Shown here: positions 1 through 64,000 of the stretch, in pieces
Numbering within the stretch: the stretch's first letter is position 1
Layout of the letters: the number at the start of each line of letters is the position of its first letter
Assembly: GCF_023824195.1 (NCBI RefSeq)
Contig: NZ_CP085442.1
Coordinates: 4,983,501-5,047,500, forward strand
Origin: Priestia megaterium
Lineage (GTDB): Bacteria > Bacillota > Bacilli > Bacillales > Bacillaceae_H
Direction of reading: 5' to 3'
Length of the DNA: 64,000 nucleotides
Notes under the pieces: generated by a model
What the model was told of the DNA's origin: nothing
The model's database searches: none
The model's input: the letters and a program-made list of their open reading frames with translations, nothing else
Program-made: the position numbers and the translations under genes

Positions 1-571
1 CGTCATGAATCTCTCTTGACAAACGTTTCCGTTCCTCTTCCTGAGCTTCAATAATCCGAAAGCCAAAATACTCTTTTTGAATAGCATCTTCTACTATTTC
101 CCCTACTTGTTTTAAATCACTTGTTAAATAATTTAACACAACGGAAATTTGACCTACTAGGTGATCTGCACGTTTAATCGTTTCTTCCAATGTAAGCAAG
201 CGTCTTTCTAGTTCATCTCGACGATTACGCAGCTGATATTCGCTTTGCTGATTCATCAGCAGCTTGGTTTGTAATTCGTGTGCTTTTTCATAAGCGTCTT
301 TTACTTCAGGCTCTGAATAAATTTGAAAATGTCGGCTCACATCAGACAAACGCTTTCGAGCCAACCTTGCCTGAGTTTCCAATTTATCGCCTTGCTCTAT
401 CGTCTCAAGAACTTTTCCTTTTAACACTTCTAACTCTTCTTTAATTTGCTGATATTCTTGTCTGGCATCTTCAGAAAGGCGATAGACTTCATTTTTACTA
501 TCTCCCACTGTGCCAATAATCTTCTCAAAAATTTCATCAAGTGCCTTGCTTGTTAATTTATGTTTCGACAT
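1..571 (-). CDS. degS: Sensor histidine kinase DegS, N-terminal part (cut by window edge)
   Basis: Reading the minus strand from an ATG at 571 gives about 190 residues beginning MSKHKLTSKALDEIF. A long helical signal-sensor region follows, then the start of the HisKA_3 phosphoacceptor segment (RKRLSREIHD, with the phosphorylated His just before the edge). There is no membrane segment, as expected for the cytoplasmic kinase DegS. DegS phosphorylates DegU and controls degradative enzymes, motility and competence. A GGGGTGAG ribosome site precedes the ATG. The ATP-binding domain and degU should lie beyond the left edge. The neighbour yvyE is divergent, as in B. subtilis. Identification is confident from the coiled-coil and H-box sequence plus gene order. 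Confidence 0.9.
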   Translation of the reverse strand, partial: MSKHKLTSKALDEIFEKIIGTVGDSKNEVYRLSEDARQEYQQIKEELEVLKGKVLETIEQGDKLETQARLARKRLSDVSRHFQIYSEPEVKDAYEKAHELQTKLLMNQQSEYQLRNRRDELERRLLTLEETIKRADHLVGQISVVLNYLTSDLKQVGEIVEDAIQKEYFGFRIIEAQEEERKRLSREIHD

Positions 572-1010
572 TTACTCACCCCAAACTATACTCACATTCG
601 GAGAAATGTCTATACGTTCATGCTATATATAGTATTCGTATGACCTATCTGAATTGTGAGGATAAGATCCATATTTTCTCCCTATCTGACTTTTTATATC
701 CAAAAAGTAACGGTTGTTTTTAGTACCCTCAAACTCGACATCAATCAACGCTTGACTCGCGTTATTTGAATAGATTACCATTTACGCTCACTCTTCAACA
801 GTGACTAACTTCCTGTTTAAACCATTTCATTATTTAGCTATACAAGCCTGCACACTCTTTTATTATAACGTATATTCTGTATGGCTTGTTTAAGTGATGT
901 TGAATTTGATTAATTGATGTCTTTTCATAAACATTTTATACTAATAGCAAGTAAACAGTACGTAAATACCCGTTTTTCTTCTATTTATAACGCTAAGGAG
1001 GATTTTTTGA
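572..1010. other. Intergenic region between divergent degS and yvyE
   Basis: This is a 439-base AT-rich divergent gap that should hold the promoters of degS (minus) and yvyE (plus). I see no convincing coding ORF: the short open frame starting at 541 overlaps the degS start and has no ribosome site. I could not assign a clear -35/-10 pair. An AAGGAGG site at 995-1001 serves yvyE. Confidence 0.5.
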
Positions 1011-1646
1011 TTGTTATCACAATATTATACCGTAAAACAAGAAGGTTCACATGAAATCACTATTCAAAAATCTAGATTCATTTGTCATATGAAACGTGTA
1101 ACAACTGAGGAAGAAGCTCAGCAATTTATTCAAGACATTAAAAAACAGCACTGGAATGCTACTCATAACTGTTCAGCTTACCTAATTGGAGAACGAGATC
1201 AATTTCAAAAAGCAAACGATGATGGAGAACCAAGTGGAACAGCAGGCGTACCAATGTTAGAAGTGCTTAAAAAGAGAGGCTTAAAAGATACAGTGGTCGT
1301 CGTTACGCGCTATTTCGGAGGCATTAAATTGGGCGCAGGTGGCTTGGTACGCGCGTATGGAAAATCCGTTTCCGAAGCGTTAAATGAACTAGGTACAGTC
1401 AAACGAACTCTCATGGCGGTTATGCATACAACCGTCGACTATACATGGCTTGGAAAATTAGAAAATGAGCTTCGCAGTTCCGTTTATCTATTAAAAGAAA
1501 TCCACTACGCAGATATGGTAGAGATTGAAACATTTGTAGAGGAAGCTCAAACAGAAGCATTTACTGAATGGATGACCGAGCTAACAAACGGCCAAGCAGA
1601 TATTCGAGCAGGTGAGACGACCTATTTAGAAGAAGATGTAGAATGA
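1011..1646 (+). CDS. yvyE: YvyE, YigZ/IMPACT family protein
   Basis: 211 residues with the UPF0029/IMPACT N-terminal domain. The conserved DDGEPSGTAG motif is at about residues 72-81 and TRYFGGIKLGAGGLVRAYG follows at about 100-118. A C-terminal YigZ-type domain completes the protein. The family is linked to translation regulation (the eukaryotic IMPACT relatives), but the bacterial role is not settled. The start is the TTG at 1011 because AAGGAGG sits about nine bases upstream and no in-frame ATG competes. It lies divergent to degS and upstream of the LCP gene, the same order as degS-yvyE-yvhJ-tagO in B. subtilis. Confidence 0.9.
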   Translation: MLSQYYTVKQEGSHEITIQKSRFICHMKRVTTEEEAQQFIQDIKKQHWNATHNCSAYLIGERDQFQKANDDGEPSGTAGVPMLEVLKKRGLKDTVVVVTRYFGGIKLGAGGLVRAYGKSVSEALNELGTVKRTLMAVMHTTVDYTWLGKLENELRSSVYLLKEIHYADMVEIETFVEEAQTEAFTEWMTELTNGQADIRAGETTYLEEDVE

Positions 1647-1842
1647 ATTATTTACTCTTATTAAAAAACATTGTACAATTGATAAATAGCGCAACTATTC
1701 TGATGGTTGCGCTACTTGTCAATGAGTAAAAAACCTCGTACAGATGCATAGCTTTGACGAGTTTGATTCATACATTCCAATTTATAACACATACTAAGTG
1801 TCACAATAAGTGTTCGAATATACGAATAAAAGGAGAAACCGT

Positions 1843-2841
1843 ATGGCTCAATATAGACGTTTTCAAAAAAGAGTAAACAAACGGAAAAGAAAACGAAGGC
1901 TTTTTACATTTTTTCTGTTACCTATCCTTATTTTAGGGCTTTCTGCAACCGCTTATGGCTCTTATTTATTTGTTAAAGCTAAAACAGTAGCTTCTGATTC
2001 TTATGAAGGACTCGGAGATCGCGATAATTCTCCTATGCGTGATCGTAAAATCGATCCCAAAAAAGATGATATATCCATTTTATTTATGGGCGTAGATGAT
2101 AGTGAAACCAGGAAATTCGGAAAATCAGCCCGTACAGATGCTTTAATTTTGGCGACCTTTAACGAAACAAATAAAACCGTAAAGCTTGTAAGCATACCTC
2201 GAGATTCGCGGGTTTATATACCTGAAGTGAACAAAAAAGATAAAATTACTCATGCCCATGCTTACGGAGGTCCAAAAGCAACTGTAGAAACGGTAGAACA
2301 GCTGTTTAATGTCCCTGTTGATTACTATGTTAAAGTGAATTTTAAAGCTTTCACAGACATTGTAGACTCACTTGGGGGAATCGATTTTGATGTACCTTAT
2401 GCGATGAGTGAAAAGGACTCAAAAGATCGTCATAATGCTATTGTCTTAAAACCAGGAAATCAACATTTAAATGGCGAAGAAGCGTTAGCTGTTGCTCGAA
2501 CACGAAAACAAGACAACGATATTGAGCGAGGAAAAAGACAACAGCAGTTGATTGAAGCCATGATTAAAAAAGCTGCTTCCATTGGATCACTAAATAAATA
2601 TGGAAATCTTATCGAAGCTGTTGGCGATAATATGAAAACGAATTTAATGTTCGGTGAAATGCTTTCGTTTTATGATTATGCTTCGAAAAAAGTAGACATC
2701 GAAACCATTAACTTAGACGGTAGCGATGAAAAAATTAACGGCGTTTACTACTTCAAACTAGACAATGATTCAGTGGAAAAAGTAAGTGAAAAGCTCCGCA
2801 AGCATTTAGGCATTGAATCAACTTCAGATACAACAGAATAA
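1843..2841 (+). CDS. tagV: LytR-CpsA-Psr (LCP) family wall-polymer ligase, TagV-like
   Basis: 332 residues from the ATG at 1843. This start is preferred over an in-frame GTG at 1810 because AAAGGAG lies just upstream of the ATG. A very basic cytoplasmic N-terminus (KRVNKRKRKRR) is followed by one membrane helix at about residues 25-45. The LCP domain then shows FMGVDDSE, ARTDALILATFN, SIPRDSRV and the Arg-rich VARTRKQDNDIERGKRQQQ segment that binds the polyprenyl-pyrophosphate substrate. LCP enzymes move teichoic acid or other glycans from the undecaprenyl carrier to peptidoglycan outside the membrane. Position between yvyE and tagO matches yvhJ/tagV. The exact paralogue (TagT/U/V) is inferred from synteny. 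Confidence 0.88.
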   Translation: MAQYRRFQKRVNKRKRKRRLFTFFLLPILILGLSATAYGSYLFVKAKTVASDSYEGLGDRDNSPMRDRKIDPKKDDISILFMGVDDSETRKFGKSARTDALILATFNETNKTVKLVSIPRDSRVYIPEVNKKDKITHAHAYGGPKATVETVEQLFNVPVDYYVKVNFKAFTDIVDSLGGIDFDVPYAMSEKDSKDRHNAIVLKPGNQHLNGEEALAVARTRKQDNDIERGKRQQQLIEAMIKKAASIGSLNKYGNLIEAVGDNMKTNLMFGEMLSFYDYASKKVDIETINLDGSDEKINGVYYFKLDNDSVEKVSEKLRKHLGIESTSDTTE

Positions 2842-2880
2842 TTAAAAAGACCTCTTGGATATCCAAGAGGTCTTTTTAAT
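2841..2880. terminator. Bidirectional terminator shared by tagV and tagO
   Basis: This is a perfect 40-base palindrome made of two 20-base halves. Its core is AAAAAGACCTCTTGGAT and its complement, giving a GC-containing stem flanked by A and T tracts on both strands. It begins at the last base of the tagV stop codon and ends at the last base of the tagO stop codon, so one hairpin serves two convergent genes. Confidence 0.9.
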
Positions 2881-3932
2881 TAATTTTTTAAACGAAGTCC
2901 ACGAACCATGTTAAGAATTGGCCTGTATGTCTTATCAACTAGTCCTATCTTTTCAACGATAATTTCAATCGCTACAAGGAGGATAGCTAGTACAAGAAAA
3001 GACCCCCACATTGTTTGTACCTTTGAGAAGATAACTGCCGCTAAACCAAATATCGCACTCATTCCATAAATAATTAAAACCGTTTGTCTATGGCTGTACC
3101 CTAAGCGCAACAAGCAATGATGCAAATGAGATTTATCAGGAGCCGATAGCGGTTGATTTTTTACGATTCGGCGAATAATAGCAAAGAACGTGTCTGAAAT
3201 TGGTACTCCTAAAATAATAACTGGAACAATGAAGGAAATAACCGCTACATTTTTAAATCCTAACAGAGACAATACAGAAATCATATAGCCTAAAAATAGT
3301 GCTCCTGTATCGCCCATGAAAATCTTAGCGGGGTGAAAGTTGTAAAACAAAAATCCGAGCGTACTTCCCAATACGATGAAACCCATGCTTGTCACAAACA
3401 CATTGCCCATCATAATAGCCATACCCGAGATGGTAATCAATACAATAGAGGAAACGCCGGCAGCTAATCCATCCAATCCATCAATTAAATTAATAGCATT
3501 GGTAATTCCTACAATCCATAATACCGTAATTGGAATGCTTAACATTCCGAATTCTAATTTTCCGCCAAACGGCAAGTTAATGAAGTCAATTTGGACTCCA
3601 CCGTATACAACAACAATTAATGTCGCTACTAGCTGACCGCCTAATTTGATTTTAGCGGATAGCTCAATCATATCATCTAAGACACCAGTAATGATGATAA
3701 TGATGCTTCCGATTAAAATCGGCAGCGCATATTTACTGTCAGGCTGTAAAACGAGGTATCCAATAAGAAAACTAAAAAATATCGCCAAACCTCCAAGGCG
3801 AGGCATAATTTTTTGATGAACTTTTCGTTGATTTGGTTTATCCGTTGCACCTATTTTAAACGCCAGCTTCTTAACCAGCGGAGTGATCAGAATAGATGTA
3901 ATAAAACAAATAAACAAGGTCAAATATAGCAT
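2880..3932 (-). CDS. tagO: Undecaprenyl-phosphate GlcNAc-1-phosphate transferase TagO
   Basis: 350 residues starting at MLYLTLFICFITS. The ATG at 3932 has GAGGAGGG five bases upstream; an upstream in-frame extension to 3983 lacks this. The protein has about ten to eleven membrane helices and the MraY/WecA family motifs: DDMIELSAKIKLGGQ in the first cytoplasmic loop, NAINLIDGLDGLAAG, NFHPAKIFMGDTGALFLG and the His-rich APDKSHLHHCLLRLG loop. It transfers GlcNAc-1-P from UDP-GlcNAc to undecaprenyl phosphate, the first step of wall teichoic acid and related linkage units. It ends at the shared terminator with tagV. The family call is very secure, and synteny supports TagO. Confidence 0.95.
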   Translation of the reverse strand: MLYLTLFICFITSILITPLVKKLAFKIGATDKPNQRKVHQKIMPRLGGLAIFFSFLIGYLVLQPDSKYALPILIGSIIIIITGVLDDMIELSAKIKLGGQLVATLIVVVYGGVQIDFINLPFGGKLEFGMLSIPITVLWIVGITNAINLIDGLDGLAAGVSSIVLITISGMAIMMGNVFVTSMGFIVLGSTLGFLFYNFHPAKIFMGDTGALFLGYMISVLSLLGFKNVAVISFIVPVIILGVPISDTFFAIIRRIVKNQPLSAPDKSHLHHCLLRLGYSHRQTVLIIYGMSAIFGLAAVIFSKVQTMWGSFLVLAILLVAIEIIVEKIGLVDKTYRPILNMVRGLRLKN

Positions 3933-4480
3933 GGAGACCCTCCTCAGGTTTATGTTAACCAAAACCATAAAAAATGTATCCAACTTTATATAATTGGATA
4001 GTATTTCAAATTGCGTATAACAATAATTACTTACTTATTCCCAAAATGGATTATATCACAATGATTCTACTACTTAAATAGAAATTTATTCTCAAAAATT
4101 AGCACATTTACAAACTATTAATAGAAAAGAACTGTATTTTTTGGTGTATAAACAGCTGATTTACTTTATTCTTATGTGGTTATTTTATGTAGAACATTTT
4201 CTTTACTATATTTTATTAAAATATAAGCAAACTCCCCCCTTTTCGTCTAATTTATTCGTCATCTCTAACTCTTTTTCCTTTTTATTAAGCATATTTAAAC
4301 CTTTATTTTTATTTCACATGGCCCCACTCATTATATGAACAAACTTTTGACCTATGCATATCCACTACTTCAAACAACATTCACTGAATCGTTGTCCTTA
4401 TCTTATATCATTTAAAAGTTAAAATATAGTGAAATGGACAGAGATAAAATCAAACAAAAAAAGGAATTTTATCAAAAAAA
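3933..4480. other. Intergenic region between divergent tagO and yuaF
   Basis: A 548-base AT-rich gap. The left part should hold the tagO promoter: an imperfect inverted repeat ATCCAA/TTGGAT lies just upstream of the tagO start near 3977-3999. The right part leads into the SigW-type promoter of yuaF. A plus-strand open frame at 4141-4338 has no ribosome site and a hydrophobic AT-driven composition, so it is not called. Confidence 0.5.
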
Positions 4481-4507
4481 TGAAACTTTTTTTCGATACG
4501 GTTCGTA
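4481..4507 (+). promoter_or_regulatory. Probable SigW promoter of yuaF-floT
   Basis: TGAAAC at 4481-4486, a 17-base spacer rich in T, and CGTA at 4504-4507 match the ECF sigma-W consensus (TGAAAC-N16/17-CGTA). The next gene is the NfeD/flotillin pair, whose B. subtilis counterpart is a known SigW operon. Expected inducers are cell-envelope stress and membrane-active agents. Motif plus context make this strong, though no transcript data are available here. Confidence 0.75.
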
Positions 4508-4562
4508 ATACATAGTAGAAACAGCATCAATCATCTTACATAAAGGGGGTGTTGAATGAACT

Positions 4563-5096
4563 ATGTTCGGTCTATCTGTTCAAACAGTGTATTTGTATGG
4601 ATTAATTATCTGCGGAAGCCTCACCTTCTTATACATTTTATTTAGCGATTTGTTAGATGGATTATCTGAAGCGATACCTTTTTTTAACCCCACTCTTCTT
4701 TTTTCTTTTTTAACATTCTTTAGTGCCAGTGGATATTTGTTCGCCTATACGTCATTGCAAAATTATTGGATTATTTCGATTTCCGCTCTTATTGCCCTTC
4801 TACTCGTTATTTTGCTCAACGTTTTCGTATTGATTCCTTTATCATCGGCTGAAGAGTCTCTTGCTTTTACTGAAGATTCGTTAAAAGGAAGACTTGGTAC
4901 CATTATTACTTCTGTTCCTGCAGATGGTTATGGAGAAGTATTTATCGAAGGGGTTAGCGGCACTATCTCCAAACCCGCTGCCAGCTTTAAAAACACTGCT
5001 ATACCTTTAGGCAGCAAAGTGCTTGTGGTAGATATACAAAGGGGCAACGCACTCGTTGTGATTTATGAAGAAGTTATGACCAATCACTCATTATAA
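4563..5096 (+). CDS. yuaF: NfeD-like membrane protein YuaF
   Basis: 177 residues with about three hydrophobic segments in the first 105 residues. A C-terminal OB-fold-like NfeD domain follows, with short beta strands such as GRLGTIITSVP, GYGEVFIEGVSG and GSKVLVVDIQRGNALVVIYEE. NfeD proteins accompany flotillins or SPFH proteins in membrane microdomains. The chosen ATG at 4563 has AAGGGGGT about 13 bases upstream. An ATG at 4556 is in another frame and closes quickly. The flotillin gene starts 20 bases downstream and both follow a SigW-type promoter. Confidence 0.85.
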   Translation: MFGLSVQTVYLYGLIICGSLTFLYILFSDLLDGLSEAIPFFNPTLLFSFLTFFSASGYLFAYTSLQNYWIISISALIALLLVILLNVFVLIPLSSAEESLAFTEDSLKGRLGTIITSVPADGYGEVFIEGVSGTISKPAASFKNTAIPLGSKVLVVDIQRGNALVVIYEEVMTNHSL

Positions 5097-5116
5097 ATAG
5101 TATTAGGGGGAGTTTT

Positions 5117-6646
5117 ATGTTTTCAACACCTATATTAGTTGTCGTTGGAATTGTTGTTTTTTTATTAATAGCGCTGATTGCCGTATTTATTACAAAATAC
5201 CGTACAGCAGGTCCAGATGAAGCGTTAATTGTAACAGGAAGCTATCTGGGAAATAAAAACGTGCACGTCGATGAATCCGGAAACCGCATTAAAATTGTTC
5301 GCGGCGGCGGTACGTTTGTGCTGCCAGTTTTTCAGCAGGCTGAGCCTCTGAGCTTGCTATCAAGCAAACTGGAAGTATCTACACCTGAAGTATATACAGA
5401 ACAAGGTGTTCCTGTTATGGCTGATGGGGTATCAATCATTAAAATTGGAGGTTCTATTTCAGAAATTGCAACGGCCGCTGAGCAGTTTTTAGGCAAAGCA
5501 AAAGAAGATCGTGAAACCGAAGCTAGAGAGGTCTTAGAAGGTCACCTTCGCTCGATTCTTGGTTCTATGACGGTAGAAGAAATTTATAAAAACCGTGAAA
5601 AATTTTCTCAAGAAGTACAGCGCGTAGCTTCACAAGATCTGGCTAAAATGGGGTTAATTATTGTATCGTTTACAATTAAAGACGTTCGGGATAAGAACGG
5701 CTATCTAGAATCTCTAGGGAAACCTCGTATTGCTCAAGTTAAGCGAGATGCTGACATTGCAACAGCGGAAGCTGAAAAAGAAACAAGAATCAAGCGTGCT
5801 GAGGCTCATAAAGATGCCCAAAAAGCAGAGCTTGAGCGAAATACGGAAATCGCGGAAGCTGAAAAAATGAATCAGTTAAAAACCGCTGAATATCGTCGTG
5901 AACAAGATATTGCCAAAGCTCGTGCTGACCAAGCATATGATCTAGAAACAGCTCGCGCGAAACAAGATGTAACAGAACAAGAAATGCAAATCCGCATTAT
6001 TGAACGTCAGAAACAAATTGAATTAGAAGAAAAAGAAATTCTTCGTCGTGAGCGTCAATACGATTCTGAAGTAAAAAAGAAAGCAGATGCAGATCGTTAC
6101 TCTGTTGAGCAATCCGCAGAAGCTGAAAAAGCAAAACAGCTTGCTGAAGCAGACGCCAACAAATATCGAATTGAAGCAATGGCTAAAGCTGAAGCTGAAC
6201 GCGTTCGAATTGATGGCTTAGCAAAGGCTGAAGCTCAGCGTGCCCAAGGTGAATCTGAAGCTGAGATTATCCGCTTAAAAGGTTTAGCTGAAGCAGAAGC
6301 TAAACAAAAAGTAGCTGAAGCATTCGAGCAGTTCGGTCAAGCGGCTATTTTAGATATGATTATCAAGATGCTTCCTGAATATGCAAAACAAGTTGCAAGT
6401 CCTTTAGCAAATATCGACAAAATTACGGTTGTGGATACAGGAAGCAATGGTGAAAACAGCGGAGCTAATAAAGTGACTGGCTATGCAACAAACTTAATGT
6501 CTTCTCTTCAAGAATCGCTGAAAGCATCCTCAGGTATAGATGTGAAGGAATTGATTGAGAACTTTTCTGGAAAAGGAAATGTGCGACAAAGCTTGCACGA
6601 ACTAACGGATGAAATCAAGCAACAAAACAAGAAAGAAGATATCTAA
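5117..6646 (+). CDS. floT: Flotillin FloT
   Basis: 509 residues. A membrane-anchoring hydrophobic segment at about residues 5-27 is followed by an SPFH/PHB domain to about residue 210. Next comes a long heptad-rich coiled coil dense in Ala, Glu and Lys (repeated AEAEK/AKAEA units, about 210-400), the hallmark of flotillins. The tail includes the LDMIIKMLPEYAKQVASPLANIDKITVVD flotillin C-terminal region. FloT scaffolds functional membrane microdomains and works with the NfeD partner encoded just upstream. The start has an AGGGGGAG site. The operon ends at the terminator at 6652-6682. Confidence 0.94.
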   Translation: MFSTPILVVVGIVVFLLIALIAVFITKYRTAGPDEALIVTGSYLGNKNVHVDESGNRIKIVRGGGTFVLPVFQQAEPLSLLSSKLEVSTPEVYTEQGVPVMADGVSIIKIGGSISEIATAAEQFLGKAKEDRETEAREVLEGHLRSILGSMTVEEIYKNREKFSQEVQRVASQDLAKMGLIIVSFTIKDVRDKNGYLESLGKPRIAQVKRDADIATAEAEKETRIKRAEAHKDAQKAELERNTEIAEAEKMNQLKTAEYRREQDIAKARADQAYDLETARAKQDVTEQEMQIRIIERQKQIELEEKEILRRERQYDSEVKKKADADRYSVEQSAEAEKAKQLAEADANKYRIEAMAKAEAERVRIDGLAKAEAQRAQGESEAEIIRLKGLAEAEAKQKVAEAFEQFGQAAILDMIIKMLPEYAKQVASPLANIDKITVVDTGSNGENSGANKVTGYATNLMSSLQESLKASSGIDVKELIENFSGKGNVRQSLHELTDEIKQQNKKEDI

Positions 6647-6651
6647 AAATA

Positions 6652-6682
6652 AAAAGCATGCGGATATAATCCGCATGCTTTT
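6652..6682. terminator. Bidirectional terminator between floT and tagA
   Basis: AAAAGCATGCGGAT pairs perfectly with ATCCGCATGCTTTT across a three-base loop, giving a 14-bp stem. T tracts lie on both strands. It abuts the tagA stop codon and serves the convergent floT and tagA genes. Confidence 0.9.
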
Positions 6683-7390
6683 TTAACCTCTTAACACTCG
6701 AAGAAGAAACCTAGGTAATTCTAACTGACGCTTCCATCTCCATGGTTCTTTTAACAGTCGATAAAGCCACTCTAAACCAAACTTTTGAAAAACAGCAGGT
6801 GCTCGGTTCAATCGTCCTGAAATAACATCGAACGAGCCCCCTACGCCTTGATAAACAGAAGGATTAAGTTTCTCTTTATGAGCAATAATCCAATTTTCTT
6901 GGGCTGGACTCCCTAAAGCCACAAAAACAATTTCTGCTCCTGAATCATTAATCGTACGTTCAATGACTTCTTCATTTTTTTCATAGCCATTTAATGTTCC
7001 AACAATTAAAATCCCTGGAAACATCTCTTCCAACTTAGCTTTGGCTTCATCTGCAATTCCAGGCTTGGCTCCGTATAAAAAAATTCTTTTACCGTTATTC
7101 GTTGCTTCTTTACACAGCTTCAGCATCATATCAATACCCGTTACACGCTCACGAATACGTCCCTTTTTGAGCTTTGAAGCTAAAATCACACCGATTCCAT
7201 CTGGAATTTGATAAGTCGCCTGATTCAATAGTGACTTCAATTCCCTGTCTTCTTGTGCTTTCATAATTTTTTCAGGGTTGATTGCTACAATAAATGATTT
7301 TCGGCCTTTATCTATATCCTGAAGTAACTTTACCGCTAGCTCATCGTACGTGTCGCTACAAACGTCTATTCCTAAGATGTTTTCCTTCAT
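6683..7390 (-). CDS. tagA: WecG/TagA/CpsF family glycosyltransferase (GT26)
   Basis: 235 residues of the GT26 family. Motifs include VAINPEKIMKAQED, YQIPDGIGVILASKLKKG, RVTGIDMM, FLYGAKPGIADEA, VALGSPAQENWI and the GGSFDVISGRLNRAPAVFQKFGLEWLYRLLKEP C-terminal core (given here as shorter pieces: GGSFDVISG, RAPAVFQK, GLEWLYRL). Family members add ManNAc (TagA) or ManNAcA (WecG) to GlcNAc-PP-undecaprenol, the product of TagO. The next gene upstream in transcription encodes a UDP-ManNAc dehydrogenase, which leaves open whether the donor is ManNAc or ManNAcA. It is a peripheral membrane enzyme with a basic C-terminus. Confidence 0.9.
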   Translation of the reverse strand: MKENILGIDVCSDTYDELAVKLLQDIDKGRKSFIVAINPEKIMKAQEDRELKSLLNQATYQIPDGIGVILASKLKKGRIRERVTGIDMMLKLCKEATNNGKRIFLYGAKPGIADEAKAKLEEMFPGILIVGTLNGYEKNEEVIERTINDSGAEIVFVALGSPAQENWIIAHKEKLNPSVYQGVGGSFDVISGRLNRAPAVFQKFGLEWLYRLLKEPWRWKRQLELPRFLLRVLRG

Positions 7391-7430
7391 TAAATCACCC
7401 GTATGTTGATTTTTTAGTTTTTTACAAACG

Positions 7431-7456
7431 AAAGACAGGCTGTTCAGCCCGTCTTT
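7431..7456 (-). terminator. Hairpin between wecC and tagA, weak terminator
   Basis: AAAGACaGGCTG and CAGCCcGTCTTT form a stem with one internal mismatch and a two-base loop, ending exactly at the wecC stop codon. On the transcribed minus strand the following bases are TTTCGTTTG, so the T tract is weak. It may be a processing or partial-termination hairpin rather than a full stop. Confidence 0.5.
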
Positions 7457-8740
7457 TTATAAAGTAGAAACTTTTGAATCACCAAGTAACACTACGTCAA
7501 AGCCTGCTGCTTTCCATTGATCACGCTGAATGCAGTTTTTCGTATCAAAAATAACTTTTGTACGCATGTGATTTTCAACAGATGATGGAAGAAGCTCTTT
7601 GAACTCATTATGATCTGTTAAAATAAGAATCACATCCGCATGTGCAACAGCTTCATCCAAACTTTGCGTCTGACGTTCGATTTTATTCTCTTTGATATGA
7701 GGATCAAATGCTGTGTAATCAACGCCCAGCTTTTCTAAATGATGAAGTACATCTGTTGATGGACTTTCACGCATATCGTCAATATTCCCTTTAAAAGCTA
7801 AACCTAAAACAGCTACACGTCCATGTTGAATGCCCTTTTCATCTAGTAGGCTTTTCGTTTTCAATGCTGTATATTCAGGCATTGAATCATTTGTATGACG
7901 AGAAAGAGAAATAATTTTTGCCAGTTCTGGCTGAAGCTCCGTTAAGAACCAAGGGTCAACAGCAATACAGTGGCCGCCTACACCAGGACCTGGTAAATGA
8001 ATGTTTACACGTGGATGATAGTTCGCTAACTTAATCGCTTCCCACGCATTTACACCAATTTTTTCACTGATTTTTGCCAGCTCATTTGCAAACGCAATGT
8101 TCACATCACGATATGTGTTTTCGATTACTTTCACCATTTCAGCTGTTGTAGCATCCGTTACGTGAATATTTCCTTTTACAAATGTTTTATAAAGCTCAAC
8201 AGTCAAACGACTAGACTCTTCGTTAATACCACCGACAATACGGTCATTATTTACTAGTTCCTCAAATACTTTTCCTGGAATAACGCGTTCAGGTGAATGA
8301 GAAACAAATAACTCACTGCCTAATTCTAAACCAGTTTCTTTTAGCACAGGTAGCATAACGTCTTCTACTGTACGCGGAGGAACTGTGGATTCTAAAATTA
8401 CTAAATTTCCTTTACGAACGTAAGGAACAATCGATTTTGTCGCTTCTCGAACATAGTTCAAATTTGCCGTTTTATCTTCATTAATTGGTGATGGTACAGC
8501 AATAATAAAAATATCCGCCTCTTCAGCCGTTGTGCCTACCGTGAAGTGGCCGTTGTCAACTGCTGATTCTAAACGTTCTTGTAAGCCGTTTTCTTCTATA
8601 TGAAGTTGCTTATTTTTAATTAATTCTACTGCTTTTTCATTTACGTCGACACCATGTACATATAAGCCGTGATTGGCAAACATAACAGCTGTCGGTAAAC
8701 CTATATATCCTAAACCAACTACACACAATTTCTTTGTCAT
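7457..8740 (-). CDS. wecC: UDP-N-acetyl-D-mannosamine dehydrogenase (WecC type)
   Basis: 427 residues of the UDP-glucose/GDP-mannose dehydrogenase superfamily. The N-terminal Rossmann domain has GLGYIGLPTA at about residues 9-18. The central domain carries ESTVPPRT, SHSPERVIPG and the catalytic-Cys segment GPGVGGHCIAVDPWFL. The C-terminal domain has LGLAFKGNIDDMRESPS. The GLGYIGLP and GGHCIAVDP forms are typical of WecC, which oxidises UDP-ManNAc to UDP-ManNAcA with two NAD+, rather than of UDP-glucose dehydrogenases. MnaA (36740-37891) would provide UDP-ManNAc. An imperfect hairpin at 7431-7456 lies directly after the stop and may end or attenuate transcription before tagA. Specificity is inferred from sequence only. 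Confidence 0.85.
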   Translation of the reverse strand: MTKKLCVVGLGYIGLPTAVMFANHGLYVHGVDVNEKAVELIKNKQLHIEENGLQERLESAVDNGHFTVGTTAEEADIFIIAVPSPINEDKTANLNYVREATKSIVPYVRKGNLVILESTVPPRTVEDVMLPVLKETGLELGSELFVSHSPERVIPGKVFEELVNNDRIVGGINEESSRLTVELYKTFVKGNIHVTDATTAEMVKVIENTYRDVNIAFANELAKISEKIGVNAWEAIKLANYHPRVNIHLPGPGVGGHCIAVDPWFLTELQPELAKIISLSRHTNDSMPEYTALKTKSLLDEKGIQHGRVAVLGLAFKGNIDDMRESPSTDVLHHLEKLGVDYTAFDPHIKENKIERQTQSLDEAVAHADVILILTDHNEFKELLPSSVENHMRTKVIFDTKNCIQRDQWKAAGFDVVLLGDSKVSTL

Positions 8741-8934
8741 TGCAGAAAATCTCCTTTATATGACATGCTTAATAAATAAAACCTATCTGATATTATATCG
8801 AAAAATGTCATTTCATGATAGCATTTATATAAAAACATGAAATAATTTCTTTTACTTATTATTATGTAACATTTTATGAGAATTCATCAATAAACGATAT
8901 AACCATCTTTTGTACAACAAGCTCTAACCCAAAA

Positions 8935-8972
8935 GAACTATTGAAAATCTCCTTGATTCCCAATAGTTCCCC
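8935..8972 (-). terminator. Terminator downstream of gtaB
   Basis: GAACTATTG and CAATAGTTC form a nine-bp stem with a 17-base loop, followed on the minus strand by TTTT. It lies 15 bases past the gtaB stop, separating gtaB from wecC, which therefore likely has its own promoter in 8741-8930. Confidence 0.6.
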
Positions 8973-8985
8973 TAGTAAATATATT

Positions 8986-9870
8986 TTACATATGCCCTTC
9001 TTTTTCGACAATTTCTCTAAAATAGCTCACTAACTCTTCTCGCAGCGGTTCTCTTTGCAGAGCTAAATCAATTGTTGCTTTAATGAATCCAAATTTATCT
9101 CCAACATCATAACGTTTTCCTTCGAAATAATAAGCAAGAACACGTTGAAATTCATTCAGACGTAAAATAGCATCTGTTAATTGAATTTCTCCTCCTGCGC
9201 CAATCTCTTCTCTGCTTAAGATATCAAAAATTTCCGGTGTTAAAATATAGCGCCCCATAATTGCATAGCCTGAAGGGGCCTCTTCTGGATTCGGTTTTTC
9301 AACAAGCGTTTCTACGTCTAATAATCCTTTTTCAAGAGGCTCTCCTTTAGGACCTACAATTCCGTACTTTGAAGTTTCTTTCCTAGGCACCTCCTGTACA
9401 CCAACTACAGCGCATTCATATTTTTCGTATACGTCCATCAACTGTTTCAAACAAGGGGTTTCTGATTGAACTACATCATCGCCTAGCATAACAGCAAAAG
9501 GTTCATCTCCGATAAAACTTCTTGCACAGTGAATGGCATGACCTAATCCTTTAGGTTCCTTTTGACGAATGTAGTGAACATTAGCCAAATTCGAAATCCC
9601 CTGCACTTCTTCGAGCATGTCCCACTTTTCCTTTGCGGCTAATGTTTCTTCTAACTCATATGATTTATCAAAATGGTCCTCGATTGCTCGTTTTCCGCGA
9701 CCGCTTACAATTAAAATATCTTCAATACCTGATGCTACTGCTTCTTCCACAATGTATTGAATCGTTGGTTTATCTACAATTGGCAGCATTTCTTTAGGCT
9801 GTGCTTTTGTAGCCGGCAAAAAGCGTGTCCCTAATCCAGCTGCTGGAATAATAGCTTTACGAATTTTCAC
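8986..9870 (-). CDS. gtaB: UTP-glucose-1-phosphate uridylyltransferase GtaB
   Basis: 294 residues with the GalU/GtaB nucleotidyltransferase signature: [23 protein letters not shown] (shortened: [10 protein letters not shown] at about 10-19 and [10 protein letters not shown] at about 27-36). Later motifs are [32 protein letters not shown] and [12 protein letters not shown]. It makes UDP-glucose from UTP and glucose-1-P for teichoic acid glucosylation, glycolipids and other wall sugars. The neighbouring wecC and tagA genes are also wall-glycan genes. B. subtilis has GtaB paralogues (YngB, YtdA), so orthology to gtaB itself is likely but not proven. Confidence 0.92.
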
Positions 9871-10111
9871 TTACTTTTCCTCCTGTCAATGTCAATCGTG
9901 CTTATTGGTTATAGTATAGTAAGTCTGCGATTGAGTATGTACACAAAGTCATGTTGAATCCATTTCTTTTTATAAAGAGTCATGTTGGATTCTGCTTTAT
10001 CATAACAAAAGATTTTGTATAATTCTATTTTTATCATTTATAATGAAAAGAAAATTAATCACTTATAAATATAATTTTATGCTCCACTTATGTATAGAAA
10101 GGAATGGGATT

Positions 10112-11674
10112 ATGAGTTCGTTTTCAGATCACTTACAGCACCAATTTATACATCATTTCCCGTACAGTGATGCACGCTATCGTACGAATGCCCAAGCAGG
10201 ACTAGACCTTTACCGTACCCATTCATTCTTCATTTTGCACAATGATGAACAGATATTAAACGTTAAAATCGATTCGTTTTATGTTGAACTAAACAAGCAG
10301 CTGCTCACTGAAAGTACCTGTTCTTGTCAGCATAACGGATTTTGTGAACACTGCTTTGCAGCATTTTTTTATATGTATTCATTAATAGAACCGCTTGCGC
10401 CCTTATTCAAAGAATGGCGAAACCATGAAAAAGCAGCTTTGACTATGCTATCTGCCAAACAAGTGTTAAAAAAGCCGAAGGCAACTTTTCAAGAGTGGAG
10501 ACAAACTTTTGAGGAGCAGTATACGCTTTTTATGCAGGGGCGGCACGAAAATGACCGTTCCATTTATCATGAATATTATAAGTACTATTACCGTGCTTTA
10601 GTGAAAAAGGCTCCTGAGCATCCATTGCTTTATGCTTTATTTTGTATGTATGGAGCGGTTCATACATTCTATAAACTATCAGCTCAATTACAGGCACATC
10701 AGCTTTCTACTAACATCGAGGAATCATTCGTATGTAGTCACGTCTACAAAATAACAAATGAAATTTATGCTACCGCTGATTCATTAAAGCAAACGAAATA
10801 CGATGAAGATGCATTATCTATTATAGAGGACAGCATTCCATACATCCGAGAATTATTGCATAAAGATATGCCTTTACAATATGAACGTATTGAGATTTAT
10901 CGCGTTATTTGGCAAAAAGTCTTCACGTTAGAAAATTGGCGAAAAAATGAGGAACGCGAATTAAAAGCCAAGCACGGTTCTTTTATAAACAATACAGCTC
11001 TTTCCTATCTTTTATTCCTTCAAGAAAAAGATGACGAAGCAAAAGAACGTTTGAGCGATGAAACATTACAAATGATTCCCTATCTTATTCCTTGGTTAAA
11101 TGATTTATTGCACGAAAAAGAAACTGACCGCTTTGCTCAGTGGGGCTCTTATATAATGGCCTATATAGGAGATTACGTACGCACCGTTCCGACTACTTAT
11201 CAAGGAAGCCGAAACATGGTCTCCATGATTGTAAATTTATTTCAGCACTATAAAGACTTAACGAACGATCAAACTTTGTATACTGAAGCATTGCAAACAT
11301 TACTTCCCTATAGTTTTATTGAATATAGTGATTTTCTATATGCTTCTGACCAATTGAAAAAGTGGGTTGAATTACAGGTGCTTCTTCAATATGACAGCAT
11401 CAAATATGACGAGCAAACGATAGAAGCCTTAAAACAAAAAGATGAAAAGCTGGTTATTCCTCTTTATCATCAAATGATTTCAAAGCTGATTTACGAAAAA
11501 AAGAAAAGCAGTTATCAAGAAGCCTATATCTACTTACAAGAATTAAAGAGACTTTATCTACAAATGAATCGCTCTCTACTATGGGAACATTATATAGAAG
11601 AATTAACGATAAAAACGAAGAAACAGCGCGTATTTCAACAACTATTAGAAAAAGGAGATTTACTGAATGTTTGA
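10112..11674 (+). CDS. ywqB: SWIM zinc-finger protein, YwqB-like
   Basis: 520 residues from the ATG at 10112, which has AGAAAGGA upstream; an in-frame extension back to 10043 lacks a ribosome site. At about residues 70-81 is a SWIM-type metal site, CSCQHNGFCEHC, close to the CxCx(n)CxHC pattern. The rest is mostly helical and rich in Leu, Tyr and Lys with no other recognisable domain. It overlaps the SNF2 helicase start by eight bases, so the two are translationally coupled. SWIM proteins beside SNF2 helicases are a conserved pair (ywqB-ywqA), probably acting on nucleic acid. The substrate is unknown. Confidence 0.8.
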   Translation: MSSFSDHLQHQFIHHFPYSDARYRTNAQAGLDLYRTHSFFILHNDEQILNVKIDSFYVELNKQLLTESTCSCQHNGFCEHCFAAFFYMYSLIEPLAPLFKEWRNHEKAALTMLSAKQVLKKPKATFQEWRQTFEEQYTLFMQGRHENDRSIYHEYYKYYYRALVKKAPEHPLLYALFCMYGAVHTFYKLSAQLQAHQLSTNIEESFVCSHVYKITNEIYATADSLKQTKYDEDALSIIEDSIPYIRELLHKDMPLQYERIEIYRVIWQKVFTLENWRKNEERELKAKHGSFINNTALSYLLFLQEKDDEAKERLSDETLQMIPYLIPWLNDLLHEKETDRFAQWGSYIMAYIGDYVRTVPTTYQGSRNMVSMIVNLFQHYKDLTNDQTLYTEALQTLLPYSFIEYSDFLYASDQLKKWVELQVLLQYDSIKYDEQTIEALKQKDEKLVIPLYHQMISKLIYEKKKSSYQEAYIYLQELKRLYLQMNRSLLWEHYIEELTIKTKKQRVFQQLLEKGDLLNV

Positions 11675-14297
11675 TTTGTTTCATTTAACACTTGAAGTCG
11701 AACCTGTACACGGTGACTTTTTTCTCTACTGTGTATCACCTAGCGGCCAAATTTTGCTCCCTGATACATGGAAAGATGCGCTGTTTCTATGGCATGAACA
11801 GACCTATTACGGAAGCGAAGTTACACAGGTTGAGATTAATGGAAAAAAAGGAATTCTTGTTTCTGCATGGCAAATGTTCACTTTCATACAATCACCTATT
11901 CAACAGCATGTGTTGAAACCGGCTTTGTCCGCTTCAGCGGAAGCTTATCAGCAAATTGCAGTCGATATGACAAGGAGGATTATCCAAGGGAAATTTCATT
12001 CTCTTCCTTTTAAAAAACAAATGACTGGATCGCTTTCACAAGCTGATGAGCAAGAGTGGCGAGCACAAATTAAAGAGAGCCTATTAAAAAAAGAAGGAAA
12101 AGACTTTTTAATAAGCATAGAAGGTGAGAGCTATAATCCTCCCTTTGACCTTTCATTGCGTATTGTAGAGCCAACGACCGATGGAGATGTATGGACGGCT
12201 GAAACATTCGTGATTCCCCACGATGAAGCCAAAGAACCTTTTATACTGGGAAGAACGCTTCCTAAAGAGTGGAATCACTACGAATCATATATCGCTTACG
12301 AACACGAACGATGGAAAGCATTGGCTCCTACTTTATACCAAAAAGGAGCGTTTATTCAGTCTGTCCTAACAGATGAGGAAGTATGGGAATTTCTAACTCA
12401 AGATAGTGCAGCATTGATTAAACAAGGTGTCTCTATCCATTTGCCAAGCTGGTGGGAATCATTAAAAAAAGCCACTATAAAAGTATCTGGCGCTATAGAA
12501 AATACTTCATCTGCATTGTTTGGTAAACAAGCTATCAGCAGCTTCCGCTGGTCATTTTCTATTGGCGATCAAACTTTCTCAGAAGAAGAGTTTCGGAAAT
12601 TAGTCGAACAAAAACGCCGATTATTATCTATTAATGGACAGTGGATTCAACTGGATTCTAGATTAATTAAACAAGCGCAGAAAATTGTTAAAGAAGCTAG
12701 TAAAAAAGGCGTCTCAATTCATGAAATTTTAAAAACGAAGCTAACCTACATGGCAGACAGTAAAACTGATGAAGAAGAGGTAAAAGTTGAGTTCCAACTC
12801 CCCGCTTCCTTTCAATCATTTATTACATCCTTAACGGATTTAGAACGGCTGCCGGAAGTGCTGCCTCCTTCTGCATTTAAAGGTGTATTAAGACCTTATC
12901 AGCAGCAAGGTTTGAATTGGCTCATGTTTCTGAGAAAGTTTAACTTAGGAGGATGTCTAGCAGATGACATGGGGCTAGGTAAAACCATTCAATTAATTAG
13001 TTATTTAACAAACATTCATCAGTTACATAGCTCTCCTTCTCTTATCGTTTGCCCAACTTCTTTAATTGGAAATTGGGAAAAAGAATTCCAGAAATTTGCC
13101 CCTTCTCTTCGTGTTCATGTTCATTACGGGACGAAAAGAACCAGCGGAGACGCATTTGAGAAGATATGTGAAAGTACTAACGTTGTGATTACGACGTATC
13201 AAGTTGCCCTTTTGGATGTCGAATTGTTGAAAGGGTTTATGTGGAACAGCATTACCTTAGACGAAGCACAACATGTTAAAAACCCGCAGACTAAACAGGC
13301 GAGAGCCATCCGGCAGCTGCAAGGAAGACACAAAATTGCGCTAACTGGAACTCCAATTGAAAACCGTCTGCTGGAACTATGGTCATTATTTGAATTCATC
13401 AATCCTGGTTACTTAGGAACAATCAATTCATTTAAAAACCGATTTGTAGCCGGCATTGAAAAAGGCGAGAAACCTGAACGAACTGTTGAGCTCAAAGCAC
13501 TCATTCAGCCTTTCTTATTGAGAAGAACAAAACAAGATAAAAACATCGCCCGCTCACTGCCTGATAAACAAGAACAAAAAGAATATATTCCGCTAACAGC
13601 AGAACAGGCCTCACTTTACCAGGAGCTAGTTCAAGGAATGCTTCAAGAAACAGAGGAAAAAACAGGATTTGAACGAAAAGGCATGATTTTGCAAACACTA
13701 AATAAGCTAAAATTATTATGCAATCATCCAGCTTTGTACTTAAAGGAAAGTGCAGCTAAACAAACGGTACGGCGATCTCATAAAAGTGAAAAAATTATTG
13801 AACTCGTAGAGAGCATTCGCACACAGCAAGAAAGCTGTTTAATCTTTACTCAGTATATTGAAACAGGACTCATGCTGCAAAGAACCTTAGAAAAAGAAAT
13901 CAACGAGCCGGTTTTATTCCTTCACGGAAGTTTGTCAAAAGAACAAAGAGATGAAATGGTTGCTCAATTTCAAGCAAGGAAAAAAGCCATCTTTATCCTT
14001 TCTCTTCGCGCAGGTGGAACTGGCTTGAATTTAACAGCTGCAAATCACGTTATTCATTTTGACCGATGGTGGAACCCAGCCGTTGAAAACCAAGCAACCG
14101 ATCGCGCCCATCGAATTGGGCAGAATAAATTTGTTCATGTTCATAAGTTTATTACAAGAGGAACGATTGAAGAAAAAATTGATGAAGTGATCAATCAAAA
14201 ACAACATCTAAACAATGAACTCATCCAAGGAGATCAATGGGTAACAGAACTTTCTAATAAAGAACTACAAGAGCTTCTTGCGTACAGAAATGAATAA
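11667..14297 (+). CDS. ywqA: SNF2/Rad54-family DNA helicase YwqA
   Basis: 876 residues. The first ~400 residues are a family-specific N-terminal region (SNF2_assoc/bacterial SNF2 type). The helicase core follows: motif I DDMGLGKT at about 433-440, motif Ia CPTSLIGNW, motif II DEAQ at about 532-535, motif III LTGTPIENR, and the C-terminal half with FTQY, LHGSLSKEQRDEM, LRAGGTGLNLTAA and DRAHRIGQ. Such enzymes are ATP-driven double-stranded DNA translocases. Motif II is DEAQ instead of the commoner DEAH/DEGH, as in many bacterial members. It is co-translated with the SWIM partner upstream. A strong terminator follows at 14329-14360. Biological role unknown; nucleoprotein remodelling or repair is inference. 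Confidence 0.9.
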   Translation: MFDLFHLTLEVEPVHGDFFLYCVSPSGQILLPDTWKDALFLWHEQTYYGSEVTQVEINGKKGILVSAWQMFTFIQSPIQQHVLKPALSASAEAYQQIAVDMTRRIIQGKFHSLPFKKQMTGSLSQADEQEWRAQIKESLLKKEGKDFLISIEGESYNPPFDLSLRIVEPTTDGDVWTAETFVIPHDEAKEPFILGRTLPKEWNHYESYIAYEHERWKALAPTLYQKGAFIQSVLTDEEVWEFLTQDSAALIKQGVSIHLPSWWESLKKATIKVSGAIENTSSALFGKQAISSFRWSFSIGDQTFSEEEFRKLVEQKRRLLSINGQWIQLDSRLIKQAQKIVKEASKKGVSIHEILKTKLTYMADSKTDEEEVKVEFQLPASFQSFITSLTDLERLPEVLPPSAFKGVLRPYQQQGLNWLMFLRKFNLGGCLADDMGLGKTIQLISYLTNIHQLHSSPSLIVCPTSLIGNWEKEFQKFAPSLRVHVHYGTKRTSGDAFEKICESTNVVITTYQVALLDVELLKGFMWNSITLDEAQHVKNPQTKQARAIRQLQGRHKIALTGTPIENRLLELWSLFEFINPGYLGTINSFKNRFVAGIEKGEKPERTVELKALIQPFLLRRTKQDKNIARSLPDKQEQKEYIPLTAEQASLYQELVQGMLQETEEKTGFERKGMILQTLNKLKLLCNHPALYLKESAAKQTVRRSHKSEKIIELVESIRTQQESCLIFTQYIETGLMLQRTLEKEINEPVLFLHGSLSKEQRDEMVAQFQARKKAIFILSLRAGGTGLNLTAANHVIHFDRWWNPAVENQATDRAHRIGQNKFVHVHKFITRGTIEEKIDEVINQKQHLNNELIQGDQWVTELSNKELQELLAYRNE

Positions 14298-14328
14298 GAA
14301 AAATTATAAAATGTGTTACGACGTTACT

Positions 14329-14361
14329 AAAAAGAGGACTTTTTTACTTGTCCTCTTTTTT
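14329..14361 (+). terminator. Terminator of the ywqB-ywqA operon
   Basis: AAAAAGAGGAC and GTCCTCTTTTT form an 11-bp stem with a ten-base loop, followed by more T. It lies about 32 bases after the helicase stop codon. Confidence 0.85.
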
Positions 14362-14594
14362 TATTAGATCATTCGACATAAAAAAATAAGTGTAAATCAT
14401 TTTTCAGCTACTGATAAAGATACAAAAAGCACAATAAATAGCGTTTTTTGAATAAAAAGGTATTTTTATAGCGAAAAAGACCCTTTACTTTCTCTTTAAA
14501 TTCCAGCATATTTATACATATAATATTTTTGTAATTTAATAGATATATTGGAAAAATAAACACGAAACATTTACATAATTAGGGGGATTTATTA

Positions 14595-15641
14595 ATGAAA
14601 AAAAGGCAGCTCGCTTTATCTCTAGGCGCCATTGTTGGCGGGACATTCCTATATCAAGCTTCAGCTGAAGCATCTGCTTCAACTGTTCAAGTCAAAGCTG
14701 GAGATACACTTTGGTCATTATCTACCAAATACCATACAACGGTAGAAGCTTTAAAAAGCGTAAATAAGTTATCTTCAAATACAATTCGCATAAGACAAAC
14801 GTTATCGATTCCTTCTGCTTCAACCTCTCAACCATCTAATAAGGAAGAAAAGCCTTCAGCTCCTGCTACTGGTTCAACCTATAAAGTTCAAAGCGGCGAT
14901 ACCCTTTGGAAAGTTGCTACTCGTTTTAATATGAGCGTAGAAGAATTAAAACGTTTGAACGCTCTTTCTTCTAACATTATTTATATTAACCAAACGTTAA
15001 AAGTAAATGGAAGCAATAGCGCATCGACTCCAACTACGAGTAAACCAGCAGAAACTCCTTCTAAGGATGCAAACGGAACTTACAAAGTTCAGCGTGGAGA
15101 TAGCCTATCTAAAATAGCTTCGACATTTCACATGAGCGTCAGTGAGCTAAAACAAATAAACGGATTAACGTCTAATACGATTTATGTAAATCAACAATTA
15201 AAGGTATCAAAAAGCAGCCAAACAACTACGCCAACAACAAAACCAAGTACATCCACACCTTCAACTTCTAACGGAACATTAAATGTATCGCAAATGATTT
15301 CAGATGCAAAACGTTATATAGGTGTTCCTTACAAATGGGGTGGCACAACTCCTTCTGGTTTTGACTGCAGCGGATTCATTTATTACGTAATGAAACAACA
15401 AATTTCTACAACGCGCTATACGACGGCTGGTTACTGGAGTGTATCAACACCCGTAAGTAATCCACGGCCTGGAGACTTAGTGTTTTTTAATACATATTCT
15501 AGCGGTCCTACACATATGGGCATTTACCTTGGTAATCGTCAATTTATTCATGCTGGGTCTTCTACGGGTGTAACCATTGCAAGCTTAGATAACAGCTACT
15601 GGAGCAAGCGCTACTTAGGTGCAAAAAGATTTGCTAAATAA
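14595..15641 (+). CDS. Secreted D,L-endopeptidase with three LysM repeats and NlpC/P60 domain (LytE/CwlS type)
   Basis: 348 residues. A signal peptide (MKKRQLALSLGAIVGGTFLY, probable cleavage near ASA at 22-28) leads into three LysM repeats at about 31-73, 96-138 and 163-205. They are separated by Ser/Thr/Pro-rich linkers. The NlpC/P60 catalytic domain spans about 230-348 with Cys258 in DCSGF, His307 in THMGIYLG and a third polar residue at His319 in FIHAGSS. It should cut the gamma-D-Glu-meso-DAP bond in peptidoglycan during growth or separation. Three LysM repeats and length resemble LytE (two or three LysM) and CwlS/LytF less well, so no symbol is assigned. A 300-base AT-rich region precedes it, with AGGGGGAT as ribosome site. 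Confidence 0.9.
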   Translation: MKKRQLALSLGAIVGGTFLYQASAEASASTVQVKAGDTLWSLSTKYHTTVEALKSVNKLSSNTIRIRQTLSIPSASTSQPSNKEEKPSAPATGSTYKVQSGDTLWKVATRFNMSVEELKRLNALSSNIIYINQTLKVNGSNSASTPTTSKPAETPSKDANGTYKVQRGDSLSKIASTFHMSVSELKQINGLTSNTIYVNQQLKVSKSSQTTTPTTKPSTSTPSTSNGTLNVSQMISDAKRYIGVPYKWGGTTPSGFDCSGFIYYVMKQQISTTRYTTAGYWSVSTPVSNPRPGDLVFFNTYSSGPTHMGIYLGNRQFIHAGSSTGVTIASLDNSYWSKRYLGAKRFAK

Positions 15642-15681
15642 TTGATAGAAGCTGAGACAAAAGTATTTTAGTTGAAGGAAG

Positions 15682-15732
15682 ATCCGAACGAGTTTGATTC
15701 TTGATAGAGAATCAAACTCGTTCGGATTTTTT
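15682..15732 (+). terminator. Terminator of the LysM endopeptidase gene
   Basis: A perfect 19-bp stem (ATCCGAACGAGTTTGATTC and its complement) with an eight-base loop TTGATAGA, followed by a T tract at 15727-15732. It lies 40 bases after the stop codon and is one of the strongest hairpins in the window. Confidence 0.88.
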
Positions 15733-15775
15733 CATTGGTAGGGTGGATGTAGGTTTCATATATGTAGGTGCTTCT

Positions 15776-15903
15776 AGCTGTTGATTGGAGGGCAAGGCGA
15801 AGACTCCTGCGAGAAAAGCAGAATAGATGAGACCCCGCGCGCAAGTGACGAGGAGGCTCATCGGCCGCCCGCGGAAAGCGAAGCCTTGCACGGAAATCAA
15901 CAG
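15776..15903. repeat. Bacillaceae GC-rich intergenic repeat, about 128 bp
   Basis: Outer inverted repeat CTGTTGATT (15778-15786) and AATCAACAG (15895-15903), with a second nested pair GGCAAGGC/GCCTTGC. Inside are phrases such as GACTCCTGCG, GAGACCCCGCG, GAGGAGGCTCA and CCGCCCGCGGAAAGCGAAG. It is far more GC-rich than its surroundings. I recognise these phrases as those of a dispersed intergenic repeat found in many copies in Bacillus, Priestia and related genomes, which often yields false hypothetical ORFs. No transposase is present. Function is unknown; secondary-structure potential suggests an RNA-level or non-autonomous mobile origin. Confidence 0.75.
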
Positions 15904-15997
15904 TGGTGTAACAAGTGATCCATACTATCTCATTTATCCCATTTGTTTGTCTTTAGATTGCCTTGATTCAGTTATGTCCCAATCTCTTATATACAGC

Positions 15998-16025
15998 AAA
16001 AAAAAACCGTTAAATGATTTAACGG
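15998..16025 (-). terminator. Terminator on the minus strand, downstream of ssbB
   Basis: CCGTTAAA (16007-16014), loop TGA, TTTAACGG (16018-16025). On the minus strand the stem is followed by nine T residues (the A run at 15998-16006). It is the first terminator-like hairpin after the ssbB stop at 16187, leaving about 160 bases of transcribed 3' region in between. Confidence 0.75.
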
Positions 16026-16026
16026 C

Positions 16027-16175
16027 TGAAATAGAGGAATAGTTCGGGGGTAGTGAATACTTTGATTTTCTCTCTTGAGAACATAGAAAGAGCCTTGCTC
16101 TTAAAGAGGATCTATCTTCTATTATGATAGATAAGGGAAATTAAAACCTTACCTGAACTAATCACCCCCTTTCAT
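16027..16175 (-). ncRNA. Possible structured RNA or long 3' UTR downstream of ssbB
   Basis: Between the ssbB stop and its terminator, TAGTTC (16040-16045) can pair with GAACTA (16155-16160), extended by G-C and G-U pairs. This closing stem encloses three local hairpins: TTCTC/GAGAA (16068-16081), AAGAGC/GCTCTT (16088-16102) and TCTATC/GATAGA (16111-16131). That gives a four-way-junction shape. An alternative, mutually exclusive pairing joins GGGGGT (16046-16051) to ACCCCC (16164-16169), part of a Shine-Dalgarno-like AAAGGGGGTGAT on the minus strand. No known RNA family was recognised. The structure is drawn by eye; coding micro-ORFs of 17-24 codons are possible but lack good start signals. 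Confidence 0.3.
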
Positions 16176-16186
16176 ACTAGATAACT

Positions 16187-16549
16187 TTATTCTTCTTGTT
16201 GATTTGAATCAAATGAAGAAGAACCGGATGGCTTTCCACTTAAAAACTTAACAGCATCAGCCACAACGTCGGTCATATATACTCGTTGCTGAAGATTATT
16301 TTCAAACGTGCGCGTTTGTACACGCCCTACTACACCTACAACCGCTCCTTTATCACAGTAAGCAGCCGTATTTTCTGCATTTTTTCTCCACAGCGTAATG
16401 TTGACAAAATCAGCATCATATTCACCCTCAACATTTCGAAACGTTCGATTAATTGCTAAAGTAATGGTAGATACTGCAATCCCTTCATGGGTATATCGAA
16501 GCTCCGGTTTTTTTGTCAGTCTTCCTACAAGAACAATATGGTTAATCAT
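16187..16549 (-). CDS. ssbB: Single-stranded DNA-binding protein SsbB (YwpH)
   Basis: 120 residues with a complete OB fold: [59 protein letters not shown]. The C-terminal tail after residue 105 is very short, ends QQEE, and lacks the usual DDDLPF-type acidic tip of the essential SsbA. This is the expected shape of the competence paralogue SsbB, which coats incoming DNA during transformation. The flanking ywpF and fabZ match the ywpB-to-ywpH order in B. subtilis. A GGAGTGG site precedes the ATG. I see no clear ComK box upstream. Confidence 0.88.
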
Positions 16550-16645
16550 AGTCTACCACTCCAACTGATTGAATAATGGGAATCTTTAAGCTCATTCATG
16601 TTATAATATGGATAACCTACTATTTACGTAAAGGAGGAAACATCA

Positions 16646-17083
16646 ATGAAAACATTTAAACTTGTGTCATTTCAATTGGTTGATGATCAAGAAAAGCGTC
16701 AGTCTGTCTCACTAACTAATGGCCTTATTATTAATAAAGAAGACGGCGAAAATAACTGGATTTTAGAAGCAGTTATCGATAAGAAATGGTACGATGAATT
16801 TCATGTTTTTTTGAAAGATAAACAAAAAGTGACGGTAGAAGCTAAAATTACGAAAGAAACAAATGATCCGGCTACCTTTATAGCTACCGTGGCTTCCATT
16901 ACTTCAATTGGTGAAAATCGTATTAGTTTGTTGATGAAAGGTGTTTTAAAAGAACGGAGACTTCATTATGCTGAAATGCTCTTAGAGGATTTAATTAACC
17001 AAGGGTTATCAGGTCAAGATTTACTTCAACAGTTCAAACTGCAGCTTCGAAACAGACCGATAAAAAGTACATCTAAAAAATAA
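16646..17083 (+). CDS. ywpF: YwpF-like conserved protein
   Basis: 145 residues beginning MKTFKLVSFQLVDDQEK, with a beta-rich N-terminal half (short alternating hydrophobic strands up to about residue 90) and a basic helical tail ending IKSTSKK. This matches the YwpF-like family of Bacillaceae, of unknown function. It is divergent from ssbB, as in B. subtilis. AAGGAGG precedes the ATG by eight bases, and a TATAAT at 16602-16607 may be its -10. No signal peptide, membrane helix or catalytic motif is visible. Confidence 0.8.
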   Translation: MKTFKLVSFQLVDDQEKRQSVSLTNGLIINKEDGENNWILEAVIDKKWYDEFHVFLKDKQKVTVEAKITKETNDPATFIATVASITSIGENRISLLMKGVLKERRLHYAEMLLEDLINQGLSGQDLLQQFKLQLRNRPIKSTSKK

Positions 17084-17109
17084 GTCAAGTCATCTCAAGG
17101 TGTCTGGAT

Positions 17110-17289
17110 TTAAAAGAGAGGATTATTGTTTGCGGTCTTTTTCGTTGGTCCATGAGAAGGGTAAAGAAAAGAGACTTCACTGGAGAGGTACCTTTCTTTT
17201 TTTCCTAAAAATAAATGAGCACGACTAGAACGTTTTAAACGATTATCTCTTATGCGAGCGCCTTGCCTTTTTAAATAAAAATTTGTCAT
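17110..17289 (-). CDS. Small basic hypothetical protein, 59 residues
   Basis: A minus-strand ORF starting at an ATG at 17289 (MTNFYLKRQGARIRDNRL) and stopping at 17110. It is preceded by AAAAAGGAGTG with GGAG about nine bases from the ATG. A SigA-like promoter (TTGAAT-N17-TAATAT) lies 30-58 bases upstream at 17319-17347. The product is basic in its first half (many Arg/Lys), has no hydrophobic helix, and ends GPTKKTANNNPLF. No family was recognised. Promoter, ribosome site and full-length frame agree in position, which makes this a credible missed small gene. Expression is unproven. Confidence 0.5.
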   Translation of the reverse strand: MTNFYLKRQGARIRDNRLKRSSRAHLFLGKKERYLSSEVSFLYPSHGPTKKTANNNPLF

Positions 17290-17318
17290 TTTTTCACTCC
17301 TTTTTCTTTGTAATTCGT

Positions 17319-17347
17319 ATATTAATGCATTTTCCCCCGTTATTCAA
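17319..17347 (-). promoter_or_regulatory. SigA-like promoter for the 59-residue ORF
   Basis: On the minus strand TTGAAT (17342-17347), a 17-base spacer and TAATAT (17319-17324). The transcript would begin about 20 bases before the AAAGGAG ribosome site of the small ORF at 17110-17289. Confidence 0.5.
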
Positions 17348-17366
17348 CCATTTTTTTCAATATACC

Positions 17367-17421
17367 GAACAAAAAATAGGATTTTTTTACTATAAAAACC
17401 TCTATTTTTGTTCTTTTTTTT
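17367..17421 (+). terminator. Inverted repeat with T tract in the ywpF-XRE gap
   Basis: GAACAAAAAATAGG (17367-17380) and CCTCTATTTTTGTTC (17399-17413) form an AT-rich stem with one small bulge, followed on the plus strand by T residues to about 17421. It could end read-through from ywpF, or act as an operator for the XRE regulator that starts 190 bases further on. The stem is too AT-rich to be sure. Confidence 0.4.
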
Positions 17422-17607
17422 ATATCCATGCAGGAAAATGAATCTTTTTAGAGAAAAAAAAAGAAATAAAAACAGGTTTTATTCCCTTTATTGCAGAAGG
17501 TAAAGTGTATATGTTTCATATTGTGCGAATTTAGCATGTTAGAAAGAATATGAACTACATTCGAACAATGAGATACATACTTATCTTTACGAAATCAGGT
17601 GATGTAT

Positions 17608-18030
17608 ATGAAGGGTTTTGGAGAAAGAATTAAGTATTTCAGACTAAAAGGAGGATTTTCGCAGGAAGAATTAGCAAATCAATTAAATGTTTCGCGTACA
17701 ACTATTTCGAAGTGGGAATGTTCGAAACAAACGCCTTCCATCTTTGACTTTCTATCTCTATGTAATTGTTTTCAAGTTACGCTAGACCAACTTATTGAGC
17801 CTTCCTCTTATAAACAAGATCATTTACATGATTTCCAACTTCTTTACTTAACAAGAAAACGTGAGTCTGATTCATGCGACGATGCAATTTTAAAACTCAT
17901 AGATAAACAGCCCTCATTGAAAAATTTGCTCTTACAATTTTCATCTCTGTCACCAACTCTTCAAAAAGAGTTGCTAACGGATATTATACCTTTATTAAAG
18001 AAACTTTTTTCTGCTTTGCAGCGCCAATAA
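17608..18030 (+). CDS. XRE-family transcriptional regulator
   Basis: 140 residues from the ATG at 17608 (in-frame GTG and ATG codons at 17599 and 17602 are alternatives; AGGTGAT overlaps them, so the start is uncertain). Residues 5-60 form a Cro/C1-type helix-turn-helix: RIKYFRLKGGFSQEELANQL, NVSRTTISKWE, PSIFDFLSLCNCFQVTLDQL. The C-terminal ~75 residues are helical with no ligand-binding domain recognised. Targets are unknown. It ends within the fabZ terminator. Upstream lies about 300 bases of AT-rich sequence containing an inverted repeat that might be its operator. Confidence 0.85.
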   Translation: MKGFGERIKYFRLKGGFSQEELANQLNVSRTTISKWECSKQTPSIFDFLSLCNCFQVTLDQLIEPSSYKQDHLHDFQLLYLTRKRESDSCDDAILKLIDKQPSLKNLLLQFSSLSPTLQKELLTDIIPLLKKLFSALQRQ

Positions 18031-18050
18031 AAAAAGCTGCATCAGCAGCT
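18028..18050 (-). terminator. Terminator downstream of fabZ
   Basis: AGCTGC, loop ATCA, GCAGCT: a six-bp GC stem with seven or more T residues following on the minus strand (A run at 18028-18035). It overlaps the stop codon of the convergent XRE gene and sits nine bases past the fabZ stop. Confidence 0.75.
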
Positions 18051-18058
18051 CTTATGTA

Positions 18059-18493
18059 CTATTCTTTTTTATCGCCTAAAGCAAACATAATATCTGTTTC
18101 GCAGACTAACTCTCCATCTACAGTTGCGATACCTTTTCCTTTGCCAATAGATCCACGCGCACGTACAATTTCAACCTCTAAACGCAGTTGATCACCAGGT
18201 CTTACTTGCTTTTTAAAACGGCAGTTGTCAATGCCTGCAAAAAATGCTAAACGTCCTTGATTTTCTTCTTTTTTCAGCATAGCTACTGCTCCTACCTGAG
18301 CCAAAGCTTCTACAATTAAAACCCCTGGCATCACAGGATAGTCAGGGAAATGCCCGTTAAAAAATTCTTCATTGGCAGATACGTTTTTTAAACCAACTGC
18401 TTTTTTTCCCTCTTCCACTTCTAAAATACGATCAACCAATAAAAATGGATATCGGTGTGGAATAATTTCTTTAATTTGTTCAATATCAAGCAT
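18059..18493 (-). CDS. fabZ: 3-hydroxyacyl-[ACP] dehydratase FabZ
   Basis: 144 residues from the ATG at 18493, chosen because AAAGGAGA lies just upstream; an extension to 18541 adds non-conserved residues. Conserved motifs are [37 protein letters not shown] (catalytic His in NGHFP and Glu in VEALAQ) and [19 protein letters not shown]. It dehydrates beta-hydroxyacyl-ACP in fatty acid elongation. The neighbours flhP and ssbB/ywpF fit the B. subtilis ywpB position. It is followed by its own terminator and preceded by flhP. Confidence 0.95.
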
Positions 18494-18576
18494 AAATAAG
18501 TCTCCTTTCAAACCGCATGTAACATACGATACTATTATCAATATACAGAATGCTCAATTGAGAAGCAACTACTTGC

Positions 18577-19398
18577 TTAAGCTCTGATTCCATTCACCAA
18601 GCCCATCATTTGGTCTGCAATTGAAATAGAGCGGGAATTAAATTGATACGCACGTTGAGCAATGGACATATCAGTGAGTTCTTTGCTCAAATCTACATTT
18701 GACTGTTCCAAATTCCCTTGCTCTACGTCTGCTGTTTCTCGAGCTTTTCCAGTCAAATCTGTAAACATATTCGGTTGGTTCATCCCTGCTGGAAAGGCAA
18801 ATAGATTTTCTCCTTTAGCTTCTAGCACCTGCGGCTTTTGGATATTTGTTAACCCAAGGGTAAACTGGTCAACGCCCGTATTCGTAGTAACCGTTATCGT
18901 TCCACTTCCATCAATTTGTATATCTTTGAACGCGTTACTGAAAATAATAGCTTGACCATTTTCCCCCAGCACATCCTGACCAGAACCGTTTACTAATTTA
19001 ACATTGTTCGGGCCTTCAGGGCTAAGATGAAAAGAACCATCTCGCGTATATTGTACAGGCTGTTGGGAATCGTTTACGGCAACTTGAAAATAAACGTTTG
19101 GATTTGATGCAGCTACATCTAATAGTTTATCTGTATTCTGAAAAGCACCCTGCGTCATATTCAAGCTCGTTTGATCTAAATAAGCGCCTGTGCCTTGCCG
19201 AATTCCGGCTGGCGTAAGCCGCTTTTCTGTTCCCTTATCTTCTTGATTGTTTACTTGTTGATACAGCATATCATTAAATGAAGCATCTCTCGATTTATAT
19301 CCTGTCGTATTTGTATTAGATAGATTATGACCAATAACATCAAGCTGCTGCTGCAGCTGTCCCATCGTATTGGCCGCTGTTATCATTGTACGGTTCAT
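18577..19398 (-). CDS. flhP: Flagellar hook-basal body protein FlhP (FlgG/FlgF family)
   Basis: About 273 residues. The N-terminal rod-protein motif QQQLDVIGHNLSNTNTTGYK and the C-terminal SNVDLSKELTDMSIAQRAYQ / RSISIADQMMGLVNGIR bracket a variable middle domain, as in FlgG-type distal rod proteins. The ATG at 19398 is chosen over one at 19407 on ribosome-site spacing, but both are possible. It is exported through the flagellar type III system. It lies 23 bases downstream of flhO and is transcribed with it behind mbl, as in B. subtilis. No other flagellar genes are in the window. Confidence 0.9.
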   Translation of the reverse strand: MNRTMITAANTMGQLQQQLDVIGHNLSNTNTTGYKSRDASFNDMLYQQVNNQEDKGTEKRLTPAGIRQGTGAYLDQTSLNMTQGAFQNTDKLLDVAASNPNVYFQVAVNDSQQPVQYTRDGSFHLSPEGPNNVKLVNGSGQDVLGENGQAIIFSNAFKDIQIDGSGTITVTTNTGVDQFTLGLTNIQKPQVLEAKGENLFAFPAGMNQPNMFTDLTGKARETADVEQGNLEQSNVDLSKELTDMSIAQRAYQFNSRSISIADQMMGLVNGIRA

Positions 19399-19421
19399 CC
19401 TTCTCATCTCTCCTGTTGCTT

Positions 19422-20246
19422 TTAGCGCACACGCCCAATTTCATTTGCCGCTTTATCCATGCTTCTATCATAAGCTTGCATTATTTTTTGATTTGCTTCA
19501 AAAGCTCTGTAAGCCGTTAGTAAATCCGTCATACTTTGAGCAGCATCTACATTGGAACGTTCAACAAATCCTTGCTTTAACTGATAAGAAATGCCTGGAT
19601 TATTCCTTGCTGAAGGCAAGGGCTGATTGTTTAGCGTTTCATACAATCCATTCCCCGCCTTTTTAATCGTTTGTAAATCACTAGCATAAGCAATATCGAT
19701 TTGTGCAACCTGCTGATTATTTTCCGTTACGTTACCTTGTGAATCAACTGTAAAGTTTTCACTTTTTAGTTGAATTGGTTGATTATTTGTATTTAATACA
19801 TAAGCTCCGGTAGACGTAGTTAAAAACCCTTCTTGATCTAATGTAAAATTACTGTTTCTTGTATATTGAGGCGTATTATCAGGGCTTTGTACCACAAAAA
19901 ATAGTCCGCCCTCTTTTGTAGGCATATTTTGCTCCATCAATGCAATATCAGTTGATTGAGACGTTTGCTGAAGGTCACCTTGTGTAAAATTTGGAACTGT
20001 TTCTTGCATATACACGCCCGTATTAATCGCACCTATGTCTTTTTTGTTCTGAACAGAGATGTTACGGTCAGTGGGTAAATCTTCAGATTCCATTCGCTGC
20101 AGCAACATATCAGGAAATGCCTTTAACGTACCTTGATCTGCTTTAAATCCTGGCGTATTAGCATTTGCTATGTTATTCGTTAATAAGTCAGTTTGACGCT
20201 GTTGAGACAGCATACCCGCTGCTGCCGTGTAAAACCCTTTAAACAT
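19422..20246 (-). CDS. flhO: Flagellar hook-basal body protein FlhO (FlgG/FlgF family)
   Basis: 274 residues starting MFKGFYTAAAGMLSQQRQTD, with the rod signature LTNNIANANTPGFKAD near residues 22-37. The matching C-terminal motif is SNVDAAQSMTDLLTAYRAFEANQKIMQ. The central region has QYTRNSNFTLDQEG, typical of the FlgE/F/G fold. It forms part of the flagellar rod together with FlhP. AGGAGG precedes the start. It is separated from mbl by a terminator-like hairpin at 20316-20352, so it may have a promoter of its own in the ~70 bases between. Confidence 0.9.
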   Translation of the reverse strand: MFKGFYTAAAGMLSQQRQTDLLTNNIANANTPGFKADQGTLKAFPDMLLQRMESEDLPTDRNISVQNKKDIGAINTGVYMQETVPNFTQGDLQQTSQSTDIALMEQNMPTKEGGLFFVVQSPDNTPQYTRNSNFTLDQEGFLTTSTGAYVLNTNNQPIQLKSENFTVDSQGNVTENNQQVAQIDIAYASDLQTIKKAGNGLYETLNNQPLPSARNNPGISYQLKQGFVERSNVDAAQSMTDLLTAYRAFEANQKIMQAYDRSMDKAANEIGRVR

Positions 20247-20315
20247 ACTTCATCCTCCTTACAAGTAAACGTTATTCGTTATAGCCAGCTGACAGAGTAT
20301 AATAGATAAAAGAAG

Positions 20316-20352
20316 AGACTCCTCTGTATGAAATGAGCCAATAGAGGAGTCT
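20316..20352 (-). terminator. Terminator downstream of mbl
   Basis: AGACTCCTCT (20316-20325) and AGAGGAGTCT (20343-20352) form a perfect ten-bp stem with a 17-base loop. CTTCTTTT follows on the minus strand. It separates mbl from flhO. Confidence 0.75.
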
Positions 20353-20360
20353 TCATTTAT

Positions 20361-21362
20361 TTAAACAATATTACGACGAGATAGTTTATCAATATTATCG
20401 AGCATAATACCTGTTCCAACAGCTACACAATCCATTGGATTTTCTGCAATTAGCACAGGCACCTTTAATTCTTCCGCTAACAGCTGATCCATACCATGAA
20501 GCAATGCTCCACCGCCAGTTAAAATAACGCCTCTGTCTATAATATCGGCAGAAAGTTCGGGAGGTGTACGCTCTAATACACTTTTCGAAGCTTGTACAAT
20601 GACGCTGACAGACTCTCTAAGTGCCTTCTCTACTTCTTCAGAATAAACAGTAACCGTACGAGGTAGGCCTGAAACCATGTCTCGCCCTCGAATGTCTAGC
20701 TCTTCATTACGAGCTTTAGGAAACACCGTACCAATTTTCACTTTAATTTCTTCTGCTGTACGCTCTCCAATTAAGAGCTTATATTTTTGCTTAATGTACT
20801 GCAAAATTTCGGCATCAAAACGATCACCAGCCATCTTAATAGAAGCTGCTGTTACGATATCGCCCATTGAAAGGACAGCCACATCGGTTGTACCTCCACC
20901 AATATCTACGACCATATTTCCGCTCGGCTGAAAGATATCCATCCCAGCGCCAATAGCCGCGACTTTTGGTTCTTCTTCCAAATAAATGGTTTTTCCACCG
21001 CTCTTTTCAGCAGCTTCGCGAATTGCTTTTTGTTCAACAGAGGTAATATTTGTTGGACAACAAATTAAAATGCGAGGCTTGGATAAAAAACCTTTTACAT
21101 TTAATTTGTTAATAAAGTGTTTGAGCATAGACTCTGTAATTTCGAAGTCAGCAATAACACCATCTTTTAAGGGACGAATGGCAATAATATTACTGGGCGT
21201 TCTTCCTACCATACGTCTCGCTTCTTCCCCTACTGCTAGCACTCTATTTGTATTTTTATCAATCGCCACAACAGACGGTTCATTTAACACAATTCCTTTG
21301 CCTTTAACGTGAATTAAGACGTTAGCTGTACCTAAATCGATACCAATGTCTTTTGCTAACAT
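20361..21362 (-). CDS. mbl: Actin-like rod-shape protein Mbl
   Basis: 333 residues, a full MreB-family actin fold. The nucleotide-binding phosphate-1 motif is DIGIDLGTANVLIHVKGKG, phosphate-2 is VVDIGGGTTDVAVLS, and the adenosine region is ILTGGGALLHGMDQLL. Mbl filaments on the inner membrane direct lateral peptidoglycan synthesis and autolysin activity in rod-shaped cells. Its position between spoIIID and flhO identifies it as Mbl rather than MreB or MreBH. A good AAGGAGG site lies before the ATG. Confidence 0.94.
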   Translation of the reverse strand: MLAKDIGIDLGTANVLIHVKGKGIVLNEPSVVAIDKNTNRVLAVGEEARRMVGRTPSNIIAIRPLKDGVIADFEITESMLKHFINKLNVKGFLSKPRILICCPTNITSVEQKAIREAAEKSGGKTIYLEEEPKVAAIGAGMDIFQPSGNMVVDIGGGTTDVAVLSMGDIVTAASIKMAGDRFDAEILQYIKQKYKLLIGERTAEEIKVKIGTVFPKARNEELDIRGRDMVSGLPRTVTVYSEEVEKALRESVSVIVQASKSVLERTPPELSADIIDRGVILTGGGALLHGMDQLLAEELKVPVLIAENPMDCVAVGTGIMLDNIDKLSRRNIV

Positions 21363-21500
21363 ACCTTAAATCCTCCTTCTATTTACATATCTTTGCATGA
21401 TAATCATTCTTTTTTCCTAATTTACTATTTTATCACAATTTGTATATGTATGTTGTTATTAGCAAAAATATTTATTATATACCTATTTTATCCAAAAAAT

Positions 21501-21547
21501 AAAATGCCCTATACTACCTCTATAAAAAAGGCAATATTGGGCATTTT
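21501..21547. terminator. Terminator downstream of spoIIID
   Basis: AAAATGCCC (21501-21509) and GGGCATTTT (21539-21547) form a nine-bp stem with a long loop, with T-rich sequence on both sides. It directly follows the spoIIID stop codon and separates it from mbl. Confidence 0.65.
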
Positions 21548-21548
21548 T

Positions 21549-21812
21549 TCATTTTACAGTTTCTTCTTCCTTTTTGTACTTTAATTTTGTTGCTTCTCCT
21601 CCACGCAAATGCCGAATAGATTTATGATAATCAAGAATTTCTTTTACTTCATTTGCTAATTCAGGATTTATTTCTGGTAGACGCTCTGTTAAATCTTTAT
21701 GGACAGTACTTTTCGAAACGCCAAATTCTTTCGCAATTACACGAACTGTTTTCTTTGTTTCTACAATATACTTTCCAATCTTGATAGTTCTCTCTTTGAT
21801 GTAATCGTGCAC
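21549..21812 (-). CDS. spoIIID: Sporulation transcription factor SpoIIID
   Basis: 87 residues from the GTG at 21812 (MHDYIKERTIKIGKYIVETK). GGGGAGGG lies upstream, and the B. subtilis gene has the same start region. The helix-turn-helix VRVIAKEFGVSKSTVHKDLTERL is at about residues 24-46 (recognition helix SKSTVHKDL), followed by the basic tail EATKLKYKKEEE. SpoIIID switches mother-cell transcription between sigma-E and sigma-K programmes. The C-terminus is a few residues shorter than the 93-residue B. subtilis protein. A weak sigma-E-like -10 (TATACATT) lies upstream near 21855. Confidence 0.96.
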   Translation of the reverse strand: MHDYIKERTIKIGKYIVETKKTVRVIAKEFGVSKSTVHKDLTERLPEINPELANEVKEILDYHKSIRHLRGGEATKLKYKKEEETVK

Positions 21813-22037
21813 ACTACTCGCCCTCCCCAAATTGGATATGAGAAGTATCCAAGGGAATGTATATATTATCCCTTTTCTAACATTCTCTTTATAGGTTTGT
21901 AACAGTTTATTAGCTTGTGTGCAGATATATGCTAGAAAAGTCAGTAAGGACAAGTGATTTCTTATATTTTTTTGAAAATTTAGTGTTTTTTATTTACTTT
22001 TTTAACATAATGCATCTCATTTTAGAAAAATTCATAA

Positions 22038-22069
22038 AAAAAGAAGCTCGGTTTTATCCAGCTTCTTTT
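22038..22069 (-). terminator. Terminator downstream of spoIIQ
   Basis: AAAAGAAGCT (22038-22047, or one base on) and AGCTTCTTTT (22060-22069) form a ten-bp stem. A T tract follows on the minus strand. It lies 18 bases past the spoIIQ stop. Confidence 0.8.
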
Positions 22070-22087
22070 CGTATTTATGGTCTTGCC

Positions 22088-22918
22088 TTATGCATTTGGT
22101 TTAGACGTATCTGTTGAAGGTTGTTTTGAATCTTTATCTTCTTTAGTCTTTTCATCAGATGATTTTTCGCTATCCTTTGATTCTTCAGAAGAAGAGTCGT
22201 CTTTTGGTTCTGTCACTTCAGCTGCTTTGACTTCTTTGATAGAACTAACAGATTTTCCAAAATAACTGCTTGGATTAATTGCTACACCATCTTTACGAAC
22301 TTCAAAGTGCACATGTGTTTTTGCTTCTTGATTATATAAGCTTTTTCCAGCTTTTGCGATCGTTTGGCCTTGTTTAACAATATCTCCTACTTCTACATCA
22401 GCTTTCTCAAGAGATTGATACTGTGTTACTAAACCATCTTTGTGATCAATTTCTACTACATAACCTAGTAAAGGATCTTTTGTTGCTTTTGTTACTGTAC
22501 CGCTAGCTGCTGCTACAACATCAAATGATTTATCTCCCTTAACAGCTAAGTCAACACCTGTGTTTGGATGATACGTATTGTTGTAGAAAACTAGTGCTTC
22601 TTCTTGTTGTTTTTCAGATGCTTGATCGTCGTAGAAAGGCTTTTTCACGATAGCTGATGCTTCACTAGCAACTGGCATTTTTAAATTTTCAAGCGAAGCA
22701 TTTACCTCTACAGCATCGTCTCGATAAGCCGTACCGTCTTGGCTATAGCCGCTTTTGTCTTCTTTGCTAATATCGTTTCCATTAGCTTGAAACCAAAGGA
22801 CTGCTGTAAGAATAATTGCTGCACTCGCTAAATAGATAGCCGGGAACACCCAACGCTTTCTAACTAATTTTTGAACTTTCGATTTTGGAGAAGTACGTTT
22901 CTTTTCTTCCTCTCTCAT
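22088..22918 (-). CDS. spoIIQ: Stage II sporulation protein SpoIIQ, LytM-domain
   Basis: 276 residues. A basic N-terminus and single membrane helix at about 24-42 anchor it in the forespore membrane. A LytM/M23 domain spans about 85-215, with a charged Ser/Asp/Lys-rich tail. SpoIIQ binds SpoIIIAH across the intermembrane space in the SpoIIIA-SpoIIQ channel during engulfment. The M23 zinc-ligand position four residues before Asp123 is Asn119 instead of His (a His sits at 117), and the YxHL His is Ser169. HVHFE (202-206) is intact. The enzyme is therefore probably inactive, as in B. subtilis. A sigma-F-like promoter lies upstream at 22993-23022. Confidence 0.94.
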   Translation of the reverse strand: MREEEKKRTSPKSKVQKLVRKRWVFPAIYLASAAIILTAVLWFQANGNDISKEDKSGYSQDGTAYRDDAVEVNASLENLKMPVASEASAIVKKPFYDDQASEKQQEEALVFYNNTYHPNTGVDLAVKGDKSFDVVAAASGTVTKATKDPLLGYVVEIDHKDGLVTQYQSLEKADVEVGDIVKQGQTIAKAGKSLYNQEAKTHVHFEVRKDGVAINPSSYFGKSVSSIKEVKAAEVTEPKDDSSSEESKDSEKSSDEKTKEDKDSKQPSTDTSKPNA

Positions 22919-22992
22919 ATATCATCACCTCAGCAATCAGTCTGAACACAATTGAATGAATATATACACAGCGATAAAAAATTTTTTTCGAT

Positions 22993-23022
22993 TATTTTTC
23001 AACAGATGAATCTAAAATATAC
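22993..23022 (-). promoter_or_regulatory. Possible sigma-F promoter of spoIIQ
   Basis: On the minus strand GTATA (23018-23022), a 15-base spacer and TTGAAAAATA (22993-23002). The sigma-F consensus is GYWTA-N15-GGNRANANTW-like, so the -35 and spacing fit while the first bases of the -10 do not. spoIIQ is a known sigma-F gene, which raises the plausibility. Confidence 0.4.
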
Positions 23023-23052
23023 ATTTTATTTAAAAAAAGTGAAAAACATAAA

Positions 23053-23076
23053 AAAGACCCTGCTATAAGGGTCTTT
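23053..23076 (-). terminator. Terminator downstream of spoIID
   Basis: AAAGACCC (23053-23060) and GGGTCTTT (23069-23076) form an eight-bp stem with an eight-base loop, followed by T residues on the minus strand. It abuts the spoIID stop codon at 23080. Confidence 0.82.
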
Positions 23077-23079
23077 GAA

Positions 23080-24102
23080 TTAGCGTTTAGCTGTCAATTG
23101 TGCAACAAACTGATCGTTAGGGGTAATGGCAACACCTGTATAATAATGAGTAACAATATCTTTATACGTTTTTCCTTCCAGTGCCATACCATTTGCTCCG
23201 TACTGACTCATCCCAATACCATGTCCATATCCTTTTGTGTTGATGATAATTTCATTACCTTTTTTTGTCCAATGAAAGTCGGCTGACGATAAACCCAGTT
23301 TTTCCCGAACATCTTTTCCCGACAGTTCTTTACCGTTTATCTTTACGTAATCTACGCGCTGCCCCGGCGTTCTAGAGACGATTTCACCTACTGATCCACT
23401 GTTTGTTAATTTCACTCCAAGCCTCTGTTCAAAGCTAGCAACAGACATTACTTTCTGATTTGTAAATTCAGGAGACTTTTTATCCCATGGACTAGCTACA
23501 CTTTTTAGATAAGGAATGGAATTCTTCCAATACGCTTCTGAATTTTCAGTGTAACCATTGCTGGTAGAAAAGAACGTAGCATTAATTGGCTTATTTTTAT
23601 ACGTAAGAATTTGACCTTGGGTGTCCTTCACTGCTTCTTGAATTTTTTTGATTTTCCAATCATAGTCTTTGTTCCATCTGCTTCTTAGCTCATCTTTATT
23701 TAAATATACTTGGTACTCTACGGTATCAGTCACATCCGCTCCTTGGGGAAGATGACTATTTCCATTCATCATAGTTTGCACAATATAGGTTCTGGCTGCC
23801 AAACTTTGAGCCTTAAGTGCTTCAAGTTCAAAAGTAGCAGGCATTTCAGCTGCTACTACCCCTACAAGATAGTCTTCGAGCGGCAGTTTTTCTACTTTTT
23901 TCGTTTCCGTACGATAAACACTGACGTCAAGAGGAGACGCTGTCACTTTTTGTAGTTTTTCGGCTTTTGGGGTCTGTTTGACATTTTCATGTAGCTTTCC
24001 ATCTGTCTTTTCAGTAAAAGGAACAACGAGAAGTGTTGGGATGAGTAACACAACGAAAAAAAAGATGACTCCTAGTACGACGATTGGCTTTGCTTGTTTC
24101 AT
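23080..24102 (-). CDS. spoIID: Stage II sporulation protein SpoIID, lytic transglycosylase
   Basis: 340 residues. An N-terminal membrane anchor (about 6-28) leads into the SpoIID domain: VYRTETKKVEKLPLEDYLVGVVAAEMPATF (in parts: LPLEDYLVGV, AAEMPATF with the catalytic Glu, EALKAQSLAARTY). It is followed by SNGYTENSEAYW, LSSADF and the GYGHGIGMSQYGANGMA C-terminal motif. SpoIID degrades denuded peptidoglycan glycan strands during engulfment with SpoIIM and SpoIIP. A well-matched sigma-E promoter lies upstream (24161-24190). It sits downstream of murAA but is separated from it by a terminator. Confidence 0.95.
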   Translation of the reverse strand: MKQAKPIVVLGVIFFFVVLLIPTLLVVPFTEKTDGKLHENVKQTPKAEKLQKVTASPLDVSVYRTETKKVEKLPLEDYLVGVVAAEMPATFELEALKAQSLAARTYIVQTMMNGNSHLPQGADVTDTVEYQVYLNKDELRSRWNKDYDWKIKKIQEAVKDTQGQILTYKNKPINATFFSTSNGYTENSEAYWKNSIPYLKSVASPWDKKSPEFTNQKVMSVASFEQRLGVKLTNSGSVGEIVSRTPGQRVDYVKINGKELSGKDVREKLGLSSADFHWTKKGNEIIINTKGYGHGIGMSQYGANGMALEGKTYKDIVTHYYTGVAITPNDQFVAQLTAKR

Positions 24103-24160
24103 GAACGCCTAGCCTCCATATCTATTATTTTGACAAGGAACACCTAATCCCTATATTCCA

Positions 24161-24190
24161 TATGTATGGAGGTGGACAACCTTTTATGAC
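24161..24190 (-). promoter_or_regulatory. Probable sigma-E promoter of spoIID
   Basis: On the minus strand GTCATAAA (24183-24190), an exact 14-base spacer and CATACATA (24161-24168). The sigma-E consensus is about GTCATATT-N14-CATACANT. The gene is a known mother-cell sigma-E target. The ATG is about 60 bases downstream with a GGAGG site. Confidence 0.7.
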
Positions 24191-24221
24191 AGCAAACCGG
24201 CCATAAGGGTCGTCCAACGAC

Positions 24222-24254
24222 AAAAAAAGCATCTCGCTATGAGATGCTTTTTTT
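24222..24254. terminator. Terminator downstream of murAA
   Basis: AAAAAAAGCATCTC and GAGATGCTTTTTTT form a 14-bp stem with a five-base loop, flanked by T tracts. It ends the ywzB-ywmB-murAA transcript before the spoIID promoter. Confidence 0.88.
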
Positions 24255-24263
24255 ATGACATAT

Positions 24264-25568
24264 TTACTTGACGTCTGAAGCCTGTTGAGTTTGTTCTACT
24301 TGCTTTGTTTCGTCATTTACACGTTCAATATCAGCGCCTAAAGCGGCTAATTTATTGTGGAAATTTACATAACCACGATCAAGGTGTTTTAATTCCGTTA
24401 CACGCGTATAGCCGTCTGCTACAAGTCCTGCTAATGTTAACGCTGCTGCTGCACGAAGATCTGTTGCTGCTACTTCAGCGCCTTGTAGTTGAGAAGGTCC
24501 GTTAATAATAACAGAGCGTCCTTCAATTTTAATATCAGCGTTCATGCGGCGAAACTCTTCTACATGCATAAAGCGGTTTTCAAAAACTGTTTCTGTAATC
24601 ATACTTGTGCCTTCTGCTGCTAATAATAATGCCATCATTTGAGATTGCATATCCGTAGGGAACCCTGGATGAGGCATTGTTTTAATATCTACTGATTTTA
24701 GCTTTTCAGGTCCTACAACACGTAAGCCGTCGCCTTCTTCAGTAATTTCAACACCCATTTCTTCCATTTTAGCAACAAGTGAACTGATGTGCTCTGCTAC
24801 TGCACCGCGTACAAGTACATTTCCACCTGTAATAGCTGCTGCTACCATGAATGTTCCAGCTTCGATGCGATCTGGAATAATTGCATGTTCTGCACCATAT
24901 AATTTATTAACACCTTCAATACGGATCGTACCAGTTCCTGCACCGCGAACTTTAGCGCCCATTGCATTTAAGAAGTTTGCTAAGTCGACAATCTCAGGTT
25001 CTTTTGCTACGTTTTCCATAATTGTAGTGCCTTCCGCTAATGCTGCTGCCATCATAATATTTTCTGTGGCGCCTACACTTGGGAAGTCTAAATAAATTTT
25101 AGCACCTTTTAGTCTTCCTTCAACTTTTGCATCAATAAAACCATTTCCTACTTGAACTTTAGCACCCATTGCTTCAAAGCCTTTAAGATGCTGATCAATC
25201 GGTCTTGATCCAATCGCACATCCGCCAGGTAAAGCTACACGAGCCTCACCTGTACGCGCCAATAAAGGACCCATTACAAGTACTGAAGCACGCATTTTTC
25301 TTACATATTCAAAAGGTGCATCTGTTTTTAACTCTCTTGATGCATCTACAACTACACGATTTGTTTCAAAGTCTACTTCTGCATTCAGATGTCTTAAAAC
25401 TTCGCCAATCGTAAATACATCGGAGAGAGCTGGTACATCATTTAGAATTGTTTTTCCTTCACTAGCTAATAAGGTTGCAGTGATAATAGGTAAAACGGCG
25501 TTTTTTGCTCCTTCAACTTTAACTGTACCGCTTAATCTATTTCCACCGCGGACGATGATTTTTTCCAA
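24264..25568 (-). CDS. murAA: UDP-GlcNAc 1-carboxyvinyltransferase MurAA
   Basis: 434 residues from a TTG at 25568 ([20 protein letters not shown]). GGAGGGG lies just before this TTG, inside the longer in-frame extension, and the start matches the family. Motifs include [10 protein letters not shown], the catalytic loop [14 protein letters not shown] with its fosfomycin-reactive Cys near 117, [30 protein letters not shown] and [15 protein letters not shown]. It transfers enolpyruvate from PEP to UDP-GlcNAc, the first committed peptidoglycan step. A paralogue (murAB) lies at 50346-51632. ywmB ends 31 bases upstream, so the two are co-transcribed. Confidence 0.95.
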
Positions 25569-25599
25569 GGTATTCCCCTCCGCGTCCATTTTCTCTATA

Positions 25600-26340
25600 T
25601 TAATATTCAGACGTAATGATAGGTGTGCCAACAACTATGGTTGTTTGACCGCCCATTCTTGTCTTGCGTAATGCAATTTGTAAGTTCATTTCCTGCTTTT
25701 TCGTTTGAAGAGCTTCTTTCCACAGTCCAGTATATGCTGAAACAGAGGTAAATGACTCTTCCACTAGAGATTCCACTGGTTTAGCATTGAAAGCTCGTAA
25801 TAGGTCTTGAATTTCAACAGACAAAACACTTTCCATCTTATCATTGATTTCCCCTGTTGCACAAGAGAAAATTATGGGTTCTGATAGGAAAATTTTTTCA
25901 TAATTTGCCTGAAATACATTTTGAAAATGGGTCATATTTTTTTCTTTTAAACCTTGTCCCGTTACATGATACGATATGTACGCATTGCTGTGTTCATCGA
26001 TCGCATAAGTTAACAGAATGACTTCGTTCACATCTTCACTTTTGCGTGTACCTATTGCTTTCCATAGGTCTCTTTCCCTCTTCACTTCCCATTTAAAACC
26101 TCTAAAATTACTTTTGATACTTTTAGCTTGCGAATAAAAGGTTTTTTGGTCAGTAACAGCTTTTACTTCTTCTCTTGCATACAACGATACTTCAGTTAAC
26201 GAAACATGCTGCTTATTTAAGGTGTGAACAATCTTCTCAATAGTAGTTTCATTGTTTTGGGCATTGCTCACATAACTTCCATGATATACGAATAAGCCAG
26301 TAATGAAAATAGCCAAAAAGACACTAATTTTTTTAAACAT
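25600..26340 (-). CDS. ywmB: YwmB, TATA-box-like fold protein
   Basis: 246 residues. The N-terminus [27 protein letters not shown] is a probable signal peptide (given in two parts: [17 protein letters not shown] and an AxA-type end near 28). The remainder has no catalytic motif I can name but matches the YwmB family of secreted Bacillaceae proteins that sits between ywzB and murAA. The family fold is described as TATA-box-binding-like; function is unknown. The conserved end [27 protein letters not shown] segment is seen here as [16 protein letters not shown]. The gene is 31 bases upstream of murAA. Confidence 0.85.
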
Positions 26341-26500
26341 TTCGCCACTCCCTCTCCGTACTCATCAGTCTTTCCAGAAGGCGATGATACATACATGAAA
26401 AGGGTCGTCATATTTAGACATAGTGACATACATTAGCGTATAAATTCGTATATCTTCAATGAATGAACGTCTATTTTATCATAGACTCATAGCTTGCCAA

Positions 26501-26737
26501 TCATTGAAAAAATGAGGGAATGCGCTGTGACCAAAATAAATAATCCAAAAAGAAATTACTTACTGTTGATGAAATCGTAATGGTCAATAAAATAAGCATT
26601 AATTTTGCTTGAAACACATGATTAGGTTTCATCAGCTTTTCAATTTGAAAGCCTTGCAAAGCATACCAAGTAATCACAATAAAAATCAAATGTGAAATCA
26701 TGGTTAGTAACGTTTGCTGTTCAATTCCTCCAAACAA
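26501..26737 (-). CDS. ywzB: YwzB, DUF1146 membrane protein
   Basis: 78 residues with two hydrophobic helices (ISHLIFIVITWYALQGF and a second from about residue 40) and the FFLDYLFWS end typical of DUF1146. The start is taken as the TTG at 26737: AAAGGAG lies eight bases before it. The in-frame GTG at 26746 overlaps that ribosome site. The family begins MFxxxxQQ, which fits. It is a small integral membrane protein of unknown function conserved just downstream of atpC in Bacillaceae. A long perfect palindrome lies in its leader (26761-26801). Confidence 0.85.
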   Translation of the reverse strand: MFGGIEQQTLLTMISHLIFIVITWYALQGFQIEKLMKPNHVFQAKLMLILLTITISSTVSNFFLDYLFWSQRIPSFFQ

Positions 26738-26760
26738 TAAAAGCACTCCTTTTAAACACC

Positions 26761-26801
26761 ATATGAAAAGAAGAGACGATCATCGTCTCTTCTTTTCATA
26801 T
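26761..26801. repeat. Perfect 41-base palindrome in the ywzB leader
   Basis: Arms ATATGAAAAGAAGAGACGAT (26761-26780) and its complement (26782-26801) with a single central base. The hairpin ends 15 bases before the ywzB ribosome site. It could be a second terminator behind the atp operon, a stabilising 5' hairpin or a protein-binding palindrome. T-richness at its 3' end on the minus strand (TCTTCTTTTC) gives some terminator character. Confidence 0.7.
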
Positions 26802-26976
26802 TAAAGCACACTTATGCAAATTCGTAAACGGTAACATGAAAAACATTTATTTTATTCCCTATTTTAAGATCCTTTTCCATTATTGAGCAAAATAAAGAAG
26901 ATGGATGCGCTTAGTTAAATGGAATATATAATCATAGATGAATGCTATTTGCTCTTCCCCTTTTGTATAATAGAGC

Positions 26977-27011
26977 AAAAAAGCCCTCTCATTCGTTTGA
27001 GAGGGCTTTTT

Positions 27012-27012
<1 letters not shown>
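26977..27012. terminator. Terminator of the atp operon
   Basis: AAAAAAGCCCTCTCA (26977-26991) and TGAGAGGGCTTTTTT (26998-27012) form a 15-bp stem. T tracts lie on both strands. It overlaps the first base of the atpC stop region. A partly overlapping pairing TTGCTCT/AGAGCAA (26949-26979) could compete with it. Confidence 0.92.
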
Positions 27013-27416
<404 letters not shown>

Positions 27417-27442
27417 TTAAAAAACCTCCTATGTCCCTTAAA

Positions 27443-28891
<1,449 letters not shown>

Positions 28892-28900
28892 TTAAACTTT

Positions 28901-29776
<876 letters not shown>

Positions 29777-29863
29777 TTAGAAGATCACGTGGTATGAAAG
29801 GTGAACAAATGTTCACCTTCACCTTATTGAAAGATTGTCTTAACATACCATGCTGACAATATA

Positions 29864-32481
<2,618 letters not shown>

Positions 32482-32550
32482 TTACTTATTAAAGACATAA
32501 AGTAATGGCGAAGGTTCTTTTGAATGATCTTCGCCACATGTAACACATTA

Positions 32551-32802
<252 letters not shown>

Positions 32803-32853
32803 CTAAGTTTTGTTTTGTCCAAATTGGGTATTACTTGAACAAAGCTTTATAAA

Positions 32854-33570
<717 letters not shown>

Positions 33571-33582
33571 TCACCTCTCTTT

Positions 33583-33954
33583 CTATCTTCTACGCATATT
33601 TTGAACAACTAAATCTATGATAATGACAACATAATACGTCATTAATCCCACAACTACACTAATAATATGAAAGGTTTTTGGATAAGAGATGGTAATCACA
33701 ACTGCGAGAGCAGCTGTTGCAAATCTTACAACAGTCCCAATTGAACGGGGCTTTTTCCCCTCATCCAACGCCTGTCCAAACTGCTCAAACTTTCTTACTA
33801 AGTTCCACAAATTATACAAACTCAGGGCGGTTCCTAAAATTAAACCTGCAAAAACAGCCTTATAACTTGTAAATCCCCAGCCGAGAACGTATAATGCTAA
33901 CAAATACAATATGTATGAACGAAGTCTTGGAAAAACGTGCTGCAAATCCTGCAT
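33583..33954 (-). CDS. atpI: ATP synthase protein I AtpI
   Basis: 123 residues with four hydrophobic helices and basic loops (VRKFEQFGQALDEGKKPRS). AtpI proteins help assemble the c-ring, and with AtpZ have been proposed to move Mg2+/Ca2+ in alkaliphilic Bacillus. Gene order atpZ-atpI-atpB, with a six-base gap to atpZ, fits. Function is from the family; no catalytic residues are visible. Confidence 0.9.
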   Translation of the reverse strand: MQDLQHVFPRLRSYILYLLALYVLGWGFTSYKAVFAGLILGTALSLYNLWNLVRKFEQFGQALDEGKKPRSIGTVVRFATAALAVVITISYPKTFHIISVVVGLMTYYVVIIIDLVVQNMRRR

Positions 33955-33960
33955 GAATTA

Positions 33961-34182
33961 TTAATCTCCTGAAAAAAAATGGTGGACTGTCCGCAGCATC
34001 ATAAAAACACCTGCTGCTAGCCCTGAAAGAAGGCCTAAAATCAAAAATAGTGGTTCGGTGTCAAGCCATTGATCAGCCCATCTTCCAGAGAATAAGCCAA
34101 TTAAGACTGAACCTGCTAACTGTGATAGAATGATTGACACTAATGCCATCGCTTGCAAAGGATGACGGTTGCGATCTTTCAT
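33961..34182 (-). CDS. atpZ: AtpZ/AtpI-family small membrane protein
   Basis: 73 residues from the ATG at 34182 (MKDRNRHPLQAMALVSIILSQ), with GGGGTATG upstream. The longer frame to 34263 lacks conservation and overlaps a T-rich leader. There are two membrane helices (ALVSIILSQLAGSVLIGLFSG region and FLILGLLSGLAAGVFMML), with the SQLAGSVLIG and GLLSGLAAG glycine patterns of AtpZ. It is the first gene of the ATP synthase operon, about 170 bases after the promoter at 34360-34388. Confidence 0.85.
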   Translation of the reverse strand: MKDRNRHPLQAMALVSIILSQLAGSVLIGLFSGRWADQWLDTEPLFLILGLLSGLAAGVFMMLRTVHHFFSGD

Positions 34183-34359
34183 AAGCTCATACCCCTTTTG
34201 CAAAATTTTCTTTTTTCCGAATTCTCTATCGTTTTTATAGCTCAATATATGATAGAAAGGCAAAAAAAATTGCTAATAAAGGTAAAAACAGCTAATAAAA
34301 TACGCAGAAATATCAACGGTTTTCACAGGTTGAAAACCTTATCATTTATATTCCCTGTA

Positions 34360-34388
34360 AGCATACAATAGCGTATATTTAATGTCAA
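34360..34388 (-). promoter_or_regulatory. SigA promoter of the atp operon
   Basis: On the minus strand TTGACA (34383-34388), a 17-base spacer and TATGCT (34360-34365). The -35 is perfect and the spacing ideal. The leader that follows (about 34183-34352) contains a nine-bp hairpin GGTTTTCA-cagg-TTGAAAACC at 34318-34338, two copies of TATTAGC and an eight-base T run before atpZ. No coding ORF is seen in it. Confidence 0.8.
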
Positions 34389-34448
34389 TGTGTTTAAGCT
34401 AAAAACTTCACAATCTCTTCTTATTGTTCACATTTCTGCCACACATAA

Positions 34449-34480
34449 AACCTCTTCAAATGAAAACATTTAAAGAGGTT
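34449..34480 (-). terminator. Terminator of vpr
   Basis: AACCTCTTcAAATG (34449-34462) and CATTTaAAGAGGTT (34467-34480) form a 14-base stem with one mismatch and a four-base loop, followed by TTTT on the minus strand. Its upstream arm overlaps the last base of the vpr stop codon. Confidence 0.8.
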
Positions 34481-36672
34481 CATTCAATCGTTATTGTACT
34501 GTGTACAACCTGCTCTTGTCTATGCTTTTTCACAAATGCAAATATTTGGTACGCTCCCGGTACAAGCGATTCATCAATCGTTATTTTTCGTTTTCTCATG
34601 CCTCTTTCTACATCAACGTCAACATCTAAATACGATACAAACTGTAAAGACTGCTTATCAAAAAGAGCAACGCCTAACTGATCTGCTCCTTCAGGCAAAA
34701 ACAGTTCATAGCTATACGTATTTTTCTCTTTTTCCGCCGCTACTTGCAATCCCATGACACGAGGATAATCTGGAATGCTAACCATGTACATATAAGGAAG
34801 CGAAAATGTTTCACGTGAATCATTTATTTCCAAATATCCGTCATATATACCTTTATTTTTAAAACGGGGCTGCACCGATAAAGTGACAGCTATTTCTTTT
34901 GTCTGATGGGGTGGCACCGTGACAGGTAATGGAACATCCCAGTTCACTCCTTCATCCCTTTTCGGAACGTTTAAGCGATACGTTTTTGCTTTATCAGACT
35001 GGTTATCAATTTTAAATGATAAGACTTTCTTTGATGGGCGTGTAAAAATACCGAAAGATAAAGAAGATGGATAAAATAAAGAGTCTGCTGTGACAGCTTT
35101 TGCTATTTGAATTCTCCCGGCTCCTTGTTCATATACGCGATACGTTTGACCGTTTAGCTGCTGCATTACTTTACTTGTGTTCATCAATGAAGCTTTGACT
35201 TGTTCAGGAGACCAGTTCGGGTGAGCTTGTAAAATAAGAGCGCACGCTCCAGCTACATGCGGCGCAGCCATACTTGTGCCATGCATGCGTTCATATCCGC
35301 CAGGAACTGTACTATTAATGAAGTAACCAGGTGCGACGACGTCCGGCTTGATTCCCCAAGTAGTCGTTACAGGCCCTCTTGAACTGAAAGATGTGAGCAA
35401 GTCTTGCACCACTTGCTTGCCAGTGCGTAAGTATGGTTGTTGAGACTGAATGTGTTGATTAATGGTATCACCGCTTTTTTTACTTACCCATATCACTGGA
35501 ATATTTACTGACTCTTTTAGTTTACCGATTATGCTTTTTTCAGTCGGACTATATAAAATAACGGCTTTTGCTCCTGCCTGTTCAGCTTGTTTAATCTTTT
35601 TTTCAACCGCATTTCCTTCTGCTTTTAGCAAAATGACGTTACCCAACGCATGCTTTTGCTCTTTGGAGTATTGTTCATTTATTACACGCAGCGTTTGATT
35701 AAACGTCCATGGACGAGACCCTTCTACTGGCGCCATCATAACTTTTTCTTTGTTAAACCCGATTGTTAGAAATTGAACTGTTGTCGGGGAAACAGAAGCG
35801 CCAACGGAAATAGCTTTTTCCGCTGTACCTGGAGAGCCCACGGTCCATAAACCTGGACCTGAATTGCCGCTAGATGTGACCGTTACAATTCCTTTTTCAA
35901 CAGCTCGATCTAACGCTAAGCTTGTTGGTAAATCAGGGCCATTCACATCATTTCCTAATGATAAATTAATAATATCTACATCATCTTGAATTGCTTTTTC
36001 GATAGCTAGAATAACACTTTCAGACGTTCCAGCTCCTCCAGGTCCAAGAGCTCGGTATGCGTAGATCTCCGCTTGAGGTGCTACACCTTTAATATTTCCA
36101 TTTGCTGCAATAATACCAGCTACATGAGTGCCATGCAGAGTAGGCTCTCCTTGCTCCCGAGTTGTTTCCATCGGCTCATAATCTTTATCTATTACATCAT
36201 ACCCTCCCCTGTAGGTTTGTTTTAAATCGGGATGAGAATAATCAACACCCGTATCGATGACGCCTACTTTGATCCCTTTTCCTGTTAAGCGCTGATTATA
36301 AGTATCAAATAAGCCTCTTACCTGTTCTGAGCCAATGAAGGTTACGCTATTTTCTTCTGCAACCTGGTAGTTTTTAATAGAATGTGAACTAATAATAGAA
36401 GGATTATGAGATAGTTTTTCCAAATCCGAGATGGAGCCGTTTAACGAAAGTCCTGTAAACACCGTGTGAAATTCGCTCTTAATCTTTATATTAGGATAAT
36501 TTTTTTGTAGCTGACTTTTAAATTTGGCGAATTTTTCTTTTTCAATCATGACAATTATTGATTTTTCCTGATGATTCATTTCTTGTTTTATAGAAGGAAA
36601 TGTGGGATTGAGCGACATTTGCCCTCCCCCGCTTCCCAATATAAAGCTAATCATTAACCATTTAATCCACAT
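34480..36672 (-). CDS. vpr: Vpr-like subtilisin-family serine protease (S8) with PA domain
   Basis: 730 residues. A hydrophobic N-terminus (about 1-20) is followed by an inhibitor-I9 propeptide. The subtilase domain has Asp140 (VIDTGVDYSHPDL), His180 (HGTHVAG), oxyanion Asn270 (SSGNSG) and Ser467 (GTSMAAPHVAG), with a protease-associated insertion at about 320-415. The C-terminus beyond 520 is beta-rich. It is about 75 residues shorter than B. subtilis Vpr (806). The N-terminal signal is weak (MWIKWLMISFILGSGGGQMS), so secretion is likely but not certain. Its only ribosome site, GAGAGGTG, lies inside the preceding terminator. Genomic position beside atp differs from B. subtilis. Confidence 0.9.
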   Translation of the reverse strand: MWIKWLMISFILGSGGGQMSLNPTFPSIKQEMNHQEKSIIVMIEKEKFAKFKSQLQKNYPNIKIKSEFHTVFTGLSLNGSISDLEKLSHNPSIISSHSIKNYQVAEENSVTFIGSEQVRGLFDTYNQRLTGKGIKVGVIDTGVDYSHPDLKQTYRGGYDVIDKDYEPMETTREQGEPTLHGTHVAGIIAANGNIKGVAPQAEIYAYRALGPGGAGTSESVILAIEKAIQDDVDIINLSLGNDVNGPDLPTSLALDRAVEKGIVTVTSSGNSGPGLWTVGSPGTAEKAISVGASVSPTTVQFLTIGFNKEKVMMAPVEGSRPWTFNQTLRVINEQYSKEQKHALGNVILLKAEGNAVEKKIKQAEQAGAKAVILYSPTEKSIIGKLKESVNIPVIWVSKKSGDTINQHIQSQQPYLRTGKQVVQDLLTSFSSRGPVTTTWGIKPDVVAPGYFINSTVPGGYERMHGTSMAAPHVAGACALILQAHPNWSPEQVKASLMNTSKVMQQLNGQTYRVYEQGAGRIQIAKAVTADSLFYPSSLSFGIFTRPSKKVLSFKIDNQSDKAKTYRLNVPKRDEGVNWDVPLPVTVPPHQTKEIAVTLSVQPRFKNKGIYDGYLEINDSRETFSLPYMYMVSIPDYPRVMGLQVAAEKEKNTYSYELFLPEGADQLGVALFDKQSLQFVSYLDVDVDVERGMRKRKITIDESLVPGAYQIFAFVKKHRQEQVVHSTITIE

Positions 36673-36676
36673 AAAA

Positions 36677-36732
36677 AAACACCTCTCACACTATCGTGTC
36701 TCAAAGAGACACTTTTCATGTGAAAGGTGTTT
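36677..36732 (-). terminator. Terminator of mnaA, overlapping the vpr ribosome site
   Basis: AAACACCT (36677-36684) pairs with AGGTGTTT (36725-36732), TCACA with TGTGA, and an inner hairpin GTGTCTC/GAGACAC (36696-36712) has a three-base loop. On the minus strand the 3' arm reads GAGAGGTGTTTTTTT and is followed at once by the vpr ATG at 36672. The same bases therefore act as the terminator's 3' arm and as the only plausible Shine-Dalgarno sequence for vpr. Confidence 0.75.
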
Positions 36733-36739
36733 AGAAATC

Positions 36740-37891
36740 TTACGAAAGCGGATTAAAAACTTCCGGTCTGTTTTCACGACGGTTGAAATAGTAGCTAATA
36801 GCATCACAAATGCGTTTAGAAGCTAAGCCGTCTCCGTAAGGATTCGATGCTTGTGACATTTGCTTATATACGTCTTCATCTATTAACAGCTCTTTTGCTA
36901 GCGCATAAATCGTTTCTTCTTCCGTTCCTGCTAGTTTGAGCGTCCCTGCTTCAATTCCTTCCGGTCGCTCTGTTGTATCACGAAGTACCAATACAGGTAC
37001 GCCTAATGAAGGAGCTTCTTCTTGAACACCGCCCGAATCTGTCAAAATAATATGAGCGCGCTCAGCGAAGTTATGGAAGTCAATTACATCTAACGGTTCA
37101 ATTAAATGAATGCGTGGGTCATTTCCTAAGATATCGTTTGCTGTTTCTCTAACTACCGGATTCAAATGAACAGGATACACAACTTGCACATCTTCATGTT
37201 CATCCACAATACGTTTAACAGCACGGAACATGTTTTTCATTGGTTCGCCTAAATTTTCGCGGCGATGCGCCGTTAATAAGATAAGACGATCATCTCCCAA
37301 TTTCGTTAACACTTCATGCTCATATGTCTCTTTTACTGTCGTTTTTAACGCATCGATAGCTGTGTTTCCAGTCACAAAGATTCGCTCTTCTTTTTTATTC
37401 TCTGCTTGCAAATTAGCTGCAGACTTATCGGTTGGAGCAAAGTGCAAATCAGCAAGAACGCCTGTAAGCTGACGGTTCATTTCTTCCGGATATGGAGAAT
37501 ATTTATTCCATGTGCGCAAACCTGCTTCAACATGTCCCACCTGAATTTGATTATAAAAAGCTGCTAATCCGGCAATAAACGTCGTAGTTGTATCGCCGTG
37601 TACAAGTACGATGTCCGGCTTTACTTTTTTCATTACGTCGTCCAAACCTTCTAATCCTCTGGTCGTTACGTCCATAAGGGTTTGGCGATCTTTCATAATG
37701 TTCAGATCATAGTCAGGCTGAATGTCAAAAATGCTCAATACTTGGTCTAACATTTCACGGTGCTGAGCCGTTACTGTAACAATCGCTTCGAACTCCTCCG
37801 GTCGCTTTTTAAGCTCTAGCACTAGAGGGGCCATTTTAATTGCTTCTGGTCTTGTCCCGAATATCGTCATTACTTTAATTGGCTGCTTCAT
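36740..37891 (-). CDS. mnaA: UDP-N-acetylglucosamine 2-epimerase MnaA (WecB)
   Basis: About 383 residues from the ATG at 37891 (MKQPIKVMTIFGTRPEAIKM), with GGGTGATG upstream; ATG/GTG codons three codons earlier are alternatives. Motifs are FGTRPEAIKMAPL, TAQHREMLDQ, VHGDTTTTF, HVEAGLRT, PEEMNR, TAHRREN, TDSGGVQEEAPSLG and RDTTERPE. It interconverts UDP-GlcNAc and UDP-ManNAc, supplying TagA and WecC encoded at 6.7-8.7 kb. It is 22 bases downstream of upp and probably co-transcribed with it. Confidence 0.95.
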   Translation of the reverse strand: MKQPIKVMTIFGTRPEAIKMAPLVLELKKRPEEFEAIVTVTAQHREMLDQVLSIFDIQPDYDLNIMKDRQTLMDVTTRGLEGLDDVMKKVKPDIVLVHGDTTTTFIAGLAAFYNQIQVGHVEAGLRTWNKYSPYPEEMNRQLTGVLADLHFAPTDKSAANLQAENKKEERIFVTGNTAIDALKTTVKETYEHEVLTKLGDDRLILLTAHRRENLGEPMKNMFRAVKRIVDEHEDVQVVYPVHLNPVVRETANDILGNDPRIHLIEPLDVIDFHNFAERAHIILTDSGGVQEEAPSLGVPVLVLRDTTERPEGIEAGTLKLAGTEEETIYALAKELLIDEDVYKQMSQASNPYGDGLASKRICDAISYYFNRRENRPEVFNPLS

Positions 37892-37913
37892 GTTCATCAC
37901 CCGAATCTACAAA

Positions 37914-38555
<642 letters not shown>

Positions 38556-38582
38556 TTATATATAAAGATGTACACATTAAAA

Positions 38583-38606
38583 TACCATTCAACGAATTGA
38601 ATGGTA
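38583..38606 (-). promoter_or_regulatory. Stable TTCG-tetraloop hairpin in the upp leader
   Basis: TACCATTCAA (38583-38592) and TTGAATGGTA (38597-38606) form a perfect ten-bp stem. On the minus strand the loop reads TTCG. It is followed by TTTTAATG, a weak T tract. It sits about 45 bases before the upp start and could be an attenuator or an mRNA-stabilising element. Confidence 0.55.
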
Positions 38607-38656
38607 CGTACTAGTAAAAACATATCTCTTGCTAATTAAATTTATACATTGCATTC

Positions 38657-38685
38657 ATTTTACAGAAAAAAGTTTTTGAGTTCAA
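38657..38685 (-). promoter_or_regulatory. SigA-like promoter of upp-mnaA
   Basis: On the minus strand TTGAAC (38680-38685), a 17-base spacer and TAAAAT (38657-38662). It implies a leader of about 105 bases before upp. Confidence 0.6.
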
Positions 38686-38727
38686 GCATTATTCAAAAAA
38701 TGATTGAATTGCTACCACTTTCTCCAT

Positions 38728-38751
38728 AAAAAAACAGGCACAAAGGCCTGT
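38728..38751 (-). terminator. Terminator of glyA
   Basis: ACAGGC, a six-base loop and GCCTGT form a short GC stem, followed on the minus strand by seven T residues. It lies six bases past the glyA stop. Confidence 0.75.
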
Positions 38752-38756
38752 CTCTC

Positions 38757-40001
38757 TTAAAGTGATTTATACATTTCAAACTTGCTTGTTAAAGCTTCAA
38801 CGCGTGTTTTAGCTTCAGCTAACTTTTCTTCATCTTCAATATTTTTAAGCGTTAATCCGATGATAGAAGCAATTTCATCCATCTCTTCTAAGCCAAATCC
38901 GCGAGTTGTAACCGCAGCTGTACCAATACGGATACCGCTTGTTACAAATGGGCTTTGCTCATCATAAGGAATTGTATTTTTGTTTGTTGTAATACCTACA
39001 TCATCAAGTGCTTTTTCAGCTACTTTACCTGTCAAATTCATTGAGCTTACGTCGATTAACACAAGGTGATTGTCTGTTCCTTCAGATACAAGAGCAAATC
39101 CTTCTTTCTTTAATCCTTCTGCTAAACGGTTAGCATTGTCGATGATATTTTGAGCATAGTGCTTAAACTCATCTTGCAATGCTTCACCAAATGCTACTGC
39201 TTTTGCAGCGATAACGTGCATCAATGGACCACCTTGAATACCAGGGAAGATTGACTTATCAATCTTTTTCGCAAATTCTTCTTTACATAAAATCATACCG
39301 CCGCGTGGTCCGCGTAGTGTTTTATGTGTTGTAGTTGTAACGAAATGAGCATGTGGCACAGGATTTTGATGAAGTCCTGCAGCTACTAGACCAGCAATGT
39401 GAGCCATGTCTACCATTAAATAAGCGCCTACTTCATCAGCGATTTCACGGAAACGCTTGAAGTCGATTGCGCGTGGATATGCGCTTGCACCAGCCACAAT
39501 TAATTTTGGTTTATGTGTACGAGCTTTTTCTAATACATCATCGTAGTTAATACGATGTGTTTCACGATCTACACCATATTCGATGAAATTGTACTGAACA
39601 CCACTAAAGTTAACAGGACTTCCGTGCGTTAAGTGACCGCCGTGCGATAAATTCATACCAAGTACTGTGTCTCCAGCCTCTAAAACAGTGAAGTATACAG
39701 CCATGTTTGCTTGTGCACCTGAGTGAGGTTGAACGTTCACGTGCTCTGCTCCGAAAATTTCTTTTGCACGATCACGAGCTAAGTCTTCTACTACGTCCAC
39801 GTGTTCACAACCGCCGTAGTAACGTTTAGCTGGATAGCCTTCAGCATATTTATTTGTTAAAACTGAACCTTGTGCTTCCATTACCGCTGTTGTTACAAAG
39901 TTTTCTGAAGCAATTAGCTCAATCTTAGTACGTTGTCTTTGTAATTCATCCTTGATCGCATTATAAACTGCTGGATCTTGTTGCATTAGTTGTTTCTCCA
40001 T
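38757..40001 (-). CDS. glyA: Serine hydroxymethyltransferase GlyA
   Basis: 414 residues from the ATG at 40001, which has GAGGAGAGG upstream. Motifs are [49 protein letters not shown] and the PLP lysine in [14 protein letters not shown]. It converts serine and tetrahydrofolate to glycine and 5,10-methylene-THF. The gene precedes upp in the usual Bacillus order. A PurR-box-like sequence lies upstream (40030-40042), consistent with purine control of glyA in B. subtilis. Confidence 0.97.
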
Positions 40002-40029
40002 CAAAATCCTCTCCTCGTTTCGTATTCGC

Positions 40030-40042
40030 AATGTTCGTTATT
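40030..40042 (-). promoter_or_regulatory. Possible PurR box upstream of glyA
   Basis: On the minus strand AATAACGAACATT matches the PurBox AWWWCCGAACWWT at 12 of 13 positions. A second inverted box at the usual 16-17 base spacing is not clear, though CGAATACGAA follows. It lies between a TGTTACAAT -10-like sequence and the ribosome site, a position suited to repression. Confidence 0.35.
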
Positions 40043-40118
40043 TGTTAATTCAACTACATTGTAACATGATTTATTTAGAATAAAAAAGAAAAAATGTGTA
40101 TTATTTTAATATATTTAA

Positions 40119-40670
40119 TTACGAAAGTTCGTAAAACGCTCTCATTCCACCAATTAGTTTTGGACGCGTCTTTGCTAAAGTAACATGAGCGTGTCCAACT
40201 GCGTTTAACGTACAACGAACGGGTACTGCGACATGCTTTAAATGCATACCAATGAATGTATCTCCAATATCAATACCGGCATCAGCTTTAATAAACTCTA
40301 CCAAAACAGGATCTTTAAGCTGGCCATAGGCCTGTGTAGCCATCGCTCCACCTGCTTTATGAATAGGAACAACACTAACCATTTCTAAACGCTCTTTGCG
40401 AGCTAATTCTCGTTCTACTACCAGTGCTCGATTGAGATGTTCACAGCATTGAAATGCTAAGTTGACACCCGTTTTTTTTCGAAAATCTGCTAGTGTATCA
40501 AAAATCATTTCTGCGACTTCCATTGCGCCTGCGGTTCCTATTTTTTCACCAATTACCTCGCTTGTACTGCATCCAATGACAAGTGTATGTTCTGAAGACA
40601 ACTGCACTTGTGCTAAAAAATCAGATAAAACTGTTTCCAACTGCTCTTTCCATTTCGTAAGTTCAGACAC
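40119..40670 (-). CDS. ywlG: YwlG family protein (UPF0340)
   Basis: About 183 residues from the GTG at 40670, with AAAGGAAG upstream (the ATG at 40691 is the alternative). Motifs are [68 protein letters not shown] (as [14 protein letters not shown]) and [14 protein letters not shown]. The family is universally conserved in Bacillus next to rpiB and glyA but has no assigned biochemical role. The Cys-Cys-Glu-His motif hints at metal or thiol chemistry; that is inference. Confidence 0.88.
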
Positions 40671-40705
40671 GTTTTTCTTCCTTTCTTTCATTGAATACGT
40701 TCACA

Positions 40706-41167
40706 TTATACAGTTACTGTTGCATCGCTTTGCTGCTCGTACTGTTTAATTTTATTCACGCGATTTTCATGTCGACCGCCTTCAAATTCTGTCATTAACC
40801 AAATTTTCGCAATTTCACGTGCAAGTCCCGGCCCAATGACACGTTCACCCATTGCCAGAATGTTGCTATCATTATGTTCTCTTGTCGCTTTTGCACTGAA
40901 CGTATCATGCACTAGAGCGCAGCGAATTCCTTTTACTTTATTAGCTGCTATACTCATACCGATGCCTGTTCCACAAATAAGAATGCCTCGACTTACTTCT
41001 TGGCTCGCCACTTTTTGAGCAACAGGAAGTGCATAATCCGGATAGTCTACAGACGCTGTGCATTCACACCCTAAATCCACATATTCAATATTTAATTCTT
41101 CCATTAAAGAGATAATTTCCTGTCGCAAATTTATACCGCCGTGGTCAGATGCAATAGCTATTTTCAT
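40706..41167 (-). CDS. rpiB: Ribose-5-phosphate isomerase B (RpiB/YwlF)
   Basis: 153 residues from the ATG at 41167, with GAGGAGG upstream. Motifs are MKIAIASDHGG (Asp-His pair), GCECTASVDYPDYA, the catalytic Cys in LICGTGIGMSIAANK and LVHDTFSAKATREHNDSN with the second catalytic His. It interconverts ribose-5-P and ribulose-5-P. It follows ywlE by about 80 bases and precedes ywlG by 35, so the three probably form an operon. Confidence 0.93.
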   Translation of the reverse strand: MKIAIASDHGGINLRQEIISLMEELNIEYVDLGCECTASVDYPDYALPVAQKVASQEVSRGILICGTGIGMSIAANKVKGIRCALVHDTFSAKATREHNDSNILAMGERVIGPGLAREIAKIWLMTEFEGGRHENRVNKIKQYEQQSDATVTV

Positions 41168-41247
41168 CTTTGTTTCCTCCTCATACATACCTTCGTCTTA
41201 TATTAAATTTCTGTTCATTTTAATCCAGCAAAAATTTATGGGACCTT

Positions 41248-41676
41248 CTATAATTTGTCGACTATTTTGTTAATCATACGCTCTAACTCTTCTAAAGTCT
41301 GTTCGTACGTCTGTAATGATCCGCCAAACGGATCAGATACTTCACCTTGCTCGTCGGCAAATTCTTTTAGCGTAAATAATTTATCACTTACGTATGGAGC
41401 TTGGTTCAAAATCAACATTTTATGCTGCTCCGTCATCGTAAAAATATAAGTAGCCCACATCAATTGTTCTTCCGTTAATGCTGCCGAAGCATGAGAACAA
41501 GCTATGCCTTTCTGGTGAAGGGCAACTTGTGCATGAACAGAAGCTTCACTTCCATTTGAAGCGAATACGCCTGCAGACTTCACGTTTATTCCATCTATCT
41601 CTTTAGCTTTGAGCAACGCTTCTGCCATAGGGCTGCGGCACGTGTTTCCTGTACATACAAATAAGATGTTTTTCAA
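41248..41676 (-). CDS. ywlE: Protein-arginine phosphatase YwlE
   Basis: 142 residues of the low-molecular-weight phosphatase fold. The P-loop is Cys8-TGNT-CRS (CTGNTCRSP), where Thr12 in place of Ile is the known determinant of phospho-arginine specificity. The general-acid loop is SDPFGGSLQTYEQ near 116-128. It opposes the arginine kinase McsB in stress and protein quality control. It lies between mntP and rpiB as in B. subtilis. Confidence 0.92.
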   Translation of the reverse strand: MKNILFVCTGNTCRSPMAEALLKAKEIDGINVKSAGVFASNGSEASVHAQVALHQKGIACSHASAALTEEQLMWATYIFTMTEQHKMLILNQAPYVSDKLFTLKEFADEQGEVSDPFGGSLQTYEQTLEELERMINKIVDKL

Positions 41677-41726
41677 GATACATCCTCCCTTGCTTTCACT
41701 ATGTTCGACTATGTTGATATTCCACC

Positions 41727-41876
41727 CTATTGTATCTCTATTGCTTGCATAAATCCAGTTAGCTTTTCTGGGTATTTTTTATCCATTATCGCTTCATCCA
41801 TCTCAAAAAAACGACTTCGCTTTCCTTCTTTTATCGCTACAATCCAAAAGAAGCAAAAAAAGACCATAACCTGCAT
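41727..41876 (-). CDS. Candidate small protein downstream of mntP, 49 residues
   Basis: The minus-strand frame from the ATG at 41876 (MQVMVFFCFFWIVAI) runs to a stop at 41727. AAAGGA lies eight bases before the ATG (an ATG at 41882 is too close to it). The product has one hydrophobic helix at about residues 1-15 and a charged tail, RSRFFEMDEAIMDKKYPEKL. It begins 30 bases after the mntP stop. A terminator-like hairpin GACCAT/ATGGTC with seven T overlaps its start (41854-41880), which argues against it. No family recognised. Confidence 0.35.
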   Translation of the reverse strand: MQVMVFFCFFWIVAIKEGKRSRFFEMDEAIMDKKYPEKLTGFMQAIEIQ

Positions 41877-41880
41877 GGTC
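41854..41880 (-). terminator. Terminator of mntP
   Basis: GACCAT and ATGGTC form a six-bp stem with a seven-base loop. TTTTTTT follows on the minus strand. It lies 27 bases after the mntP stop. It overlaps the start of the 49-codon candidate ORF. Confidence 0.65.
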
Positions 41881-41906
41881 ATGATCCTTTACCTATTTAT
41901 ATATAG

Positions 41907-42467
41907 TTAAAAAGGTAGTAACAATTTGATTCCGAAAGCTAATAAAATGCTCCCGCCCAGTGCCTCACTATATGAACCAAGCCAACCTTGTACTCTTCTG
42001 CCTAGCAGCAGTCCTAACCAAGTTAATAGCATACTCACTACGCCAAAAACAATAATGGTCAAAAACGTTCTTGCCCCAAAAATACCTAAGCTAAGTCCAA
42101 CAGAAAAACTATCTAGACTCACGCTGAGCGCAAAAAATAACAGTCCAAAGCCAACTGGTTTGATAAACGGCGTATCGTCATGCTTAAAGGAGGAATAAAT
42201 CATCTGCGTCCCAAGAATCAGCAATAAAATTCCACCGCCATAGGTAGCAAACATTCCAAGTTTATCAGACAAAAGTCGTCCAATAAACATGCCTAACAGC
42301 GGCATCCAAATATGAAATACACCGATAACAACACCAATGTAGAAAATTTGGCGAAAGCGTAAACGAATTAATCCCATTCCCAAACCAACTGAGAAAGCAT
42401 CCATTCCTAAGGCAAACGCCATAATGACTAACGTGATCATTTCACTAATTAACTGAGATACATTCAT
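41907..42467 (-). CDS. mntP: Manganese efflux pump MntP (YwlD)
   Basis: 186 residues with six membrane helices in two internally similar halves: [15 protein letters not shown] in the first and [19 protein letters not shown] in the second. The repeated Asp-x-F/Ser-SVG motif is typical of DUF204/MntP manganese exporters. AGGGTAAAGATG-type spacing precedes the ATG at 42467. No manganese riboswitch (yybP-ykoY type) fits in the 67-base gap to ywlC. Confidence 0.92.
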
Positions 42468-42534
42468 CTTTACCCTCCTCGGACGTGCTCCTATTTCAAA
42501 ATATGCACATTCGAAAAGGTTTAGAAGATGAATT

Positions 42535-43575
42535 TTATTGCTTAATCACATGATGTCCTGCAGCTTTCATTAATCGATTCATAACGGCATGACCGACTCC
42601 TTCTTCAGAAAAACTTTCACTAACGATAATATCTACATCGCACTCATTAAATGAACGAAGCGACTCGTATAAGTGGCTAGCAACCGTCTCTAAATTTGAA
42701 CGAGATCCACATGTGATAACCGCATCCGCTTTATACGCATCTTCATGTTCAGACGTCGTTAATACCCCCACTCGCTTACCCTGATCTTTATAGCGATCAA
42801 TAATAGATTGGAAAAAATCTGAACTGCCGTCAACAATGACAAGCGGTGCATCAGGTGCGTAATGCGTATATTTCATACCTGGAGATTTTGGCGCTTCTTT
42901 ATCACTTATTAACGCTCGATCTACTTTTACGGGACCAATGACATTTTCCAACTCTTTCTGAGTAATGCCGCCCGGCCGTAAAATGATAGGAATCTCTTCC
43001 GTACAATCAAGGACAGTCGACTCTACTCCTACCCCTGTTGCTCCTCCATCTACAACTCCGCTAATACGCCCTTCTAAATCATTCATCACATGATGAGCTA
43101 GAGTGGGACTTGGCTTGCCGGAAAGGTTTGCACTAGGAGCTGCGATAGGCAAAGCCACTTTTTTTAATAATGCGAGGGCTACCGGATGTGATGGCATTCT
43201 CACTGCAATGCTGTTTAAACCAGCCGTAACCTTATCTGAAACTCGATCTTTTTTGGGTAATATTACTGTAAGAGGACCCGGCCAAAAAGCATCGATCACC
43301 TTCTTTGCTTTTGAAGGAATCGACTCTACAAATGTATGAAGCTGCTCTTTATCTCCAATATGAACAATAAGAGGGTTATCACTAGGACGTCCTTTCGCTG
43401 CAAAAATTTTATCCACAGCTTTATCCGATGTTGCATCTCCTCCTAATCCATACACCGTCTCTGTAGGAAAAGCAACCACTTCGTGATTGCGCAGCAAATC
43501 TGCTGCTTCTTCTATCTGTGGATAAATATCTTTTTCGTTCGTAAAATTATCCACAACCCATAACTTAGTTTCCAT
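42535..43575 (-). CDS. ywlC: Threonylcarbamoyl-AMP synthase YwlC (Sua5/TsaC)
   Basis: 346 residues from the ATG at 43575 (METKLWVV), with AAGGAG nine bases upstream. The YrdC domain has [46 protein letters not shown] ([11 protein letters not shown]) and [11 protein letters not shown]. The C-terminal Sua5 domain begins after [15 protein letters not shown] near 235. It makes threonylcarbamoyl-AMP for tRNA t6A37. Three DnaA boxes lie inside its 5' coding region and four or five in the gap upstream. Confidence 0.95.
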
Positions 43576-43760
43576 CTTCTTCAACTCCTTTTTCTTTCTA
43601 TATCTAGGTTTTTTTTACTTTAAAAGTACAATATGTATCAAAGATAGTAAAATACATGCATTCATTATATCAACAAACAAGCTTTATCCACAAAATGTGG
43701 ATAAAGCTTATATTTTTGTGAATAACATTGTGGATACCCCATTAAAATGATTTATCCACA
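43409..43760. promoter_or_regulatory. DnaA-box cluster at the ywlC 5' end and upstream gap
   Basis: Seven perfect TTATNCACA boxes: 43409-43417 (+), 43517-43525 (-), 43547-43555 (+) in ywlC; 43684-43692 (+), 43696-43704 (-), 43717-43725 (-), 43752-43760 (+) in the gap. One single-mismatch box lies at 43729-43737 (-). Such density is far above chance. The pair at 43684-43704 forms an inverted repeat. From memory, DnaA-box clusters outside oriC in B. subtilis include one at ywlC and help restrain replication initiation. Confidence 0.85.
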
Positions 43761-43767
43761 TTTTCTT

Positions 43768-44214
43768 TTAACTAGCTGCATAAAACATCACGTAGACATC
43801 CTGAGGATTTGGTAACTTTTTTAAATAAGAATGTTCTTTTAACAACTCAGGCAGTGCACTGTAAGATGTTTGCTGAAAATTCATCATTTGAAAAAAATGT
43901 AGAGAAGATGCCTTATTTGTTAGTAAATATAGTTGCTTCACGCCATGCTTTTGAGCCAGCTGGACGATGCTTTTAAATAGCAGCAGAATATCAGATTGTA
44001 TTAAAGAAGGTGACACGACAAGGGAGCGGAGAATTCCATCCACACCTTCTTTTTCAAACCCAACTGTTGCTAGCAGCTCGCCTTCTTCATTTTCCATTAT
44101 GACAAATTGATGAATATGCTCTTCCACACCTGCTGTGCTGATGCCCGCTTTTTGTAAAAACTGTTGAATTCGAATATAATCACTTTCACTGGCAATTTTT
44201 AATTGTTCTCTCAT
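43768..44214 (-). CDS. ywlB: GNAT-family acetyltransferase YwlB
   Basis: 148 residues from the ATG at 44214 (MREQLKIASESDYIRIQQFL), with AGGTGATT upstream. The GNAT fold is recognisable: FVIMENEEGELLATVGFEKEG (as EGELLATVGFEKEG), LRSLVVSPSL and LYLLTNKASSLHFFQMMNF. The usual Q/RxxGxG acetyl-CoA loop is degenerate here (SPSLIQSDILL), so catalytic activity is uncertain. It sits between spoIIR and the ywlC DnaA-box region as in B. subtilis. Confidence 0.82.
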   Translation of the reverse strand: MREQLKIASESDYIRIQQFLQKAGISTAGVEEHIHQFVIMENEEGELLATVGFEKEGVDGILRSLVVSPSLIQSDILLLFKSIVQLAQKHGVKQLYLLTNKASSLHFFQMMNFQQTSYSALPELLKEHSYLKKLPNPQDVYVMFYAAS

Positions 44215-44299
44215 TTTAATCACCTCAACTTGTTTTCTAGTAACAAATCTATGAGATGATTAAAAAAAGTAGAACTGAATTTTATTTTTAATGATTCTA

Positions 44300-45193
44300 T
44301 TAATTAAATACTGACGATACCCATTCTACTACAAAAAACTTAACTTCTACAGAATCTTCTTTTGATTTAGAATCAGCTTTTTTCTTAGATGAAACAGACT
44401 TTTCAGCTTCTTTAATTTCCTTTTTTTCAGCCTTAGCACTTGTTTCTTCCTTTACTGTGCCGCTTGTATCTTTTGCAATTGCTTCTTTGGAAGATACTGT
44501 TGGTTGAGAAGGTTCCTCAGCTTTCTGCTCAATAGAATCCGATGTAATAGTTGCAGATTGGATTTCTGTTTTCACTGCGGGTTCTTTACTTTCAGCCGAT
44601 TTGTCATCTGTTTTGTCTGCAGATTTTGATTCAGAAGCTCCTGGTTTCTCTTTTTCTTCCTTTGGCTCTTCTTCAGATGGCTCTGGCGCTTTTACCGCTT
44701 CACCGTTTGAGAAATCTAAGAAGCATAAAGGAGGAAATAGTACACACCACCAGTTTGCTCCCTCTCCTTTGCCAAGAGTAATAAGCACGGCTTCATACTC
44801 ACCTGCTGGATATAAAAACTGACCGTACAACTTAGTAGGAAACTCTACTTTTCCGAATTTAACATGAACAGATTCATTTACGCCTTCTTCTTTTAGCACT
44901 TCTTTCGCAATTGTTTCAAGCGCCGGCAAATTTTCTTTAATTGTTTTTCGAGCTACAGTTACAGATGTTAAATCTTTTACCCATTCTGTAATTTGTTCGT
45001 TCACGCGGTCACGAATCAGACGTTTTACGTACTGATCTTTTTCACCGTCGCTGTTCGCTAAAATGCGCAGTCGAATTGCCTCGTCTGGAATGACTGCAGG
45101 CTGATCTGCCTGCACTTGGTTATGTGTATATATAAGTTGAGCATTTGCTCCAATAATTAATAAAATAAAATAAATGATAGCATATTTCTTCAT
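44300..45193 (-). CDS. spoIIR: Stage II sporulation protein SpoIIR with extended C-terminal region
   Basis: 297 residues from 45193. An N-terminal signal/anchor (about 4-20) precedes the SpoIIR domain: IPDEAIRLRILANSDGEKDQ, VKFGKVEFPTKLYG, YPAGEYEAVLITLGKGEGAN, WWCVLFPPLCFLDFSNGEAV, ending near 167. SpoIIR is secreted from the forespore and triggers SpoIIGA to process pro-sigma-E. Residues 168-280 are a Lys/Glu/Ser-rich low-complexity stretch, followed by the conserved-looking end VEVKFFVVEWVSSVF. B. subtilis SpoIIR is about 224 residues, so this protein has roughly 70 extra. The insertion is unbroken in frame. Confidence 0.93.
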   Translation of the reverse strand: MKKYAIIYFILLIIGANAQLIYTHNQVQADQPAVIPDEAIRLRILANSDGEKDQYVKRLIRDRVNEQITEWVKDLTSVTVARKTIKENLPALETIAKEVLKEEGVNESVHVKFGKVEFPTKLYGQFLYPAGEYEAVLITLGKGEGANWWCVLFPPLCFLDFSNGEAVKAPEPSEEEPKEEKEKPGASESKSADKTDDKSAESKEPAVKTEIQSATITSDSIEQKAEEPSQPTVSSKEAIAKDTSGTVKEETSAKAEKKEIKEAEKSVSSKKKADSKSKEDSVEVKFFVVEWVSSVFN

Positions 45194-45280
45194 TTCGGCC
45201 ACCGCCCTTTCATAGGAACAGTATGGCCGAAAGCAAGATATCTTAAACTAGTAATTTAGTAAAAAAATGCATGATTTTCA

Positions 45281-45313
45281 AAAATCAAAGGGAAAATCAT
45301 TCCCTCTGATTTT
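45281..45313 (-). terminator. Terminator of prfA-prmC
   Basis: AAAATCAaAGGGA (45281-45293) and TCCCTcTGATTTT (45301-45313) form a 13-base stem with one mismatch, followed by T residues on the minus strand. It directly follows the prmC stop. Confidence 0.75.
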
Positions 45314-45314
45314 T

Positions 45315-46166
45315 TTAGTTCTCGCGAAGTTGTGCAAAAACCATTCGATCTTTTCCATTAATATCATATACACATTCTACAAAAGCTGTCGGAAACGTTT
45401 TTTGCAGCATCTCAGCTACATCTTTTGTCTGTCCGGCCCCGACTTCAAATCCAATAATACTATTTGACTTCGTCACATATGGCAACTCTTCCATGAAACG
45501 TCGATAAAAATCCAGGCCATCTTTTCCACCAAAAAGAGCTCGGTTTGGCTCATGATCTTTTACCACTGTGGACAACTCATCATCTGCTGGAATATAAGGC
45601 GGATTAGACACAATTACATCAAATTTCTGATTCGATGATAGAAATGGTTGTAATAGATCTCCCTGTATAAACGTGACAGCAGCGTCCAGGTTTTGAGCAT
45701 TTTCTTTGGCTACGCTTAAAGATTCTATAGCTATATCGGTTGCTGTAACTTCCACTCTGTCAAGCTCCAAAGCTAAAGTGATAGCAATCGCCCCACTTCC
45801 CGTTCCAATATCTACAAGCTCAATAGGCTGGTGTTGAAATTCTTTTTTTATTCGAGAAATCATTCCGTATACCAGCTCTTCTGTTTCGGGTCTTGGAATT
45901 AATACATGTTCGTTTACAATAAATGAACGCCCGTAAAATTCTTCTGTCCCGATTAGATATTGTACAGGCATACCTGCTTTATGAGCATGGACATCTTGTT
46001 CAAATCTTTTTAGAATTTCTTCTTCTAGTTCTTCCTGCAGAGCTCCTAGCAAATGAGTTCTCGTCATCTGTAAGTGGTGGCGAAGCAAGAGTTCTCCCGC
46101 GTTTTCATCTCGCTTTGCCTCTTTCAAAAAAGAAGAAGCCCACTTAAGGGCTTCAAATACTTTCAT
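45315..46166 (-). CDS. prmC: Release factor glutamine methyltransferase PrmC (HemK)
   Basis: 283 residues. The helical N-terminal domain includes [12 protein letters not shown] and [16 protein letters not shown]. The SAM-binding motif is [16 protein letters not shown], and the catalytic motif is [10 protein letters not shown]. It methylates the GGQ glutamine of release factors. Its ATG overlaps the prfA stop by one base (TAATG), and prfA encodes its substrate. Confidence 0.95.
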
Positions 46167-47233
46167 TAGTTCGAATCTTCCATTCGGCGCGCTTGGTCTT
46201 CCATTACTAATGCATCGATGATTTCATCAAGCTTGCCTTCTAAGATTTGATCTAGCTTTTGAATCGTTAGACCAATACGGTGGTCCGTTACGCGATTTTG
46301 CGGGAAGTTATACGTACGGATACGCTCAGAGCGATCTCCTGATCCAACTGCTTGTTTGCGCGTTGCATCGTACTCTGCTTGTGCTTCTCGCTGAAACTTA
46401 TCGTACACGCGAGCACGCAATACTTTCATTGCTTTTTCTTTATTTTTAATCTGAGACTTTTCATCTTGACAGGATACCACTGTATTTGTTGGTAAATGTG
46501 TTAAACGAACGGCTGACATCGTCGTATTAACACTTTGGCCTCCAGGTCCACTTGAAGCAAATGTATCTACACGGATGTCTTTTTCATGAATGTCCACTTC
46601 AACTTCTTCCGCTTCAGGAAGACATGCTACCGTTGCTGTAGATGTATGAATACGACCTCCTGATTCTGTTTCAGGAACTCGTTGAACACGGTGTGCACCG
46701 TTTTCAAATTTCATCTTTGAGTACGCACCTTTACCGTTAATCATAAAGATAATTTCTTTATAACCGCCTACTCCAGTAGTCGTTGCTTCCATTACTTCTG
46801 TTTTCCAGCCTTGTGATTCAGCAAAGCGCGAATACATGCGGTACAAATTAGCTGCGAATAATGCTGCTTCATCTCCACCAGCCGCTCCACGAACCTCCAT
46901 GATTACGTTTTTATCATCGTTTGGATCTTTTGGAATTAATAAAATACGTAGCTTTTCAACTAGCTCTTCTTGCTGCGTTTCTAACTCGGCAATTTCTTCT
47001 TTTACCATGTCACGCATATCTGCATCAAGCTTATCTTCAAGCATCGTTTTCGCTTCTGATAACTGCTCTTTTACATCTTTGTATTCCTGATAAGCGGCTA
47101 CCGTTTGTTGTATATCTGATTGTTCCTTCGAATATTCTCTCAACTTAGAGGGGTTGTTTACGATCTCAGGGTCACTCAGAAGTTCGTTTAACTTCTCATA
47201 GCGCGCCTCTACCGCTTCTAAACGATCAAACAC
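46166..47233 (-). CDS. prfA: Peptide chain release factor 1 PrfA
   Basis: 355 residues from a GTG at 47233 ([20 protein letters not shown]), with GAGGTGA upstream; an ATG at 47263 adds non-conserved residues. The PxT-type stop-codon motif region ([19 protein letters not shown]) and the GGQ motif in [16 protein letters not shown] are intact. It recognises UAA and UAG. It is followed directly by prmC. Confidence 0.95.
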
Positions 47234-47325
47234 GTCATTCACCTCATTCTTTATCCATAACATTGTAATTATAGTATAGCTTTAAAATAGAGTCAAAACC
47301 TTGTTAATACACGTATATGAACAAA

Positions 47326-47351
47326 AAAACAGAACTGCGCGTTCTGTTTTT
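47326..47351. terminator. Terminator downstream of tdk
   Basis: AAAACAGAAC and GTTCTGTTTT form a ten-bp stem with a five-base loop TGCGC. T tracts on both strands. It lies about 20 bases past the tdk stop. Confidence 0.85.
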
Positions 47352-47371
47352 ATCATCATAAAATTCTTGCT

Positions 47372-47998
47372 TTATTTTTCGACCATTTCGCTTGAGTCCA
47401 CAGACACAGCTTGTCCTTTAGACTTTTGCACAACGTGGCAATGACGACATCTTGGTTCGTACGATTCAGACGCACCGACTAAAATAATAGGGTCGTCATA
47501 AGAAGCAGGCTCACCGTTAATCAAACGCTGCGTACGGCTCGCAGGAGAGCCACATGAAGCGCACACGGCCTGTAGCTTTGTTACCGATTCTGCAATAGCC
47601 ATTAACTGCGGCATTTGTCCAAAAGGTTCACCTTTGAAGTCTTGGTCTAACCCTGCTACAATCACACGAAAGCCTTGATCTGCTAAAGATTGAACAATTT
47701 CTAAAATATCTGTGTCAAAAAACTGTACTTCGTCTATCGCTACTACGTCTGTCTCTTCATTTACTCGCTTTAAAATATCGCGCGATGCCGAGATTGAATA
47801 AGCCATAACAGATGTACCATTATGCGAAACGACAGCTTCTTCGCTATATCGATTATCAATTGCAGGCTTGAACACTTGTGCCTTTTGTTTAGCAAACTGC
47901 GTACGGCGCACACGTCGAATCAACTCTTCTGATTTCCCTGAAAACATACTGCCACAAATTACTTCTATCCAACCACTTTGTTTCATTACGTACACCAC
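47372..47998 (-). CDS. tdk: Thymidine kinase Tdk
   Basis: 208 residues starting at a GTG at 47998 or the next codon (GTG at 47995); AAGGGAG lies upstream. P-loop [14 protein letters not shown], Walker-B-like AIDEVQFFD, and the lasso zinc site CASCGSP / CRHC. It phosphorylates thymidine with ATP. It lies between prfA and rpmE as in B. subtilis. Confidence 0.94.
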
Positions 47999-48142
47999 TG
48001 CGGGACTCTCCCTTCTTCTCGTTCCGTTTCTGAGCGAACCGCTACTAACTTAATCTACGTCTTCTATGTAGATCTTATTCCTATGATAAAGTACCCACTT
48101 TTTTATCAAGCAGACACTGTTTTTCTACTTTTATAAGCAAAA

Positions 48143-48175
48143 AAACAGGCAAGAAGTTAAGCTACTTGCCTGTTT
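48143..48175 (-). terminator. Terminator of rpmE
   Basis: AAACAGGCAAG (48143-48153) and CTTGCCTGTTT (48165-48175) form an 11-bp stem with an 11-base loop, with seven T following on the minus strand. Confidence 0.88.
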
Positions 48176-48190
48176 GTTTCGACAATTTGA

Positions 48191-48391
48191 TTATTTAAGA
48201 CCGTATTTTTTGTTGAAGCGATCAACACGGCCACCAGCTTCAGCGAATTTTTGACGACCAGTGTAGAATGGGTGACATTCAGAACAAGTCTCAACGCGGA
48301 TCTCTTCTTTTACAGAACCACTTTCAAATTCGTTTCCGCAAGTACATTTAACCATAACTGTTTTATAGTTTGGATGAATTCCTGTTTTCAT
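48191..48391 (-). CDS. rpmE: 50S ribosomal protein L31 RpmE (zinc type)
   Basis: 66 residues from the ATG at 48391 ([16 protein letters not shown]), with AAGGAGA upstream. The four zinc-binding cysteines are present (KCTCGN and CSECHPF), so it is the C+ form used under zinc-replete conditions. It ends [12 protein letters not shown]. It is encoded just after rho as in B. subtilis. Confidence 0.96.
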
Positions 48392-48545
48392 TCGTTTCAT
48401 CTCCTTCCGCCCTGAATCATTCTGAAACAGAGTTTATTGATAAAGATAGTGATGAAATAATAACTATTTCACTGTGTACTTTATCAACACACATGATGAA
48501 ATTATAACAAGGGTTGTATGCTTTTGCAACCACATGTTTTATAAC

Positions 48546-49820
48546 TTATCGTTTATTTGCTAGAAGTGTTTTTTTCTCTTCCGTTAACATCGAAAAGAAC
48601 TCTTCATTTGTCTTTGTTTGACGTAAACGTTTTAAGAATTTTTCTGCAAAATCAGGAGCATCTGCCATTGATTTACGAATTGCCCATAAGTGGTCTAAAT
48701 GCTCTTTTGGAATTAACAGCTCTTCTTTACGTGTGCCTGAGCGACGAATGTCAATCGCAGGGAAGATACGTTTTTCAGCTAGTGAACGATCTAGATGCAG
48801 TTCCATGTTACCTGTACCTTTAAATTCTTCATAAATAACATCATCCATACGAGAGCCTGTATCAATTAAGGCTGTTGCTAGAATGGTTAAGCTGCCTCCA
48901 TCTTCAATGTTACGAGCAGCTCCAAAGAATCGTTTTGGACGGTGAAAAGCAGCCGGGTCAATACCCCCTGATAGTGTACGACCGCTCGGTGGAATAACTA
49001 AGTTATAAGCACGAGCAAGTCTTGTGATGCTATCCATCAAAATGACAACATCTTTTTTGTGTTCGACTAATCTCATCGCACGTTCAAGGACAAGTTCCGC
49101 TACTTTAATGTGGTTTTCTGGCACTTCGTCAAATGTAGAACTTACAACATCACCGTCAACCGAACGCTCAATGTCCGTCACTTCCTCAGGACGCTCATCA
49201 ATAAGAAGGACAATCAATTCTGCATCAGGATGATTCGTTGTAATGCTATTGGCAATTTCTTTTAACAGCATCGTTTTACCTGCTTTTGGCGGCGCGACAA
49301 TTAGTCCCCTTTGCCCAAACCCAATCGGTGAAATCAAGTCAATAATACGCGTAGAGAAACTTCTTGGCTGAGTTTCCAGCAGCATTTGCTCATTTGGATA
49401 AATCGGCGTTAGCGCTGGAAAATGCACGCGATCTTTTGACGTTTCTGGATCTTCTCCGTTTACTGCTTCTACATGTAATAATCCGTAGTAGCGCTCATTT
49501 TCTTTTGGAGGACGAACTTTCCCCGATACCTTGTCTCCATTACGCAGATCGAAGCGACGAATTTGTGAAGCTGAGATATAAATATCTTCTGAACTCGGTG
49601 AATAGTTAATTGGTCGTAAGAAACCGAATCCTTCTGACTGAATAATTTCAAGAACGCCTTCCATAAATAAAAGCCCATCTTGTTCAGCTTGAGCCTTTAA
49701 AATAGCAAAGACAAGTTCTTTTTTCGTTAATTTACTATAGTACGAAACTTTATACTCACGAGCATGTTCATATAGCTCTTTTAATTTCATATTTTCTAAA
49801 CTGGATAATGTTAAGTTCAT
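48546..49820 (-). CDS. rho: Transcription termination factor Rho
   Basis: 424 residues. N-terminal [20 protein letters not shown], cold-shock/RNA-binding domain ([20 protein letters not shown]), P-loop [11 protein letters not shown] at about 175-185, [14 protein letters not shown], the Q-loop/R-loop region and [19 protein letters not shown]. It is a hexameric RNA helicase that ends transcription. A weak GTGGTG site precedes the ATG. About 500 bases of AT-rich leader lie upstream, where autoregulation of rho would act. Confidence 0.97.
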
Positions 49821-50246
49821 TAGGACACCACGCTTTATAATGAATAATTTTTAACCGTTCCTCCCATATTAAATTCAAATATAAAATTGAGAGATGATAT
49901 GGATGGAATAAATCTGTGAAAATGGAGAATATAACCTTTGAAGTATAATAAGTAGAATCAATTGATTAACTATACACTTTTAGAAGAATAATTCCGACAT
50001 AAAACCATTTATATTATCTTGATAAATTTAACGTAGCAATTTATATTCTAACCTTTTTCTATCTTTTTAATCAATCTTTTTTTACTTTAGAAGATGAATA
50101 AAAAAAAGGAAATTTAATAGCTTACGAGAAGCGAGGAAAACCTTTTCATAATTTCACATTAAAGGAAATAAACTGGACGTTAAAATAAGAAGTGAAATTT
50201 ATCTTTTAGCTTCCCTTTTTATCTATTTACCCTATTCATAAATATA
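49821..50246. other. Long AT-rich rho leader region
   Basis: No ORF with a ribosome site is seen on either strand in this stretch between rho and the murAB terminator. It is unusually long for this compact arm. It should hold the rho promoter and a long 5' UTR on the minus strand. I could not assign a convincing promoter. Confidence 0.4.
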
Positions 50247-50292
50247 TAAGCTACACAGACATAGAAGAACGCTCCTACGCCTGTGTAGCTTA
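50247..50292 (-). terminator. Terminator of murAB
   Basis: TAAGCTACACAG (50247-50258) and CTGTGTAGCTTA (50281-50292) form a 12-bp stem. It extends inward by up to seven more pairs with wobble (CTATGT/GCGTAG). The T tract on the minus strand is poor (TATATATTT), so strength comes from the stem. Confidence 0.65.
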
Positions 50293-50345
50293 TTAAAAAG
50301 CTCATTTCTAAACTTTGCTTTCATGACTGTGGCACCGATTTGCCT

Positions 50346-51632
50346 CTATGAATTTTGAAATTGCTCAATTTCCTCTTGAGTCATCTCTTCACGCCAAATC
50401 ATTGCCCCTAAATCCGATAGCTTGTCTACTAAATGACTGTAACCTCGGTCAATGTGCTCTAAACCCGTTACCTCTGTAATCCCTTTGGCCATTAAGCCAG
50501 CGGTTACGAGAGCTGCTCCTGCTCGTAAGTCCGACGCTTTCACACGTGCACCTTGTAAGTGAATGGGACCATTAATAATAGCAGAACGTCCTTCTACCTT
50601 AACAGATGCATTCATTCGTCTCAGCTCGTCAATATGCTTAAACCTTGCACCGTAAATTGTATCCGTCACAACGCTTGTACCAGACGCTCTTGTTAGAAGC
50701 GTCGTAAATGGCTGCTGTAAATCAGTGGGAAAACCTGGATATACTAGCGTCTTAATATCTACGGGCTTCAATAGTTGACGAGTCGCTACAAGAATCTGAT
50801 CTGAGCTTGTTTCGATATGAATACCCATCTCACGCATTTTAGCCGTTAATGACTCCAAATGCTGGGGGATGACGTTGTCAACAATAACTTCTTTCCCCAT
50901 ACTCGCTCCCATGATCATATATGTGCCTGCTTCAATTCGGTCTGGAATGATGGAATGACGGCACCCTTTTAATTGATCTACTCCATCAATTCGAATAACA
51001 TCCGTACCTGCACCTTTAATACGGGCACCCATACTTGTCAGTAACGTAGCTACATCAATAATTTCAGGCTCTTTAGCAGCATTCTCAATAACGGTACGCC
51101 CTTTTGCTCTTACAGCAGCGAGCATAATATTGATTGTTGCTCCTACGCTAACAACGTCTAAATAAATTCGAGCACCAATCAGTTCATCAGCTCGAAGGTA
51201 AATAGCTCCTTGCTCATTTGTTACTTTAGCGCCAAGAGCTTCAAAGCCTTTAATGTGCTGATCGATTGGTCTAGGACCAAGGTAACAGCCTCCTGGAAGC
51301 CCAACTACCGCTTTTTTAAAGCGTCCCAACATTGCCCCCATTAAATAATAAGAAGCGCGTAATTTTTTTACTTTTCCGTTCGGTAAAGGCATTGCAACCA
51401 TTCCGGATGGATCTACTGTTAATTCGTCGTTATCAATGGTTACTTTCCCACCAATTTCTTCAACTAAATCCCCTAATAACTGCACGTCTGAAATATCGGG
51501 CAGACCTTCAATTGTAACAGGTGACTCGGCTAAAATTGTTGCTGGAATAAGCGCAACGGCACTATTTTTAGCACCACTGACGCGGACGGATCCACTTAAG
51601 GTAAAGCCACCTTGTATTTTTAACTTTTCCAT
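50346..51632 (-). CDS. murAB: UDP-GlcNAc 1-carboxyvinyltransferase MurAB (MurZ)
   Basis: 428 residues of the EPSP-synthase fold. The start is [20 protein letters not shown]. The catalytic Cys is in [13 protein letters not shown], with [26 protein letters not shown] and [12 protein letters not shown]. It is the second MurA of low-GC Gram-positives, 25 kb from murAA. GGGAGC precedes the ATG. It lies between rho and tal as in B. subtilis murAB (murZ). Confidence 0.95.
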
Positions 51633-51792
51633 TTATAGCTCCCTTCTAGTGAAAGAAAGTTTCTCACCTAGTAATTGAGGAAAATTTTGGTACAAAGAAT
51701 ACCTAAAAGAATGGTTATTTTTCCTATTACCTACTAGTGTACACGAAAATGAAAAAATCATGTATAGTTTCGACAAGATAAAAGAAAAATAT

Positions 51793-51821
51793 GGCATTCA
51801 CCTGTCAGGATGGTAAATGCC
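51793..51821 (-). terminator. Terminator of tal
   Basis: GGCATTcACC (51793-51802) and GGTaAATGCC (51812-51821) form a ten-base stem with one mismatch and a nine-base loop, followed by ATATTTTTCTTTT on the minus strand. Confidence 0.7.
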
Positions 51822-51839
51822 ACACAAATTTATACATGT

Positions 51840-52484
51840 TTAGACATTTCGTTTTTCCCAATCTGCTAAAAATTGGTCAATTCCTGCATTTGTTAACGGA
51901 TGTTTGAACAATTGCATTAAAACTTTGTAAGGAATTGTCGCAATATGTGCTCCATTTTTTGCAGCTTCTGTTACGTGCATCGGATGACGAATAGATGCTG
52001 CAATAATTTCTGATGGAATGTCATGAATCGCAAAAATATCTGCGATATCTGAGATTAAATCGAGGCCATTAAAACCAATATCGTCTAACCTTCCCAAGAA
52101 AGGCGATACGTAAGTAGCACCTGCTCTTGCTGCCATTAACGCTTGGTTAGCTGAGAAAATAAGCGTTACGTTTGTCTTAATACCTAAACTAGTAAATTCT
52201 TTTACTGCTTTTAAGCCATCTGGAGTCATCGGTACCTTGATTGTAATATTCGGCGCAATCGCAGCAAGCTCTTTTCCTTCGCGAATCATGCCTTCTGCAT
52301 CAAGCGCAATCACTTCTGCACTTACAGATCCTTCAACGAACTCTGTAATTTCACGAAGACGATCTTCAAACGTGATGTTCTCTTTAGCTACTAAACTAGG
52401 ATTTGTTGTAACCCCCGCTAACAAACCTAATGAATGCGCTTCCTTAATCTCGTCTAAATTAGCCGTATCAATAAAAAACTTCAT
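51840..52484 (-). CDS. tal: Transaldolase (TalB/MipB-like, YwjH)
   Basis: 214 residues from the ATG at 52484 ([20 protein letters not shown]), with GGGGGATG upstream. Motifs are [12 protein letters not shown], the Schiff-base Lys in [21 protein letters not shown] and [15 protein letters not shown]. It is a short-type transaldolase/fructose-6-phosphate aldolase of the pentose phosphate pathway. It follows fbaA by ~140 bases as in B. subtilis ywjH. Confidence 0.92.
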
Positions 52485-52540
52485 GAATGCCATCCCCCTG
52501 TGTTATGTATTCAGAATGATAAGAAAATTATAGTAAAAAT

Positions 52541-52573
52541 AAAACCGCCTTACAATAAAAATAAGACGGTTTT
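52541..52573 (-). terminator. Terminator of fbaA
   Basis: AAAACCGcCTTA (52541-52552) and TAAGaCGGTTTT (52562-52573) form a 12-base stem with one mismatch and a nine-base loop, followed by ATTTTTA on the minus strand. Confidence 0.75.
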
Positions 52574-52621
52574 ATTTTTCAGACTCAACTAACTGCAAAC
52601 AGGTAATCCAAAGATTTCAAA

Positions 52622-53479
52622 TTATGCTTTGTTAGAAGAACCGAATTCACGCATTTTACCTTGAACCGTTTCTTTGATTGCATCGCGAGCAGGTCCTAAG
52701 TATTTACGTGGATCATATTGTTCAGGTTGCGCAGCTAATACTTCACGAACAGTTTTAGCTGAAGCAATTTGGTTTTCAGTGTTTACGTTGATTTTAGCAG
52801 TACCTAAAGAAACTGCTTTTTGGATATCTTTTGTTGGGATACCAGTTCCACCGTGTAGAACTAATGGTAAACCTGTACGATCTCCGATTTCTTTCATTTC
52901 AGCAAAACCTAGGTTTGGTTCACCTTTGTATGGTCCGTGAACTGATCCTAATGCTGGAGCTAAGCAATCGATACCTGTGCGGTTAACAAGTTCTTCACAC
53001 TCGTTAGCATCTGCATAGATAACGCCCTCAGCAATAACGTCGTCTTCTTGTCCACCAACAGTTCCTAGTTCTGCTTCTACAGATACTCCGTGGAAGTGAG
53101 CTAGTTCAACTACTTTAGAAGTAATTTCAATGTTTTCCTCAAATGGGTGGTGAGAAGCATCGATCATTACAGAAGTGAATCCAGCGTGGATTGCTTTTGC
53201 ACATGATTCAAAGCTTGAACCGTGGTCTAAGTGAATTGCAACTGGTACTTGAACGTCGTAATCTTCGATTAGAGCTTCAACCATTGCTACAACAGTTTTG
53301 AAACCGCCCATGTAGCGCGCTGCACCTTCAGATACACCAAGAATAACTGGAGAGTTTTCTTCTTTTGCTGCTTGAAGAATAGCTTGAGTAAACTCTAAGT
53401 TATTTAAGTTAAATTGACCTACTGCATAGCCTTGTTCTTTTGCTGTAATAAGCATTTCTTTCATTGATACTAAAGGCAT
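52622..53479 (-). CDS. fbaA: Class II fructose-1,6-bisphosphate aldolase FbaA
   Basis: 285 residues. The zinc-binding HLDHGS and [10 protein letters not shown] motifs, [24 protein letters not shown] (His ligand) and [10 protein letters not shown] (His ligand) are present. It splits fructose-1,6-bisphosphate in glycolysis and runs in reverse in gluconeogenesis. AAGGAGG precedes the ATG. Position between spo0F and tal is the B. subtilis order. Confidence 0.97.
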
Positions 53480-53703
53480 ATTGAAATCCTCCTTAAAATC
53501 AACCTTAGATTAGATGCTAACCAAAAGGCACACTCAAATAGTATGCTCTTGAATAGAGTGTTTCATGTAGAAACAACGCGCATCTTTACATAATAGATTG
53601 TCGAATTATGAATACAGTAATTAGGATACCAACTAACAATGAAAACAGCAACATTTTTAGGCTGATATTCAAAATTTGTTAGGATGAAAACCCTACCAAA
53701 ACC

Positions 53704-54075
53704 TTAATTCGACTTTACTGGTATATATTCCCTAACAACTTTTCGGATTTCATCAATATCAAACGGTCTTGCAAAGTGTGTTAATGCTCCTAAATCTTTT
53801 GCTTCTTGAATCATATCCAATTCACCATAAGCGGTCATAATGATGACTTTAATCGTTTCATCGTGCTGCTTTAACCTTTTTAAAATTTCGATTCCATCCA
53901 TTCCTGGAATTTTCATATCTAATAAGACAAGATCCGGTGCTTGCTCTTTTGTAATATCAATCGCCTGGAAGCCGTTCGCCGCTTGAAATGTCGTATAGCC
54001 TTCTTTTTGCAGCACTTCCGTTAATAAAATACGTATACCATACTGATCATCAACAATTAAAATTTTCTCTGCCAA
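53704..54075 (-). CDS. spo0F: Phosphorelay response regulator Spo0F, Lys-to-Arg variant
   Basis: 123 residues, a stand-alone receiver. Asp9, Asp10 and phospho-acceptor Asp53 ([11 protein letters not shown]), and Thr81 ([11 protein letters not shown]) are intact. The conserved receiver lysine before Pro (Lys104 in B. subtilis, FAKPFD) is Arg103 here (FARPFD; codon AGA). Spo0F takes phosphate from the Kin kinases and passes it to Spo0B. The surface segment QYGIRILL that contacts kinases and Spo0B is conserved. A sigma-H-like promoter lies upstream. The Arg variant might alter phosphate lifetime; that is inference. Confidence 0.96.
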
Positions 54076-54125
54076 TATAATCCCACCTTTTATATTCCTC
54101 TTCTACAGACAAAACTAACATATGT

Positions 54126-54152
54126 ATTTCGCCTTTAAAACAAAAATCCCTG
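54126..54152 (-). promoter_or_regulatory. Possible sigma-H promoter of spo0F
   Basis: On the minus strand CAGGGATTT (54144-54152), a 13-base spacer and GAAAT (54126-54130). Sigma-H consensus is about RWAGGAWWT-N11/12-HGAAT. The B. subtilis gene has a sigma-H promoter at this position. A partial 0A-box (TTGTCGT at 54187-54193) lies further upstream. Confidence 0.45.
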
Positions 54153-54315
54153 CTAATTAGAGAAATTGTTACAAAACATAGCTTTTTTTGTCGTCCATCC
54201 AACTTCATTGCACTTTACTTTCATTGTAGCTCATTTCAAGATAGAATACAGATAGCTTTTTTCGTTATAATGTGTAGATAGACGGCTTTAGCCGCTTAAA
54301 TCGAAGGGAGATTCT

Positions 54316-54846
54316 ATGCTTAAAATTTTCACAACTCAACTTTCAGGCTTTTTTAAACGAATTGAAGAACAAGAAGAATTCCAATTTGAAGATGCTGCGC
54401 GTATTTTAGCACAGGCCTCTGTCGGAGAAGGATTTATTTATATTTATGGTGTAGAAGAAATGCACGCCATTACGCTTGAAGCACTAAGCAGTGCAGAACC
54501 TTTAAGTCAGGCAAAAGCTTTGCCTTTACATGAATTAGATCAGCTGACTAGCGTTGATCGCGTACTGCTTGTCTCTCGATTTTCAACAGATAATAAAGCA
54601 GTGGAAATAGCTGAACGTTTAAAGAAACGGGATATTCCATTCGTTAGCATTGCTGCTGTTCCTAAAGAGATAGTCGAACCTTCTTTAACAGCACTCGCAG
54701 ATGCTCATATTGATACAAAATTGTTAAAGCCGCTTATTCCTGGAGAAGACGGCTCAAGATTTGGTTTTCCAGCAATGATGGTCGCTTTATACGCGTACTA
54801 CGGTTTAACTTTCACATTAAAAGAAATCGTAGAAGAATATGAATAA
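54316..54846 (+). CDS. ywjG: YwjG, DUF2529 family protein
   Basis: 176 residues with a SIS-like alpha/beta fold: FQFEDAARILAQASVGEGFIYIYGVEEM, VDRVLLVSRFSTDNKAVEIAERLKKRDIPFVSI (in parts: VDRVLLVSRFS and IPFVSIAAVPKE), and FPAMMVALYAYYGLTFTLKEIV. The family is named DUF2529 and its role is unknown. The start has GAAGGGAG upstream, with TTATAAT at about 54264. It lies divergent from spo0F and convergent with pyrG, as in B. subtilis. Confidence 0.85.
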   Translation: MLKIFTTQLSGFFKRIEEQEEFQFEDAARILAQASVGEGFIYIYGVEEMHAITLEALSSAEPLSQAKALPLHELDQLTSVDRVLLVSRFSTDNKAVEIAERLKKRDIPFVSIAAVPKEIVEPSLTALADAHIDTKLLKPLIPGEDGSRFGFPAMMVALYAYYGLTFTLKEIVEEYE

Positions 54847-54879
54847 AAAACACGCTGTCTAAAGACAGCGTGTTTTTTA
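54844..54879. terminator. Bidirectional terminator between ywjG and pyrG
   Basis: TAAAAAACACGCTGTCT and AGACAGCGTGTTTTTTA form a 17-bp perfect stem with a two-base loop. T tracts lie on both strands. It overlaps the ywjG stop and lies seven bases from the pyrG stop. Confidence 0.92.
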
Positions 54880-54885
54880 TTTCAC

Positions 54886-56493
<1,608 letters not shown>

Positions 56494-56683
56494 CTATACT
56501 TCCCCCTCTAAATAATTTGAACTGTACAATATTAAAAGTTTTCACATAAACAATCACAATTCATTCATTGTGCATGCGAAATTATAAGAAACCTTATGAA
56601 TGTGAAACGTTCAAGAACCAAAAGAAAGTTTCTATCAAGGATTTATAAGAACATATCGGGGTGTAAAATATTGATAGATAAAA

Positions 56684-56725
56684 TAAAAAAATTGCTCCCA
56701 ATACCAAAACTGGATTGGGAGCAAT
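56684..56725 (-). promoter_or_regulatory. pyrG attenuator hairpin
   Basis: ATTGCTCCCAAT (56691-56702) and ATTGGGAGCAAT (56714-56725) form a 12-bp stem, with an inner CCA/TGG pair. On the minus strand the upstream arm contains GCTCCC and the terminator ends in a T tract (A run at 56684-56690). In known pyrG leaders, a poly-G 5' end made by slippage on GGGC at low CTP anneals to this GCTCCC and stops the terminator forming. Confidence 0.85.
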
Positions 56726-56765
56726 AGTCTATTTTAAATAAAAACTTTTTAAATGCTTGTTTAAA

Positions 56766-56807
56766 GAGCCCAAAAAAGATTCTACCTACTTCGCTTGAAA
56801 AAGTCAA
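56766..56807 (-). promoter_or_regulatory. pyrG promoter with GGGC start
   Basis: On the minus strand TTGACT (56802-56807), a 17-base spacer, TAGAAT (56779-56784), then seven bases and GGGCTC at 56771-56766. The -35 begins seven bases past the rpoE stop. The GGGC start is the site of reiterative G addition in CTP-controlled pyrG promoters. Confidence 0.85.
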
Positions 56808-56813
56808 GAAGGA

Positions 56814-57347
56814 TTATTTTTCTTTTTCGTCCTCATAATCTTCTTCTTCGTCTTCCTCATCGTCTAGATCATCTTCTAAATCGTCAAAATCGTCTTCTGC
56901 AAGATCATCTTCATCTTCTTCTAGCTCGTCAATGTCTTCAAAATCTTCTTCTTCATCTAGATCATCAACATCTTCATAATCCAAATCTTCTTCTAAATCA
57001 TCAAAATCTTCAACTTCTTCAACAACAGCTTTTTTCGCTTTTTTCTTTTTAGGTTTTGCAACTGGAATAACTTCTTCTTCAGCTTGGTCAAAAGGATACC
57101 ATCCACGAAGACCCCAGTGGTTGTCCCCTACTGTTAAAAAGCGACCATCAATATTAATATCTGTATAAAACTGAGCTAATCTCGTTTTTAATTCTTGATC
57201 TGACATTTCAGCTGCTGCTTTAATTTCAGCAATAATTTCTTGGAATGACATTGCTTGACGATCTGTTTTTTCTTCTAGAAGCGCATAAGCAATCTCAATC
57301 ATCGACATTTCTTTTAAATCCGTTTTTGAGTACTGTGCTAAACTCAA
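56814..57347 (-). CDS. rpoE: RNA polymerase delta subunit RpoE
   Basis: 177 residues from a TTG at 57347 (MSLAQYSKTDLKEMS), which matches the family start; a GTG at 57356 is too close to AAAGGAT. The HARE-HTH domain (about 1-90) has QEIIAEIKAAAEMS and AQFYTDINIDGRFL, ending WGLRGWYPFDQ. From about 105 a basic patch PKKKKAKKA leads into a Glu/Asp-rich tail to the end. Delta increases transcription specificity and recycling of RNA polymerase. No terminator of its own was seen; the pyrG attenuator may serve. Confidence 0.94.
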   Translation of the reverse strand: MSLAQYSKTDLKEMSMIEIAYALLEEKTDRQAMSFQEIIAEIKAAAEMSDQELKTRLAQFYTDINIDGRFLTVGDNHWGLRGWYPFDQAEEEVIPVAKPKKKKAKKAVVEEVEDFDDLEEDLDYEDVDDLDEEEDFEDIDELEEDEDDLAEDDFDDLEDDLDDEEDEEEDYEDEKEK

Positions 57348-57356
57348 ATCTGGCAC

Positions 57357-57697
57357 ATCCTTTCTATGGCTATGTATATCGAAAATCTATTAAATCAATT
57401 CATCATATGTGTAAATGATGGAAACGAATAAATACATACCATTCATTATAAACAAATTCAATACATTTATGCTAGCCTCGTTTCTAAAATTCTCGAGAAT
57501 TTCGCATAAAACAACGAAAAAATAGACATTTTATCACTATAATACATTCTACTTAATACGCCAACAGCATCCTTTGATCAAAAGGAATTCACCATCGGTT
57601 ATTCTGACTCCGTTAGGGTTAGGTCTATAAAAGCCGAGGTGACCGTTTTTTGGTCATCTCGGCTTTTAATATATCACTATATACTAACGATACATTA
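57357..57697. other. Intergenic region between icmF and rpoE
   Basis: A 341-base gap. It holds the rpoE promoter region (a TTTATAAT at about 57446 on the minus strand), a 16-bp perfect palindrome AAATTCTCGAGAATTT at 57487-57502, and the icmF terminator (57629-57667). No ORF with a ribosome site was seen. The palindrome is a candidate operator for rpoE. Confidence 0.5.
57629..57667. terminator. Terminator of the icmF operon
   Basis: AAAAGCCGAGgTGACC (57629-57644) and GGTCAtCTCGGCTTTT (57652-57667) form a 16-base stem with one mismatch and a seven-base loop, flanked by T tracts. Confidence 0.88.
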
Positions 57698-60600
57698 TTA
57701 CATATTTCGTCGATATTGCCCACCGCATTCATATAAAGCTCGCGTAATTTCTCCTAAGCTGGCTACTTTAACGGTCTCCATTAACTCTTTGAAAATGTTT
57801 TCTCCTTCTGTTGCAGCTTTCTTTAACCTTCTCAGCGCATCTTCTCTTTTTTCTTCATGCTGCTGTTGAAACTTCTGAAGCTGATTAATTTGATGATTTT
57901 TTTCTTCTTTTGATGCGCGGGCTAACTGCATGTCATCAACTGAGGAACTTTCCTCTTCATTTGGATTAATATACGTATTTACTCCTATAATAGGTAAAGC
58001 TCCCGTATGTTTTTGCATCTCATATTCCATCGATTCATCTTGAATCTTACCTCGCTGATACTGCATTTCCATCGCACCCAAAACACCGCCTCGATCATTT
58101 AAGCGTTGAAATTCAGCCAATACCGCTTCTTCTACCAAGTCTGTTAGTTCATCAATAATAAAAGAGCCCTGTAATGGGTTTTCATTTTTAGTTAATCCAT
58201 GCTCTTTTGTAATGATTAATTGAATGGCCATCGCTCTACGTACAGATTCTTCCGTCGGTGTTGTAATTGCTTCATCATACGCATTGGTATGAAGGGAGTT
58301 GCAGTTGTCATGAAGAGCCATTAAGGCTTGCAGCGTCGTACGTATATCATTAAAATTAATTTCCTGTGCATGAAGCGATCGGCCGGATGTTTGAATATGA
58401 TACTTAAGCTTTTGACTGCGTTCATTTGCTCCGTATTTATCACGCATCACAATTGCCCAGATTCTTCTCGCTACACGTCCAATAACCGTGTATTCAGGGT
58501 CAAGTCCATTACTAAAGAAAAACGATAAATTAGGAGCAAAATCATCAATGTGCATGCCTCGACTCAAGTAATATTCCACGTACGTAAAACCGTTGGCTAA
58601 TGTAAACGCGAGCTGAGAAATTGGATTCGCTCCTGCTTCAGCAATATGATAGCCTGAAATAGACACAGAATAATAGTTGCGCACTTTCTCGTCAATAAAG
58701 TACTGCTGAATATCTCCCATCATTTTTAATGCAAATTCTGTGGAAAAAATACACGTATTTTGGCCTTGATCTTCTTTTAAAATATCCGCTTGAACGGTTC
58801 CTCTCACTTGTTTCAACGTACCCGCTTTTACGTCCTCGTATTCCTGTTCCGTTAAAGGACGCTTTAATTCTTCTTCTTTCTTTTCTACCTGCTGGCTGAT
58901 AGCTGTATTCATAAACATTGCTAGTAATATTGGAGCCGGCCCATTAATCGTCATCGAAACAGAAGTCGAAGGGTGGCAAAGATCAAATCCTTTATATAAG
59001 AGTTTCATATCATCAAGCGTACAGACATTTACCCCGCTTTCTCCAATCTTTCCGAAGATGTCTGGCCTTGGATCAGGATTTTCTCCATAAAGCGTTACAG
59101 AGTCAAACGCTGTACTTAAACGCTTAGCCTCATCATCCTTTGACAAATAATGAAAGCGGCGATTTGTTCGTTCCGGTGTTCCTTCGCCTGCGAATTGACG
59201 TTTAGGATCTTCTCCTTTTCGTTTGAACGGAAAAACACCTGCTGTGTATGGAAATGCACCTGGCACGTTTTCTTTATAAAGAAAACGAAGAACTTCTCCA
59301 TATTCTTCAACCTTTGGAAGAGCCACGCGCGGAATGCGCAATCCTGACAGCGTATCAACTTGCAGAGAGGTTTTAATTTCTTTATCTCGTATTTTTGTAA
59401 TAAGTTCTTCTTGCCCATACTGACTTTTTAATTTAGGCCAGTTTTTCAGCTTTTCAATCGAATCAGCCGTTAACTGTTTTTGATATTTTTCCTTTAGCTG
59501 AGTAAGCTCTTGCTTGGCTGCTTCTGTTTCCACTTCTTGCAGAGCGCCTTCTAACTGATAAAATTTACGCGCCGTTTTCACTTGAACTTCCGTATTACTG
59601 TGATACGAGCGAACGCTGTTTACAATCTCCTGCAAATATTGCTGTTGATCATTAGGGATGATGGTATATTTCTTTTCACTTACTCTTTCTGATGATTTTT
59701 CTACGCGCCAAGAGGTACGGAACGTTTGATGCAGGTGATTTATGAGGTCTTCAAATAAAATATTTGTTCCCCCGTCGTTGAACTGGCTCGCAATAGTTCC
59801 ATAAATCGGCATTGTAGAGAGATTATTTTCAAACAGCTGATGATTGCGTTGATATTGACGCTGCACTTGTTTTTTTGCGTCTTCGGAGCCTTTTTTTTCA
59901 AATTTGTTGATTACAATAAAATCTGCGTAATCAATCATTTCAATCTTTTCTAGCTGCGAAGGCGCACCAAATTCGCTCGTCATTACATAAAGAGAGACGT
60001 TTGCAATGTCTTTAACTTGTGCATCAGCTTGCCCAATGCCGCTTGTTTCGACAATAATAATGTCGAAACCCGCTTTTTTCACGACAGCAATTCCATCTCG
60101 AATGGCCGCCGATAGCTCATGTCCCGATGAACGCGTGGCCAAGCTTCTCATATACACACGAGGAGACGATGCGATGTTCATGCGAATACGATCACCAAGA
60201 AGCGCTCCTCCAGTTTTTTGTTTAGTTGGATCGACAGATAAAACAGCTACATGAATATCTGGGATATGTTCAATAAACCTTCTTACTAATTCATCCGTAA
60301 GCGAGCTTTTCCCTGCCCCTCCTGTTCCTGTGATTCCAATGACCGGTATTTTTTGATCCGTCTCGCTTTCGATTACACTTTCCCGGATTTCTTCAAGAGC
60401 AGCTGCATGCTCTTTTGTATATTCATAGGCCTCATTTTCAGCGCATGTAATAAGCTGGGCAATTAAACGGTCATTAGTCGGCGTTAAGGTTCGATCCTTT
60501 GGCAGTGCAGGGGGATTTGTATAATAACAATCATCAATCATGAATTGAATCATGCCATCTAACCCCATTTTTCGTCCATCTTCCGGAGAAAAGATCTTAG

Positions 60601-60940
60601 AAATACCGTAATCATGAAGCTCTTGGATCTCATTCGGAATAATTACTCCTCCTCCTCCTCCGTAAATTTTAATATGAGAAGCCTGTTGTTCTTGAAGTAA
60701 ATCGTACATATATTTAAAATATTCTACATGGCCGCCTTGATAAGAAGAAATGGCAATTCCTTGAACATCCTCCTGTATGGAAGCGTTAACAATTTCTTCA
60801 ACAGATCGGTTATGTCCCAGGTGAATGACTTCTACTCCCTTGGATTGAAGAATTCGCCTCATAATATTAATGGACGCATCATGGCCGTCAAACAGGCTAG
60901 AAGCGGTTAAAAAACGAAGCGGTCTTTTGCTTGTATTCAA
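57698..60940 (-). CDS. icmF: Fused isobutyryl-CoA mutase IcmF
   Basis: 1080 residues from a TTG at 60940 (GAGGGGGA upstream). The domain order is that of IcmF: N-terminal B12-binding domain with FDGHDASIN (axial His20) and SSYQGG (about 65-70), a MeaI-type GTPase with P-loop GTGGAGKS (205-212) and NKFEKKG, then the mutase TIM barrel (about 500-1080) with [14 protein letters not shown] and GQNTCIFS. It interconverts isobutyryl-CoA and n-butyryl-CoA (and sometimes isovaleryl/pivalyl-CoA) using adenosylcobalamin; the GTPase acts as its chaperone. It overlaps the TetR gene by four bases and ends the operon. Confidence 0.95.
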
Positions 60941-61581
60941 ACTGTTTCCCCCTCACACAGTTGTTGAAATGAAAAATTTTTAAGTAAAAAATCTAACTGC
61001 ATATTTGTATATTCTTCTAGTGAATAATGCTTTTGCAGCCACCACCTGCGAAATGCCCACATCTGACCTTGAACAAATAAATGATGAGCAAACAGCGAGA
61101 TTTCTTTATCCGTGAGTGCAAATTGATTGTTTTCTACGCAGCCTTCGATAATAACCTTAAACATTTCAACCATATCTAACTCTTTTTTCAATACGTATGG
61201 AAGCGCATCTTTCGACAGCGATTTGGCTTCTTGGTACATGACTAATACTTCATCTTGAAGCTCATCTACAACTTTGAAATAGTGCTGAATCGCTTGTTGA
61301 AGCTCAGCTATTGTATAACGATCCACTACCATCTCTTCTAATCGTTCTCTCACTTCATCGTAAATATTGTCACATACAAGATATAAAACATCTTCTTTAG
61401 ATTGAATATACTCGTAAAGTGTACCGATACTGAACCCGGCGGCTTTGGCAATTTCTCTTGTTGTTGTTCGGTGAAAACCTTTTTCCTTAAATAGCGTGAC
61501 GGCCCCTTTAATCATTTGATTACGACGCTCTACAATCAGCTTTTCATCTTTAATGGATGTGAGAACTTCTCTCTTTTTCAT
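60937..61581 (-). CDS. TetR-family regulator of the acyl-CoA operon
   Basis: 214 residues. The TetR HTH is at about 25-70: [42 protein letters not shown]. The ligand-binding domain has no recognisable pocket but resembles FadR/acyl-CoA-responsive members. It is transcribed with acyl-CoA dehydrogenases upstream and icmF downstream (four-base overlap). It is probably a repressor relieved by an acyl-CoA. The operator should lie upstream of the first gene, beyond the right edge. AGGAGAGG precedes the ATG. Confidence 0.88.
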
Positions 61582-61608
61582 TTTTTCACCTCTCCTACAA
61601 CAAGTGTT

Positions 61609-62742
61609 TTATTTAGCAAGATACCTAGAAATGACGAGACGCTGAATTTCTTGTGTGCCCTCATAAATTTGCGTAATTTTTGCATCTCTCATAAAACGCT
61701 CTACCGGATAATCTTTTGTATAACCATATCCCCCAAATACTTGAACAGCTTCTGTCGTTACTTTCATTGCTGTATCACCGGCGTATAATTTTGACATAGC
61801 TGACTCTTTTCCGTATGGCAAACCTTGTGACTCCAGCCAAGCAGCTTGATAGGTTAACAGTCTTGCAGCTTCTATACTCGTGGCCATGTCGGCTAACTTA
61901 AAAGCAATTCCTTGCTGAGAAATAATTGGTTTACCAAATTGCTGACGTTCCTTGGCATAAGCTACGGCCGCATCTAACGCCCCTTGAGCAATTCCTACAG
62001 CCTGTGCTGCAATACCATTTCGGCCGCCATCTAGTGTCATCATCGCAACTTTAAATCCTTCTCCTTCATTTCCCAGCAAATTTTCTTTTGGAACGCGGCA
62101 GTCTTCAAAAATAATTTCTGTTGTAGGTGAAGAGCGAATGCCCAGCTTCTTTTCTTTTTTACCAACTGAAAATCCCGGCATGTCTTTTTCAATAATAAAA
62201 GCGCTCGTGCGTTTTTCATTGGGGTTGATGCGAGCAAATACGACGTAAATATCCGCTTCTCCGCCGTTTGTAATAAAAATTTTAGAGCCATTTAAAATAT
62301 AATCTTCTCCGTCCTTTACAGCGAGCGTTCTCATTCCTCCCGCGTCAGAACCAGCACTCGGTTCGGTTAACCCATAAGCGCCTATTTTTTCTCCTGTTGC
62401 CATAGGCTTCAAATATTTTTGTTTCTGCTCTTCCGTTCCGAATGTATAAATTGGCCAGCCGGCAAGAGAAGTATGAGCCGACAAAGTAACGCCTGTTGAC
62501 GCACATACTCTAGACAGTTCTTCAACGGCAATGCAATAAGCTAGATAGTCGCTGCCAATTCCTCCGTATTGCTCCGGCCATGGAATGCCTGTTAATCCCA
62601 GATCAGCCATTTGAGTAAAAATCCCTCTGTCAAAACGCTCTTCTTCATCTCGTTCGGCGGCTGTCGGAGCCACTTCGTTTTTGGCAAAGTCTCGCACCAT
62701 TTTTCGAATCATTTCGTGTTCTTCTGAAAGTTTAAAAAACAT
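61609..62742 (-). CDS. Acyl-CoA dehydrogenase (paralogue 2)
   Basis: 377 residues of the short-chain acyl-CoA dehydrogenase fold. Motifs are [69 protein letters not shown] and the catalytic base Glu361 in YEGTQEIQR. It uses FAD and passes electrons to ETF. It is 27 bases upstream of the TetR gene and 11 bases after the sister gene. Specificity (butyryl, isobutyryl, isovaleryl) is not clear. Confidence 0.92.
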
Positions 62743-62753
62743 GATTATTCCCC

Positions 62754-63881
62754 CTATAATTGACTGCTAATGACGATACGTTGAATTTCGCTTGTGCCTT
62801 CGTAGATTTCGCACACTTTGGCGTCACGAAAATACCTCTCTACTGGATAATCTTTCATATAACCGTATCCCCCCAAAACTTGAATTGCGTCCGTCGCTAC
62901 ATTCATGGCCGTCTGGGAAGCAAATAATTTCGCCATGGATGCTTCTTTTTTACAAGGAAGTTTTTGATCATATAAAAAAGCGGCTCGGTACATTAAAAGC
63001 TTCGCTGATTCAACAGAGGTTTCCATATCAGCAAGCTTAAAAGCAATTCCCTGCTGAGATAAAATCGATTTTCCGAATTGATATCGTCCATTTGCATAGT
63101 TTTTAGCTGCCGTTAACGCACCTTCAGCAATTCCTACCGCCTGAGCAGCAATACCAATTCTTCCGGCATTTAAATTAGCCATAGCAATTCGAAATCCTTC
63201 ACCTTCTTCTCCGAGACGATTTTCTACAGGCACCTGCATATTTTCAAAGTGCAGTTGAACCGTTCGAGAACCGTGAAGACCCATCTTATGTTCATCTTTT
63301 CCTACTGAAAATCCCTCCATCGTCTTTTCAACGATAAAAGCGCTCATCCCTCTCGACCCGCGTTCGGGATTCGTTTTAGCAAATACAATATATGTATCCG
63401 CTTCTCCGCCGTTTGTAATGAAAAGCTTTGATCCATTTAAAAGATAGTGGTCTCCTTTTCGTTCTGCCTTTGTTTTTAAGCTTGCAGCATCAGATCCTGC
63501 ACTAGGTTCTGTTAAACAAAAAGCACCTAAATATTCACCTGTCGCCAGTTTTTTTACATACTTTTGTTTTTGATCTTCCGTTCCAAATACGACAATAGGA
63601 TTCGTACCTACAGAAGTATGAACAGACAAAATGACGCCGAGGGCTGGACTTACTTTTGATATTTCGTGGATGGCAATCATGTACGACACAAAGTCCAGTC
63701 CGCCCCCTCCGTATGCTTGAGGAACGGGAATGCCCATCAGGCCAAGATCAGCCATCTGCTTTAATAAACCTCGAGGAAATTCACCCTTTTCCATGTTTGG
63801 CACAGCCGCAGCGACTTCTTTTTCACTAAAATCAGCTACCATCTTTTTAATCATGTGTTGTTCAGACGTAAAAAAGATCAT
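62754..63881 (-). CDS. acdA: Acyl-CoA dehydrogenase (paralogue 1)
   Basis: 375 residues, about half identical by eye to the gene downstream. [53 protein letters not shown] and the catalytic Glu361 in YEGTSEIQR. It resembles AcdA/MmgC-type short-chain dehydrogenases. AGGAGTGG precedes the ATG. It follows a 3-hydroxyacyl-CoA dehydrogenase by 12 bases, so the operon encodes successive beta-oxidation steps. Confidence 0.9.
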
Positions 63882-63893
63882 TTCGCCACTCCT

Positions 63894-64000
63894 TTATATT
63901 TCGTACGTAAAAAATCCTTTTCCTGTTTTTCGACCAAGCCACCCTGCCTTTACATATTTCCTAAGCAATGGACAAGGACGATATTTGTCATCACCAAACC
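63894..64000 (-). CDS. 3-hydroxybutyryl-CoA dehydrogenase, C-terminal end (cut by window edge)
   Basis: The last 35 codons on the minus strand read [34 protein letters not shown], shown here in two parts. The R-x-x-V-x-A-G-x-L/W-G-R-K-x-G-x-G-F-F-xY ending is characteristic of Hbd/MmgB. The stop TAA is at 63894-63896, 12 bases before the acdA ATG. The rest of the gene lies beyond the right edge. It would act on 3-hydroxyacyl-CoA beside the two acyl-CoA dehydrogenases. Confidence 0.85.

Follow-up and report, generated by a model that had tools for sequence, protein, structure and literature searches.

Putative DnaA boxes clustered at ywlC of Priestia extend into the coding sequence and appear to have dictated codon choice

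We describe at ywlC of Priestia a dense cluster of DnaA boxes, which we regard as the probable counterpart of the ywlC DnaA-box cluster of Bacillus subtilis, a judgement that covers the explanation given below as a whole. In B. subtilis this locus has been described before; what appears to be new is the box architecture at fixed positions inside ywlC, where the boxes appear, judging from the sequence comparisons, to have dictated the codon choice and, in relatives, even the amino acids. In about 20 named genera (the label of one of them being doubtful) a large part of the YwlC N-terminal extension is quite likely a read-out of putative DnaA boxes, in any frame or orientation, kept by selection on codons and residues while single boxes turn over; the adjacent terminator-like stem would hold two more boxes, and through the cluster free DnaA may be linked to the t6A modification. 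Among the titles and abstract openings listed, none reports boxes in the ywlC coding sequence; Okumura 2012 may do so.

The window, that is, the whole stretch of 64 kb of DNA that was analyzed, contains 7 perfect TTATNCACA boxes and one single-mismatch box in the 352 bp between 43409 and 43760, and no perfect match to TTATNCACA beyond these seven (Table 1). Six of the perfect boxes are of the variant TTATCCACA and the remaining one, at 43717, is TTATTCACA, while the mismatch box reads GTATCCACA. The preliminary description had counted the same eight sites, three of them in the 5' coding region of ywlC and the rest in the ywlC-ywlB gap, two forming an inverted pair across three bases; all were located, with three perfect boxes in the coding region, four plus the mismatch box in the gap, and the inverted pair at 43684 and 43696 separated by the spacer AAA. 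The mechanically obtained open reading frame of ywlC opens with TTG 43584, immediately next to a Shine-Dalgarno-like AAGGAG; ATG 43575 is taken as the likely start. For the product of ywlB the best NCBIfam match was ArsN2, below its cut-off. Promoter-like sites of the kind that includes the candidate ywlC promoter number 8 in the stretch versus 4.2 in shuffles.

Table 1. Features of the ywlC-ywlB region, in positions of the window; offsets are counted from the anchor, a 10-residue YwlC motif.
Feature	Position	Strand	Remarks
ywlC (tsaC/sua5), L-threonylcarbamoyladenylate synthase	42535..43575	-	346 aa from probable ATG; NCBIfam TIGR00057 above cut-off
DnaA box TTATCCACA	43409..43417	+	ywlC codons A-V54-D55-K56; +53 from anchor; perfect in 15/158 loci
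DnaA box TTATCCACA	43517..43525	-	ywlC codons I-Y18-P19-Q20; -55 from anchor; perfect in 64/158 loci
DnaA box TTATCCACA	43547..43555	+	ywlC codons V7-V8-D9-N10; -85 from anchor; perfect in 59/158 loci
Promoter-like TTGATA-18-TACTAT, candidate ywlC promoter	43644..43673	-	consensus scan, 9/12; between upstream and coding boxes
Hairpin of inverted box pair plus outer stem	43677..43711	-	terminator scan; terminator-like on both strands
DnaA box TTATCCACA	43684..43692	+	inverted-pair arm; gap
DnaA box TTATCCACA	43696..43704	-	second inverted-pair arm; gap
DnaA box TTATTCACA	43717..43725	-	gap
One-mismatch box GTATCCACA	43729..43737	-	gap
DnaA box TTATCCACA	43752..43760	+	gap; 7 bp past ywlB stop codon
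ywlB (GNAT acetyltransferase-like)	43768..44223	-	upstream of ywlC, same strand; name from gene order

Four box types were mapped over the genome, and clustering was tested on contig C1 (5,155,594 bp), on which 276 perfect boxes were found, about 1 per 37 kb per strand; the chance rate given beforehand, about 1 per 30 kb per strand, was therefore of the right size. The genome-wide comparison of densities proposed in the preliminary description places the ywlC cluster first among the perfect-box clusters of this 5.16-Mb chromosome, with 7 boxes in 352 bp, the next densest 352-bp stretches (at the end of C1, upstream of dnaA, and at gcp-ydiF) having 4. C1 begins with the dnaA reading frame, and the ywlC cluster is located 129 kb from the contig end adjoining dnaA, hence the statement that it lies far from the oriC genes holds only in a relative sense. 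That a common 9-mer became clustered by chance in an AT-rich genome can be practically dismissed. A total of seven in the whole window is unremarkable by itself, being reached by 6 out of 100 shuffles; however, all seven fall within 352 bp, where 0.019 boxes are expected, and in 2000 trials with 276 randomly placed boxes no 352-bp stretch received more than 3. Moreover, boxes are piled up at ywlC in relatives belonging to other genera, and chance clustering was rejected on these grounds.

The ywlC locus was compared in 158 Bacilli loci, comprising 79 named, 10 genus and 69 class loci; the class search matched 199 of 200 genomes, the window's own included, and 69 of the other 198 were examined, namely the best 29 and 40 chosen to spread over families. 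Loci L092 and L131, which are the window's own, were excluded, and so was L066 (a MAG in which the match begins at residue 24) from the 158-locus counts. Two pairs are identical over the compared stretch (L012/L101 and L015/L103), so that 156 of the 158 loci are distinct; L101, a genus-mate, is identical to the Priestia flexa locus L012 over 1,300 bp. Grouping the 158 loci at 90% identity gave 143 clusters, with a coding box in 101 and at least three boxes in 95.

In 81 loci (the window and 80 others) the three 100-bp bins that run from -200 to +99 relative to the start of the ywlC match hold 147, 31 and 112 boxes, versus 0-2 boxes per bin beyond 1 kb; counts are elevated as well between -800 and -201 (3-14 per bin) and between +200 and +399 (13 and 16). 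Two control patterns gave 0-1 in the three main bins, one of them reaching 7 at the +1800 bin. Three or more boxes in the interval from -420 to -40 relative to the anchor were present in 62/79 named, 10/10 genus and 35/69 class loci, the latter being made up of 23 of the best 29 and 12 of the 40 further ones, 21 of which are without any box. Counted by genus, 19 of the 21 named genera include one or more species with a cluster of three or more boxes at ywlC, a conservation that the preliminary description had proposed to look for, and 20 of the 21 include one or more with a box inside the N-terminal coding stretch; in the exception, Schinkia (L032), a box lies just outside that stretch.

The ywlC N-terminus of L055, filed as Paenibacillus sp. 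FJAT-29882, is nearly identical to those of the Peribacillus loci L035 and L059, and its genus label looks wrong. On a contig labeled as an Oscillospiraceae MAG, L066 has a ywlC 62% identical to that of the window, with no box from -600 to +400; misbinning or transfer is possible. An unannotated Staphylococcus phage record (OR845006.1:21846-21959) matches the ywlC coding sequence with 73.7% identity over 114 bases, perhaps as host DNA in a phage record; a phage origin was rejected, since this single phage record matched, over 23% of the query and within the ywlC coding sequence.

The coding boxes recur at fixed positions. On the gene strand, perfect boxes were found among the 158 loci at -85 (minus, 59 loci), -73 (minus, 37) and -55 (plus, 64), positions that fall within about the first 20 ywlC codons and are read as VD[NK], VD[NK] and YP[QH], respectively; further coding sites are +53 (minus, 15 loci) and +103 (plus, 9 loci), and the window gene has those at -85, -55 and +53. 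When synonymous codons were shuffled keeping the protein and the codon usage (118 genes, 200 shuffles), the 29 codons before the anchor displayed 165 boxes versus a shuffle mean of 28.4 and a maximum of 46, and the rest of ywlC 62 versus 9.8 (maximum 17). Taking one species per named genus (21), the values were 34 versus 6.5 (maximum 14 of 1000 shuffles) in those 29 codons and 12 versus 2.2 (maximum 6 of 1000 shuffles) in the rest of the gene; the window gene alone, with its 3 boxes, gave a P of 0.0008.

Codon usage at the box residues agrees with these counts. Val is GTG in 94% of 201 N-terminal VD, compared with 51% of 422 later VD and 32% of all later Val, and Pro is CCA in 93% of 85 N-terminal YP, compared with 50% of 14 later YP and 27% of all Pro. 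Ranking the columns by codon bias puts V8 and V12 ahead of all other Val columns (29 in total), P19 ahead of the other Pro columns (22), D9 and D13 ahead of the other Asp columns (16) and Y18 ahead of the other Tyr columns (6). This ranking is an internal control for shared ancestry; the dependence among related loci is reduced, but not removed, by such a per-column test and by the per-genus one. Ser columns are strongly biased too, namely S17 (before the YPQ box) and also S148 and S156, two core positions outside any counted box, and serine was thus left out as evidence. The earlier guess that selection on codons might be visible is strongly supported by the codon shuffle, the per-genus test and the column ranks.

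Single boxes come and go within this arrangement. A second frame, LST, located 11 bp upstream (-66), carries the box in 4 perfect and 9 one-mismatch loci; L109 and L111 have their coding box in the LST frame and L019 has a perfect box in both the YPQ and LST frames. Where the N-terminus has insertions or deletions (L118, L160, L161) the box pair shifts along, keeping its spacing of 30. In L056, L062, L073 and L075, which we take to be the B. licheniformis group, the N-terminal coding sites carry mismatches. On a FastTree tree of the 118 genes the individual sites changed 17 (-85), 11 (-73) and 26 (-55) times, versus 9 changes for the presence of any box from -100 to -40, which is found in 104/118. 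A perfect box is missing from the N-terminal coding stretch in 43 of the 158 loci, 11 of them among the 79 named; this, the turnover of the individual sites and the excess of boxes over shuffles in the rest of ywlC weigh against the explanation favored here.

We take the inverted pair of the gap to be a terminator-like hairpin that carries two DnaA boxes; it may double as the terminator stem after ywlB. In the window the hairpin folds with -24 kcal/mol (z -7.5). Its tail has a T fraction of 0.55 on average over the loci, and a moderate one on the ywlC side in the window. An upstream inverted pair with a 3-bp spacer and at most one mismatch was present in 95/158 loci. Among 52 distinct exact pairs, the outer positions 1-3 are Watson-Crick in 37, 33 and 31 cases versus maxima of 29, 28 and 29 in 1000 shuffles that ignore relatedness; position 4 gave 33 versus a shuffle maximum of 34, and positions 5-7 were not above the shuffles.

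Two other causes for the repeats must be weighed against DnaA binding at this point. One is that the function of the protein preserves the N-terminal peptide of YwlC (VDK..VDN..YPQ), from which the coding boxes would arise as by-products, a reading that gains something from L134, a box-free relative in which VD and PQ are present as well, so that some of these residues predate the boxes. Nevertheless, no other Val, Pro, Asp or Tyr column is as biased as the box codons, the LST frame carries the box too, and solved TsaC/Sua5-type chains align to YwlC only from about residue 19-21 onward; the synonymous-column ranking and the second frame led us to reject protein-level conservation as the sole cause, and we find it hardly credible. 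The other is that RNA structure and not DnaA keeps the repeats, by means of an upstream terminator plus an mRNA hairpin whose arms would be -85 (or -73) and -55. This we hold to be improbable, even though the fold of the upstream pair is strong, its outer stem positions 1-3 covary and the coding arms are complementary: in the pair -85/-55, 117 positions deviate, of which 91 are unpaired and a single one is compensated by a Watson-Crick change, in the pair -73/-55, 77 deviate, 51 of them unpaired and none compensated, and the coding RNA hairpin is therefore not supported. In addition, 40 loci have only the minus box and 12 only the plus box in the coding stretch, the free N positions are unpaired in 14 of the 52 upstream pairs, and an Rfam search returned no family at the gathering threshold. 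For the upstream pair the terminator role and the DnaA role are compatible.

Other stretches of C1 with several boxes are the dnaA region, the jag-trmE gap, gcp(tsaD)-ydiF, and places beside yqeG and rlmH (yydA). NCBIfam names obtained there are tsaD, an ABC-F protein, yqeG and rlmH; the names jag, trmE and, as synonyms, ydiF and yydA are presumptive assignments, in part read from the ORF start. The gcp-ydiF cluster was compared in 30 loci of 61 genomes, where the three 100-bp bins past the gcp stop hold 27, 35 and 22 boxes (84 in 300 bp), mostly between converging genes, and 22 of the 30 loci have at least three. It resembles the ywlC cluster in being a multi-box cluster conserved within the same order and placed beside a t6A gene (tsaD), and differs from it in that the boxes are mostly intergenic. 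Coding boxes counted over 22 convergent ydiF genes were few, with 2 falling in the last 60 codons and 7 deeper inside the gene, versus shuffle maxima of 1 and 4; a weak coding extension of this cluster into ydiF is possible, and ywlC is thus the clear coding case and not necessarily the sole one. Two DnaA-box clusters therefore lie beside two t6A genes, ywlC/tsaC and gcp/tsaD, a coincidence which promoter control fails to explain since the gcp boxes are beyond the 3' end of gcp.

Two further sites were observed on C1. A cluster of 3-4 boxes placed 9 bp apart, downstream of a sensor kinase gene (C1:384529-384642; L004:3030-3143), is present in 5 of the 7 Priestia genomes with a long kinase match (the window's included; L202-L206) and absent from the other 2, and is possibly a lineage-specific DnaA-box cluster. 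About 2.2 Mb from oriC, a three-box cluster (C1:2947834-2948010; L005:2835-3011) was found in all 5 genomes (of 10; the window's included; L214-L218) carrying the neighboring gene.

The host DnaA aligns to 8btg_A, which we take to be B. subtilis DnaA, over residues 1-446, the C-terminal part being near-identical. We propose that DnaA probably binds the upstream boxes, the conserved inverted pair included, together with the 5' ywlC boxes, so that both groups would flank the candidate ywlC promoter at its presumed location, the coding boxes presumably adding to the binding. At high free DnaA the bound cluster would repress ywlC and with it t6A tRNA modification, and together with the other clusters it would hold part of the cellular DnaA away from oriC. 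The coding boxes would belong to the site, selection for DNA binding having fixed the N-terminal codons of YwlC and, in many species, amino acids. By analogy, the binding, the ywlC repression and the effect on initiation reported for B. subtilis are carried over to Priestia, where DnaA bound here may both be titrated and repress t6A synthesis.

Excerpts of the work on B. subtilis describe a region 6, "upstream of ywlC; downstream of ywlB", where a 300-bp window holds 9 putative DnaA sites and ATP-DnaA binds strongly in vitro (apparent Kd 0.25 uM) (PMC4447404); the B. subtilis cluster that the preliminary description had named is therefore real and corresponds to this region. There, ywlC is named as a gene repressed by DnaA (PMC12112137; PMC4447404), a passage of a review lists it as directly DnaA-regulated (PMC8203912), and a PywlC-lacZ fusion spanning -240 to +73 of the start codon, which would include the N-terminal coding boxes, is reported to be reduced in a mutant whose DnaA is about twofold higher (PMC12112137). 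The role of such clusters in delaying initiation, which the preliminary description had put forward, also finds backing, as reviews report early initiation when six clusters were deleted together (PMC5295017, PMC13220808; also PMC11019786).

On this record it is possible, if rather doubtful, that the cluster is purely an operator repressing ywlC, with no meaningful effect on timing and with titration being incidental. The repression reported in B. subtilis and the boxes on both sides of a promoter-like sequence fit such an operator; besides, the effect on initiation required the removal of all six clusters, one review passage sees no cluster with a significant role (PMC5295017), and another reports no over-initiation in B. 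subtilis at about 10-fold DnaA overproduction, which speaks against a simple titration view (PMC13220808). On the other hand, the gcp-ydiF cluster is conserved too and lies mostly between converging genes, thus promoter control is no general explanation of such clusters, and early initiation was partly relieved when one cluster was put back (PMC5295017). Published views on the importance of the clusters for initiation timing differ (PMC5295017, PMC13220808). Loss of ywlC is reported to induce the stringent response in B. subtilis (PMC4634966), so that repression of ywlC by DnaA could, speculatively, feed back on initiation via (p)ppGpp.

If DnaA does bind here, the coding part of ywlC would be an unusually clean case of replication-initiator binding shaping a protein sequence, and the ywlC loci an evolutionary record of boxes kept versus replaced. 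Removing boxes by synonymous changes could separate DnaA binding from YwlC function, and the link from DnaA to t6A to (p)ppGpp would be a testable feedback hypothesis for the coupling of translation and initiation in Bacillus.

Among known systems, E. coli datA is similar in having high-affinity DnaA boxes clustered outside oriC that restrain initiation, and different in that datA needs IHF and promotes the hydrolysis of DnaA-bound ATP (excerpts of PMC5295017); B. subtilis, according to a passage of a 2026 review, is without IHF and Hda homologues (PMC13220808). The other multi-box stretches of C1 coincide with DnaA-binding regions described in the relevant part of the B. subtilis study (PMC4447404). 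The ywlB-ywlC cluster of B. subtilis, region 6 of that same study, shares with the one described here the gene pair, the box consensus, the multiple boxes and the origin-proximal location; a possible difference from that cluster, as taken from publications, is that three of the seven perfect boxes of Priestia are in coding sequence, two of them near the start of ywlC in the VDN and YPQ frames.
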